Part shown: positions 1 to 64,000 of the stretch, piece by piece
How the letters are laid out: each line of letters opens with the position of its first letter
How positions within the stretch are numbered: position 1 is the stretch's first letter
Assembly (NCBI RefSeq): GCF_037392515.1
Contig: NC_090285.1
Location: 4,777,501-4,841,500 of the forward strand
DNA length: 64,000 bases
DNA from: Haliotis asinina
Lineage: Eukaryota; Mollusca; Gastropoda; Lepetellida; Haliotidae
Direction: 5' to 3'
Notes under the pieces: model-generated
Seen by the model: the letters and a program-made list of their open reading frames with translations, nothing else
What the model was told of the DNA's origin: nothing
Database searches by the model: none
Program-made: the position numbers and the translations under genes

Positions 1-768
1 TTGTCCATCACCGTGATTGATGTTGGTAATTAATACCCTTTAACGAGCTGTTGACTCCTAGTAAACTCTGCACACAAACAAGTTTATGGCTTTGAAATCT
101 TTCCTACAGACATTTATGGTCACTGTGGGTCCCGTGCGGTGGCCCTGGGGTGAACTTGTCCAACAAGCCTGTCAGACTTCATGTTTCTGTATTTGACCAC
201 TGGCCGATCTGTGTGACCGACCACATCGTGAAAATTACTTGGGCCAGGCTTAACTTTGTTACAAGTTTCAATTATCGAGTTTAGGCAAGTCGCAGGGATA
301 ATAAGTCTTTTATTGTATCAGTAGGAAGCTTCTGTCAAATATCTATAGCATAGACCAAAATACTGTCGAAAAAGCGTGACATTGTGATATAGCATAGACG
401 AAAATACTATCGAAAACGCGTGACATTGTGTCGTTAAACACCCTGTTTTTTTCGTTCAGATGCCCTCTGCAAACTTACTATATGGAATTTGGTTTTTGCA
501 ATCGCTACATCTAGCAAAAATTGAATGCATCTTTTCTGTGTTCGTGTACACACAAATTTTCACTTTCACCAACAATGCAGTATGAAAAGGTAAAAGACAC
601 AACCAAACACAAAGTGCTTACAATGTACCTGATTTGACGATGGTTTTAGCAATGGCGATTACTGGCACTATTAACGTTTTCATTATGGCTGTCGTGGCTG
701 TCATGGTCCAATCTTTAGAGCCACTCTCAAAACACATTTACTTCAGCTAAAATTTAAAGAAAACGCAC
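1..768 (-). other. Intron-1-like sequence of broken P450 copy C
   Basis: This non-coding stretch lies 3' (minus strand) of dead P450 exon 1 and ends at an intact splice donor. From about 250 to 760 it closely matches 32310-32830, the distal part of intron 1 of copy A, including the AATTATCGAGTTTAGGC segment. It lacks the 59-bp LINE-tail insertion seen at 32368-32426. Any exons 2-4 of this copy would lie outside the window. Confidence 0.7.
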
Positions 769-1100
769 CTTTTCTCCTTGCGAAGAAATCAGTAAAAAAT
801 GTGTGTGGCCTGTCGGAGAAGACGTCGACGTTCTTAACTATGGTTTCTTGAAGGACGTTGTAGCCATTGAGGACGATGACAGGCTTGTGAAAGACATACA
901 CACTGAAAATGTCACCATACGTCTGTCGGGGTTTTCTAAAACAAAACTCGGGAATCAGTCTCCATTGAAAGGGCGTTCCCCAGGAACGGAAGGAGAGGGG
1001 GACCAGGAGGAAGTCCAGTGGCCCGCCTCATTGACAGCCATAACACTACCAGCACCACGACCAGAAATAAGGCAACTGTTGTAAATCCAAAATCCCACAT
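769..1100 (-). pseudogene. Broken exon 1 of a CYP2-like cytochrome P450 (copy C)
   Basis: Read from the ATG at 1100-1098, this exon encodes the P450 membrane anchor and the proline-rich hinge ([11 protein letters not shown]). Codon 55 is TAG (938-936) where copy A has a Lys codon. A net 1-bp insertion follows, making the exon 332 bp instead of 331, so the rest (GDIFSVYVFHKP-like) is out of frame. The splice donor (GTGCGT) at 768 is still present. It is most similar to copy A. Both TATA-like motifs found upstream of copy A are altered here. I infer a recently duplicated, inactivated gene; whether later exons exist to the left cannot be seen. Confidence 0.85.
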
Positions 1101-2640
1101 GATGATTGTGTGCTGGTTTCCAACCTGTGTAAAAGCTGACTAAGTACAACTGTCGAGTGGCGCATTAAAACGACTGTCTGATTTAAAAGAACGCCCCTTA
1201 TCAATGTTTGCAGAGTGAGTCAGCCAATAAGCATATATGTCGTGCACACTGCCTTGTACATGTGCATGTGTCAAGTGGTCAAGGTCTGACTCGCAGACAC
1301 TACCGAATAAGGTATGTGAGGGTAATAGATTGCACAGTTACGGATAGGTACAACACACCGTCAGTGTATGTATTTGCCTTCCAACTAAATGAAATAAACA
1401 CTGTGGTTTTTTGTTTCATAAAGTAAGCTCAGTAGTGAATTCTAGAAGTCTTGAATTTGTTTACGCTTCCAAATTAAGTGGGTTATCGTTTCAGCTTCAC
1501 ACTGAAAAAAGAGCATACGTTTCTATATGTAAAGTAGCTGTTATATAAAAATGAGTTAATTAAGGAACATTCATTGAATAGTTCTGACATTGAGTCATTT
1601 CAATTTGGTACCTTCATGTTTTATAAGTGCTTTTATACTTTAGTTCTTTTATGTTTAAATTTAAGGTGAACGTCCTTTTCATTCAGGATTAACTAGAGAC
1701 ACTTTGCACATGTTTGTTGACAACAACCTGGATTAACTGTGTAAAGGCTGTGTATTTGTCTTTTTGCACACACTTTTAAAACACAGATGTCCATTATACT
1801 GATAACATTATGGGGCGGGGTATTTAAAGGATCCGTTAGGCGTTAATGTATAAATCGTGTGTAATAACTGCTATCTTTACTTTGATGAATTTGCTCAAAC
1901 TTTGACCAACAGATGTCCCATATACTGACAGCAATGTGCCACAAATCATTTTATAGGCCGTTAAGGGGTGTGTATAACAACTGCTTTATATACATTTCTG
2001 CAGATAATGCATCTGTATTTGATAATCGGGTACATATATGAATCCAGAGTTTCTCGAGTACAACCGATGTAAATACAGGACGTTCATTGTTTCATGTGTG
2101 AACAATTTACTTTGTTTCTGTGATAGTATCATAATGACATGTGATCCAGTCGTCTAAGTCGCAGCTATTCGCGGTGTAGAGTTGCATCCCTTGAGCACAC
2201 CTATGAAACCTATGAGTGTTGTTTCGGATCCTGGTTTGTCATAAGTTTGTCTGCACTTATAGGTTTATCGCCACCACGTTTCTTTCACCACAATGGTAAA
2301 GTCAGAGTCCTCCCACACTGATCTAACGACGTGATGTAAGCGAAATACTGCTAAAAGCTGCTTTAACTAATTAGCTCATAACTCAATTTTCCCCTGAACC
2401 TTAGCTACAGTGCGCTGTGCAGCTTTACACAGGTTATACACTCCACAAGACCCGTGTTTTTGTCATGATTCATAACTCCCCTTGGAAGGAACTACTCCAC
2501 CCCACTGGGCACCCAAGTTGACAATTAGCTCATTTAGTGGGTATAACCTGTCTGGGGCATTGTGGGTATTTGGTTCAGCAGAGGTCAGAGGGTAGCAGTG
2601 AGGGAAGGGGAATAAAGTTAGTTATAATAGTAATATAGTA
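1101..2640. repeat. Duplicated P450 5' flank (paired with 33166-34680)
   Basis: This is non-coding sequence upstream of P450 copy C, nearly collinear with the flank of copy A at 33166-34680 with only small indels. Parts recur in more diverged form at 19600-20170 and, around the segment 'cagatgtcccatatactgac', at 24920-25250 and 40420-40750. The last 300 bp also match 44890-45240. No gene was recognised; short open frames here are not supported. Confidence 0.75.
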
Positions 2641-2689
2641 ATAGTGCGCGTATATAGAGCTCATATCCAGGCACATTGCTTGTTCATGA

Positions 2690-3540
2690 GAAAGTTCGAA
2701 TTCTAATCTTATATCCTGCTTAGTTTATTTGTGTCTGGGTGAATTGCCCCTTTCCCCTATTGTAATACCAGTCATACGCTTAGGGTGGATAGACCCTCAC
2801 TTTTTGTCATTACTTCATACACTGGTGCACATTGTGAAATCGGTTACCACATGTTACAGACAGATTGTGAAACCAGTCATTTCGTGAAATGACTAAGAGG
2901 GCCAGCCATTCCATGTCATTTTGTGTAACAACAACCAATACACAGGTATTGTCTGGTGTGGCTGCCTTCGACATTGCAAGTGTCAAAGTGTCAAAATGAG
3001 GCAAAACGGCTGGTCCTCTTAGTCATTTCACGAAATGACTGATTTAACAACCTGACTGTAACATATACAATGAGCCATAGCGCCTTTCTAATCAGTCATA
3101 TATTTACAACTTAAATCCCAGTTAGAGAATTCTTTAGAAGCTGACACGGTTCCAGTTTGATATTAGTTTTGTTGAGCCTTTGACGAGGCCGCCATTTTGA
3201 TCATAAATGGATCTAACAAAACATGTGGCAAATGTTTTCTAGATTCCTTTGACCTAATTTGTGGTACGATGTTGATACCATTTTGCAGTATCTATCATGT
3301 CTACCAAACGGATGACAAAATACCAACTGCACCATTAAAAACATTCCGAACTTTGAAGAGACATTCAGCAGTGTCATAATTGTTACTTGTCATATCTTCC
3401 TACGAACCTCTGTTCTAATACGGCCATATTTCGCGGTTCTCATAAAATCCCCTAGCGGGAAAAATGTCAGATTTATCTCCCTTTTTATCTGTCCAATCAG
3501 AACACGTGTTACATCGACTTGGATTCAACTTGACAATTGC
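2690..3540. repeat. Duplicated intergenic block (paired with 51670-52660; partly 36838-37240)
   Basis: The block is collinear with 51670-52660 and, for its first 400 bp, with 36838-37240. It contains a MITE-like element at 2851-3064. Relative to the 52-kb copy, about 120 bp present at 52396-52515 are missing at position 3379. No gene was recognised. Confidence 0.7.
2851..3064. mobile_element. MITE-like element with long terminal inverted repeats
   Basis: The left end (ATGTTACAG, then AGTCATTTCGTGAAATGACT and AAGAGGGCCAGCC) is mirrored at the right end (GGCTGGTCCTCTT, AGTCATTTCACGAAATGACT, CTGTAACAT). This gives imperfect inverted repeats of about 60 bp around about 90 bp of non-coding DNA. 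Related copies lie at 9941-10052 (partial), 37000-37236 and 51836-52074. I could not assign a superfamily, and no target duplication is clear. Confidence 0.65.
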
Positions 3541-3779
3541 AAGCACTGTGGATAAATATAAATGGCATGACTGAGTTCTGTCCAGAAGAAACATTCGAGT
3601 ATCGCGCTCGGGAAGAGGTTCTAGTTTTCACGGAAATTACCGAGATCTTTCGAACGATCACTTTTGAAACTAGGTCGCTGATTGCACTATTAAATCTGAT
3701 TGCCTCCAATCATGAGTCTTGAATTCTCGCACTATGAAAGGTTACGTACGAAGATGTGACAAGTTACAACTGTGGGAAG

Positions 3780-4110
3780 AGAATGGACTTTGCACAAGGA
3801 GCAACCGCACGTAGCCGACCAGACGAGAAGGAATTTTATGATTATGTTGAGAACTTTGTAAAGGCATTAACTGATCGTTTGATCTTGAAACGATTGATAA
3901 CGTAGACAGTGATATTACTCTGCAAGAAACATGTCATGCACTTAATGATGCGGACTGTGGCAAATGTCCAGGATGACTGGATTACGGATTTAATTTTTTA
4001 ATGATGCTCCACAAAAGTGGCTTCATTTAATATGTAGCTTATTTAATTTGACTCTGTATACTGGCGAAAGAATGGATTTTGGGAGTAATTATTCCATTTC
4101 ACGAAATATT
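3780..4110 (+). pseudogene. LINE reverse-transcriptase remnant
   Basis: Plus-strand frames give a decayed stretch resembling the region ahead of the RT domain of non-LTR elements: an ITLQETCHALNDADCGKCPG-like segment (compare the common 'ALNKLKSGKSPGxDG' motif), followed after frameshifts by a KEWxLGVIIP-like stretch. Stops and frameshifts rule out function. The clade is undetermined. Confidence 0.45.
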
Positions 4111-4266
4111 CCATTTCACGAAAAGGGTAGCGCAGCTGATCCTGCTAACTGCAGACTCATATTCTTTTTAGAGGGTTTTGGGGAAATCTTTCCCCAAATT
4201 TTGTGCTGAAGGTTAAATGATTGTTCAGTGCTCTTGCGACAGTTGACAATCTTATATTTGGTGTCA

Positions 4267-4990
4267 TGCCTAGATTTACTGAGGCTCAGCGCAACAATGT
4301 GATTGGTCATTTGGAGGCTGGGGAGTCTCAGCCTGCGATTGAAAGGCAACTGAATGTGTCACAGAGTACCATAGCAAGACTTTGGCATCGCTTTCGGCAG
4401 CATCATCATCACAACATCGGTAGTGCCAGGACTCAGAACAATTTCTGATCAGACCGCGAGGAACCACTTACGTGAGGCTGGTATTAGTTCCAGAAGACCT
4501 TTGCGAGGACCTGTCCTTACATGTCAACATCGGTAACAACACAGACATCTTCAGTGATGAGTCAGGTTACATGCTGCGACGTCCCGACAGAAGAGCACGT
4601 GTATATAAAGTCGTAACGAACGCTACGCTGCAAATCGTGTACAGGAATTGGACAGACTTGGTGATGGAAGTGTGATGATTTGGGTTGGATTCTCACACAG
4701 TGGCAGGGCAGATCTCATTCAGGTCCAGGGCAGTTTGACAGCTCAACGTTACCGTGATGAAATCATCAGGCCTCATGTTCTTCATTCCATAAACCACCAG
4801 AACGTGATTTTTCAGCATGGCCGCAGGGATTTCGTTGCTCAGAACAAAGTTCAGGTTCTTGATTGGCCCTTGATTGACAGCTACAGACGTTACCTGCTCT
4901 GTTTGTGGCCTTGAGGGATGAGTGCCACCAGACACGTCATCCGGAATCTGGTTCTGTCTATGGGACGCTTATGCCAAGCAACCGTTGATA
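4267..4990 (+). pseudogene. Tc1/mariner transposase pseudogene
   Basis: The first open segment (from the ATG at 4266) encodes the N-terminal helix-turn-helix of a Tc1-type transposase: RFTEAQRNNVIGHLEAGES followed by an ERQLNVSQSTIARLWHRF segment. After a deletion and frameshifts, further pieces match the family in order: a TISDQTARNHLREAGI-like linker; IFSDESGYMLRRPDRRARVY, the first catalytic Asp region; DGSVMIWVGFSHSGRADL; and an IFQHGRRDFVAQNKVQVLDWP-like segment in which the family's FQHDNA has become FQHGRR. Multiple stops and a damaged catalytic region show it is dead. I did not find terminal inverted repeats. Confidence 0.8.
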
Positions 4991-5289
4991 CTAATGGTGG
5001 CAACACAAAATACTGACTGCTCTAGATCTGCAACCTTGACCTTGGATCACTTGTCATTTATAAGGTACGGTTTCTTGCAGCATTGAACTGTTAATGTTCA
5101 TTCTGGTTTTCTTCATGACTTCCCTGTACTGCTGAACCTTAAATGTATAAATTGATAACAATTTTCAGTTATGCGTTTCTTTTTTTTGAGTAGTATATAT
5201 CTTCTACATATCTTTGCATTGACCAAATGAACCACTAAGGCTGCTTTCGTGGAATGCTCTGCATTTCTCTTTGTAACGCTTGTTCAAGT

Positions 5290-5560
5290 TCATGTCAGGG
5301 ACTGAACATAGAGACAGTTAACACGAGTTCCTGTAATGTTCCAAGCATGTTCAATAGTATTACGATCAGGTGATGGTGCAGGCCAGTCCAAATGTGTGAT
5401 GTTGTTGATCTACACATCATTAACAACTCTTTTTCAGGCACTTTCATCCATAAAAATGTTAAAAAGTTAGGACCCGCATGTGGTATCAGAAAAATGATTA
5501 CAGGTAGGTTTAAACCAGTCAGACTGTATGTGTGAAATGTGGAGCACATTCATGTAGCAC
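5290..5560 (-). pseudogene. Tc1-like transposase C-terminal fragment
   Basis: Minus-strand frames contain IFMDESA followed by NNITHLDWPAPSPDRNTIEH and AWN. This matches the second and third catalytic blocks of Tc1/mariner transposases (FMDDNA ... LDWPSQSPDLNPIEHLWD). Frameshifts separate the pieces. The opposite strand and different sequence make it a separate element from the one at 4267-4990. Confidence 0.65.
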
Positions 5561-7904
5561 ATTTTGCACGTGATGGTTTGGGTGTTTGTGTTCGGGTAAT
5601 GATACCTATGTTATCAGATAATTCAATTTAACAGTCACTAGAAGTTATGCTTTCTTTGAATAGTTTCCCTTCAGAACCATACCGGCAGAAATCGCTATCA
5701 AGAATCACAAAGGCATTACAGTGAATACAGTGAAAATTATTGTTTGTATTTTTGTGAGGAGCAAATTGGCAACGATACCGAGTGGGTCTTATTGTTTTAC
5801 GCATGAGTCTAACTGCATATCGGGTATCACCATTGCAGCTGGACCTAACACCACGGAGGTCAACTCGCGATGTTTCTGAACTAGAGCAGGTGTGTAATAC
5901 GAGGCGAGTGTCGGCATATCGCTGAGTGGTTGAGGCTGTTTCCCATGATGTGATACAATTTGTGCATGACCGCTTATATTGTTTACCCGAGAGTGCCGAG
6001 AGTCTTTTCCCCCGCTTGTCCACGCTCATGTCATCAGTGTTAGACCATAAACATATTCTCTTCAAAAACGTAGAGGAACTGTACTTTCAATGTACGATTG
6101 TCGAAATTGGGAGATATATGTGATTGAATCAATGTTGATACAATAATAATGGAAGTTTTGAGAATGCATCACCACATGAATTTCATTCAAAGCAAAGCTG
6201 TTTGTTCAGTTATCCCCCTTGGTAGGTGACTGGAGTATGGCATGAAAATTTCAGGTTTACAATTTTAAGTCAGTAGTGTGTGATCTGATCCTGAAAACCC
6301 TGGTCATACACAGATGCAAGAAAATTATCGAAAAACATGGTCTACAGTGATTTCTCGACCTCCCTGTAAAGTGTCCAGATTCATAATGACACCCCATGCA
6401 CGTGTAGGAGACTCCCACGTTGTGCACGTGCTTCCCATGCATTGTGCGTGCGTGTGGTGATAACGTGAAATGATGCTGCAATCACAAGATGAATGTCATT
6501 GTAACGTTCCTTAATTTGATTTCTTTCTACCAGACTTCAAAGTTCAGGCTCCCCTACTTGTTTTGAAGAGTATATATCACTATCGCCATGATTTCTTGGT
6601 AGCCATGAAAACCGCGACAGTTCTTTTTCCAGGGTTTGTTTTGAATAATGGCTTTATAACATAATTCTTTTGATAGATAAATTTTGTAGAGCGGGCTTAC
6701 GTAGGTGAAACTCCTTGGCAAAAAGTGCGGAAACTGAATCCGTTGTCCGTTTACTTTCTCAACGCTGAAATATGTGCCAGTGTATGTTGGTTAATACTAC
6801 ACCATAGCTGTGTATATGGGAGACGAATTTGTTGACGTACCCATAAAATAATGAATTTCAGTAGCAGTGAGAGCTTATTTACAGATGTGTGACAGATTTG
6901 GTCGTTGGAGACCTTTCATGATGGGACATTTTCTGGAAGGTTTACTGTGCCTAAAGGACACAAGAATGAGAAGATGTCGACTAGAACTTTCCGACTTGAC
7001 TTATGTCTTATCTTGAACGTGTAAACCATACCAGTAAACAATGCGAAGAGCAGCATGCGGGTCATTGGTTCATCAAGCGAAATACTGATCTGATCACCCA
7101 GCTAATGTCTGTATGACGGGGAGGCTGTATTTAGCGTTATAATTAACTTTGCAAATATACCAAAACTCCTTCCTAACAGTTTATTTTCTCAAGAACTGAA
7201 ACTGTTTTGTTAGAAACGAATGTCTATTACCCTCACTCACAGAGAGAAAACACAGCGAATTCTTTCTTGGTTATTTTCCCTCTTTATCAGGGAAACAGTC
7301 TGAAACAGTTCTGAAGTTGTCCGAACCCCCCAAACATGTTCGTTTTGTTGGCTATGACAAAGACACATTTAGGGAAGGTGGATCCACGGAACTGAACATC
7401 ATGGGGAATATGAAGGTAAGAAAGGTAAAACGTCTACGACCTTGGCCGAAACTGTCAAACTGAAGGCCATAAATCTGACAAGCAGAGGATCACTACTTTC
7501 AAAACGATTTCCAAATACTGTTAAACAAAGCAAACTGTACACTGCATTGTGGTATCAGCCGCATGTAGTCGAAACCAAGTCCTGTCTCTGATTTAATGCC
7601 TGCAAGAAGATGCGAGATGTCCTGATGAATTTGTTGTTCAGAACAGGCCACAGGTATGTCATGTTCACCTGTTTTATAGTTGACACAATTTCTTCCAGTG
7701 TGTTCATGCTATCATTGCATAATAACCCAGACTCTTAAGTATTGGGTGGTATCAACTTTATTTCAAATGCATCTATAGTTGCTCATTGTCTCAGTTACAG
7801 TTATAAAACAAGGTAATGAAACAACAGCAGTGGTACTTTCTGGGGGAATTGAATGGGGGTTGAATGGATCTCTGACACTTGAATAATGTAGCAGGTACCT
7901 TTTT
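5561..7904. other. Stretch without a recognised gene
   Basis: The longest open frame is 145 codons at 5628-6065 (minus strand). It has scattered cysteines (CIHC near the end) but no family I recognise, and it may be chance or an old element. No repeats, RNA genes or splice-supported exons were seen in the remainder. Confidence 0.4.
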
Positions 7905-8215
7905 TTTATTGATCTTAGATAGGTATAATAAGATATGGAGTGCACGACTCCATGTTGGAGCTGGTTACATATTGGCAAGCGTGAAACTATAGGTATACAG
8001 AGTCAGGGAATGCACGACTCGAACTCCATGGGTTACATTCACGTTCGAGCTGGTTACACATCAGCTACAAAGATAATTCAGATATAGAAAACCAGGGAGT
8101 GCATAATTCCAGCAGCAAACTCCATGGGCAATGCTGGTTATACACTGGCCACAGAGAGTAGACCTCCAGCAGCAAACTCATGGGTTTGCATGTTGGAACT
8201 AATTATTTATTGGAA
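7905..8215. repeat. Degenerate tandem repeat (about 90-bp period)
   Basis: Three to four diverged units each carry a 'gtgcacgactcc' or 'gtgcataattcc' segment, then 'aactccatggg', then 'gctggttacacat'. The spacing is irregular and the unit number is estimated by eye. Confidence 0.5.
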
Positions 8216-8819
8216 AAAAGAACTGCAGATTTTCAAAGTGTGAAATAAAACTATTGGGCCATTTTTAGAAAGTCAGAGCATAGACCATTAGAGCATTTCC
8301 TATAATTTGTAACAATACACTAAGGCAGTGTCATCTTACACACATCAGGTAATTCACATGATTTAATAAGTTTGTCATAGAACATTGGGGGCATAATGTG
8401 GCCATACACTGCGTCAATACCCGGATTTTGGGTAGAACTGACTAATAGAACTGACCATACTAACTGAATATCTGTTCTTGAACCCATTAAGATAAGGTAG
8501 ACCGTCAGAATTACAGAGGTCCTTTACTTCAGTAATTCCAAAGTCGAACCAACTTTTAGGAAAAAAGGATGAATAAAAAACTCTTAGACAAAGGTTCTCA
8601 GGGAATATTTGAGACAGATCATTCTGATCACTTATGAATAGACTTCTGTTTCTCTTTCATTATAGAAGAACATCTTTTCAACATGGGTTGTCCTCAGTGC
8701 AGAACTGATCAATGTCTGAGCCAGACTCAAGCAGATGAACAGGAACATTGAAAGGGGTAATTAACGTGGTTGTTAATATACCTCTTAATAGTGCCTTGTT
8801 ACAATGCAGCAATAGAGGA

Positions 8820-9790
8820 TTTTACATCAATCATCCTATTTCCTCCTTCCCTGTAATCCTTGTTCATGTTCATCCTCTTAATCTTATCCATTAAGATTGA
8901 AAAACATTTTGCCAATACCATCCATGAAACTTTAGGGAGGATTAGAAAGCGATGTAAAATGTGTATTAAAGTAGATAGAAGTGTTATCAGTAATGTTTCT
9001 TTCTCGGCTATTCCCAAGGATTTTCGATATAACTTTTGGCCTTCTCCAGGCGTTAATAACCCACAGGGCTTTCAAATCAGCATTTAAAACGATACCCCAA
9101 ATCTCAAAGTTCCCTGAGTGCCAGTCCAGGCCATATTTACTACATATTATATCTTTACTGTTAGCCACAGCTCCAATCCACGGGACCTTTGTCTTGCCTA
9201 TGTTTATTTTTAGTCCGGACATGCGATAACAGAGTATCCAAAGTGGCCTTCAGGCTGACATCGGAGCCATCCAAAAAGAACTGGTTGTCATCAGCATATT
9301 GGACTAGTTTATATTCCTTGCAATTCAAAATAATACCCTTAATATTAACATTTTCACGACTCACGATAACCACGATCTCCGCTCCAAACAAAAATAGATG
9401 TGGCGAGATGGGTTTCCCTCCCCTACAGCCTCTATTATTAGGAAAGAATTCGGATAGATGTCCATTTTGAATAATTCAGAAGGTAGCAGTTTTCGTTGGT
9501 ACAGATGTCCATTTCAGCAAGTATGAACCAAATACACATTTTTGTAAAACCTTGCTTACATATGTTTTGGAAACTTCCAAAAGCTTTTTTCAAAAGGTCA
9601 TTCTTCTTTTGTTTTCTAGTTTCAAACGTGACATATAACAGTCTAATTTTTTCGCTTATACATCTGACAGGGATGAAGCCTGTTTGAATTTCAAGTATCA
9701 GATGGTCAAGTGCACCTTCCAGTTTGTTAGTGATACATGTACTAAGTCTAATAATCTTAGACATGGCAGTTAACAACGATATGGGGCGCC
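8820..9790 (-). pseudogene. L1/Tx1-like LINE reverse-transcriptase remnant
   Basis: In order along the minus strand: an ITNKLEGALDHLILEIQTGF region leading into 'IQTGFIPVRCISEKIRLLY' (typically QTGFIPGRYIGENIRLIYD); 'GCRGGKPISPHLFLFGAEI'; 'EYKLVQYADDNQFFLDGS', which carries the catalytic YADD box; and 'SGLKINIGKTKVPWIG'. The order and motifs are those of the L1/Tx1 group of APE-type LINEs. The pieces are split across frames by at least three frameshifts, so it is inactive. Confidence 0.7.
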
Positions 9791-9872
9791 CTAATCGACT
9801 GGTGAATACGTATTGCGATGTACTGGAGCGTAATTAAGAAGTGGAATTAAGAAGCAGAAGAAGTATTTTCTC

Positions 9873-9875
<3 letters not shown>

Positions 9876-9921
<46 letters not shown>
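9876..9921. repeat. (GT)n microsatellite
   Basis: About 22 uninterrupted GT units, intergenic, about 150 bp from the 3' end of P450 copy B. Confidence 0.95.
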
Positions 9922-9924
<3 letters not shown>

Positions 9925-9940
9925 AGTGATGTATCTATGC

Positions 9941-10052
9941 TTACAGATTGGGAAATCAGTGATTTCGTGGAATGACTGGTCATTTCATGAAATGACTAAG
10001 AGGGTGAGCCATTCACGTCATTTTTGTATAACAACAGTCAATATAACTCGTG
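9941..10052. mobile_element. Partial MITE copy just downstream of P450 copy B
   Basis: The segment (TTACAGATTGGGAAATCAG, then GTCATTTCATGAAATGACTAAG) is about half of the element described at 2851-3064. It ends about 15 bp from the stop codon of P450 copy B, so it probably lies in that gene's 3' UTR. Confidence 0.6.
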
Positions 10053-10067
10053 GTGATCCGAACAGTA

Positions 10068-10327
10068 TTAGTTTCGGGGAATGGCTTTTAGTTGGAATTC
10101 ACATGGCGCGAGTGATAAACCCATTATTCCTTCCAGTGGAGGTTTTTCTCCGTTCACTGGGACGAACTTGAACTTCTGAATCATGGTGGTGAGGAAGAGG
10201 AAGAGCTCCATCCGGGCCATTGACTCCCCCAGGCAAACCCTTCGACCTTGAAATATGAAAACAAAACTTCAGTTCCATTAATATATGCATGTATGTATAT
10301 GTATGTATACTAGTATATATATGTATG

Positions 10328-10379
<52 letters not shown>

Positions 10380-13300
10380 TGTTAACAGGTCTATTGCTCA
10401 CTATATTATGCTGAGCGTATAGGTGCGTGCGTATGTGAATAACTCACCCAAAGAAAATGGGATAAATTCCTCTCTCTTCTGAATCTTGCCTTCGCTATCA
10501 AGAAAACGATCCGGGCGAAAATTTTGTGGGTCTCCCCATACATCCTTGTCTTGGAGGACTGAATCAAGGTTCAATATGACTGTGACGCCTTTCGGGAAGG
10601 TGTATCCTCGGAACTGTACATCTTGTGGAACTGTGTGAGGGATAGTAACAGGAGCAATATTACCGTATCTCAAGGTTTCCATAATTGTGGCCTCTACGTA
10701 AGGAAGGTTCGTCTTGTCTTTCATGGATGGTGGTCTGCTCTGACCGACATTTTCCAGAATCTCCTGGAAGCACTTCTCTTGTACTTCCGGGTAGTTCAGG
10801 AAGTAGACCAGAGCCCAGCGTATTGTGGTGGAAGTTGTCTCTGAGCCCCCAGTGAACAGATCATTAACAGTCTGCGCCAGATTCTCCACTGCCAACACGA
10901 ATGATAAGCCCACATGACAGATGTAATGACCCCCATATCACCGCAAACACAATAATTACATGCCGACGAAAAACATGTTGAAATGCGAAAATGTTCTGAC
11001 AGAATCAACCATGCCTTTACTTCGTTCAGTGTAGATTCAGTGTAGATTCCAAAAGAAAGTTCAACTTCCTCAGTCTGTCAAATGTTTACTGAACCAACAA
11101 TGCGTTTTGAGAAAATTCCTCATCAGAGTTAAAAACAATAGCCAAATCAAAGCCATGCTTTAACAATATGAGTAAAATAATACGGATTGTACAGTGTACA
11201 GCCAAAATGATGTACTAGTTACAGGTTTGAACAAATAAAGAAAAAACAACTCTTCAAAATCAAATATCTCTGTCGTGGAAATAAATAATGTACATGCCAA
11301 GAACATCTGTAGATATTAATCTAATGTCTAAATCTAAATCTAATGTCACTTACTATCTAATGTCGTTGTTTCTTGTTTCTGTTGGCGACGTTGAATCTCC
11401 TTCAAGTAAACATGGATGAAGTCGTCCCGATTTTCCTCATCATGATCCTTTAAATGATCCTTAATGGAAGGTTTAATCATTAGATTTTCCACCATATCTA
11501 TGCTGTCCATTGTTTTCCTGAACTTGAATGGGTCACCAGGCAAATATCGCACAACAGGAAAAACGCTGAGTATTCCAGATACTGCGCTATATTTAAAAAG
11601 TTCATCCATTGCTTTCAGAAACTTGACGAAGACAGGGTCGGTATATTCAAAACGTTTGCCAAAGACAATGGAGCAGATGACATTTGACACTGCGTTCTGC
11701 ACAAGACGTTCTATATTGAAACCCCGTCCTTTACTTTCCTCCACGGCTAACACAAAGTGTGCAATTTCCTCGTGTATTTTGTCCTCCATGATAGTTCTTC
11801 CAGCCCCAAACGCTCGCAGAGTGTTGAGAGCAAAACGCCTCTGTTCATGCCACAAGTCCCCGGAGGTTCCGACTACACCTGTTTGAAAAATACGGTGAAA
11901 TAGAATTCAGTTCTATGACGTTGCACAAATCTGGCCGTGTTTGTTGAAGTTGTTTAGCAGTAATATTTGAATCAAGGCTTTTCTGCTATAAATCAGTTCA
12001 GGACCGTGGAAACCGCGGTATCTCTATTAAGACTGGGCGACAAGACTATCGAGAAAGGTTCTGAAGAATTGGAGGAAACGTTACATGTATACGGAGGGAG
12101 TCTGAATCTGGTCTTTGTTCACCTCACATTTCACGTTTCAAGGCCAGCAGGTATCGCGTTTCACCCTGCATACTCGGCCTTGGCCTGTTTTTAAAGATCC
12201 AGCACTGTTGCAGCGATGTGAATCTTATCATCACTATCTTTGTTGCCACGATGTTTTAACGTACAATCTAACGTCAACTATTATGTTATAGTTGTAATGA
12301 ATTTGTTTTATACCGTTTTATTACTGTGTAATTAGTTCAGAATACATTTGTTAATTCATTCAAATTTCTTTGTTGTTTCAGACGTTCATATTTTACACAT
12401 ACATCTCCCAAACTCTTCATTGTGAAACATCATAAAATTGGCTTCCACCATGGTGAATGGCGCATATATGCAAGCTGTGGTATTTGTGGTTCTTTGTATG
12501 TATGTCATTTGTACTGTGCCACCAAGGTATGTGGATCAGCTTTATAGTGGCACCTGGGTATAACATGGGTGAGCTGTACAGTGCTGCCAAGGTATGCCAT
12601 TGATCAGCAATATAGCGGTTCCAATGTATGCCATCATAGGTTTGCATAGGTTTACCAAAGAAGGGCACGAGTCAATTGCACGGTGCTACAATGGTATGAC
12701 ATGGGTCAGCTATATGGTGCCAAAAAGGGCATGGTGTGAATCAGCTGTATAGTGCTGCCAAGGTATGCCATGCGTCAGCTGTATAGGTCTGCCAAAGTAT
12801 GGCATGAGCCAACTGTGCGGTGCCAGAAAGGTATGACATGGGTCAGCTACGTGATGCCACAAAGGGTATGACATGGGTCAGGTGTACAGTGCAGCCAAAG
12901 TGTGACATGGGTCAGCTGTATAGTGATGACCTGTGACAACTGTACGGTGCCACAAAGGCATGATATGGGTCAGCTGTTTAGTCCAGCCCGAGTGTAACAT
13001 GGGTAAACCGTATGTTGCTGCTAGCTGTTTATGCTGTGCACGTGCAAAACGTTTATGATAGTATGGAAATATCCTGCTTACAAAAAATGAAGCAACGAGT
13101 ATTTTCAGTGTAACATCTATATCAATCTTCTGTAGCGATTTGCCCTACATGTCAATGACAGGTAAATATTCAAAGAATACATACCCTTTTGCGACTGTCA
13201 ATTTGATTTCTCTTATTATATCGACATCACCCGAACACAATCACCCATAGAAAATATGTGGCAGGAATGTTGTCACGTTTCTTGCTTTTTTTCTCAAGGA

Positions 13301-14614
13301 TATTTGTGGTTTCTATGAACGGTTACCTTAATCTGGAAACAAATCTCCCAAACGCACCTCCTTAATGTGGAAACAAAGCTCCTGAGTCATACACATGAAA
13401 AGCATGAATTTAGTTCTAAAATGTGCTATATAAAGTCTTGCTAAGCTGAATTTAACACAGCTGAACTTTATACTGTCGATGTGGAGGTAAGGAAAAGGCC
13501 ATTTTGTGAGTACATTTCTGGTTTCAAATCAACCCTGAAAGCTTGGAGACGGTGATATAGTATCTTGTGGAGTGTGACATTTCCATGCAGTTGTATGTAC
13601 ACTGAGGTTACAGTTACACTGATTTATCAGTTACTCTGACCTAACAATGTAATAAACGTATTTAGTCTCAGAGGGGTTTTATTTTCCATTTGTCGTGATA
13701 TGTGCTGAACGAACATCAATAAGGTTCGCTTTTTATTTGCGAAAACAATGTGCTGCATTCTTCATACATACCCTGATCGGTGTAAATCGATCTGTAAACG
13801 GGTCTTAACTTCATGTATATGGATGATAATGCCCGTCCGTAGATGATGATGCCAGAGACAGATCAACAACATAACAAATATGGACTGACCTGCAAGGTCA
13901 CTTCATCTTAATGCCCTTGAACATAGGACATTATTCGGAGTAGTATTCACGGTCACAATGTTCGTGTCAAAATTGAATGCACGTTGTTTATGTTCGTGTA
14001 CACAAAATTTTCACTTTCATAAGCGTGTGTGTAAGTGTTTATGTGGACAACGCTGTGCAATAAGGTAAATGACAACTATCAACATCGTATCATGAACCAC
14101 ACACATTCTGCTTACAATGTAGTGGCATGCTTTCGGCAATGAAAATCATCGCCACAATTAACAGTCATTATGACTGTCGTGACTGCCATGTATTCCATGT
14201 CCTAGTCTGATCAGGAGCCTGATTCAGTGATTATATTCACTATGAAACACCTTCAGTTTTGCTAAAATATAAACAGAACGCACCTTTCCCTTTGGAGAAG
14301 AAATCAGTCAGAAACGAGTGCCCTCTGTCGGAGAAGACGTCTGCGTTCTTGACTATGGCTTCTTTAAGGACGTTGTAGCCATTGAGGACGATGAGAGGCT
14401 TGTGGAAGACATACAGACTGAAAATGTCGCCATACTTCTGTTGGAGCTTCTTAAACATGACCCGAGAATCAGACTGCATGGACAGGGAGTTCCCCACGAA
14501 TGGAAGGAGAGGTGGACCTGGGGGAAGTCCAGGTGCCCGCCGCATTGACAGCCATAACACTGTCAGCACCACGACCAGAAATAAGGCAACTGTTGTAACT
14601 TCAAAATCCCACAT
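10068..14614 (-). CDS. CYP2-like cytochrome P450 (copy B), 4 exons, 491 aa
   Basis: A microsomal haem-thiolate monooxygenase, predicted to be anchored in the ER membrane and to need NADPH-P450 reductase; the substrate is unknown. Exons run 14614-14284, 11878-11354, 10888-10448 and 10246-10068. All junctions are GT/AG and all introns are phase 1. Residues 7-22 form a hydrophobic anchor, followed by a [11 protein letters not shown] hinge (29-39). WHEQR (120-124) is the C-helix motif. GGSETT (299-304) is the I-helix oxygen-activation motif, where copy A has AGTETT. ETLR (356-359) is the ExxR pair, PDRF (411-414) the meander, and FSLGRRVCLG (430-439) the haem-binding loop with Cys437. Length is normal for the family. 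The start is the ATG of the conserved MWDF. No stops or frameshifts were found. Intron 1 holds a minisatellite and intron 3 a (GCGT)n tract. CYP2 clan is firm; subfamily is unassigned. Confidence 0.93.
10328..10381. repeat. (GTGC)n microsatellite in intron 3 of P450 copy B
   Basis: About 13 units of a 4-bp GTGC repeat, preceded by (TATG)-rich sequence. The equivalent intron of copy A carries a longer compound tract of the same motifs (28977-29232), so the repeat was present before the two genes separated. Confidence 0.9.
12515..13020. repeat. 34-bp minisatellite in intron 1 of P450 copy B
   Basis: About 14 diverged units, with cores 'aaggtatgacatgggtcagc' and 'tgtatagtgctgcc'. The same array, less diverged and longer, sits at 31185-31925 in intron 1 of copy A. 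No coding potential. Confidence 0.85.
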
Positions 14615-15481
14615 GATGATTGTACGTTAATATCCAATCTCTCTAAATCCTGACACAAGAGAGCGAGACTTTCTGCAACTGTCGAGTGTCACGTTCCCAC
14701 AACTGACTGATTTAGAAACCCAGGTTGTCAATGCTTACTGAGTGAACGAGTCACGATGTGATCATGTCGTGCACATGTGCACAAAAGGCCAAGGTCTGTC
14801 TTACAGACTCAAAAGACACCACACAAGATGAAAATATTAACCAAATCTACTAACGCTGGGAAATATACATGTCATCCGGAGGCCATATGAGCAACTTTTG
14901 AAATCTACGTATCACCTGGCTGTCAGATTTACACACATTTTGGTAAAGTAAAGAACACATGTGTGTGCATGATGAGTAGATAATATCCTTACTTTCAAAA
15001 AAGATGGTTACAATGTAGTAACGATTCCCGGTGTAAATTACTGCTGTAAATGTGTAAACCTGCAAGCACTTGATATGACTCCTTTCTGATTCGGAATACA
15101 GGTATTATCCCATACGGATGTTTTACTCAAATTTCAGACGGAATATACCGTACACCTATTTTCATTTCATCCTTGGGGAAGATTACAGACAATTTGTAGA
15201 GACTGCAAGTAGTTAGATAACTAAGCAGTTTTACTATGTATTGAAGGCTTACTACCTGACAGCACATGTGTTGCTCTTGAGTTTTCATTTTTACTTTTGC
15301 TGACGAGTGTCTGATTTGGTATACATTACACAATTATGTTAATCATTTAGGCATCCCAACATCATGGAATATAATGTGTTCTTATTATCTGCGAGAGTAC
15401 GAAACTTATTGTCTCAATCCTCTTCTGTAACTGAGTGAAACTGTTGAATGTATCTTCGTACAGTCTACATGAAATCGAAAC

Positions 15482-15597
<116 letters not shown>

Positions 15598-16646
15598 GTT
15601 TTAAATTATCAGTGTGCAGATCATGAAAATGATAAAAAAATACAATTGCCCAGAGTCAATAACGAATGCTTACATATAATTCACAAGTATAACAACATGA
15701 GAATCCATTTAATTCTTGTACCCGTCGGTATATATACTCTCAATCGCTTGTGTCTCCAGGTGACGGTGAATCAGTGGTTTAGGGGTCTATTGCAATTCGT
15801 GTGCATGTGCGCGTGTTGATGACGCTACATTGATGCCCTGTATCATCACTATTTGATTATGACTGACAAACACATGTTCATGATATGGTCGAAATCGTAC
15901 CATGGATTAGCAGATGTATCATGAAAAGTTTTTTTGCAGATGGCTTCAAACTCACGTTTACAAAAGCCTATAAGTTCGATCACAATACTTCACTTTACAT
16001 TTCTGTTCTCTCAACATGCTCACGTCAAAACTTATTTAAATTCTAATTGCAGATTAAATATTAAGGCAATACCTAGTATGCCAAATTGTCGTTACCGTGA
16101 CAACCCTGTGATATTTCATCTTATGTAACAGAGTAATAAATACAATGCTAGGTATGGCATTACTACTGCAGATGATAGTATATCGTGACATTTGATAATT
16201 TGTTTCAACTCTCTCAATGCTAGCTGGGTATCTATACAATCATATAATGTAATGGAGAACATGCCTCGTTACTTTTCTCAATAATCTGAATACATATGTA
16301 TGTAGCGTGAAACCGGCAGACACCCATGGAAGAAGGTGTTTGCCTACCTGTAATAACGGTGTGCTGTATCTAGAAAAGAAACATAGCGTATAGATAAATA
16401 TTATGTATTTGTATCTTGGTCCTTTAATGATGATACATACTGGGATGATACATACTATATATATATCCGTGTTGTGTTCTTATTTCGGAAACTACTTCTT
16501 ATATATCTACAACTGTACGCTCGGTATTCTCATCACTTTCTTAAACATATATATCAAAACATGCATATATATATATTGTTAAAAACTCAGTGTTCAGTGT
16601 TTTAAGATTTAACGAATTGTTTAAATGTAAGCCAGTTAGTGGTTTT

Positions 16647-16667
16647 ACACACACACACACACACACA

Positions 16668-16707
<40 letters not shown>

Positions 16708-16713
16708 CACACA
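16647..16713. repeat. Compound (CA)n / (CGCA)n microsatellite
   Basis: About 11 CA units, then about 9 CGCA units, then a short CA run. Confidence 0.95.
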
Positions 16714-17156
16714 CAGAGAGCTTTTTCAACATAATAGTTATAATGGATATAAGAAAGGGCATGTCGCAGAGGTTACAAATTCTTTCTTTGGCGGAAATTT
16801 TGTTCCACCAACCTACTTCTACAGGCAAACAATGGCAGGAAGTTATAACCATAGAGAAGGAGCGCCAAACCATAGAGCCAAGGAGATCCAACACGATCCA
16901 ACAGTATCCTTAGAATAAATTAGAAATCTTTGAATGCCATGTCTGAGTTGATATATTATGTAACTGTGAGGAGATGATAGTGTTAATTTTAGTGGGGGAA
17001 AACAGCTATTGACTTGGCCAGTAGCAGCTATAGCCAGTTTCATTAGAACGGTTTCCACTGATTTTATCCATTTTTGGTTGCTTTTGTTTGTACAGGCTTC
17101 AGTACATAAGATTTGGTATAAAATTTTGGCTGCTTTTGTTCTTTACCAGATACGTG

Positions 17157-17430
17157 AGTGAGTGAGTGAGTGAGTTTAGTTTTACGTCGCACTTAGCAAT
17201 ATTCCAGCTATATGGCGACGGTCTGTAAATAATCGAGTCTGAACCAGACAATCCAGTGATCAACAACATGAGCATCGATCTGCGCAATGGGGAACCGATG
17301 ACATGTGTCAACCAAGTCAGCTAGTCTGACCACCCGATCCCGTTAGTCGCCTCTTACGACAAGCCTAGTCACCTTTTATGGCAAGCATGGGTTGCTGAAG
17401 GCCTATTCTACCCCGGGACCTTCACGGGTC
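17157..17430 (-). mobile_element. Full-length (GTGA)n-tailed SINE with 14-bp target duplication
   Basis: A 274-bp SINE read on the minus strand. It starts GACCCGTGAAGGTCC, has a body with 'ACACATGTCATCGGTTCCCC', and ends with a hairpin and an (ACTC)n tail. The 14-bp sequence TTACCAGATACGTG is perfectly repeated at 17143-17156 and 17431-17444 as the target-site duplication. The hairpin stem is CGTCGC/GCGACG (plus-strand reading). I see no convincing pol III boxes; the head is not obviously tRNA-like. Confidence 0.9.
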
Positions 17431-17739
17431 TTACCAGATACGTGTCTAACCAAGAAACATACCATACGACATTTCATAATGTCAGACTTTCCAGAAATGA
17501 ATTCGCCTTTTTGTTTCAGCAAGATTTGTCGATTGACAGTAGATTTTGTTCATGGATTTTAGGAGGTACATGTATTTTATATTTCATTGCGCTAGTACTG
17601 AAACCTATCCATATTTATATACCATTTGTTCTCTTTATCTGTCATCTGTTGTATTGGTGAGCTCTATTTTGCTAGGATGTGTTGAATAAAAGGAGTTGTT
17701 CAATATTTGAACATCTTTTTTACCTTCATAGACATACCT

Positions 17740-18650
17740 ATGTCTCGAATAATCGATTAGTCGGATTTAGTACTTGGTCTCCAGCGATTTGGCTCATCGA
17801 AATTTGACTGTAGTTAATTAGGGGTGGTCTTCCAAGCTCTCCGTTTATGAAATATAATAGCGTGCTTCTCTTAACGGGAAGAAGTTTGCGTAAGAAGTTA
17901 AGAAGTAAACATGAACGGATTTTATATATTTAGTTTTCCAAACCCCAGATTTTGCAGCCGTATAGCGGAATTGGCTTAACCATGGCATCAAAGAGATACA
18001 GAAGGCATTTTAGGTTAAATATGCGACCTTTCCGCAGAACGAAATACATTGGCTTAGTAGCAGATTCCGAAAGGGTTTTTATAGAGGTTTTAAAAGAATT
18101 ATTGTTTGTAAAAATTGGTTACAAGATACGTATAATCTTTGACATACTCGATGTCTGCACCATTTATTAGCATGCGTCTACTCATATCTCTTTTTGTACA
18201 GAACTTTAGCTCGCGTTGATGGCTAAACTCCATGTTTCACTGTAAAGGGTAAGTGCCTCAAATCAATTGCAGATTTGGTGGTTGAAGGGTAATAATACTG
18301 TGTGGTCAGCATAAAGAAGCGCGAATAACACGAAGGACATGTCTAACATTCCGTCGAGTGACTTAGCCTTAACAGGACGACTGGGTCAATCTTGAGAATG
18401 TAAAAACGGTTGTGGATTGTTCAAAACAGTGAGAATACCATTGTGGAGAGTAAGTACAATCTGAAAACACACATGAATGGGTAGCATTGTACACGTTAAC
18501 AACAATTCAAATTTACATGCCATCAATACCTTGTGCTGGTAACTTTTTCCATAAACCAATGCGTCCAACTTTGTCAAAAGATTTCTGAAAATCAAAATAG
18601 TCATAGGTCTGCTCCAAAGAAGGGAATATTTATCTTGTGACAATGACCTC
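17740..18650 (-). pseudogene. LINE reverse-transcriptase remnant
   Basis: Minus-strand fragments in order: a KSFDKVGRIGLWKKLPAQGI-like segment (the RT 'KAFDxVxRxGLWxKL' region), 'INGADIEYVKDYTYLGN' (the post-RT 'YLG' segment), and a CKIWGLENTKYI-like stretch in the C-terminal half. Many stops and frameshifts are present. The order matches CR1/L2-type ORF2 proteins, but the clade is unresolved. Confidence 0.55.
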
Positions 18651-19334
18651 TACGACGGGGACATTTACAGTAACACATTTACTTGTGTGATACTTACTAG
18701 AACTCTGAGTTTATGAACCGGACAATCAAGACGAATTTCACAAAAGGCAACATCCAACATGCCTATGCTATACTCAGAGAACGCTATCTGGGCTCTCTGG
18801 TTATAATGGCTACACGATTAAAAACTATTTTTCATTATAAAGTCTCACAGAATATATGATTTGATATGCCATTGCTTGTTATCGTATACCTTTGCATTAG
18901 TGAAGAAAATGTGGACAACCATAAAGTTTATGTATTGTTATATTACAGTAAAAGTTGAGCGGATGGAGATATAACATGGTTCAGGCACTATGAGAGTATT
19001 AATGAAAGTCACATGCAATGCATACTCATATATTTACTGTTTTGCAATTCATCTTTGGAAATACCTGACAATGCAGTCAGGGCATACATGAACGGAGTGC
19101 TTGTACGTACGAAAATGTACGGTGAGCATATGTTTCAAAGGTATAGATTTGTATGCAATATATGCCCAAAGTTTAGAAATATCTGCAAACATACGAAAAC
19201 CCGGTCATTGAATGTATTTCTTAATGTATGCACGTTTATTTCAGTGGTGTACTATCCGGCTTTTGGTCCTGTGTAGAGTATGAGAGAGTAATGCTCAAAT
19301 CTAACGTGATTCGGCTGGTAAAAATTGTCTCACC
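18651..19334. other. Stretch without a recognised gene
   Basis: No coding, RNA or repeat structure was recognised between the LINE remnant and the next SINE. An 87-codon plus-strand open frame at 19013-19276 has no recognisable domain. Confidence 0.35.
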
Positions 19335-19583
19335 TTTACGCCACACTCAGCAATATTCCAGCTATATGGCGTCGGTCTGTAAATAATCGAGTATCGATTA
19401 GACAATCCATAAATCAACAGCATGAGCATCGATCTACGTAACTGGGAACCGATGACATGTGTCAACCAAGTTAGCGAGTCTAACCAACCGATCCCGTTAG
19501 TCGCCCCTTACGACAAGAATAGTCGCCATTTATGACAAGCATGGATTGCTGAAGGCCTATTCTAACCCGGACATTCACGGGTC
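19335..19583 (-). mobile_element. SINE copy, same family as 17157-17430
   Basis: The body and head match the 17.2-kb copy, but the (GTGA)n tail is lost. The terminal hairpin stem reads ACGCCA/TGGCGT, still paired although its sequence differs from the other copies. Confidence 0.85.
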
Positions 19584-19599
19584 AGACACACCCTTAGTA

Positions 19600-20175
19600 T
19601 ATGTAGTAGTCTCATTAGTGATTTCCAGAAACCTTGAACTTGTTTACACTCCCGAAATAAGAGGGTTATCATGTCAAGTACATATTGAAGGGAGAGGTGT
19701 CCTTAAAGTAGTTTTTATATAAGAATGACTTGATAAACTCCTGTGAATAATTCTGAATTGGAGCGATCTCAGTTTGGTATCTAAAGTTATTTTATGTGTT
19801 TTACATTCATTTCTACCAAAGTACATGCATATATGATTAGATTAAGGTGAGTGTCCCATGCTTTCAAGATACTTTGCACATGTTTGTTGACAACAGCCTG
19901 GACTAATTGTGCAAAGAATGTGTTTTTGCACTCACTTTGTCCCACAGAAGTATAATAACATTTTGGGTGTGTGTTTATGGGTCGTTGGGCGAATCCTGTA
20001 TAACAACTGCAGTCTTTACTTTGATGCAGATGACACATCTGTTGAAGTTTTACTAACTGCGTGTGTGTCCTCAGTAAAACATTATAGAATGAGACTGTGT
20101 TTACTTAGACTGTATGCTCTCCCTCAATTCAGCCTGATAGAGCGCGTTACAAAATATTTGGGAGGACAAAGCACA
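19600..20175. repeat. Diverged copy of the P450 5'-flank block
   Basis: Segments such as 'actttgcacatgtttgttgacaac' (given here only as a marker) and the sequence around them follow the same order as 1430-2000 and 33470-34030, at lower identity. It lies 5-6 kb upstream of P450 copy B, so it is probably a remnant of an older duplication. No gene was recognised. Confidence 0.55.
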
Positions 20176-20232
20176 GATCTGTAAACGTTTTACAGCTGGT
20201 AATCTGGAACTAGAAATAACGGAGAGCTTTAT

Positions 20233-20492
20233 TACGGTCCGGGGCAGAACAGGCCTTCAGTAATCCATGCTTGACATAAAAGACGACTATTCTCGTCGTA
20301 AGAGGCGACTAACGGGATCGGGTGGTCAGGTTCGCTGAATGGGTTGACATATGTCATCGGTTCAGAATTGCGCGCATCGAGACTCATGCTGTTGATTTGT
20401 GGATTGTCTGATCCAGACTCGATTATTTACAGACCGTCGCCATATAGCTGGAATATTGCTGTGTGTGACGTAAAACTAAACTCACTCACTCA
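20233..20492 (+). mobile_element. SINE copy, same family as 17157-17430
   Basis: The copy runs in the opposite orientation to the 17.2-kb copy, with head 'CCGGGGCAGAACAGGCC' and ends in (ACTC)n. The hairpin stem CGTCAC/GCGACG (order as in the other copies) carries one mismatch. Confidence 0.85.
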
Positions 20493-20750
20493 GGACTACA
20501 GCTAAAGCGGTATCTCAACAGGCAGAGCACAGTGATTGGAGATTGCAAGGTTTAAGGGAATCGGTGGAGTTGACTTCAACGTTTTCACCAAGTTGTATGA
20601 TAATGTTGTCTTACCAATTATTACATATGGAGCTGCAATATGGGGTCAGAAAGACTTGTCCAGTACAGAGTAGGTGTGTTCTTTCTGGGAGTTGGGTGCT
20701 ATACCCCTAATGATGCAGTCCCCGGGGGGGGGCTTCCCCTTGGGTTAAAC

Positions 20751-20752
<2 letters not shown>

Positions 20753-20811
<59 letters not shown>
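20753..20811. repeat. (GT)n microsatellite
   Basis: About 29 GT units. Confidence 0.95.
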
Positions 20812-20812
<1 letters not shown>

Positions 20813-21077
20813 ATTCAAACGATATGTTTATGTATTTTATGAAATATATAAACTAGCGGCCAAATGAAACGCCACCAAACTAAAACAATTGTGAATTGTT
20901 AAAATAATTGTCAGTCACACAACATGTCTATTCCAAGTGGACATTTGCACTTGCATTTCGTGTTTTGTTAATTATATCCCGAATTTACACCAATAAAACG
21001 GACACTATGACTACACCTATCAGAGAGGTGCACAAAGCCCGTAGTCTAGAATAACAGTTGTCCGACTTTCATTTTGT

Positions 21078-21136
21078 GGAGGTCGCGGTGGCTGAGCGGG
21101 TTAGGCGGCTGACTATGTGTGCTGGCGATTAGGTGC
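21078..21136 (+). mobile_element. Truncated tRNA-derived SINE
   Basis: The first half of the SINE seen complete at 26566-26725: GTCGCGGTGGCTGAGCGGG (A-box region) through GGCGATTAGGTGC. It then stops, and a long CA tract begins about 20 bp later. Confidence 0.7.
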
Positions 21137-21153
21137 ACCTTACGTCACTGTGA

Positions 21154-21340
<187 letters not shown>

Positions 21341-21521
21341 TGGACAAAATATACCCAAACAAACACACACAAATCCCAAAAACAGAAACCCAGTGTACTT
21401 GATACTTTATTTGATGCTCCTTTCAGTAAATAATTAACGCAACTGACATTTCCAAAAAGGCTGTCGTGACTATTGAAACACTTTTCAATTTGGCTGAAAT
21501 ACAAAGAAAATTTAAACGTAC

Positions 21522-21846
21522 CTTTTTCCTTTGTTACAAAGCCCATTAAAGTAGAGTGCTGTCTGTCGCAGAAGACGTCGGCGTTCTTGACCATGACTTC
21601 TTTAAGGACGATGTAGCCATTGAGGACGATGAGAGACTTATGGAAGACATACAGACTGAAGATGTCGCCATACTTCTGTCCGAGGTTCTTAAGCAAAACC
21701 TGGGGATCAGTACCCATCGACAGGACGTTCCCCGCGAACGGAAAGAGAGGGGCGCCGGGCGAAAGTCCAGGTGCTCGCGGCGTTGATAACACTGCCAGCA
21801 CCACGTCCAGAAATAAGGCAACTGTTGTAACTTCAAAATCCCATAT
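21522..21846 (-). pseudogene. Orphan exon 1 of a CYP2-like P450 (copy D)
   Basis: The exon is open throughout and keeps the hinge (PGLSPGAPLFPF), a [14 protein letters not shown] segment and a GT donor at 21521-21520. The initiator ATG has become ATA (21846-21844), with an in-frame TAG three codons upstream. It is 6 bp shorter than the others (325 vs 331), losing two residues after the anchor. An Asp (LFLDVV) interrupts the hydrophobic anchor. No exons 2-4 lie between it and copy B. It is a decayed, isolated exon and not a gene. Confidence 0.85.
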
Positions 21847-23449
21847 TGTTGTCCGCTAGTTTCCAATCTGTCTTGAACCAGACCAGAGACAGAAAAGACA
21901 GAACGAGACTTAGTACATCTGTCGAGTGGCGCATTTTCAGTATTAACTGTGATACGGTTTATCAGTGTTTACAGAGTGAATCAGCCAAAAAATATGCATG
22001 TCGTGGACATGTGCCAAGGAGCCCAAACCTATGATAGATTAAATGACAGTTTAACCGGATGGTGTGACACGCCCCCAGTGCACATGGTGACTGAGAAACC
22101 ATTGGACGTCATACACTCCCAGAATACAGAAATAAAATATGGAATTAAATATCGTTTGGATTTATCCGTTGTGTCGTAAGAGCGGATGTTTTTGTTGCTT
22201 AACTCTGTACAGAAACGGTGCAGGTCTTGCTTATGTACAATTTATGTTCTTACGCTCAGTTTACATGACCAAGACAGTCATTATTTGACTAATTTCAGTA
22301 GTTTCTCTGGACTTGTCTTAATCCTTTCAAATTTCGATAGCTCCGTTGAACCAAACATAACGGGAAACCTTTATTTTGTTCTTCTGTTAGTTTTGTCCTG
22401 AGAACATAGGTTTGCAATCTGCTGTGCAGAGTAACATGCATTACTGTGATAGAATCCTTAACCTGTCAAGTACCACATTGTTTCTTGGTAGGATCCCACA
22501 AGCTCCATATACTGTAACTGCGACAATCGTTCTACCGTGTTCCGATCTAATTATTTCGTGATACCCAATAATTGTCTACGAACGACTAAACATCCAAATA
22601 AATAGAAATTGTGAGTATGTTGCCTTGGAATGATCGGAACAACCCCAGTAAAAGCTCAAGATTATTTATGATAATTTCATGACTGAAATTACTTTTCCCA
22701 AAGTATGTCATAAATGGGGCAACGAACTGAATACTAGTAATCACTTAAATTGGAAGACCATCTAACAGAGACAAAATTTCTAGAGTTTCAATATAGATTT
22801 ATATAGAAATCCATTTCTACAAAGTGAGTTGCTTAAAATGAAATTGGTTGCTATTAATGCATGTTCATTATATCATTCAGTAAGTGAACACATCTATCTT
22901 GTGTATATCGAGTGTCCAACTATCAGACGGTTCATCAATCTCGTTAGTGGACTATTGAACATAACATATGAACTTTCTACTGTGTGTATTTTATTTGCTG
23001 CAATATCAAACAACCTACGCAGTCACGTGATTTTATTGGCCAGATGCCATATAGATATTAAATTTGTTCTTCAGATGTTCCAAGACTCATCAATCGTGAG
23101 TTCCAAATTTAGAATCGTCCACGACCACATGAAGACCGCAAAATGTAATACGCTATTTGTACAGAATGGACTCAACCAGTATTATATCAAGACTACCTTC
23201 TCGGCATGTTACTGCAGGTCTTTTGGATAAGTCGGTGTTACGTTACACATTATATGTCGAGTAGGCTGTTTTCTGAGCATTCATGCATTTAATAGTACTG
23301 TCGCGAGATACTTGTATTCATCAACAACTTCAGTTGTCCCCATGTACATCAATGCCTGTCACTCCAAGAAGTAGGACGTTACGTCGTTTCATTGCACAGT
23401 TCCAGGTCTCAATCGCATTAAAATAACATTAAAAATCCATTTATACACA
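21847..23449. other. Stretch without a recognised gene
   Basis: The first 200 bp are a diverged P450 promoter flank ('ctgtcgagtggcgcatttt', no TATA motif). A 133-codon plus-strand open frame at 22829-23230 is not recognisable and has no domain signature. A piece similar to 23935-23975 ('gcgagatacttgtattcatc') recurs at 23308. Confidence 0.4.
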
Positions 23450-24700
23450 ACAACAGCATCAAAGTACAGCAATCTCGAGAATAACATGCAATCCCTTTTC
23501 CTATTTATTTCACGTATGCTTGAAGGTATAAAAGAACGGCAGACCCTGTTTGTTCGTAATGTCGGTACACGCAGTCTACGGGCTGAAGGGAGAATGGAAT
23601 ATTCCGAAAATAGAACATGAGTCGGGTCTCTTAGAATTTTGTTTGTCTTTTAGATAATTTGCTGCTCATGAAAATATCCGATACATTCGGTAGACCAATT
23701 CTTTTGATGAAGTGTTAAGAATTTTGAGCTATTTGTTTTTGTTTTGAACAGACAGGTTCCCATACCAGCAGAGGAAATCAAATGTTAGGACGGACTGGAT
23801 AAAACTTCTATAGAAAAGCACCATAATGGTCTAACTTGAAGTGTTTTAATCTCCATAGAAAATGTCACCGATGCTTGAATTTTTTTTATATACTTGTTAG
23901 TGTTGAATTTCATTATCGTTTTGAATCTAAAATAATGCCAGTCGCGAGATATTTGTATTCATCAACAACTTCAGTGTCTTTATTATTTATGTTTACTGGT
24001 GAGTTTGATAACTTATCTTTCCCGAAATGAATTATTATTTCTTTTGTTTTTCACATTTAAAAACAGAAAATATAAATTGCACCACTCCACAAAGTCACTA
24101 ATTTCATTTCTATAATATGCCTCAGATTTACTTATTATTCCCACCAGTGTGGCATCATCCGCAAATTTAACAGTAAAGGCAAATTGAGAGATACATGTAC
24201 ATCTACAATTGTTTGTGTAAAGAGTGAATAAAATGGGCGAAATAACACAACCTTGCTGAGCACCTGTGGCTGTATCAACACGTGATGAAAAAGTACCATT
24301 TACACAAACAAACTGCAGTCTATTGACAAGGCAAGAATCGATCCATCTGATCAAATTTGGGTTAACATTCATATCTAAGAGTTCCTTCATTAATATATGC
24401 GGTTGAATGGTGTTAAATACCGAGCTGACGTTAGCAAACAAAATTCTTACATATGTACCACAGTTTTCTAAATGTTGATAAATGCTGTTCGAAAGTGTAA
24501 TTGTCTCATCTTCTACACACCCCTGCTGACTCTGTAAGAAAATTGCAGGGGGTCTAAAAGCGGATTTACTTGATTCAATAATATATTTTAATCAAACGTT
24601 CAAGGCATTTCATGGCAATAAAAGTCTGCAATCATTGATCTGCAATCATTGTTGATCGAGGGATCTGGGTTTTTTTTGGCACAAGGACAATCCTAGATGT
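23450..24700 (-). pseudogene. Rex1/CR1-like LINE ORF2 remnant
   Basis: The 143-codon open segment at 24441-24013 is reverse transcriptase: a SSVFNTIQPHILMKELL region, GAQQGCVISPILFTLYT, and KFADDATLVG with the catalytic ADD box. Before it, 'SQQGCVEDETITLSN'-like sequence is visible with stops. After it, a VDEYKYLATGI-like segment and a 'YRSFIQSVLTFDF' stretch give the usual post-RT region. The motif order fits Rex1/CR1-type elements. Frameshifts and stops show it is dead. Confidence 0.7.
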
Positions 24701-25674
24701 TTTTTAAAAAAATGGGAACAGTTTGAGTATTTACTGAAATTTGAAAAAATGTTTGAAATTTGCATTCTTTCGATACAATACCTCACGAATTCACGTGATA
24801 TTCACTTGCAGTTACCCATAGGCCGTTTATGAGTCTTTAAACTACCTTCACATTGGTGTAGATTACGCATCTACATGCACAGCCAGTAATGGGGGACACA
24901 TGTGACTAAACTCTTCGCGTTTACAGATGTCCCACATATTGATAACAGCGTGGGGCGAGTCATTTTATGGGTCGTTTAAGAGCCATTAAACAAAGCGTGC
25001 GCACGAAATATCTGCTGTCTATAGTTCGATGCAGAACATTAATTGGGTGCATGCATGAATCAAAGTTTCTCGTGTACAGCTGATATAAATATGGCGCTGT
25101 TCATGTTTTCAACGTGTGAACAACATATATACTTTGTTGCTGTGCTAGAATCATAATCAGACGTGGTCCAGTCTAATATTTGTAGATTTGTGTCTCTTAA
25201 ACACAACAGGTTTGTACAAGTTTGTTTGTAGGTTTACAAGAACCACACCTGTCTCTTTCACCAAAATCTACGCCTGAGCTCTGCGTGACTTTACACCTTC
25301 CTTCTACAGTAATCTAACACAACGTGATATACTTGGATTGCTGTTAAAAGCGGTTTTTAACGTAGTTTATACCTCCATTAATCCCTGAACCTTACCTACA
25401 GTGACATGTTCATGTACTTGTTTAGGTGCCTGACTGTGAGGGTGTGGGTTCGAATCGTAAATAGGTCTCAACTCCAGAAAAAGTCATAGAATTACTTTTG
25501 TACTTTCATAAGAAAGTGTAATTCCTAATATAACATATGTTACATTTGTCCACTTTCTAAATGACATTGTGTGATCTTAGCTTTCGGCTGTGGGAGCCGT
25601 GCCAGTTAACTCTTATCAGAGAGGTACACAAAGTTCGCAGTCTAGACAACCAGTTGCCCGACTTTCATTTTTGA

Positions 25675-25810
25675 GTGAGTCACGGGGGCTGAGCGGGTCA
25701 GGTTACTGACTTTGCATGCTAACGATTGGATACCTGACTCTGAGAGTGTGGGTTCGAATCCCGTACGGGGCTCAACACAAAAAAAGTATTAGAATTTGTA
25801 CTTTACTAAG
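25675..25810 (+). mobile_element. tRNA-derived SINE
   Basis: GGGGGCTGAGCGGGTCAGG forms an A-box-like region and GTGGGTTCGAATCCCG a strong B box, followed by a tail containing 'gtactttactaagaaagtg'. The head resembles a tRNA-Leu/Ser type. A partial copy precedes it at about 25425-25580. Confidence 0.7.
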
Positions 25811-25904
25811 AAAGTGTTATCCTAAATATAACTGACCACTCTCTAAATGGCATTGTGTAATCATAGAATTGGTAGGCTGGTTTGTTGAGTGTTTGTGCCA
25901 GTGT

Positions 25905-26130
25905 CAGACTGCCTCCACGATCCAGTGGCTAGTGCATGTACTCGGAGGGTCGGGTTCGATCCCTGGCCGTCATACTGAAAGACCAGGGCCTCGTTCCTCA
26001 AAGCGACTGTAGCGCTAGGAGTCGTAAGTCTGTGTTAAAGTATGGGAGTAATGATCAACAGTCTATGTTAAAGTATGGGAGTTACACTCACCTTAGCGTT
26101 ACGACAGTCGTAAGTCTATGTTAAAGTCAG
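25905..26130 (+). mobile_element. Second tRNA-derived SINE type
   Basis: The head CCAGTGGCTAGTGCATG with B box GGGTCGGGTTCGATCCC is followed by 'cctcgttcctcaaagcg' and two copies of 'gttaaagtatgggagt'. A paralogous copy is at 41410-41650. Confidence 0.55.
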
Positions 26131-26381
26131 AACATGGTGAGCCTAAACTGTACTGTCGATGTCTAATGTGTGTAAAGTTACCATTTAATTGTGATGGGAT
26201 CTTTAGTAAAGCCACATCCAAAGTTTCACATATGTGGGTAATGTAGTTCACGACAAATAAGTCACCACAACACATTGGGCTATAATATTTGTAAAATGTT
26301 ATTTGGTACCCCTTGGATGGTATGTCCTCGAGTAATATCATATAAGATATGATTACACGATGCCATTTAGAAAGTGGTCAA

Positions 26382-26725
26382 ATGCAACATATGTCATATT
26401 TGGGATTTCACTTTCTTAGTAAAGTACAAATTCTAGTACTCTTTTTCGGTTGAGTCCCATCCGGGATTCGAACCCGCACCCTCAGAGTCAGGCACCTAAT
26501 CGCCAGCACACAAAGTCAGCCGCCTAGCCCGCTCAGCCACCGCGACTTCCATGTGGTAAGTCTGTGGTGGCTGAGCGGGCTAGGCGGCTGACTTTGTGTG
26601 CTGGCGATTAGGTGCCTGACTCTGAGGGTGCGGGTTCGAATCCCGGATGGGACTCAACCGAAAAAGAGTACTAGAATTTGTACTTTACTAAGAAAGTGAA
26701 ATCCCAAATATGACATATGTTGCAT
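26382..26725. repeat. Long inverted repeat: two SINE copies head to head (160-bp arms)
   Basis: The left arm 26382-26541 and right arm 26566-26725 read as essentially perfect reverse complements separated by 24 bp. Each arm is a tRNA-derived SINE (GGTGGCTGAGCGGGCTAGGC; B box GGGTTCGAATCCCG) with the same tail. The unit could form a cruciform in DNA or a long hairpin if transcribed. It is absent from the paired block at 40.3-42.8 kb. Confidence 0.9.
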
Positions 26726-26859
26726 ATAAGATATGTTCAGAATGATATAGAATATATCCCCGTCATAATCAACAGCCACAGATTTGGATTACTTGATTTA
26801 GATTTAGACATGGACTGTCATTGACTACACTGCATCATCACCTGTCTGCAGTACTATCA

Positions 26860-26995
26860 TCAGTCGCTACAGCACATCATCGCTTGGCTACAGCACATCA
26901 TCACTTGGCTACAGCACATCATCGCTTGGCTACAGCACATCATCACTTGGCTACAGTACATCTTTTGGTTACACTACATCATCACTTGGCCTACT
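26860..26995. repeat. 21-bp minisatellite, short copy
   Basis: About six units of 'acagcacatcatcacttggct', alternating cacttggct and cgcttggct. The unit is a multiple of three and encodes an (HHLATAH)n frame, but there is no sign of a gene. Confidence 0.9.
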
Positions 26996-27399
26996 TTCAG
27001 CATGACTCGGCAGCAGCACGTCATCACTCAGCAGGAGTAAGCACTCAATCGAAAGTCGTACATGAACACTCACCTGACGTAACAATATTATCCGATCAAC
27101 ATCCTTCGCTTGCAGTACACTCTTGTTAACGTAATGATTTTCACAAATACTGCAATTGCAAAACATCTCTTTATGTGTTCTAAAGAGTATAAGAAGTGCA
27201 TGAACAAGCATATCAAGCAGTATCAAAATTATATCAACTGATTAGTGGAAAGCAAAAGCATAAGGCTAAAGGACTTTCGAAAATGTTTACACAAAGTAAA
27301 GTCTACAAACTAAAGGGAGATAAGTCATATGGACCCAAACGCATATGAACCAAATGCGACATTCATCAGATTCAGTAGCCTGATTGGTAAGTATTGTGA

Positions 27400-28270
27400 A
27401 TAACAGACTTAACACTTTTCATAAAACATTAACGTATTACCCCTTGCCCAGACGGGTTTCACAAATGTCCACTCAACAAATGACAACACCTTTGTTATGA
27501 ATATGCTCAACCAATTACTAAAAAAGTAGCAAAAGTGTTCGATAGTGTTTGGAGGGTTGGGCTACTCAACAATGTAATTAATGGTAGATTTTTAACTCTT
27601 GTTCAAATAATGTATGCTAATATTAAATTGTTTGTACTATCCTTACTAATGATAGATGATTCTGCCCCGTAAATGTTTAATGCCAGTGGTTAACTTCTTC
27701 TTAGGTAGAATCAATCCTAAAGGGTCAATTTTACCGAAGTTGGAAAGCTGAGATAGACAACAGCCCTGAAGTTTTCTATTACAGATACATTAAAAATCTT
27801 TAGAAAATTATCTCCTTCTTCAACCTATGTATAATTACCAGTTTTAAAATACGAAACGTGTAACCATAACGTATTTGTTGAAGTTGGCCGTTGCCATGGC
27901 ATTGATCGTCAAAACAGAACCTGCAGTCTCTGTAGATCACTTGCTGTAGCAGATGATTTTCATTATTTATTTAAATGCTAAGCTTTTACTGAACAATGAA
28001 ATAAATACATTCCCATTAAATGCTTAATATCTTTCCCTAACCTAATAACGTATAAAGCATATTCTTGAAGCAAAACCTGGAGCAGTGAAGAAGATCTAGC
28101 AAACTACCTAAACCTAGTTGCTAAAACGTGAGAAAACACTGAATGATATATGTCGTCTTTATGTTGTAAAACTATGCTTGTACTTTCTGCCATCTTGCCT
28201 TTATGTATATGTATTGTATATGTTCATAATGTTTCTCTTGCACCACCTGCAGTATATTTTTGATAATTAG
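27400..28270 (+). pseudogene. LINE ORF2 remnant
   Basis: Plus-strand frames show a QTGFxNVxSTNDNTFVMNML-like region, 'KVFDSVWRVGLLNNVINGRF' (RT), and later 'NRTCSLCRSLAVADDFHYLF' with a following KC, the C-terminal Cys-His segment of CR1/L2-type ORF2. Stops occur throughout and about 200 bp of RT are missing. A longer paralogue is at 42860-44880. Confidence 0.6.
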
Positions 28271-28502
28271 AGAGTTCGAGAATACTCTTAGTTATCGTAA
28301 CATAATGGATCATGGATGATTCCAGAAAGCTAAAAATTTATCGGAAAGGTTCCAGTTGAAAAAAGGCCACATTGGTTTAAAACTACTAGCCCCATACACT
28401 GACAACGAGCGCTGGGCCGCTGGGCCGGCGATTATATGTCGCTAAACAAATGATCTTCTTGTTCCTATTGTATCGCAACGTTGGTAGGTTGGCTGGTTTG
28501 TT

Positions 28503-28706
28503 TAATTTGTTGTGTATCGCTGCACTCCGCAATATTCCAGCTATACGGCAGCGGTCTGTAAATAATCGGCCAGACAATCCAGTGATCAACATCATAAGCA
28601 TCGTTCTACGCAATTGTGATACAATGACCACCCGATCCCATTAGTCGCCCCGTCCGGCAAGCCTGGGTAAGTGAAGACCAGTTCTAACACGGATGGTCAC
28701 GAGTAT
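28503..28706 (-). mobile_element. SINE copy, same family as 17157-17430
   Basis: The body matches the family. The hairpin stem reads CGCTGC/GCAGCG, perfectly paired but different from the CGTCGC/GCGACG of the 17.2-kb copy. It begins 54 bp beyond the stop codon of P450 copy A and may be part of its 3' UTR. Confidence 0.8.
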
Positions 28707-28759
28707 AGAGAGGATCTAGGCATAGTGTTCTTGTTAACATTGCGATGATCCGAACAGTA

Positions 28760-29017
28760 TTACTTTCGGGGGATAGCTCTTAGTTGGAATTCAGGTGGCG
28801 CATTTGTTAAACCCAGTATTCCTTCCAGTGGAGGCTTAACCCCGTTTACTGGGACGAACTTGAACTTCTGAATCATGGTGGTGAGGAAGAGGAAAAGCTC
28901 CATCCGGGCCATTGCTTCTCCCAGGCAAATCCTTCGACCTTAAAATATGAAAACAAAAGTTCAGTTCCATTACCGCATGTATGTATGTATGTATGTATGT
29001 ATGTATGTATGTATGTA

Positions 29018-29091
<74 letters not shown>

Positions 29092-32000
29092 TGTGTGTAT
29101 GTATGTATGTATGTGCGTGTACGCGCGCGCGTGCGTGTGTATGCATGCACGTATTCATGTATGTATGCACGTACGTGTGTGTGTGTTTTCGTGTGTGTGT
29201 GTGTGTGTGTGCGTGTGTGTGTGTGTCCATGCCACTCTATGAAAGGAGCCTATGAGCATGTACTTATGTATGTGGATACAGGTCTGTTGCATACGATATG
29301 TAGCGTTTATATGTAACTCACCCAAAGAAAAAGGGATAAAATCCTCTCTCTTCTGAATCTTGCCTTCGCCATCAAGGAAGCGATCCGGCCGAAAGTTTTG
29401 TGGGTCTCCCCATACATCCTTGTCTTGGAGGACTGAATCAAGGTTCAACAGGATTGTGACCCCTTTCGGGAAGGTGTATCCTCGGAACTGTACATCTTGT
29501 GGAACTGTGTGAGGGCCAGCAACAGGGGCAATATTGCCGTATCTCAAGGTTTCCATAATGGTGGCCTCAACGTAAGGAAGGTTCGTCTTGTCTTTCATGG
29601 ATGGTGGTCTGCTCTGACCGACGTTTTCCAGAATCTCCTGGAAGCACTTCTCTTGTACATCCGGGTAGTGTAGGAAGTAGACTAGCGCCCAACGTATTGT
29701 GGTGGACGTTGTCTCTGTGCCCGCAGTGAACAGATCATAAATAGTCTGCGCCAGATTCTCCACTGCCAACATGAATGTAATCTTTAGTTTAAGTTCAAAT
29801 GACAAATGTAAATTACTCATATAAACACAACACAGAAACACAACAACTACATGCGAAATGCGAAAATACTGTAACAGAATCGGCCATGTTTTCACTAAAA
29901 GATTCTAAAAGAAAGGTCATCTTCCCCAGTCAGTCAGATTGACTTTTTACAGAACCAACAATGCTTTTTTACAAAATTCTCGATCAAAGTTAAAATGAAA
30001 GGCCAACATATAAAAAAATAATATGTGTTTTATATATATATACCAATATATACCAAATTCATTACACCATTATCTAAAATGATGTACTAGTTATATGTTT
30101 GAAAAGGAAAACAAAAAAATTAAAAGTAAGTATCCAGCGGACCTCTCTGTACATACCATGAACATCTTCAGATAATAAAACACACTTACAGTCTAATGTC
30201 GTTGTTTCTTGTTTCTGTTGGCGATGTCGCATCTCCTTCAAGTAAACATGGATAAAGTCGTCCCGATTTTCCTCATCGTGATCCTTTAAGTGATTCGTAA
30301 TGGAAGGATTAATTAGCAAATTTTTCACAAGATCTATGCTGTCCATTATTTTCCTGAACTTGAATGGGTCACCAGGCAAATATCGCACAAAAGGAAAAAC
30401 GCTCAGTATTCCAGTTACTGCGCTATACTTAAAAAAATCATCCATTGCTTTCAGAAACGTGACGAAGACAGGGTCGGTATATTCAAAACGTTTGCCAAAG
30501 ACAATGGAACAGATAATATTTGATACGGCATTCTGCGCTAAACGGTCTATGTGGAAACCTTGGCCTTTCTGTTCTTCTATGGCCAAGACAAACTGTGCGA
30601 TTTCCTCGTGTATTTTGTCCTCCATGATCATTCTTCCAGCCCCAAACTCTCGCAAAGTGTTGAGAGCAAAGCGCCTTTGTTCATGCCACAAGTCCCCGGA
30701 AGATCCGACTACTCCTGTTTGCAAAATATAGTGAAATAGAATTCAACCCTATGCCGTAGCATAAATGGCACTGTATGTATGTATGTTGGAGACATTTGTA
30801 GAACAGTGTTGTATGTGAATCACGTTGTTTCTGTTAAGACTCATTTCAGGACGGCGGTGACCTGGTTACTATATCAAGACTGGGAGACAAGATTATCGAG
30901 TAAGGTTCTGAGCCTACTCCGGAATATACCAGTACAGTGATGTCAGAAGAACTGGAGGAAACTTTTCATGTACACAAAACGGATCTCAATCTGGTCTTTG
31001 CCACCTCACATACTCAGGTGTTTTGCCTATTTTGAATGCCAAAGCACTGTTGCAGCGATGTGAATCTTACCATCAATATCTTTGTAGCTACAGTCAATGT
31101 TATTATATTATAGTTATATTGAATTTGTATTGAGACGCTGTTTCATACCGTCATTGTAATTTCTTTGTATAACGAGGTATAACATTGTTCAGGTATACAA
31201 TGCTGGGAAGGTATGACATTAGTGAGCTGTATTGTACCAACAAGGTATGACATGAATCAGCCGTATAATGCTGAAAAGGTGTGACACGGGTCATTTGTAC
31301 AGTGCTGCCAAGGTATGACATAGTTCAACTGCATGTTGCTGAAAAGGTATGATGTGGGTCAGGTGTATGTTGCTGCTAAGGTATGACGTGGGTCAGCTGT
31401 ATAGTGCTGCCAAGGTATGACGTTTGTCAGCTGTATGTAGCTGCCAAGGTATGACATGGGTCAACTGTATGTTGCTGCCAAGGTATGACATGGGTAAGCT
31501 GTATGTTGCTGCCACGGTATGACATTAGGGCAACTGTATAGTGCTGTGAAGATATGACATGGGTCAGCTGTATAGTGCTGAAAAGGTATGACATGGGTCA
31601 GCTGTAAAGTGCTGTGAAGGTATGATATGGGTCAACTGTACTTTACTGCCAAGGTATGACATGGGTCAGCTGTATGTTGCTGCCAAGGTATGACATGGGT
31701 CAGCTGTAAAGTGCTGTGAAGGTATGATATGGGTCAGCTGTACTTTGCTGCCAAGGTATAACATGGGTGAACTGTATGTCGCTGCCAAGGTATGACATGG
31801 GTCAACTGTAAAGTGCTGTGAAGGTATGACATGGGTCAGCTGTAAAGTGCTGTGAAGGTATGACATGGGTCAACTGTATAGTGCTGTAGAGGTATGACCT
31901 GCGTCGGCTGTTTAGTGTTGCTATGCGTCGATGGTATGCACGTGCTAAATGTCTATGATGGTATGGAAATACATAAAGGTAACAACGGGCGTAAACATGG

Positions 32001-33165
32001 CCTCTAAATGTTTATCATAGTAAATCCTATTCACTGGATAAAAGAGTTATGTCCAGAACATTTCACATCTGTCAAAATTTAATAATTTCGTATCTCTGTG
32101 ATTATTGATGGTAGATGTTAAAGGCACACTACAACGCCACACGTCTCTAAAAATAAAGATTGCAGTTCAATATATCGCAACTTGTGACCGAGGCTGGTTC
32201 GGGTAACACCGAAAACACAGCATTCGACAGTTCTTGATGTACGGAGCCATCGTTTACATTCCATACACGGCAAGTCTCGCCTGTTTGGAAGCTGTTCGTC
32301 TCCAAGTTTCAATTATCGAGTTTAGGCAAGTCGCAGGGATAATAAGTCTTTTATCGAATCAGTAGGAGTGAGTGAGTCAATATTTAACGTCACATCGGCA
32401 AAGTCTCAGCCATATCGTGACGAGTCATCAGTAGGAAGCTTGTATCAAATATATATAGCATAGACCAAAATACTATTGAAAAAGCGTGACATTGTGCCGT
32501 TAAACACCCTGTTTTTGTCGTTCAGATGCCCTCTGTAAACCTACTATATCGAATTCGGCTTTTGCAATACCCACATCTAGCAAAAATTGAATGCATCTTA
32601 TCTGTGTTCGTGTACACACATATTTTCACTTTCACCAACAATGCAGTACAAAAAGGTAAATGACACAACCAAACACAAACTGCTTACAATGTACGTGATT
32701 TGACGATGGTTTTAGCAATGACGATTATTGGCACTATTAACGTTTTCATTATGGCTGCCGTGGCTGTCATGGTCCAATGGTTAGAGCCACTCTTAAAAAA
32801 CCTTTAGTTCAGTTAAAATTTGAAGAAAACGCACCTTTTCTCCTTGCGAAGAAATCAGTCAAAAATGTATGTGGCCTGTCGGAGAAGACGTCGGCGTTCT
32901 TGACTATGGCTTCTTTAAGGACGTTGTAGCCATTGAGGACGATGACAGGCTTGTGAAAGACATACAGACTGAAAATGTCGCCATACTTCTGTCGAAGGTT
33001 CTTAAACAAAACACGTGAATCAGTCTCCATTGACAGGGCGTTCCCCAGGAACGGAAGGAGAGGGGGGCCAGGAGGAAGTCCATTGGCCCGCCTCGTTGAC
33101 AGCCATAACACTGTCAGCACCACGACCAGAAATAAGGCAACTGTTGTAAATCCAAAATCCCACAT
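28760..33165 (-). CDS. CYP2-like cytochrome P450 (copy A), 4 exons, 491 aa
   Basis: Predicted ER-anchored monooxygenase; the substrate is unknown. Exons run 33165-32835, 30714-30190, 29762-29322 and 28938-28760. All junctions are GT/AG and all introns phase 1, and exon lengths equal those of copy B. Residues 7-22 are the membrane anchor and 29-39 the [11 protein letters not shown] hinge. WHEQR is at 120-124, the canonical AGTETT I-helix motif at 299-304, ETLR at 356-359, PDRF at 411-414 and FSLGRRICLG at 430-439 with haem-ligand Cys437. By eye it differs from copy B at about 15% of residues in exons 1 and 2 but about 8% in exon 3. It is the only copy with TATA-like motifs upstream, so it is the most likely to be expressed. 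Intron 1 contains a minisatellite and a 59-bp LINE tail. No disabling change was seen. Confidence 0.94.
28977..29232. repeat. Compound simple repeat in intron 3 of P450 copy A
   Basis: Runs of TATG, GT, GCGT, TATG and GT. Open frames across it (Val-Cys or Thr-His repeats) are artefacts. Confidence 0.95.
31185..31925. repeat. 34-bp minisatellite in intron 1 of P450 copy A
   Basis: About 21 units with the cores 'aaggtatgacatgggtcagc' and 'tgtatgttgctgcc' or 'tgtaaagtgctgtg'. Several neighbouring units alternate between these two forms, suggesting a higher-order duplication. Homologous to 12515-13020. Confidence 0.9.
32368..32426 (-). mobile_element. 59-bp LINE 3'-end insertion with 10-bp target duplication
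   Basis: Only the last part of the Nimb-like LINE 3' end is present: the (GTGA)n tail and the CGTCAC/GTGACG hairpin. It is flanked by ATCAGTAGGA at 32358-32367 and 32427-32436. The homologous place in copy C (317-326) has a single ATCAGTAGGA and no insert, so the insertion came after the C/A duplication. Confidence 0.9.
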
Positions 33166-33243
33166 GATGATTGTGTGCTGGTTTCCAACCTGTGTAAAAG
33201 CTGACTGGAGAGAACGAGACTAAGTACAGCTGTCGAGTGGCGC

Positions 33244-33274
33244 ATTTATAAGAACCACGACTCTCCGATTTATA
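33244..33274 (-). promoter_or_regulatory. TATA-like motifs upstream of P450 copy A
   Basis: TATAAAT occurs twice on the minus strand (33250-33244 and 33274-33268), 79 and 103 bp upstream of the ATG. In copy C the aligned positions read TTTTAAT and TTTTAAAT, and neither motif is present in copies B or D. Transcription start is inferred, not seen. Confidence 0.55.
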
Positions 33275-35002
33275 AGAACGCCCCTTATCAATGTTTGCAC
33301 AGCGAGTCAGCCAATAAGCGTCGTGCACATGCCTTGTACATGTGTCAAGTGGCCAAGGTTTGACTCCCAGTTATGGACAGGTGCAACGCACCGTCAGTGT
33401 ATGTATTTGCCTTCCAACTAAATGAAATAGACACTGTGGTTGTTTGTTTCATAAAGTAAGCTCAATAGTGAATTCTAGACGCCTTGAATTCGTTTACGCT
33501 TCCAAATTAAGTGGGTTATCGTTTCAGCTTCACACTGAAAAAAGAGCATACGTTTCTATATGTATAGTAGCTGTTATATAAAAATGAGTTAGTTAAAGAA
33601 CATTCAGTGAATAGTTCCGACTTTGGGTCATTTCAATTTGGTACCTGATGTTTTATGAAGTGCTTTTATACTTTAGTTCTTTTTATGTTTAAATTTAAGG
33701 TGAATGTCCTTTTCATTCAGGAAAGACACTTTGCACATGTTTGTTGACAACAACCTGGATTAAGTGTATAAAGGCTGTGTATTTGTCTTTTTGCACACAC
33801 TTTTAGCACACAGATCCACAGTCCATTATACTGATAACATTATTGGGGCGGGGTATTTAAAGGATCCGTTAGGCGTTAATGTATAAATCGTGTGTAATAA
33901 CTGCTATCTTTACTTTGATGATTTTGCTCAAACTTTGACCTACAGATGTCCCATATACTGACAACAATGTGCAACAGATCATTTTATAGGTCGTTAAGGA
34001 GTGTGTATAACAATTTCCTAATATACATTTCTGCAGATAATGCATCTGTATTTGATAATCGGGTACATATATGAATCCAGAGTTTCTCGTGTATAGCCGA
34101 TGTAAATACAGGACGTTCATTTTTTCACGTGTGAACAATGTACTTTGTTTCTGTGATAGTATCATAATGACACGTGATCCAGTCGTCTAAGTTGCAGCTA
34201 TTCGCGGTGTAGAGTTGCGTCCCTTGAGCACACCTATGAAACCTATGAGTGTTGTTTCGGATCCTGGTTTGTCATAAGTTCGTTTCTAGGTTTGTCTGCA
34301 CCTCGTTTCTTTCACCACAATGGTAAAGTCTGAGTCCTCCTACACTGATCTAACGACGTGATGTAAGCGGAATACTGCTAAAAGCTGCTTCAACTAATTA
34401 GCTCATAACTCAATTTTCGCCTGAACCTTAGCTGCAGTGCGCTGTGCAACTTTACACAGGTTATACACTCCACAAGACCCGTGTTTTTGTCATGATTCCT
34501 AACTCCCCTTGGAAGGAGCCACTCAACCCCACTGGGCGCCCAAGTTGGCAATCAGCTCATTTAGTGGGTATAACCTGTCAGGGGCATTGTGGGTATTTGG
34601 TTCAGCGGAGGTCAGAGGGTAGCAGAGAGGGAAGGGGAATGAAGTTAGTTATGATAGTAATATAGTAATAGTCCTCTTATATGGAGCTCATAGCCAGGCA
34701 CATTGCTTGCTCATGGCACAATGTACATTACTAACCTCCAGTCAAAGGACGCTATCATACTTCCCAAGTCTTCTTCAGCTCCCTGGGGATCATACAGCTA
34801 TGCTGTCTGGTAGACACAATGAACTGAACACTCACAGTGCCAGCACATCCTCACGGGTACCCATTTTACAGCTGGGTGAACTGAGACAATGTGCATCTTT
34901 AAACCTTGTCTACGAATGCTACGCAAGTGTGCCCACCTTGGGACCTGAACCTAGGTGCCTCCGCCAGGGAGGAGACCCGTGTAGAATATGTCTTCAGGGG
35001 TA
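33275..35002. repeat. 5' flank of P450 copy A, duplicated elsewhere
   Basis: The region to 34680 pairs with 1101-2640. From 34325 onward it also pairs with 44895-46825. Beyond 34700 a short unique-looking part ('cacaatgtacattactaacc') is shared with 45280. No gene was recognised. Confidence 0.7.
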
Positions 35003-35215
35003 GAATATGTCTTCTGCAACCCATGCTTGGAACAAAAGGCGACTATGCTTGTCGTAAGAGGTGACAAACGGGATTGCGTGGTGGGGCTCGCTGACTTGAC
35101 AGACATGTCATCGGTTCCCAGTTGCGAAGGTCGATGCTCATGCTATTGATCACCGGATTGTCTGGTCTTACTCTTGATTATTTACAGGCCGTCGCCATAT
35201 AGCTGGAATATTGCT
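35003..35215 (+). mobile_element. SINE copy, same family as 17157-17430
   Basis: Head-to-hairpin sequence is present ('ccatgcttggaacaaaaggcg' is the head region, mentioned as a marker only in part), but the tail is lost. The paralogous copy is at 45552-45770, inside the same duplicated block. Confidence 0.75.
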
Positions 35216-36032
35216 CAATGAATGCATGTAAAGAAACGCATTCGTTTACACTACAATACTCAAGCGATTCTGCGATACTTAAACTTCCATATGTATCGCG
35301 ACAGGGTATGGATTTGACTTAAGGAATGAAATACCCACATTCAAATTGACTCGTGTTCATATAAATATCCACGGAAGACTGTACTTAATGCTACTTATTC
35401 AATACATAGTTGTAATTCTTGAAGTGGATTAACGGTCTGAATTGGCCCTGTGTGTGCTGTATTTACATGACATAATAAAATCTGTTCATGTTAACATGTA
35501 GAGATCAACACTGTAACACATTTTTGTATACAAGCACAACCCTAACACTGTGAAAGATTTGGGCTTTAAAGGAATTCTGAATTATAGAGGTTTCTAGGCT
35601 CATTTTGAAAAACAGTGCCCCTGTAAAGAAAGTGGCACTCGTACGTCTGTTGGTCTCAACCGAAAAGCCTGAAAAGGAAGACTAGTTAAAACAGTCCTCC
35701 CTGAATGGGGTACGTTTCCACTTATGTCGTAATATGATCAGTTCGTTGCAGAAATTCACGAAAGATTCGTCTTCAGAAAGTATTATGCCTTGTAAGTGTA
35801 TTATCGATCGAAAGCTTCATTTCATCGTTCCCTGAATACTTAGATAGGTGCTCATGGTATCAACCACTGGGTTGTTTGGTGGAGACGACGTTATTCAAAG
35901 ACTATTGTTGTATAGCGGGAACATTTCTTGAGCGTGTCTTTCGATACCAGGGAAACAAGTACGTCATTGTCTAAGGTGTCGTTGGAGGAAAGTTGTATTT
36001 CTCAGAAGCAAGCAAACTCATTAGTGTATGGG

Positions 36033-36165
36033 CGAGTTGGGTTTTACGCCGCCTTTAGCAATATTCCAGCAATATTGTGGCGGGAGACACTAGAAATGAA
36101 TCGAAACGTGGCCTCCGACATGACAAGCCAATGTTTTAAGCACAGGGCTACCACGCCGCCCCGAC
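36033..36165 (-). mobile_element. tRNA-like SINE sharing the same 3' hairpin tail
   Basis: On the minus strand: GTCGGGGCGGCGTGGTAGCC (A-box-like), then CACGTTTCGATTC (B box), then a hairpin ending GCTAAAGGCGGCGTAAAACC. The head differs from the SINE at 17157-17430 but the AATATTGCTGGAATATTGCT tail core is shared. The paralogue is at 46200-46330. Confidence 0.7.
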
Positions 36166-36999
36166 GATCTCATTAAGAGAGGGCAACCTATTATTGTTAT
36201 ATAAAATCAATATTCATGATCATTCGCCATGACACTATTATGAGAGACTCTTATCTTTTCTAAGGTAAATTCCGATAAGACGTTTCACGCTAATGTTCTA
36301 TTTACTGCACTATGACCAGTGCAACGCCAGGACAGGGGTTTTGTGTCTAGCTACAGTGCATTCAGGGACTTGACTGGCGGGGGCCAGTGTGTCACAATGC
36401 TCAGTGCAGAGATGTAACTATTCACACATCCGTGGTGGGTAATCAAAAGCCATCAGTGCAGCACATATGAATCACTCCATCCGCTTGAGATGTCTGTGTT
36501 ATTCTACCACATAACAGATTCAGATGCATTGCCCTCTTTGTACGGTATATTTTGGAAATCTCTCTTCAGTTTTATGCGTAACCAAATTGAGTTTTCCAGA
36601 AGGCTGTATCGAATGATTATCATTCCACGCGTTGCGGAGCATGAGGAAAAACAACCATTGTACAGCATTCCGGTTGATGCTTGCAGAAATAAATGACTGT
36701 TTGTGAAAACGACCTCACAAGAGAAATCTGTTTTACATGGCTAACGTCGAAGATGAAACTGATCATTGGGGTATAACTGTGTTCCAAATGTCGTGTTTAA
36801 TGCTGATGTTGGTAGGACAACTGTTCCAATGAATGAGAAAGTTCGAATTCTAATCCTATATCCTGCTTAGGTTAGTTGTGTCTAGGTGAATTGCCCCCTT
36901 ATCCCCTATCGTCATACCAGTCATACGCTTAGGGTGGATGGACCCTCACTCTTTGTCATTACTTCATACACTGATGCACATTGTGAAATCGGTTACCAC

Positions 37000-37236
37000 A
37001 TGTTACAGTCAGATTGTGAAACTGGTCATATCGTGAAATGACTAAAAATACCAGCCTTTTCGTGAAATGACTAAGAGGGCGAGCCATTTCACGTCATTTT
37101 GTGTAACAACAAGCAATACACAGTTATTGTCTGGTGTGGCTGCTTTCGACATTGCAAGTGTCAAAGTTTCAAAATGACGCAAAATGGCTGGCCCTCATAG
37201 TTATTTCAAGAAATTACTGATGTCACAATCTGACTC
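37000..37236. mobile_element. MITE-like element
   Basis: Same family as 2851-3064, with an extra GTGAAATGACTAAAAATACC-type duplication inside the left inverted repeat that is also found at 51836-52074. Confidence 0.6.
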
Positions 37237-37451
37237 AACTAGTACATGTATAATATCAAGAGTGCGTTCTCTGCATGATAAAACAGGTCGTTTAGATAAG
37301 TCGGTGTTACATTACACGTTATACACAGAATAGGTTGCTTTCCGAGTGTGTTTTATATTGTTTTTGTCGTTGTATACAACAAATTGGTTGTAATCTACAT
37401 GATAAAGAAAGTAGTGCATTTAGTATGGTGGCTGAATAGGGCCTTAAATTT

Positions 37452-37580
37452 TGCAGGCGAGAAAGCGATATCGCGAGACGAGAAAACGATAATACGAGAC
37501 CAGACAGTGATAACGCGAGACGAGAAAGCAATATGATTGCGTGAAAAAGCGATAGAGCGAGAGAGCGATATTACGCACAA
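37452..37580. repeat. CGAGA-rich short repeat array
   Basis: Irregular repeats of 'gcgagaaagcgata' and 'gcgagacgagaaa' follow 'tagggccttaaattttgc'. An inverted counterpart with the same flank ('aaattttaaggcgagaaagc') is at 39775-39945. Together they may be two copies of one element in opposite orientation. Confidence 0.55.
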
Positions 37581-38962
37581 TTGAGTCCTGTCTGGGCATG
37601 ACTGACTACAAACTGGAACTCAATCGTCATTCGTAGTTTCTCAGTGCTATTAATTGGTTTTTAGTAATGTTCTTGTTGGTGAATGGCATTGTTTAACTTG
37701 ATGTTTAGAAAATATCTAAGATAGATGTAGACTTTCCTTTGGCATACTATTTGAAAGTGTACAATCGTCATATCGTAAAATACCGGAAACATTCATTTTG
37801 TGAAGTGACTAAAGGGGTTAAATATTTGATGCTATCACTGAATTGGAATTGTCGTAACCAGCTTAATGACACCAAACAATTCAAAATATGATATGTTACC
37901 AATGTGTCGGAAGTGGGAGATGAAAGAGAGGAACCAATCACAAAATGGCATTGTGATAGCACTAACGCAGCCTAATACGGTACCCTTTGCTCTGTATCAC
38001 GTTTATCTCATATCAGACATATCATCACTAAAAGTATGTTATGAATAGATCATTGAGACAGTTTAAATAAGATTTTTATGTTGAGAGGTGATGTGTAAAA
38101 ATTATTTGACCGCCATTGTAACATATAAGTACACAGTGATTTGCCTATCTCTGTATACATGTAGTATACATATCGTGGTCGTGTAGGGTTTGATCAGCTG
38201 ATTGGTGACGCGTGTATTCAGTTAACCTTTTTCACTCTGTAACATTTTCGTTGTCAGACGAGGACTTGAAACTCGTTCAATATATGTAATTATCTACCTA
38301 TATCATCTTGCTTATGATTTGCAACCCGTGTGAAAACGATTTGAATTTGATAAGAAACAATAGGTGACATTCACCGGGTTGCAGACGAATAAATCCTCCT
38401 TCACATCTACAAAACCTTTATCATGTTTACACTGGGCTGCGTCGCACCCCTTCTCTATACCCTGTCAATGATGATTTACTACACTCCCAACAATATAAAG
38501 CCCTTAAGATAGTAAAAGGGGCAGAAACTCCCAACTTTTTCTTTGCTATTTCTTCATGTAATGTTCATTAATACACCCATATCAATATGCCAGTTTCACA
38601 GTTTACAGGAGTTTCATGATATAGTGCTTTATTTCCAAAGTGATGATTATATTACGTTTTTGTTTAACCCACCTACCACGTCGACGAATTGTCGCACTGT
38701 CTCAAGCGTATAGTCTGGAGATAGGGAGGGACAATTTGTTTAAGTATTACTTACGTACAACAGTATTATGGACAACAATTACAATATTATGTCATAAACA
38801 TTTGGAACAATACCTTTTACCACACATTTGTAGAAATATATATGTTTGAAATATGTACGCTTAAAAAGGTTCTGATAAAAGGTACAGGGTGTGTAACATT
38901 CCATCACTGAAACAATAAAGCCCAACGTCGAGAGAGAATATGATAGAGGATTTTGCCAACGT
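37581..38962. other. Stretch without a recognised gene
   Basis: No coding or repeat structure was recognised. Isolated MITE-like motifs ('tcattttgtgaagtgactaa') occur near 37795. Confidence 0.4.
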
Positions 38963-39125
38963 TAACACCGCACTCGGCACTATTTCACCTGTATGGCGGC
39001 GTCCTGTAAATAATTGAGTATGAACAAGACAATCCAGTGATCAACATCATGAGCATCGATGTACGTGATTGGGTTACGATGACATGTGTCAACGAGCCTG
39101 ACCACCCGATCCTGTTGGTCACTTT
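38963..39125 (-). mobile_element. Truncated SINE copy, same family as 17157-17430
   Basis: The hairpin and body are present up to 'cacccgatcctgttggtcac'; the head is missing. Diverged. Confidence 0.7.
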
Positions 39126-40314
39126 GTTACCGCAGTAACACGGGGAGTAGGGAATGTACTGGTTAAGGCTTTGCGGGGTATTGTCTCATTTTTTGATACT
39201 CGTCTTTATGGCGTGATGGCAAATGTGTATCTTTAGCCCAAGGAATAAAAAGTACTAGTAACATACCTAATGGATATTACGGAGTAAATTCTTATTCCTT
39301 CACCAGGTGCATGAAGAGACTAGGAAAAGCTATATACGAACATTTGAAACAATTGTGCTAAGAAAACAAGGCAAAACTACGGTTAATTAGCGCTAAATTG
39401 GTGGGGTGGATGGGCAAATGGAAACCAGGGATTATTCATCTAGGCATGAGTGATGAGATAACAATGGTGACATTTAACAAGGGAAATGACAAGGAAGAAA
39501 TGTAAGCCAGGAATTAATCCTGGCATAATTAGTCATTTTACAATAATGATTGTTATCCTTTTCACAGGCTTTAAAAAACACTCATTTATTTCAACTGAAA
39601 CACTAACGGTTTCTTGAGTTACTGTTGGAGTATTGTCTGGACAAGTTAAAAGATTAATTACAAAAATGCCACAACATATGCATTTTGTGTCTGTGCGACT
39701 AGAACAAATGGTGATTGAGCTTCCTGTTGGATTAGGTCATACGCAGACATGTGCAGACAGGACAGAATTAAGGTAAATATCGCTTTCTCGTTTTATTGCT
39801 CTATCGCTTTCTCGCCTCGTTATATAGTTTGTATGCCTTGTTATATCGTTTTCTCGCTCTATCACTTTATCGTTTTCTTGTCTCGTGCTATCGCCTTTTC
39901 GTCTTGTGATCTCGCTCTCTCGCTTCCAAATTTTAAGGCGAGAAAGCAATGGCCCTAATCAGCTACCATAAGTTAGTCCCCAACACCAGGACGTGTCTCC
40001 GCAGCTTGGCACATTGAATCAGGTCTTGATGACATTGCGTGATAGAACAAAGGTTATTTTATAGGCCGGTTAAATGTCATGGTGCCCCCTATTGAACGCC
40101 ACACTTAAAACTGTACCATACCTTTGTTTTGTTAACAAATGACAACATAAATCATTTTATGTGTATTTTGTTCTTTAATCTTGCATTCTCTGCTTTTATT
40201 GCAAATTGTACTATCAGCTACCAACTAAGAAGTGTGTAAAATGTTTTCTTTTGTCTCGAATGCATGGGATACTCACATTCAGATTTGGATGTCCTATATG
40301 CTGGAGACGTTTTA
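39126..40314. other. Intergenic stretch with inverted CGAGA repeat
   Basis: Apart from the 'ttctcg' / 'tatcg' array at 39775-39945 (reverse complement of 37452-37580), no gene, RNA or repeat was recognised. Confidence 0.4.
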
Positions 40315-42770
40315 TAGGTCGTTTATGAGTCTTTAAACTACCTTCACATTGGTGTAGATTACGCATCTACATGCACAGCCAGTAATGGGGGACACATATG
40401 ACTAAAATACTCGCGTTTACGGATGTCCCATATATTGACAACAGCGTGGAGCGAGTGATTTTATGGGTCGTTTAAGAGCCATTAAACAAAGCGTGCGCAC
40501 GAAATATCTGCTGTCTATAGTTCGATGCAGAACATTAATTGGGTGCATGCATGAATCAAAGTTTCTCGTGTACAGCTGATATAAATATGGCGCTGTTCAT
40601 GTTTTCAACGTGTGAACAACATATATACTTTGTTTCTGTTCTAGAATCATAATCAGACGCGGTCCAGTCTAATACTTTGTAGATTTGTGTCTCTTAAACA
40701 CAACAGGTTTGTACAAGTTCGTTTGTAGGTTTACAAGAACCACACCTGTCTCTTTTCACCAAAATGCTCCATGCCTGAGCTCTGCGTGACTTTACACCTT
40801 CCTTCTACAGTAATCTAACACAACGTGATATACGTGGATTGCTGTTAAAAGCGGTTTTAACGTAGTTTATACCTCCATTTATCCCTGAACCTTACCTACA
40901 GTGACATGTTCATGTACTTGTTTAGGTGCCTGACTGTGAGGGTGTGGGTTCGAATCGTAAATAGGTCTCAACTCCAGAAAAAGTGATAGAATTACTTTTT
41001 TTGACTTTCATAAGAAAGTGTAATTCCTAATATAACATATGTTACATTTGTCCACTTTCTAAATGACATTGTGTGATCTTAGCTTTCGGCCGTGGGAGCA
41101 GTGCCAGTTAACACTTATCAGAGAGGTAAAACAGAGTCCGCAGTCTAGACAACCAGTCGTCCGACTTTCATTTTTGTTTAAGTCACGGGGGCTGAGGGGG
41201 ACAGGTGGCTGACTTTGCATGCTAACGATTGGATACCTGACTCTGAGAGTGTGGGTTCGAATCCCGTATGGGGCTCAACACAAAAAAGTATTAGAATTTG
41301 TACTTTACCAAGAAAGTGTTATCCTAAATATAACATATGTTACATTTGACCACTTTCTAAATAGCATTGTGTAATCATAGAATTGGTAGGCTGGTTTGTT
41401 GCGTGTTTGTGCCAGTGTCAGACCACCTCCACGATCCAGTGGCTAGTGCATGTACACGGAGCGTCGGGTTCGATCCCTGGCCGTCATACTGAAAGACCAG
41501 GGCCTCGTTCCTCAAAGCGATTGTAGCGCTAGGAGTCGTAAGTCTGTGTTAAAGATCATTAATGGGAGTAATGATCAACAGTCTATGTTAAAGTATGGGA
41601 GTTACGATCACCTTAGCTCTACGACAGTCAAAAGGTAGTGAGCCTAAACTCTACTCTCGATGGCTAAAGTACATCATCACTTGGCTACAGCACATCATCA
41701 CCTGGCTACAGTACATCATCACTTGGCTACAGTACATCATCACTTAGATACAGCACATCATCACCTGTCTACAGCACATCATCACTTCGCCACAGTACAT
41801 CGTCACCTGTCTGCAGTACATCATCACCTGGCTACAGTACATCATCACTTGGCTACAGTACATCATCACTTAGCTACAGTACATCATCACTTGGCTACAG
41901 CACATCATCACTTGGCTACAGTACATCGTCACCTGTCTACAGCACATCATCACCTGGCTACAGTACTTCATCACTTGGCTAAAGTATATCATCACCTGTC
42001 TGCAGTACATCATCACCTGGCTACAGTGCATCATCACTTAGCTACAGTACATCATCACTTGGCTACAGCACATCATCACTTGGCTACAGCACATCATCAC
42101 TTGGCTACAGTACATCATCACTTAGCTACAGTACATCATCACTTGGCTACAGCACATCATCACTTAGCTACAGCACATCATCACTTAGCTACAGCACATC
42201 ATCACTTGGCTACAGCACATCATCACTTGGCTACAGCACATCATCACTTGGCTACAGCACATCATCACTTGGCTACAGCACATCATCACTTAGCTACAGC
42301 ACATCATCACTTGGCTACAGCACATCATCACTTGGCTACAGCACATCATCACTTGGCTACAGCACATCATCACTTGGCTACAGTACATCTTTTGGTTACA
42401 CTACATCATCACTTGGCCTGGGTTCAGCATGACTCGGCAGCAGCACGTCATCACTGAGCAGGAGTAAGTACTCACTCGAAAGTCGTACATGAACACTCAC
42501 CTGACGTAACAATATTATCCGATCAACATCCTTCGCTTGCAGTACACTCTCGTTAACGTAATGATTTTCACAAATACTGCAATTGCAAAACATCTCTTTA
42601 TGTGTTCTAAAGAGTATAAGAAGTGCATGAACATATCAAGCAGTATAAAAAATATATCAACTGATTACTGGAAAGCAAAAGGATAAGGCTAAAGAACTTT
42701 CGAAAATGTTTACACAAAGTAAAGTCTACAAAAAGAAAGGGAGATAAGTCATATGGCCCCAAACGCATAT
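40315..42770. repeat. Duplicated block (paired with 24825-27290)
   Basis: Right-hand copy of the 2.5-kb block, near-identical outside the minisatellite. It contains tRNA-like SINE pieces at about 40920-41080, 41170-41290 and 41410-41650. Confidence 0.85.
41663..42412. repeat. 21-bp minisatellite, expanded copy
   Basis: About 36 units of 'cacatcatcacttggctacag'. Variants (cacctggct, cacttagct, cacctgtct; GCAC/GTAC) are mixed in the left two thirds, and the right third is nearly homogeneous, as expected for recent expansion. One frame is open for 265 codons as (HHLATAH)n, which is a repeat artefact. Confidence 0.95.
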
Positions 42771-42859
42771 GAACCAAGTGCGACATTCATCAGATTCGGT
42801 AGCCTGATTGGTAAGTATTGTGAATAACAGACTTAACACTTTTTATAAAACATTAACGT

Positions 42860-43090
42860 ATTACATCTTGCCCAGACGGGTTTTAGAAATGATCACTCAA
42901 CAAATGATAAGACATTTGTTATGAATATGCTCAACCAATTACTATAAAGTAGAAAAAGTGTTCGATGATGTTTGGAGGGTTGGGCTACCCAACAATGTAA
43001 TTAATGGTAGATTTTTAACTTTTGTTCAAATAATGTATGCTAATATTAAAACGTATATACTATCCTTACTAATGATGGATGTTCAGAATT
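42860..43090 (+). pseudogene. LINE ORF2 remnant (first of two tandem pieces)
   Basis: Encodes the same 'KVFDDVWRVGLPNNVINGRF' region as 27400-28270 and 43975-44210, with stops. Confidence 0.55.
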
Positions 43091-43099
43091 CCAAACTTA

Positions 43100-43970
43100 C
43101 AGATATATTCTTCATAACTTTCTATATTTATCCTGTTAACAGTTTAGTCGTTATAATATTTTAGTGAGTTGTTTACATTGTCAGTTTGAAGCACTTCAGT
43201 GGATTTAATGAATAAAGGCTAACGCTATAGAATCTGTGCAGCAACGCAACGGCAACGGTTCATTAGCATGCCGCCACACTGGTCTGCACAGCTAGTACGC
43301 GGATAGATTGTTTACTTGTGACGTAACGCACCGTAGTCAGTCTCAGCGCGCTCTAATTATCAGTTGCATAGGTTTTCATTTATATAGCTGTGTGTCAGTC
43401 AATATTCTGAACTGGTCCAGAGATATTTATTTGTCTAATATATCACGGATCATCTATAACTGTTATGTTAAATTTACCGTACATCGGATTATAACAGTAC
43501 ACGTTCAACACTGTACGGGCGTATCGTATTTAAGGTAAAGGACGCCCCTATATCGAAAAATGGTCGCTGTTCAAGAATGGCGCAATGTTTATGAGTAAAA
43601 TGCACATGATAAATGATTACAGATTATGTTATGTCAGATATTGTTAGTACAGACATGCAGTTGTTAATTATAACTTTAAATTTGTTTGTATTACGCCGTC
43701 GTAACGGGAATGGACATTGTATTGAATTTAACTTAAATTTATAATGATGTATTATATAAAGTAAGGTTTAGATGTTTATTCTACTCTTCTCAAGAGCATC
43801 GGTGACATTTTATATCATTGTGGTTGAATGATTTTGTATAACATTGAATCCATGTATTGAATAAAAAGTCTGACCCTGGAACCCTTCTGTTTGTATCAAG
43901 GTGTGGAGATCCCCCCGGCTAATTCCCCAATTCTTGGTACGAAGTAGCTTGGTGACAAACCAAGCCCGAC
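43100..43970. other. Unexplained 870-bp segment between tandem LINE pieces, possibly a solo LTR
   Basis: This sequence separates two copies of the same LINE fragment and is not found elsewhere in the window. It contains a 'tatataaag' motif (about 43752), an 'aataaaaag' polyadenylation-like signal (about 43859) and a C-rich stretch (43912-43925), an order compatible with an LTR. No terminal TG..CA with target duplication could be fixed, so the call is weak. Confidence 0.25.
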
Positions 43971-43974
43971 TTCA

Positions 43975-44880
43975 GTATTACCCCTGCCCAGACGGGTTTC
44001 ACAAATGTCCACTCAACAAATGATAAGACATTTGTTATGAATATGCTCAACCAATTACTAAAAAGTAGAAAAAGTGTTCGATAGTGTATGGAGGGTTGGG
44101 CTACTCAACAATGTAATTAATGGTAGATTTTTAACTCTTGTTCAAATAATGTATGATAATATTAAATCGTTTGCACTATCCTTACTAATGATGGATGTAC
44201 ATCTGTGAGTCTTTGTAACTTCCCAGATATTGATATGAACCAATGTATTTCATTTATGATACTACTGTATGCAGATGTCACCGTCCTTTTTGATGATTCT
44301 GTCCCTGGGTGGGGTGTACTGGTATAAGCTATATTATGTTGGAACGACTCCAAAAATCATCAAAGTTGATTTAGATAATTATGCACTTATCCGAGGCGCT
44401 ATCGTAACTATATATTTCATAACCCCTTAAATGTTTAATGCCAGTGGTTAACTTCTTCTTAGGTAGAATCAATCCTAAAGGGTCAATTTTACCGAAGTTG
44501 GAAAGCTGAGATAGACAACAGCCCTGAAGGTTTCTATTACAGATACATTAAAAATCTTTAGAAAATTATCTCCTCTTTCCGCCTATGTATATTTAGCAGT
44601 TTTAAAATACGAAACGTGTAACCATAACGTATATGTTGAAGTTGGCCGTTGCCATGGCATTGATCGTCAAAACAGAACCTGCAGTCTATATAGATCACTT
44701 GCTGTAGCAGATAATTTTGATAATTTATTTAAATTCGAAGCTTTTACTGAACAAAGAAAGTAATACATTCCCATTAAATGCTTAATATCTTTCCCTAACG
44801 TAATAACGTATAAAGCATATTCTTGAAGCAAAACCTGGAGCAGTAAAGAAGATCTAGCAAACAACCTAAACCTAGTTGCT
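43975..44880 (+). pseudogene. LINE ORF2 remnant (second piece)
   Basis: Contains the 'KVFDSVWRVGLLNNVINGRF' region, then 'LLYADVTVLFDDSVPG' (the catalytic ADD reads ADV), then the C-terminal Cys-His region matching 27850-28060. Stops and frameshifts are present. Confidence 0.6.
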
Positions 44881-44894
44881 AAAAAGTAAATGGT

Positions 44895-46825
44895 AAAGTT
44901 GAGCCCTCCTGCATGATCTAACGACGTGATGTAAGCGGAATACTGCTAAAAGCTGCTTTAACGAATTTGCTCATAACTCAGTTTTCCCCTGAACCTTAGC
45001 TGCAGTGCGCTGTGCAGCTTAACAGGTTACACACTCCACAAGACCCGTGTTTTTGTCATGATTCATAACTTCCCTTGGAAGGAGCCACTCAACCCCACTG
45101 GGCGCCCAAGTTGGCAATCAGCTCATTTAGTGGGTATAACCTGTCAGGGGCATTGTGGGTATTTGGTTCAGCGGAGGTCAGAGGGTAGCAGAGAGGGAAG
45201 GGGAATGAAGTTAGTTATAATAGTAATATAGTAATAGTCCTCTTATATGGAGCTCATAGCCAGGCACATTGCTTGCTCATGGCACAATGTACATTACTAA
45301 CCTCCAGTCAAAGGACGCTATCATACTTCCCAAGTCTTCTTCAGCTCCCTGGGGATCATACAGCTATGCTGTCTGGTAGACACAATGAACTGAACACTCA
45401 CTTTACCAGGACATGCCCACGGGCACCCATATTACAGCTGGGTGAACTGACACAATGTGGATCTAAAAACCTCGTCTAAGAGTGCTACGCAAGTGTGCCC
45501 ACCTTGGGACCTGAACCTAGGTGCCTCCACCAGGGAGGAGACCCGTGTAGAATATGTCTTCTGCAACCCATGCTTGGAACAAAAGGCGACTATGCTTGTC
45601 GTAAGAGGCGACCAACGGGATTGAGAAGTAGGGCTCGCTGAGTTGGTTGACACGTCTTTGGTTCCCAAATGCGAAGGTCGATGCTCATGCTATTGATCAC
45701 CGAATTGTCTGGTCTTACTCTTGATTATTTACATGCCGTCGCCATATAGCTGGAATATTGCTGAGTGCGGCATATAAAGAAACGCATTCATTTACACTAC
45801 GATACTCAAGTGATACTACAATACTTAAACTTTCATATGTATCGCAACAGGGTATGGATTTGACTTCAGCAATGAAATACCCACATTCAAATTGTGTCGT
45901 AATATGATCAGTTCGGTGCAGAAATTCACGAAAGATTCGTCTTCAGAAAGTATTATGCCTTGTAAGTGTCTTATCGATCGAAAGCTTCAATTCATCGTTC
46001 CCTGAATACTTAGATGGGTGCTCATGATATCAACCACTGGATTCTTTGGTCCAGACGACGTTTTTCAAAGACTATTGTTGTACAGCTGGAACATTTCTTG
46101 AGCCTGTCTTTCGATACCAGGGAAACAAGTACGTCATTGTCTAAGGTGTCGTTGGAGGAAAGTTGTATTTCTCAGAAGCAAGTAAACTCTTTAGTGTGGG
46201 TTGGGTTGGGTTTTACGCCGCCTTTAGCAATATTCCAGCAATATTGTGGCGGGAGACACTAGAAATGAATCGAAACGTGGCCTCCGATATGACAAGCGAA
46301 TGTTTTAACCACAGGGCTACCACGCCGCCCCGACGATCTCATTAAGAGACGGCAACCTATTATTGTTATATAAAAACAATATTCATTCGCCATGACACTA
46401 TTATGGGAGACTCTTATCTTTTCCAAGGTAAATTCCGATAAGACGTTTCACCCTAATGTTCTGTTTACTGCACTATGACCAGTGCAACGTCAGCACAGGG
46501 GTTTTGATGTAATGCTCGGCGCAGAGATGTAACTACTCACACATCCGTGGTGGGTAATCAAAAGCCATCAGTGCAGCACATATGAATTACTCCATCCGCG
46601 TGAGATGTCTGTGTTATTCTACCACAAAACAGATTCAGATGGATGGACCTTATTGTACTGTCTATCTTTGAAATGTCTCTTCAGTTTTATGCGTAAGCAA
46701 ACTTTGTTTTCCAGAAGGCTGTATCGAATGATTATCATACCACACGTTGTGGGGTAGGAGGAAACACAACCATTGTACAACATTCCCGTTGATGCTTGCA
46801 GAAATAGTTGACTGTTTGTGAAAAC
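44895..46825. repeat. Duplicated block (paired with 34325-36710)
   Basis: Right-hand copy. It contains a SINE at 45552-45770 and a tRNA-like SINE at 46200-46330, both shared with the left copy. It ends at GTGAAAAC, where the 2A-bearing LINE begins. Confidence 0.8.
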
Positions 46826-46921
46826 ATACATACACATTTATTCAGTAGTTCGGCGTCATAGCCTAGAATACAATTATATTTGACAGAACACATGTCACGT
46901 GGTAACAATACAGCAATATTT

Positions 46922-49900
46922 CTATTTCCATTGATGCCTCGATATAAACACATTTTTAAGAAAAGTGGCGAGAGCTCGTAAGGTATCCTCATTATTTGTG
47001 TTTAATGTATTACGCAAGAGTTTCACTGAATAGTGCTTTACATTGGATAGGCTTGGGAGATATTTTAATCTCAGATCATGATACTTTTCACAAATAAACA
47101 GAACGTGAAATTCGTCCTCCATAACGTTGAGATCACACTGTAAACAGAGTGATTTGTATACCTGCTCATTTTTGTTTCTACGTATGTTGTTAATATTAAA
47201 ATCATGGAGAGATATTCTAAATTTACATAAGGCTCTTAGCAAAGATCTATCAGAGAGACACATTGAATATTTTTCAGGCTGCAGCAAGGACTTAATGCTA
47301 CTATAATTACTTAAATAGTGTGAAGATGATACAAAACTATGCCAATTTTGGTAATCAATATCTTTCAACCTTTGTTTGAATATATTTGTAAACATAATAG
47401 AATCACCCACATCTTGTGATAACCAAACGTGTGTAAAGCCTGTGTAAAACAGTAAATTTCTGAGATTTGACACCCAGTTTTGCTTTCCCGCATCATCTAA
47501 TCTTTTCAACATTAAATAGCATTGGTGTTGATATCTAGTACAATTCATATGGAGTATTTTTATCCAGTATCTTATAACCCTTGTCTGTGTTAAAACATAC
47601 ATCGTGTGTCGCCCTGTTTCACCAAGTATAGCCTTATTTGATGCGAATTTGCCAACATGTAAGAAACGTTTTAAATACTGGGTGTGGATTTTTTCTATAA
47701 CTTCAAAGTATCTTGTCCCCCATATTTCAGACCCATACAGTAAAATTGGTGAAACTTTGCTATCAAATATTTTACAAGCCGCAGAAAAGGATATGCAAGT
47801 GTTTTTTGAAACAATGTGTACAGAGGTATCATTGCTCGTGATGCTTGAGCTGCTAACGTTTGACACGCTTTTGCCCAATTTAACGTTGATGAAAACAGAA
47901 TACCTAGATACTTATAATACGGTGTAATTTTTAGAGTTATGTTGTTTAGAACCCAGCTTTCACGTTTAGCAACGATACCTCCATTTCTGAATACAATAAC
48001 ATTAGTTATATCTAAATTGACTTGGAACCCCCATCTTTCACAGAAAGATTGGAGCACATTCAATTGCTTTTGCAACCCCGAAACAGTGTAAGAGAACATT
48101 GTAACATCATCTGCAAACAAAAGCAGCATTATATCATAAATATTTTGTGTGACAAATATACCATGATCACATTTATCATACATTTCAGTTACAAGCTCAT
48201 TTATGAAAAAGGTGAAAAGTATAGGACTGAGAACACATGCTTGTCGAACACCTGCTGAAATATTAAAGTTACTGGTTCTTTTTGAGTTTGATCTCACACA
48301 TGACTTAACTGACGAATACATATTCTTAGGTAAATGAAACATTTTCCCATGGCAACCCTTTAGTGCTAATTTAAATAATAACTTGCTTCTGTCTACATAG
48401 TCAAAGGCTTTCTTGAAGTCAATGAATACACAATAAAACCTACCACGTGGTTTACACAGATATTTAGAAATCAATGCTTGTAAAGTGAATATATTGTCAG
48501 TGGTAGAGTAACTAGACCTAAAGCCAGCTTGGACTTCGGATATTAAATCGTTCAGTTCAATCCAAGTCCTCGAACGTTTTTCTAAGACAGTTGTAAATAT
48601 TTTCCCTATGTCGTTCAATATGGAAATCCCCCTGTAGTTGTTTGGGTTTGTCTTATCTCCTGGCTTATGAAGTGGAACAATCATACCTATATTCCAAGCT
48701 GAAGGGAAGTTTCCAGATTCAAAAATTTTATTAAACAAAGCATAAAGATAGTATAAGAGTAAGTCATCGGAACACTTCAGGAATTCTGGTGGTATTCCAT
48801 CTTCACCTGGGGCTTTTCCACTCTTAAGGTAATTTATAGCGTCATCTATTTCTGCTATAGTAATTTCCCATGAAAGAAGATCTTCAGTTACAGGAAAATC
48901 TAAACAAGTATCACATGTGTGAGAATTAATAAAGTCTTTCACTGTCTTATCAAAATCCGATTCGGTAACTGTGACTGGGTTAAGAAGATTTTTAAAGTAA
49001 GACAACCAAGTTTGCGGCGAAATTGAAGAATCACCTATATTAGAATTACCAGAAAGGGCACGTTTAACAGTTTGCCAAAAACTTTCACAGTCTCCAAGTA
49101 GTGCCTGACATGAAATATGCTCCGCTGTTTTCTGGTCGTATAATATCTTTGTAGAACTACAACAATGTTTGAATTCAGCCTTAGCCTTAAGATTATTTTC
49201 GCACTGATATCTTCTGTATCTGTTTAATAACCTGTATTTTTCTGACTTTAGTCCACGACAATCTTTGTGGGACCAAGATGGTTGTTTTGGGCATGGTTGG
49301 TGATATTCTTGCTTGGATTTGCTTCCCCATACTTCAGATCCACAGAAAATGAAGATGTCCGATAATTTCTGCACAACTCGATCGGTATCATATTCAATTA
49401 ATGACATAAAAGCACTTAACATAGATGAAACTGTGTCGCTTTGGAACAAGTCTCTGAAGTGTGTTGTTTGTTCTTTGAGTAATTTATACTTTGGTACATC
49501 ATATAACGCACATGGAACATCAGCCTGTAGTTGCGTTCTCTTGGGTAATATGTTGCTAAGTCGACACACAATGGGAAGATGGTCTGACTCGGTTCGGGAC
49601 ATCACGTCCATTGAAACTACACATGGGAACAAAGAAGTTGACACAAGGAAGTAGTCGATTACGCTGACTCCTGACGGAGATATATACGTAGACATTCCAT
49701 CGATATCGTTTTCCTTTCGACCATTAACAATATGAATACACAACTTTTTACAGAGCTCTAAAAGTTGTCTTCCTTAATTATTTACCACTGGATCAGATGA
49801 TTTACATGTAAGTGAAAACGTATCTACAACATATTGATCATATATTGGTAGGAAGTCTGTATCATCATCGATGATATAATCCCTCTCAGCTGACGTGCGA

Positions 49901-50421
49901 GCATTAAAGTCTCCGCATAATATCAATTTACAGTTGTCACCAAAGTCATGGAAAAAATGAAACAATTGATTTTCAAGGGAGCTAATTCCACTGTCATCAG
50001 AATGATTATATACAATGGACCTCTCTGGGTGAATGTAAACAAAACCTATGATTGTCTGAGACAACGTGGAGTTTGAATTTATCTGGAAAAAGATACAATT
50101 ATTCCATTTCGCATACACCCTCTTGAAATATGAAGATATAGACTTCCTGATTCCTACCACTATCCCTCCTGAGATTCTCCCTCGAAGTTCAAGCCTTCTT
50201 GCATCATTGACAAAGATATCATACCCATAAAAAATAGTATTCAAGTCATATAGCTTTAAAGCATCGGGACACATTGTTTCAATCATTGAAAATATGGCAA
50301 ATGTTTTCAGAAAAGACACAAAATCGCCACAAACTACTTTAGATTTTAAGCCATGTATGTTCCTAGTACATACTGATAAACTTTCTTGACAACCTGGTAC
50401 AGTCAGAATGTCTGAGGACAA
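46922..50421 (-). pseudogene. LINE ORF2: APE endonuclease and reverse transcriptase, broken
   Basis: The start overlaps the ORF1 end by 59 bp in the +1 frame. The endonuclease contains SVCTRNIHGLKSK (usual Trp replaced by Arg), the Glu of MIET, CGDFNA, and SDHLPIV after a single in-frame TAA at 49776-49774. The RT contains GKAPGEDGIPPEF, NNYRGISIL, FIDFKKAFD, GVRQACVLSP (usually GVRQGC) and LLLFADDVTMF. Near 47780 a 1-base frameshift moves the reading to a second frame that continues as ACKIFDSKVSPILLYGSEIW to the stop at 46922. The end has a C-x2-C...H...C segment (CLQCDLNVMEDEFHVLFIC). One stop plus one shift makes this copy inactive; otherwise it is complete. Confidence 0.88.
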
Positions 50422-51460
50422 CTGGTGGGATACATTGGGACCAGTGCCGAGATCCTATTCCGTCGCACTGTTCTTCCATCTGCGATGACGTTGAAGTAGA
50501 GGTTTGCCTTGATACCCAATGCCGACGCTTGCCAATCCTACGTATGTCACCCGTATCACTTTCAGAAACAAAGATGTCACCACTGATAATCAGTTTATCA
50601 TAACTCAGGAAAGCGGTCTTCCCTTCATCTATGGCCTTCTGCATAAATGGGAATAGTTGGGATCTCACTCTGCGTACCCGTTCTGTGAAGTCCTCAGATA
50701 CCCGAAATATTTTATGGCCCTTCAATATTTTCCGAGCTGTGTCAAGAACAGAACTCTTGTCCTTGAAGAAGGTGAATTTCACAATGACAGGTTTAATTCC
50801 CGACTTTGATGGGAGACGATGCGCTCTTTCAAATGATATATCAGCTGGATCAATCTTCAAAACATCCTTAAAAAAGTCCCTGACATTATTTTCACACTCC
50901 TCCCAAGTTTCACCCTGTTTACCTTTAATGCCATGAAACAGTAGGTTATTTCGCCTTGACTGTGCCTCTAGGGTGTCAAGTTTTGCATCCATAGTTTCCA
51001 ATCTCTTTTTCAAGACAGTATTTTCCTCTGATACTGAATTTAACTTCTTGTTGAACTCAGATGTGAACATATCAAATTTATTGTCAAGGGATGTAAGCTC
51101 TGACTGGATAGCTTGTAGTGTTATAGCGAGATCATTTAGGGTTGAGTGGCTACTTTCTGGTGACTCTACCTCGCCTGATACATTCTTGGCTGATAATCGA
51201 GTTTGTACACCACCACGAAGCCCTGGTCCTGGTCCTGGGTTGGATTCCACATCCCCTGATACAAGTAGCAATGTCAGAAACAGCAATGCAACCCTGCAAC
51301 ATAAACGGGTACCTGTAGGTATCGCTATACCGTGATGTTTACATGTCGGTCGCCTCCTGTACGGACAAAATATCCCGATTCTGCACCTCCAAAGCTCAGT
51401 TGGAATGCCCATTTCCAACCAGACGATTCTTGAGTCGTCCTTGAAGTATGATGTATGCAC
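50363..51460 (-). CDS. LINE ORF1 protein with N-terminal 2A ribosome-skipping motif
   Basis: 365 residues if the ATG at 51460 is used (an in-frame ATG is also present at residue 17). Residues 57-67 are hydrophobic (VALLFLTLLLV) and run directly into SGDVESNPGP (68-77), an exact match to the 2A consensus D-x-E-x-N-P-G-P. Skipping would separate a 76-residue leader from a protein starting with Pro77. Residues about 105-170 form a coiled coil. 'QSRRNNLLFHGIKG' onward (167-300) resembles the RRM plus C-terminal domain of L1-type ORF1 (Transposase_22-like) RNA-binding proteins. The ORF is intact. Family knowledge: ORF1p binds element RNA. The role of the leader is inferred only. Confidence 0.88.
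   Translation of the reverse strand: MHTSYFKDDSRIVWLEMGIPTELWRCRIGIFCPYRRRPTCKHHGIAIPTGTRLCCRVALLFLTLLLVSGDVESNPGPGPGLRGGVQTRLSAKNVSGEVESPESSHSTLNDLAITLQAIQSELTSLDNKFDMFTSEFNKKLNSVSEENTVLKKRLETMDAKLDTLEAQSRRNNLLFHGIKGKQGETWEECENNVRDFFKDVLKIDPADISFERAHRLPSKSGIKPVIVKFTFFKDKSSVLDTARKILKGHKIFRVSEDFTERVRRVRSQLFPFMQKAIDEGKTAFLSYDKLIISGDIFVSESDTGDIRRIGKRRHWVSRQTSTSTSSQMEEQCDGIGSRHWSQCIPPVVLRHSDCTRLSRKFISMY
51230..51304 (-). other. 2A peptide coding region with preceding hydrophobic stretch
   Basis: Codons 53-77 of ORF1. Asp70, Glu72, Asn74, Pro75, Gly76 and Pro77 are all present, and peptide-bond skipping would be between Gly76 and Pro77. The upstream stretch (RLCCRVALLFLTLLLVSG) could act as a signal peptide when skipping fails. 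Confidence 0.85.
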
Positions 51461-51835
51461 AAAGTTCGTTTAAAGGTGACACTTATTGCTGTAATTGGCT
51501 GGAATTGCAGAGCTCGGTCACACAACAATCAAACCCGGTGATCAACGAATACACAAGAGAAACCTGTTTTACATGGCTAACGTCGAAGATGAAACTGATC
51601 ATTGAGGTATAACTGTGTTCCAAATGTCATGTTTAATGCTGATTTTGGTAGGACAACTGTTCCAATGAATGAGAAAGTTCGAATTCTAATCCTATATCCT
51701 GCTTAGGTTAGTTGTGTCTGGGTGAATTGCCCCCTTATCCCCTATCGTCATACCAGTCATACGCTTAGGGTGGATGGACCCTCATTCTTTGTCATTACTT
51801 CATACACTGATGCACATTGTGAAATCGGTTACCAC

Positions 51836-52074
51836 ATGTTACAGTCAGATTGTGAAACCAGTCATTTCTTGAAATAACTAAAAATGCCGGTCATTTCGTG
51901 AAATGACTAAGAGGGCCAGCCATTTCATGTCATTTTGTGTAACAACAAGCAATACACAGTTATTGTCTGGTGTGGCTGCTTTCGACATTGCAAGTGTCAA
52001 AGTGTCAAACTGACGCAAAATCGCTGGTCCTCTTAGTCATTTCACGAAATGAGTGATTTCACAACCTGGCTGTA
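51836..52074. mobile_element. MITE-like element
   Basis: Third near-complete copy of the family at 2851-3064, with both ends (ATGTTACAG ... CTGTAACAT) and the internal extra GTCATTTCGTGAAATGACT unit. Confidence 0.65.
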
Positions 52075-52677
52075 ACATATACAATGTACCACAGCGTCTT
52101 TCTGATCAGTCATATATTTACAACTTAAATCCCAGTTAGAGAATTCTTTAGAAGCTGACACGGTTCCAGTTTGATATGAGTTTTGTTGAGCCTTTGACGA
52201 GGCCGCCATTTTGATCATAAATGGATCTAACAAAACATGTGGCAAATGTTTTCTAGATTCCTTTGGCCTAATTTGTGGTATGATGTTGATAACATTTGGC
52301 AGTATCTATCATTTCTACCAAACGGATGGCAAAATACCAACTGTACCATTAAAAACATTCCGAACTTTGAAGAGACATTCAGCAGTGTCATAATTGATCA
52401 GGTTGGTCCTTTACATATCGTTAGGGCTGAGGCCCATGGCCAGAATACTGCACCGTCATTATTCTACAGGGTTCTGAAAACTCCATGACTTGACCCATTC
52501 CCTTCCCACAGAGGTTACTTGTCATATCTTCCTACGAACCTCTGTTCCAATACGGCCATATTTCGCAGTTCTCATAAAATCCCATAGCGGCAAAATATGT
52601 CAGATTTATCTCCCTTTTTATCTGTCCACTCAGAACACGTGTTACATCGACTTAGACTGCAAGCAATGTGGAGAAAC
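52075..52677. repeat. Duplicated intergenic DNA (paired with 3065-3550)
   Basis: Continues the pairing with the left end of the window. About 120 bp at 52396-52515 have no counterpart there. No gene was recognised. Confidence 0.6.
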
Positions 52678-53481
52678 AGCCTGGTTCCCTGGGTCTGAGG
52701 CGCCTGCGCTAACGATCCAACACTGACCCAGGCAACCACTGCCGCATGGCGGCGTTCACTGCAGGGAGACGCACCATGCATTTACTATAGAAAAATCCGA
52801 GGACGGGTGGTTAGAAGTTTTTCACAGGATTTTCATCGATACAGTGGCAAAGTGTATGACACCAGAACAACGGCCATCGTTACTTTCAGTGTTGGAAAAC
52901 GCTATTTAAGCAGTTTCGAGACACGAAAATCGTCGTTACATAGGCGATATGTAAACAATGACACACCTCCTACTTTCATCACCTACATGTGCTTTGATAT
53001 TTCGTGTCAGCTCGCTATTACCACGAAATCATACACATAAAACATAGATCGATACTCAAATGTTTCTTCTAGACAGAACTCAGTCATGTCATTTATATTT
53101 CTCCACACAGCCTGGTTCCCTGGGTCTGATGCGCCTGCGCTAACGATCCAACACTGACCCAGGCAACCACTGCCGCATGGCGGCGTTCACTGCAGGGAGA
53201 CGCGCCATGCATTTACTATAGAAAAATCCGAGGACGGGTGGTTAGAAGTTTTTCACAGGATTTTCATCGATACAGTGGCAAAGTGTATGACACCAGAACA
53301 ACGGCCATCGTTACTTTCAGTGTTGGAAAACGTTAATTAAGCAGTTTCGAGACACGAAAATCGTCGTTACATAGGCGATATGTAAACAATGACACACCTC
53401 CTACTTTCATCACCGACATGTGCTTTGATATTTCGTGTCAGCTCGCTATTACCACGAAATCGTACACATAAAACATAGATC
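52678..53481. repeat. Direct repeat of about 373 bp separated by an inverted 57-bp segment
   Basis: Units 52678-53050 and 53107-53481 are nearly identical (start CAGCCTGGTTCCCTGGGTCT, end ACATAAAACATAGATC). The 57 bp between them match the reverse complement of 3547-3603. Within each unit TGGTTCCCTGGGTC and GACCCAGGCAACCA form an imperfect inverted repeat. The element type was not recognised. Confidence 0.85.
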
Positions 53482-53907
53482 TGAACGACCACACTGATTG
53501 GAAATAGTTAGCATCTTCATTTTTGGCACATTTGATGACGAAAATATCGCCCATTACGTCCCGTGTCATCCATCGCGTCAGGGTAGGTTTAGCGGATATG
53601 TTTTTCGACGGCCTTGTGAAATTACAAGGTAAAGCGCTTAGATTGATATGAATGAAGTTAGTGACAGCTAGGGTTTGGCATACTGATATTTAGCCTCTGC
53701 AAAAGAAAATGAAACGGTTAACGTATATACCAGTATCATTCAGAAATGTTTATTATTATAATAAACATAATGAATCAAATTATCAATCTACAAAATACAC
53801 ACATCTACAGCTCAAAAAATGAATTTGGTACTTTATATTCCTAAACTGAATACACAAAAATAATGGTATGATTAGTATGTTAATACATTGGCATACATAT
53901 AAGGGAA
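53482..53907. other. Stretch without a recognised feature
   Basis: AT-rich DNA between the direct repeats and the 3' end of the outer LINE; nothing recognised. Confidence 0.4.
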
Positions 53908-56900
53908 GTGAGTGAGTGAGTGAGTGAGTTAGTATTTAACGTCACATCGGCAGTATTGCAGCCATATCGTGACGAGAATGATTAATTATAAAAATACAAA
54001 TGAATTACTAGCACGGACATTGTAAAACCCTGTTAATGAAGGACAGTAAAACTGACTAGAATATCACAGAATAGAATATAAAACTAGTGAATAGACCTAA
54101 AACAATGTATCTATAGAGGACAGTACAATATAAAAATGAGCTACAGGTTGCCAACAACTGAAGGTAGATCACCATACTAAGGACCATGGGGACTTACAGT
54201 ACATTTGCTTCCTGCATGGACCCTAGCTGGATTTACATCATCCCTTCAGCTGTTAGCAATTTAGACAAATCTAGCCATAAAGTAAAAACACACTTATTCT
54301 ACGATTAAAAAGCTGGAAAACTGAAATTTACGTCAAATGTTTTTGGACTTACGTACCCTCTCAGGAGGACAATTATTTTACGGTACTTCAACCCCCTTTG
54401 AGGGTACAGCCACTAACGATTTGAGTTACTAATTTAATCTTCCAATTTTAAAATATTTATCTATTTACAGTTCAGTTAACAAATTTAATTCCTTTAAAAA
54501 TGCAATAATTAAATGAGGACTAACACTGTTAAAAAGATCCTTCATAGTATGTGAATTAAAATACTGATCCCTTGTGATGGAATATTCAACACAGTCAAGC
54601 AAGATATGCTTGACTGTGATTCTTTCATCACAAGGGTTACAAAACGGAGGATCCTCACCTTTCAAAAGGTATTCATGTGTGTATCTGGTGTGGCCAATAC
54701 GACATCGCCGCATGATGACTTCTTCAAATCTGGACTGACAACCCAAATAGCTGTAACCAATATAGGGTTTTATTGCATGTAATTTATTTATGCCCACTTG
54801 GGTGTCCCACTTCTTCTGCATCAGATCACGGATGTAAGTTCTAATGCTGGCTTTATAATCTGAGTATGGAATAAGAAGTGGTGTCACAGATTTGTTGAGT
54901 GCTGCCTTGGCAGCAAGATCGGCCATTGCGTTACCGGAAATACCTACGTGGCTGGGTAACCAACAAAAGACGATGTCGTATTGGCCAGTGGCAAGATTAT
55001 TATACAATTCAATAATTTCTATTAAAAGTGGATGTTTACAAGAGATATTTTTAATAGCTTGAAGGCAAGAAAGAGAGTCGGAATAGATTATGTATTGTTT
55101 ACGTTTAGGGTGTCTTTGAATATATTTGAGAGCTGTTAATATGGCGTTAGCTTCTGCTGTAAAAATAGAACTATTATCGGGTAATCGAGAAGATATTGAT
55201 CTGGATCCAGTGACAGTGGCACAGGCAACTGCGCCACCGTCCTTGGATCCATCTGTAAATAAGGATTTATAATTGCTATATTTATGTTTCAGTTGATTAT
55301 ATTCTTGTTTATACTGTAATTCATTCGTTTCTGTTTTTTTAAAAGTCGTTAATGTTAGGTCAACTTGTAGCCTAACCAACTGCCAAGGAGGAGAAGAAAG
55401 AAGACGGGAAGGAGCTATGTTTTCCAGCTCAATGCTGGCAGCAGAAGTAAGTGGTTTTATTCTTAAACCAAGAGGCGGAACAAGAGAAGATTTCGTTTTG
55501 TATAAATCCTCATACAGGGGATTGAAAACACAGTTATATGCAGGGTTTGACTCATTTGAATATAGTTTTGTTACATACTGTAAAGCTAATTTTATACGTC
55601 GCTGCTCAAGAGATGGTTCATCAGCCTCGACATACAGGCTGTCAACAGGTGAAGTTCTAAAGGAGCCAAGACAAAGTCTTAGACCTTGATGATGGACTGA
55701 ATCTAATAGTTTTAAGTTGCTTTGGCAGGCTCCACCATAGACAATGGAACCATAATCGAGTTTCGAACGCACGAGAGATCGATATAGATGGAGAAGGGTA
55801 GCTTGATCCTCTCCCCATTTTGAATTTGAAACCACTTTCAACAAGTCAAGTGCTTTCAGGCATTTAGTTTTAAGTGATTTAATATGTGGTAAAAACGTTA
55901 AGTGTGAGTCAAAAATGAGACCCAAGAACTTAGCTTCCTTCACAACTTTAATTGGTGTGCCATCTAGAGATAGTTCAGGGTCTTTATGTGGTTTATATTT
56001 ACGACAAAAATGTATACAGTTAGTTTTCGATTTAGAAAATTTAAAGCCGTTTTCAAGACACCATTTATTAATCTTGTTTAAACACAACTGTAGTTGTCGT
56101 TCAATGGTATTCATATTTTTACCACGACAAGAAATATTAAAATCATCCACAAATAACGATCCATCAATTGAATCGTTTAAAACTTTTGATAAACTGTTTA
56201 TCTTTATACTAAAAAGTGTGACTGACAAAATACTGCCCTGTGGAACACCCTGATCCTGATTGTAATGATCAGACAGGGTAGAGCCCACGCGGACCTGGAA
56301 TTGTCTGTTATTTAAAAAGTTGGCAATAAAGTCAGGCAAACGACCTCGCAACCCGAAGTCATGTAAATCTCGTAAAATGCCACATTTCCAAGTAGTGTCA
56401 TATGCTTTTTCAAGATCAAAAAAGATAGACACAGCGTGTTGTTTGTTAATCAGTGCGTTTTTCACAAATGATTCTAAACGCACTAAGTGATCGACAGTAC
56501 TTCTGTTTTTCCGGAAACCACATTGTATATCTGTGATAAGGTTATTAGTTTCCAAATACCAAACAAGTCGATTATTTATCATGCGTTCCATGCTCTTGCA
56601 AACACAGCTTGTTAATGAAATCGGACGATAATTGGACGGATCCGTATGATCACGTCCAGGTTTAGGTATTGGTACTACTATGGCGTCACGCCATGAAGGA
56701 GGAAGGTTACCCGATGTCCAAATATCATCAAAAATATTTAGGAGAGTTTCTAGGCAGGATTCTGGTAAGTGCTTCAGGAGTTGATAATGAATGTTATTAG
56801 CTCCAGTAGCAGTGTCATGAGCCTGATCAAGAGCAGTATGGAGTTCATGAATAGAAAACGTTTCATTATAATCTTCCCCATTATCAGAATTGAAATTAAT

Positions 56901-57502
56901 AGTTTTCTTTTCTTGTTGTTTTTGATATTGCTGAAATTTAGGTATATAATTAGAAGAGGAAGAATGTTTAGCGAGAGTTTCGCCCAGTTTATTTGCGATA
57001 TCTTTTTTATCAGTAAGTAACAGATCTCCATGTTTAAGATGATGGACAGTAGATTTAGTACCTTTGCCTTTAATTTTCTGGATCATGTTCCATACCTTGG
57101 ACATAGGTGTCCGAGAATTTATTTTGGATACATAATTTTGCCAAGATTGGCGTTTGTTCTGTTTAAAAGTACGCCGTGCTTTAGCATTTAAAATCTTAAA
57201 TTTATTTAAATTAAGCACCATAGGATGGCGACGGAAATAATGTTCTGCCTTTTTCCTTGCCTTCCTAGCTTGTTTGCATTCATCGCTGAACCATGGTTTT
57301 CGAATATGTGGAACTGCAGAGGACTTTGGTATACATTCATCAGCTATAGATTTCAGTTCATCAGAAAAGCATTTGATAGCGTCAGGAACAGTAATAAAAT
57401 ATTCAGGTTGAAGCTTCGCAGCACACAGCGTTTCATATAAAGGCCAATCAGCCTTTTTAAAATTCCATCTTGTTGATGGGGGTACATCAGATGGTGTTGT
57501 AG
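53908..57502 (-). mobile_element. Outer I/Nimb-like LINE, 3' part (interrupted element)
   Basis: The element runs from its 3' tail ((GTGA)n on the plus strand plus hairpin CGTCAC/GTGACG, about 53908-53975) up to 57502, where another copy of the same family is inserted. Its 5' continuation is at 63597-64000. Across the junction the endonuclease and linker reading frames join without loss once the 11-bp duplication is counted once. Confidence 0.9.
54465..57502 (-). pseudogene. ORF2 of outer LINE: reverse transcriptase and RNase H (intact 3' part)
   Basis: About 1,010 uninterrupted codons. Taking the ATG at 57533 as residue 1 (the first ten residues come from the inserted element's tail and are not native), RT spans about 283-560: VVPIPKPGRDHTDPSNYRPI, FFDLEKAYD, GVPQGSIL, and the catalytic FVDD at 461-464 (most families have YADD). 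The RNase H domain has FTDGS (Asp761), TAEA (Glu795), SDS (Asp819) and ADLAAK (Asp872). A C-terminal FCNPC...HILLDC cluster (about 964-981) is a zinc-binding motif. RT plus RNase H with APE endonuclease indicates the I superfamily. The 5' part carries a 7-bp deletion, so the whole gene is not functional. Confidence 0.9.
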
Positions 57503-57565
57503 AGTGAGTGAGTGAGTTAATACTTAACGTCACATCGGCAATATCTCAGCCATATCGTGACGAGA
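57503..57565 (-). other. LINE 3' hairpin and (ACTC)n tail
   Basis: The (GTGA)n tract is followed by a sequence whose ends CGTCAC and GTGACG pair, with loop core GGCAATATCTCAGCC. The same arrangement is at about 53910-53975 (outer copy) and at 32368-32426. It resembles the SINE tails at 17157, 19335, 20492 and 28503. Confidence 0.85.
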
Positions 57566-58053
57566 ACTTTCAACAATGAAAAAGAGCATATATAAATCAT
57601 AAAAACCCGTCAACGAAGGACAGTAAAACAACTAGAATATCACAATTTCAATTAAAACTAGCATGGAAAGTTAAAACTAATAGCACTATTTAGACAATAC
57701 AATATAAAAACAGACTATAGATCGCCAACAACAGAAGGTAGATCACCACACTAGGAACCATGGGGACTTACAGTACCTTTGCTACCTGCATGGTCCCTAG
57801 TTGGATTTACACCATCCCTTCAGCTGCTGGCGATTGTATGAAAAGTTAGCCGAAATTAAAAGAACATGAATGCTACGATTAAAATCCTGGTAGACTTAAA
57901 TTTACTGTGAATGTTTGTGGACTTGCGTACCCTCTCAGGAGGACAATAATTTTACAATACTTCAACCCCCTTTGAGGGTACAGCCACCAACGATTCAAGT
58001 TACTAATTCAAACTACCAATCATTAAAATGCATCTATTTACACAACATAATTT

Positions 58054-61000
58054 TCAAAATTCCACCAAAAAATCAATTTCTTTTAAAAAACCAATGATTA
58101 AATGACAACTAACAGTGCTAAAAAGGTCCTTGATAGTTTTGACATTGAAAAATTTATCCCTTGTGATGGAGAATTCAACACAGTCAAGCAGAATATGCTT
58201 GACCGTGACTCTCTCATCACAAGGGATACAAAACGGAGGATCCTCACCTTTCAAAAGGTATGCATGAGTGTATCTTGTATGGCCAATACGACATCGTCGC
58301 AAAATGACTTCTTCAAATCTGGACTGACAACCCAAGTATGTATAACCAATGAAGGGTTTTATTTCATGTAGTTTATTTATACCTACTTGGGTGTCCCACT
58401 TCTTCTGCATCAGATCACGAGTGTAAGCTCTAATGCTAATTTTGTAGTCAGAATAAGGAATACGAAGTGGTGTCACAGATTTGTTAAGTGCTGCCTTAGC
58501 AGTAAGATCGGCCATTGCGTTACCGGAAATGCCAACGTGGCTGGGTAACCAACAGAAGACGATGTCGTATTGGCCAGTAGCAAGATCATTATATAATTCA
58601 ATAATTTCTATTAAAAGTGGATGTTTACAAGAAAGATTTTAACAGCCTGAAGGCAAGAAAGAGAGTCGGAATAGATTATATATTGTTTATGTTTATGGCG
58701 TCTTTGAATATATTTAAGAGCTGTTAATATGGCGTTAGCCTCAGCGGTAAAAATAGAACTGTTGTCTGAGAATCTAGAAGATATTGTTCTGGATCCAATG
58801 ACAGTGGCACAAGCTACTGCGCCACCGTCCTTGGACCCATCTGTAAATAAGGATTTATAACTGCTATATTTATGTTTCAATTCATTATATTCTTGTTTAT
58901 ACTGTAATTCATTAGTTTCTGATTTTTAAATGTGGTCAGTGTTAGGTCCACTTGGGGCCTAACCAACTGCCAAGGAGGAGAAGAGAGAAGACGGGAAGGA
59001 GCTATGTTTTCTAGCTCAATGCCGGCAGCAGCAAGAAATGGTTTAATTCTTAAACCAAGAGGCGGTACAAGCGAAGATTTCATATTGTATAAGTCCTCAC
59101 ACAGAGGACTGAAAACACAGTTATATGCAGGGTTTGACTCACTGGAATATAATTTTGTTACATACTGTAAAGCTAATTTGATACGTCGCTGCTCAAGAGA
59201 TGGCTCATCGGCCTCAACGTACAGGCTGTCAACAGGTGAAGTTCTAAAGGAGCCAAGACAAAGTCTTAGACCTTGATGGTGAACAGAATCTAAAAGTTTC
59301 AGGTTGCTTTTACAGGCTCCACCATATACAATGGAGCCATAATCAAGTTTTGACCGGATCAGTGATCGATAAAGTTGCAGGAGGGTAGCTTGGTCCCCTC
59401 CCCATTTAGAATTTGAAACGACTTTCAACAAGTCAAGTGCCTTCAGGCATTTAGTTTTGAGGGATTTGATATGTGGTAGAAACGTTAAATGTGAGTCAAA
59501 AATTAATCCCAAGAACTTGGCCTCCTTTACAACTTTGATGGGAGTGCCATCTAGAGATAGTTCTGGGTCCTTATGTGGCTTATATGTTCTGCAAAAATGT
59601 ATACAGTTAGTTTTGGACTTCGAAAATTTGAAGCCGTTTTCAAGACACCATTTATTTATTTTGTTTAAACACAACTGCAGTTACCGTTCAATAGTATGCA
59701 TATTTTTACCACGACAAGAAATGTTAAAATCATCCACAAATAATGATCCATCAATTGAATCGTTTAAAACTTTTGACAAACTATTTATCTTGATACTAAA
59801 AAGTGTGACTAACAAAATACTACCTTGTGGAACACCCTGATCCTGATTATAATGATCAGACAGGGTAGAACCTACGCGAACTTGAAACTGTCTGTCATTT
59901 AAAAAGTTGGCTATGAATTGAGGCAAACGACCTCGCAAACCGAAATCATGTAGATCTCTCAAAATGCCATATTTCCAGGTTGTGTCATATGCTTTTTCTA
60001 GATCAAAAAAGATAGACACAGCATGTTGTTTATGAATTAGTGCGTTTTTCACAAATGATTCCAGTCGCACTAAGTGATCGACAGTACTTCTGTTTTTACG
60101 GAAACCACACTGTATATCTGTGATTAGGTTATTGGTTTCCAAGTACCAAACAAGTCGATTATTTATCATGCGTTCCATGCTCTTGCAAACACAGCTAGTT
60201 AATGAAATCGGACGATAATTGGACGGATCCGTATGATCACGTCCAGGTTTAGGTATTGGTACTACTATGGCATCACGCCATGAAGAAGGAAATTTACCTG
60301 AAGTCCAAATATCATCATAAATAGATAAGAGCGTCTCTAAACAGGTTTCTGGTAAGTGCTTCAGGAGTTGATAATGTATGTTATGTGTCATGAGCTTGAT
60401 CAAGAGCAGTATGGAGTTCATGAATAGAAAACGTTTCATTAGAATCTTCCCCATTATCAGAATTGAAATTAATAGTTTTCTTTTCTTGTTGTTTTTGATA
60501 CTGCTGAAATTTAGGTACATAATTAGAAGATGAAGAATGTTTAGCAAGAGTTTCGCCCAGTTTATTCGCAATATCTGATTTATCAGTAAGTAAGTGATCT
60601 CCATGTTTAAGATGATGGACAGTAGATTTAGAACCTTTGCCTTTGATTTTCTGGACCATGTTCCATACCTTGGACATGGGTGTCCGAGAATTTATTTTGG
60701 ATACATAATTTTGCCAAGATTGGCGTTTGTTCTGTTTAAAAGTACGCCGTGCTTTAGCATTTAAAATTTTAAATTTATTTAAATTATGCACCATAGGATG
60801 GCGACGGAAATAATGTTCTGCTTTTTTCCTTGCCTTCCTAGCTTGTTTGCACTCATCATTGAACCATGGTTTTCTTATCTGTGGAACTACAGAGGACTTT
60901 GGTATACACTCATCAGCTATGGAATTCAGTTCATCCGAAAAGCATTCAATAGCATCAGGAACGTCAATAAAACGTTCGGGTTGAAGTTTTTCAGCACACA

Positions 61001-61746
61001 GTGTTTCATATAAAGCCCAGTTAGCCTTTTTAAAATTTCGTCTTGATGATGGAGGAACATCGGATGGAGTTACAGCTTTTAACATAGTAGGAAAATGGTC
61101 ACTTCCACAGAGGTCATCGTGGACTGACCATTCGAATTCATTTAGTAGTTCGGAAGTTGTCAATGACAAGTCAAGAGCACAATAGGTCACTGTCCCAGGG
61201 TGTAAATATGTGTTGGAACCATCATTATAAATACATAAGTCATTGTCAGAACAAAAGTCCACCAACAATGTCCCTTTAGTGGTTGTAGTTACACTACCCC
61301 AGAGTGGGTTGTGCCCATTTAAATCTCCCATAATAATACAGGGCTTCGGGAGCTGATCATACAGAGCTTGAAGATCAGTTTTGGCAAACGTCGTCGACGG
61401 AGAAATATAAAGAGAGCATAGCGTAAACGCTACATGTAAAGTAATTCTCACTGCAACAGCCTGCATATTAGTATTAAGTGAAACAGGGCTTTGAATAACG
61501 TTTTGTTTGACTAGAATGGATGATCCGCCAGTGGCCCTATCACCCGGAGGTGCAAAACAGTGATATGCATTAAACTGACGAAGGTCAAATGTATCTGTTT
61601 GTTTTAAATATGTCTCCTGGAGACATATCGCTGAAGGTATAAAATCTTGGACTAATAGATGTAATTCATGTACATTAGTCCTTAATCCTCTGCAGTTCCA
61701 CTGTACAATATTATTGGAATAAACTATCTTTTGGGGGGATTTATTG
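58054..61746 (-). pseudogene. ORF2 of inner LINE: APE endonuclease, RT, RNase H; broken
   Basis: The open frame begins just after a TAG at 61749-61747, overlapping the ORF1 end in the -1 frame. The endonuclease is complete: NNIVQWNCRGLRTN, CLQET, MGDLNGHNPLWG, GSDHFPTML. No ATG occurs in frame until 61466, inside the endonuclease. Disabling changes relative to the outer copy: a 14-bp deletion near 60384, a CAA-to-TAA stop at 59683-59681, and single-base frameshifts near 58928 and 58640. RT boxes (GVPQGSIL, LFVDDFN), RNase H boxes (FTDGS, TAEA, SDS) and the C-terminal C-x2-C...H...C are recognisable. Confidence 0.9.
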
Positions 61747-61747
61747 G
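61724..61747 (-). promoter_or_regulatory. ORF1/ORF2 overlap with CCCCCCAAAAG run (possible -1 frameshift site)
   Basis: ORF1 reads AAT CCC CCC AAA AGA TAG. The ORF2 frame is -1 and open from the codon after TAG at 61749-61747. The C6A4 run (61738-61729) precedes the ORF1 stop. It is not a canonical X-XXY-YYZ heptamer. Confidence 0.4.
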
Positions 61748-62998
61748 GGATCTACCCCGCACTCTTTTGGAGGGCGACAAGCTATGTGCCCTAGAATGGA
61801 CGTTTTCAGAAACGTCCATGTCTTCAAGAGACCCGTATTTATTGAACAATTGAATTTTGTTCTGTGACCCTTTAGGAGTTCTACCACTTTGTTGTTTTGA
61901 AGCATCAGGCTTTGGCTTCGATTTATTTTTCACAGTTTGTTGACTATCAGCTGTGGATTGAGACTTTGAGTGTGACTGAGATGATGATTTGTGATCAGAA
62001 GACGACTTTGAGGTACTAGGAAGTGATTCCTCAGTCTGTGATGATATAGCTGGGTACAAAAGCTGTGGAGAATCGCAATTTACCCAAGTCAACGTAGTTT
62101 GGCAGCCTGTGGTTGATGTAGTGTTAGATTTAGATCCTGATGATGTTTTTGCTACTGTAGCATAAGTTTGTGGAAGATCAGATCTCTTTACCAGTTTTTT
62201 GGCCTCCGAAGAAGAGATATTTTGAGTAAATTTTATTTTATTGATATCCATTTGCTCTTTCCAAATAGGACACTGTTTAGAAAAGGACGAATGGTCGCCT
62301 GAGCAATTGGTGCATTTTTTATAATCGCTGTCACAATCTTCTGTTGTGTGTGTCTTCTCACCACAGTGAGCACACACAACAGACAATGTGCACGTATTTA
62401 CACCGTGTCCATATTTCTGGCATTTAAAACACCTGAGTGGGTTGGGGATGTAGGTATCAACTTGTATGTTGCAGTAGCCTGCCTTCACTGATTTTGGAGC
62501 ATTTGGACATGAGAAAGTAAACAGATACGTATTTGTTTTGACGGTTTCGTTGTTTCTGCGAGTTGAAAAGCGCTTGACATATAGTACACCTTGATCTTTC
62601 ATTTCAGATCCTATATCAAGTTCCGACATGTCATCAAACAATCGATCTCTATATCTCACGATACCTTTACTTGTATTCAAGGTTTTGTGTGCAGAAACCG
62701 TGACGGGAATGCCCACGAAAGATTTAATATTCATCAGATTTGTTGCTTGCTGCTTTTTCCCGCACTCGACTAGCAGGGCACCCGAACGTAAACGTCTTAT
62801 GCTCTTCACATCCCCAGCAATGCCTTGAATACCTTTGGATACAGCAAAGGGGTTCAATTTCAACGGTGTCTTGTCAGGAGTCTCAATCACAATGAAACGT
62901 GGCCAATACTCAATCGATGTAGATGGTCTATGGTCAGTATCAACAGGGTCAATATCAAGTGGACGTTTTGTTTTTTTTGTTGGAGTTTCATAAGCCAT
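61724..62998 (-). CDS. LINE ORF1: gag-like nucleic-acid-binding protein with three CCHC zinc knuckles
   Basis: 424 residues from the ATG at 62998 (MAYETPTKKTKRP); an in-frame ATG at 63052 would add 18. The first 190 residues form a domain of the kind found in I/Jockey ORF1 proteins (RFIVIETPDKTPLKLNPFAV, then a GIPVTVSAHKTLNTSKGIVR region). Three zinc knuckles follow: CFKCQKYGHGVNTC, CAHCGEKTHTTEDC and CTNCSGDHSSFSKQC. The C-terminal third is Ser/Lys-rich and low-complexity (SSSDHKSSSQSHSKSQS) and ends in basic RVRGRSPINPPKR. The frame is intact although ORF2 of the same element is broken. The protein is expected to package element RNA. Confidence 0.88.
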   Translation of the reverse strand: MAYETPTKKTKRPLDIDPVDTDHRPSTSIEYWPRFIVIETPDKTPLKLNPFAVSKGIQGIAGDVKSIRRLRSGALLVECGKKQQATNLMNIKSFVGIPVTVSAHKTLNTSKGIVRYRDRLFDDMSELDIGSEMKDQGVLYVKRFSTRRNNETVKTNTYLFTFSCPNAPKSVKAGYCNIQVDTYIPNPLRCFKCQKYGHGVNTCTLSVVCAHCGEKTHTTEDCDSDYKKCTNCSGDHSSFSKQCPIWKEQMDINKIKFTQNISSSEAKKLVKRSDLPQTYATVAKTSSGSKSNTTSTTGCQTTLTWVNCDSPQLLYPAISSQTEESLPSTSKSSSDHKSSSQSHSKSQSTADSQQTVKNKSKPKPDASKQQSGRTPKGSQNKIQLFNKYGSLEDMDVSENVHSRAHSLSPSKRVRGRSPINPPKR

Positions 62999-63052
62999 GG
63001 TTAGTGTAATACGGTTCATCATCCGAGCTCCCCACCCACCACGGAGTATCAC

Positions 63053-63527
63053 AAGGACAATGCTAAAGCAAGCGGCCTCCAGCTTACAGCACCAAGGATA
63101 CCCGGATGATATATTCCAGCAGAAGAATTAGAAATAATTAATCTACCAGATTGGCCCATGAGCCACCGCCTTCTGGGCACAAGACTCTAGGCAAAAGTTC
63201 AGAACTTCAAAAATGCATTTTAAATTTCGAAAAGCTCAATGAACAAATAAGCCAAGACCGAAAGTAAAAATCCAAATAAAATTTGTGCAATGACACATAT
63301 CCTCCATGCACAGGGCTTGGCATGACCAGCCGATTGGTCGAACCGGGCCCATTCGACCACCCGTCTAGGTGAAGTCAGGGCCAAAGTGGTGTGTTAGGCA
63401 ATGGAACACAGTTAAAAGCCCCAGTGCCCTCAACCACCAGGATCCCGTCCTCCACCGACACGGGACGCAACCCACGGCAAACGGGTTGGTGGACCAAATA
63501 TCCCCCCGGGTCCACTACGGGGGTGTC
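63053..63527 (-). other. 5' leader of inner LINE
   Basis: About 475 bp between the ribozyme and ORF1, GC-richer than the surroundings at its outer end (for example GGACCCGGGGGGATA). No open frame was recognised. It may hold the internal promoter. Confidence 0.5.
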
Positions 63528-63585
63528 GGCGAGCTCTTAGCATTACCCAGCACCCACCACGAGGAGGTGGCTCGCCACGGGTGCC
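63528..63585 (-). ncRNA. HDV-like self-cleaving ribozyme at the 5' terminus of the LINE
   Basis: Hand folding of the first 58 nt (position i = 63586 - i on the plus strand). P1 is GGCACCC (1-7) with GGGUGCU (31-37), 7 bp starting with a G1-U37 wobble. P2 is GGCGAGC (10-16) with GCUCGCC (52-58), 7 bp. P3 is ACC (18-20) with GGU (28-30). L3 is UCCUCGU (21-27), whose CC can pair with G38-G39 as P1.1. J4/2 is GCUAAGA (45-51), with C46 in the place of the catalytic cytosine. P4 is minimal or absent. Cleavage before G1 would fall exactly on the border between the 11-bp target duplication and the element. Known role in R2, L1Tc and RTE-type elements: release of the element RNA 5' end from upstream transcript. 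Activity here is inferred. Confidence 0.85.
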
Positions 63586-63596
63586 TGGTGTTGTAG

Positions 63597-64000
63597 ATTT
63601 TAGTATAGTAGGAAAATGGTCACTTCCACACAGGTCATTGTGGACTGACCATTCAAAGTAAGTTGGAGTCAGTTAGTGACAAATCAACAGCTGTATATGT
63701 TCCTGTGCCAGGATGTAAATATGTATTTGTACCATCATTGTATATACATAAATTATTATTCGAGATGAAATCTTCCAGAACCTGACCTTTTGTGTTTGTG
63801 GTCACACCACCCCAAAGAGGATTGTGCCCATTTAAATCACCCATGAGTATACATGGTTTGGGTAATTGATCATAGAGAGTTTGTAGATCAGCCTGGAGAA
63901 GAGTCGATGAAGGTGGAATGTACAATGAACACAAAGTAAGAGTAACGTGCAAAGTAATTCGCACTGCAACTGCTTGAAGATTAGTTTTGAGAGTCACAGG
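63597..64000 (-). pseudogene. Outer I/Nimb-like LINE, endonuclease part (continues past the window)
   Basis: This is the 5' continuation of the element at 53908-57502. It encodes NLQAVAVRITLHVTLTLCSL, MGDLNGHNPLWGG, an NTYLHPGTGTYTAVDLSLT segment and, after a 7-bp deletion near 63657 that breaks the frame, DHFPTIL. Reading across the inserted copy, ...PTILKSTTPSDVPPS is recovered in frame. ORF1 and the 5' end lie outside the window. Confidence 0.9.

Follow-up and report, generated by a model that had tools for sequence, protein, structure and literature searches.

The window, by which we mean the whole stretch of 64,000 nucleotides of Haliotis asinina DNA analysed here, carries on its minus strand a LINE copy headed by a 58-nt segment (63585-63528) that forms a nested double pseudoknot of helices P1, P2 and P3 in the order of the HDV family, with cleavage predicted immediately 5' of the base that opens P1 (G1, 63585). 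The copy interrupts an older, related LINE within its endonuclease region and leaves parts of it on either side (Table 1); this older LINE has a ribozyme of its own at its own 5' end, and a BEL/Pao-like element, named by eye, lies beyond. The original prediction had placed the segment at the 5' end of an I/Nimb-like LINE, and the protein domains bear out a LINE host: Pfam identified the endonuclease in ORF2 of the inserted copy, and RT (PF00078) and RNase H (PF00075) in the older copy, which has 88% DNA likeness to it, while CCHC-like motifs were recognized by eye in ORF1 (61724..63127), for which Pfam gave no match. The layout of the I superfamily is present, with ORF1 followed by an ORF2 having an apurinic-type endonuclease, RT and RNase H, the latter two being seen in the older related copy.

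Nesting of ribozyme-headed LINEs was also observed at three other loci (L076, L014 and L009), where one stretch holds two ribozymes or nested elements. Elsewhere in the window, the ORF1-like frame of a different LINE (50363-51469, minus strand) carries DVESNPGP close to its start, a 2A-like motif of a kind known in LINEs. Cytochrome P450-like exons, named by eye, occur at 10401-11906 and 29155-30742 (-).

Table 1. Coordinates, strand and basis of the features at the locus
Feature	Position	Strand	Basis
HDV-like ribozyme without P4, 58 nt; predicted cleavage 5' of G at 63585	63528..63585	-	Rfam alignments, descriptor, resamples, fold
P1 5' strand, GGCACCC (positions 1-7)	63579..63585	-	fold
P1 3' strand, GGGUGCU (positions 31-37)	63549..63555	-	fold
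P2 5' strand, GGCGAGC (positions 10-16)	63570..63576	-	fold and covariation
P2 3' strand, GCUCGCC (positions 52-58)	63528..63534	-	fold and covariation
P3 5' strand, ACC (positions 18-20)	63566..63568	-	fold
P3 3' strand, GGU (positions 28-30)	63556..63558	-	fold
L3, UCCUCGU	63559..63565	-	fold and Rfam alignments
GUAAUG (G40-U-A-A-U-G45) at the place of P4	63541..63546	-	fold and Rfam alignments; variable positions
Putative catalytic C46 of J4/2 (GCUAAGA)	63540	-	fold; C in 83/86 distinct-flank copies
5' copy of the target-site duplication (TSD), flush with G1	63586-63597	-	
3' copy of the TSD, after the (CTCA)n tail; approximate, one boundary base ambiguous	57492-57503	-	
Ribozyme-headed LINE copy of about 6.1 kb, ending in a (CTCA)n tail; ORF2 broken across several frames	57504..63585	-	
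ORF1, stop to stop; CCHC-like motifs by eye	61724..63127	-	
N-terminal part of ORF2, endonuclease domain	60381..61751	-	Pfam PF14529, PF03372
Older related LINE, downstream remainder (RT, RNase H)	54465..57491	-	Pfam
Older LINE, upstream part (endonuclease region), running past the window end	63598..64000	-	

Fold of the 58-nt segment and its detection

Read 5' to 3' from 63585, the segment is GGCACCC GU GGCGAGC C ACC UCCUCGU GGU GGGUGCU GGGUAAUGCUAAGA GCUCGCC. P1 comprises seven base pairs, G1·U37 and six Watson-Crick pairs; P2 likewise has seven (10-16 with 52-58) and P3 has three (18-20 with 28-30), and the CC of L3 could form P1.1 with GG38-39 (63547-63548). A P4 stem is absent, with five to six nucleotides in its stead. 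Each part of the double pseudoknot originally proposed was recovered, including UCCUCG in L3, the GG available for P1.1, the C of J4/2 and the near-absence of P4. A competing fold of the window copy that is not pseudoknotted, in which positions 11-15 pair with 23-27, is calculated at -23.9 kcal/mol, versus -12.8 for P1 with P3 and -10.1 for P2, each taken singly. Inspection of the alignment by eye showed this competing pairing to be weaker in the second of the P2 haplotypes described below and broken in the third, with P2 intact in both.

A descriptor of the fold, scanned over both strands of the window, identified three sites (12729 on the plus strand, 52356 and 63585 on the minus strand), among which only 63585 has at least six of seven pairs in P1 together with six of six Watson-Crick pairs in P2. 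Applied to 80 resamples of the window generated by a first-order Markov model, the descriptor yielded 0.24 sites per window in its loose form and none in its strict form. Interrogation of the window with Rfam 15 at gathering score gave no match. Under relaxed conditions, a search of 301 bases returned three models with scores far below their gathering cut-offs: RF02682 (HDV-F-prausnitzii; 25.1 bits, cut-off 44, E 0.0087), RF00094 (22.8 bits, cut-off 50) and RF01787 (drz-agam-1; 16 bits, cut-off 37). The RF02682 and RF00094 matches both cover the segment 63585-63528 on the minus strand. With RF02682 the abalone ribozyme has in common the J4/2 sequence GCUAAGA, and with RF01787 the P3/L3 segment ACCUCCUCGUGGU. 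Four other loci with copies of the ribozyme gave no Rfam match at E-values up to 1; since Rfam 15 is silent both in the window and at these loci, standard annotation may miss this class in animal genomes.

A common 5' border among genomic copies

In the window copy, G1 is the first base of the LINE and adjoins a 12-bp TSD, TCTACAACACCA; empty versions of this insertion site were found at two loci (L007 and L008). The claim that the predicted cleavage position coincides with the border between element and TSD extends to a wider set of 58 copies (from L002-L006, L009-L040 and L059-L078), 57 of which, the window included, have non-identical 30-nt flanks and all of which 57 begin at one common base. 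The 58 were gathered with a search expression that is partly fixed over positions 1-30 and free over positions 31-58. Almost all pairs among the 57 have flanks no more alike than expected by chance; L002/L004 (0.87), both of which lie in the same LINE region, and L018/L033 (0.6) are the exceptions. When 3' ends were sought at ten further loci, the tail motif was present in seven; TSDs of 12 bp beside G1 were identified in three and one of 5 nt in another, the flushness of these being by construction, since only the bases directly before G1 were considered. At the other six loci no TSD was found in this search, and three of the six also lacked the 3' motif.

Three samples, each chosen by a route of its own, show the same border. 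A query of 200 bases covering the ribozyme and 5'UTR but free of flanking sequence gave 40 matches, of which the 30 examined have a common border and unrelated flanks, L025/L026 excepted. Among loci selected by ORF1, using as query the protein of a Solemya LINE (a selection blind to the LINE 5' end), the 5' end carries the ribozyme core in 19 of the best 20 of 94 matches; the one remaining, L063, is truncated at its 5' end and starts at LINE position 392. A descriptor check of 5' ends, of the kind suggested with the original prediction, was made on these loci, and 16 of the 20 passed the strict form, all among the 19 headed by the ribozyme, with P1 or P2 broken in L066, L068 and L071. Finally, in a sample chosen by positions 17-42 only, the LINE alignment begins at the first base in all 20 loci examined, which have 18 distinct flanks.

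Two further observations concern the flanks and sites of insertion. Upstream of the 57 copies, G is scarce at -9 to -12 (four to five of 57) and T is frequent at -12 (28/57); the bias falls approximately at the start of the 12-bp duplication and possibly reflects a cutting preference of the endonuclease. In addition, insertions in the window copy, L002-L006 and L040 cluster to within some 25 nt in the endonuclease region of LINEs related to them, a possible hot spot at a place that the queries favour.

Copy number, conservation and compensatory changes in P2

Exact matches to a 26-nt core of the ribozyme, spanning positions 17-42 and leaving position 32 free, number 4,280 genome-wide (2,148 + 2,132), and the reversed core, as a control over the genome, has none. 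Among the matches listed, cores are dense on one contig (C1) at 0.77-2.89 Mb and 5.14-6.16 Mb, about one per 30-40 kb, the genome-wide average spacing being one per 267 kb. From the first 100 core places listed, all on this contig between 0.77 and 7.29 Mb, we assembled a set of 99 copies, omitting one locus already sampled (L006); these represent 86 distinct flanks and 43 distinct rows. The pattern by which the set was collected fixed P3 and all but one base of the 3' strand of P1 (P1').

Three haplotypes of P2 recur among the 86 copies with distinct flanks: GGCGAGC/GCUCGCC (54 copies), GAAGAGC/GCUCUUC (nine) and GAACGGC/GCCGUUC (three), with variants of these in the other 20. Pairing of P2 is complete in 73 of the 86; 2000 shuffles averaged 49.8 and never exceeded 58. 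When the 43 distinct rows were compared, changes on both sides were seen at pairs 11-57, 12-56, 13-55 and 14-54. The number of cells changed on both sides (30 versus a shuffled mean of 6.8), the covariation score (0.158 versus 0.071) and the proportion of paired cells (95.5% versus 90.5%) were each matched in none of 500 shuffles, whereas the number of pairs changed on both sides (four, against 3.2 on average in shuffles and reached by 192 of 500) and of further pair types (12 versus 12.0) showed no excess. Because this covariation reflects two alternative haplotypes and variants of them, inherited by many copies, it represents few independent events. At the 20 loci for which longer DNA was available, copies of different P2 types are about 0.72 identical downstream of the ribozyme, copies sharing the first type 0.73 and copies sharing the second 0.90, which marks the second type as a subfamily and the first as itself diverse.

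Covariation had been proposed as a check on all three helices, and it upholds P2, at the four pairs given, without extending to P1 or P3. P1 is nearly invariant, and neither it nor P3 shows covariation in a set whose pattern fixed P3 and P1' save one base; in the six copies genome-wide with P1' changed at both 32 and 33, a 7-bp P1 is restored in none. The alignment of 57 copies contains no compensatory change. One outcome named beforehand as telling against the ribozyme was the loss of P1 or P2 complementarity in full-length copies. It was sought and occurs in single broken copies, but the ribozyme was not refuted by it: P2 covaries, and 66 of the 86 copies with distinct flanks retain G1, complete P1 and P2 helices and C46, the other 20 failing in at least one of these.

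The putative catalytic base and the GG of the predicted P1.1 are conserved as well. C46 is kept in 83 of the 86 copies, and GG38-39 is invariant in the 57-copy alignment, where the search expression left these two positions free. Positions departing from the majority in at least three of the 57 copies are 42, 44, 47 and 56, the first three of which fall in the replacement of P4 and beside C46; the 99-copy set varies also at positions 8, 9 and 51 and in P2. Mean pairwise identity among the window copy and 19 loci chosen by ORF1 is 0.978 in the ribozyme, 0.83 and 0.94 in the first and second parts of ORF1, and 0.72 to 0.96 in stretches of the 5'UTR (0.72 at 260-400), so that conservation in parts of both the 5'UTR and ORF1 comes close to that of the ribozyme.

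Predicted role, alternative readings and known systems

We conclude that the segment is very probably a 58-nt self-cleaving ribozyme, HDV-like and lacking P4, that heads a large group of LINEs in H. asinina and frees the LINE RNA at G1. The fold is conserved, the border is common, TSDs are flush with it in four copies (by construction at those beyond the window) and changes in P2 are compensatory; from border, fold and covariation, the simplest account would be the mechanism already described for LINEs such as R2 and L1Tc. An RNA would start upstream of the LINE, from a host promoter or from the surrounding older LINE, and then fold. By analogy with the known HDV family, the 2'-OH of base -1 would attack the phosphate preceding G1 while C46 acted as the general acid, and cleavage would free a LINE RNA with an exact first base, which may serve as the template for transposition. 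If reverse transcription of the freed RNA ended at G1, each new full-length copy would start there, directly after the TSD.

Where the transcript begins bears on how much the ribozyme must accomplish. That unrelated flanks meet the element at G1 agrees with co-transcription driven by any promoter outside it, and we put forward, tentatively, the possibility that this is an untargeted and promoterless LINE group living off transcription that crosses it, including that of older host LINEs, with the P4-less ribozyme alone fixing the 5' end. We regard with equal reserve the possibility of a promoter in or near the element, combined with a ribozyme trimming the 5' end as reported for trypanosomatid L1Tc. 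Such a dual function is described for L1Tc (PMC8256844), and conserved blocks of 5'UTR follow the abalone ribozyme, one of them common to a Solemya LINE; against a promoter in the flank, positions -1 to -12 contain no fixed motif, only the scarcity of G at -9 to -12. An internal promoter starting at G1, with the 5' segment retained for its promoter activity, or for an RNA structure used in packaging or translation, and not as a ribozyme, seems to us improbable. Some LINEs are described as having a promoter that starts the RNA at the precise 5' end (PMC3774820), and such an arrangement would accommodate both the conservation of downstream 5'UTR stretches and a P1 nearly invariant in sequence beyond the needs of the helix alone; however, it leaves unexplained the compensatory changes in P2 and the HDV arrangement of L3, GG and C46, and a start at G1 would provide no bond to cut and no reason for keeping the fold.

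That the segment is a degenerate relic of an HDV-like ribozyme, no longer cleaving and merely carried along by transposition, we judge very improbable. While low Rfam scores, the lack of P4 and the occurrence of broken copies (C46 being changed in three of 86) would agree with decay, the intact majority of distinct-flank copies, the compensated changes in P2 and an identity exceeding that of neighbouring parts of the element all argue for a maintained structure. We give almost no credence to the remaining proposal, that the LINE specifically targets the endonuclease gene of its relatives, in the manner of R2 and 28S rDNA. The idea arises from a query containing the flank, which returned several copies in the same endonuclease region and is biased toward that result; among the 30 flank-free loci, with flanks unrelated except in one pair, only the window's own lies, by eye, in this endonuclease region, and junctions within it differ over about 25 nt. 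Strict specificity of the R2 kind, for one common target, is refuted by this flank-free sample.

Taking the self-cleaving ribozyme as the preferred reading, several implications follow for its wider study. A P4-less HDV-like ribozyme, probably of an abalone type already in print, gains a definite host in a LINE group with 4,280 core matches, and offers many natural variants with compensatory P2 changes for work on structure and function. How untargeted LINEs obtain their transcripts becomes testable by mapping 5'-OH ends. Should the promoterless reading be true, few self-cleaving RNAs of an animal genome would be more abundant than this ribozyme, with its more than 4,000 core copies, and many host transcripts would be cut.

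Relatives were sought in two further collections. Two pattern scans of IMG/VR found nothing, and a protein scan confirmed none of 17 candidate stretches there. GTDB contigs gave five loci, including a scaffold attributed to a Solemya velum symbiont (L045), which holds a related LINE with a block of 5'UTR common to the abalone LINE; neither Rfam nor the descriptor identified an HDV-like ribozyme in it. This scaffold carries bacterial genes and then a mollusc-type LINE with long ORF1 and ORF2, and is probably chimeric or host-contaminated. The 5' region of the Solemya LINE (L045 7960-8040) contains GTTGCCCCC...GTCGTAAGAGGCGACTAAAAGGGGGCAAC, a P2-like pairing with a CUAAAAG joint that is possibly another structured RNA; no HDV fold of this module was obtained by eye.

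Among systems already described, HDV-like ribozymes occur at the 5' ends of R2, R4, Dong, Baggins, L1Tc and RTE elements, and for LINE ribozymes other than that of R2 cleavage is placed at the 5' end of the element (PMC3774820); going by these descriptions, place and predicted role are alike in the abalone element and the host LINE is different. The same source describes P4 as dispensable or optional in the HDV-like family and the silkmoth R2 ribozyme as also being without it (PMC3774820). Minimal drz or theta ribozymes, known from metagenomes and gut phages, are reported to have the HDV fold without a P4 domain and are often associated with phage tRNAs, whereas the abalone ribozyme is associated with a LINE (PMC10879173). 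Closest by description is an HDV-like ribozyme of the abalone Haliotis discus, of the same genus as H. asinina, in which P4 is likewise replaced by 5 nt (Webb and Luptak 2011, cited in PMC3774820), and which is probably of the same type as the ribozyme of the H. asinina LINE. HDV-like ribozymes at LINE 5' ends were thus already known; to these the present analysis adds the LINE host, its copy number, the border, and natural covariation in P2.
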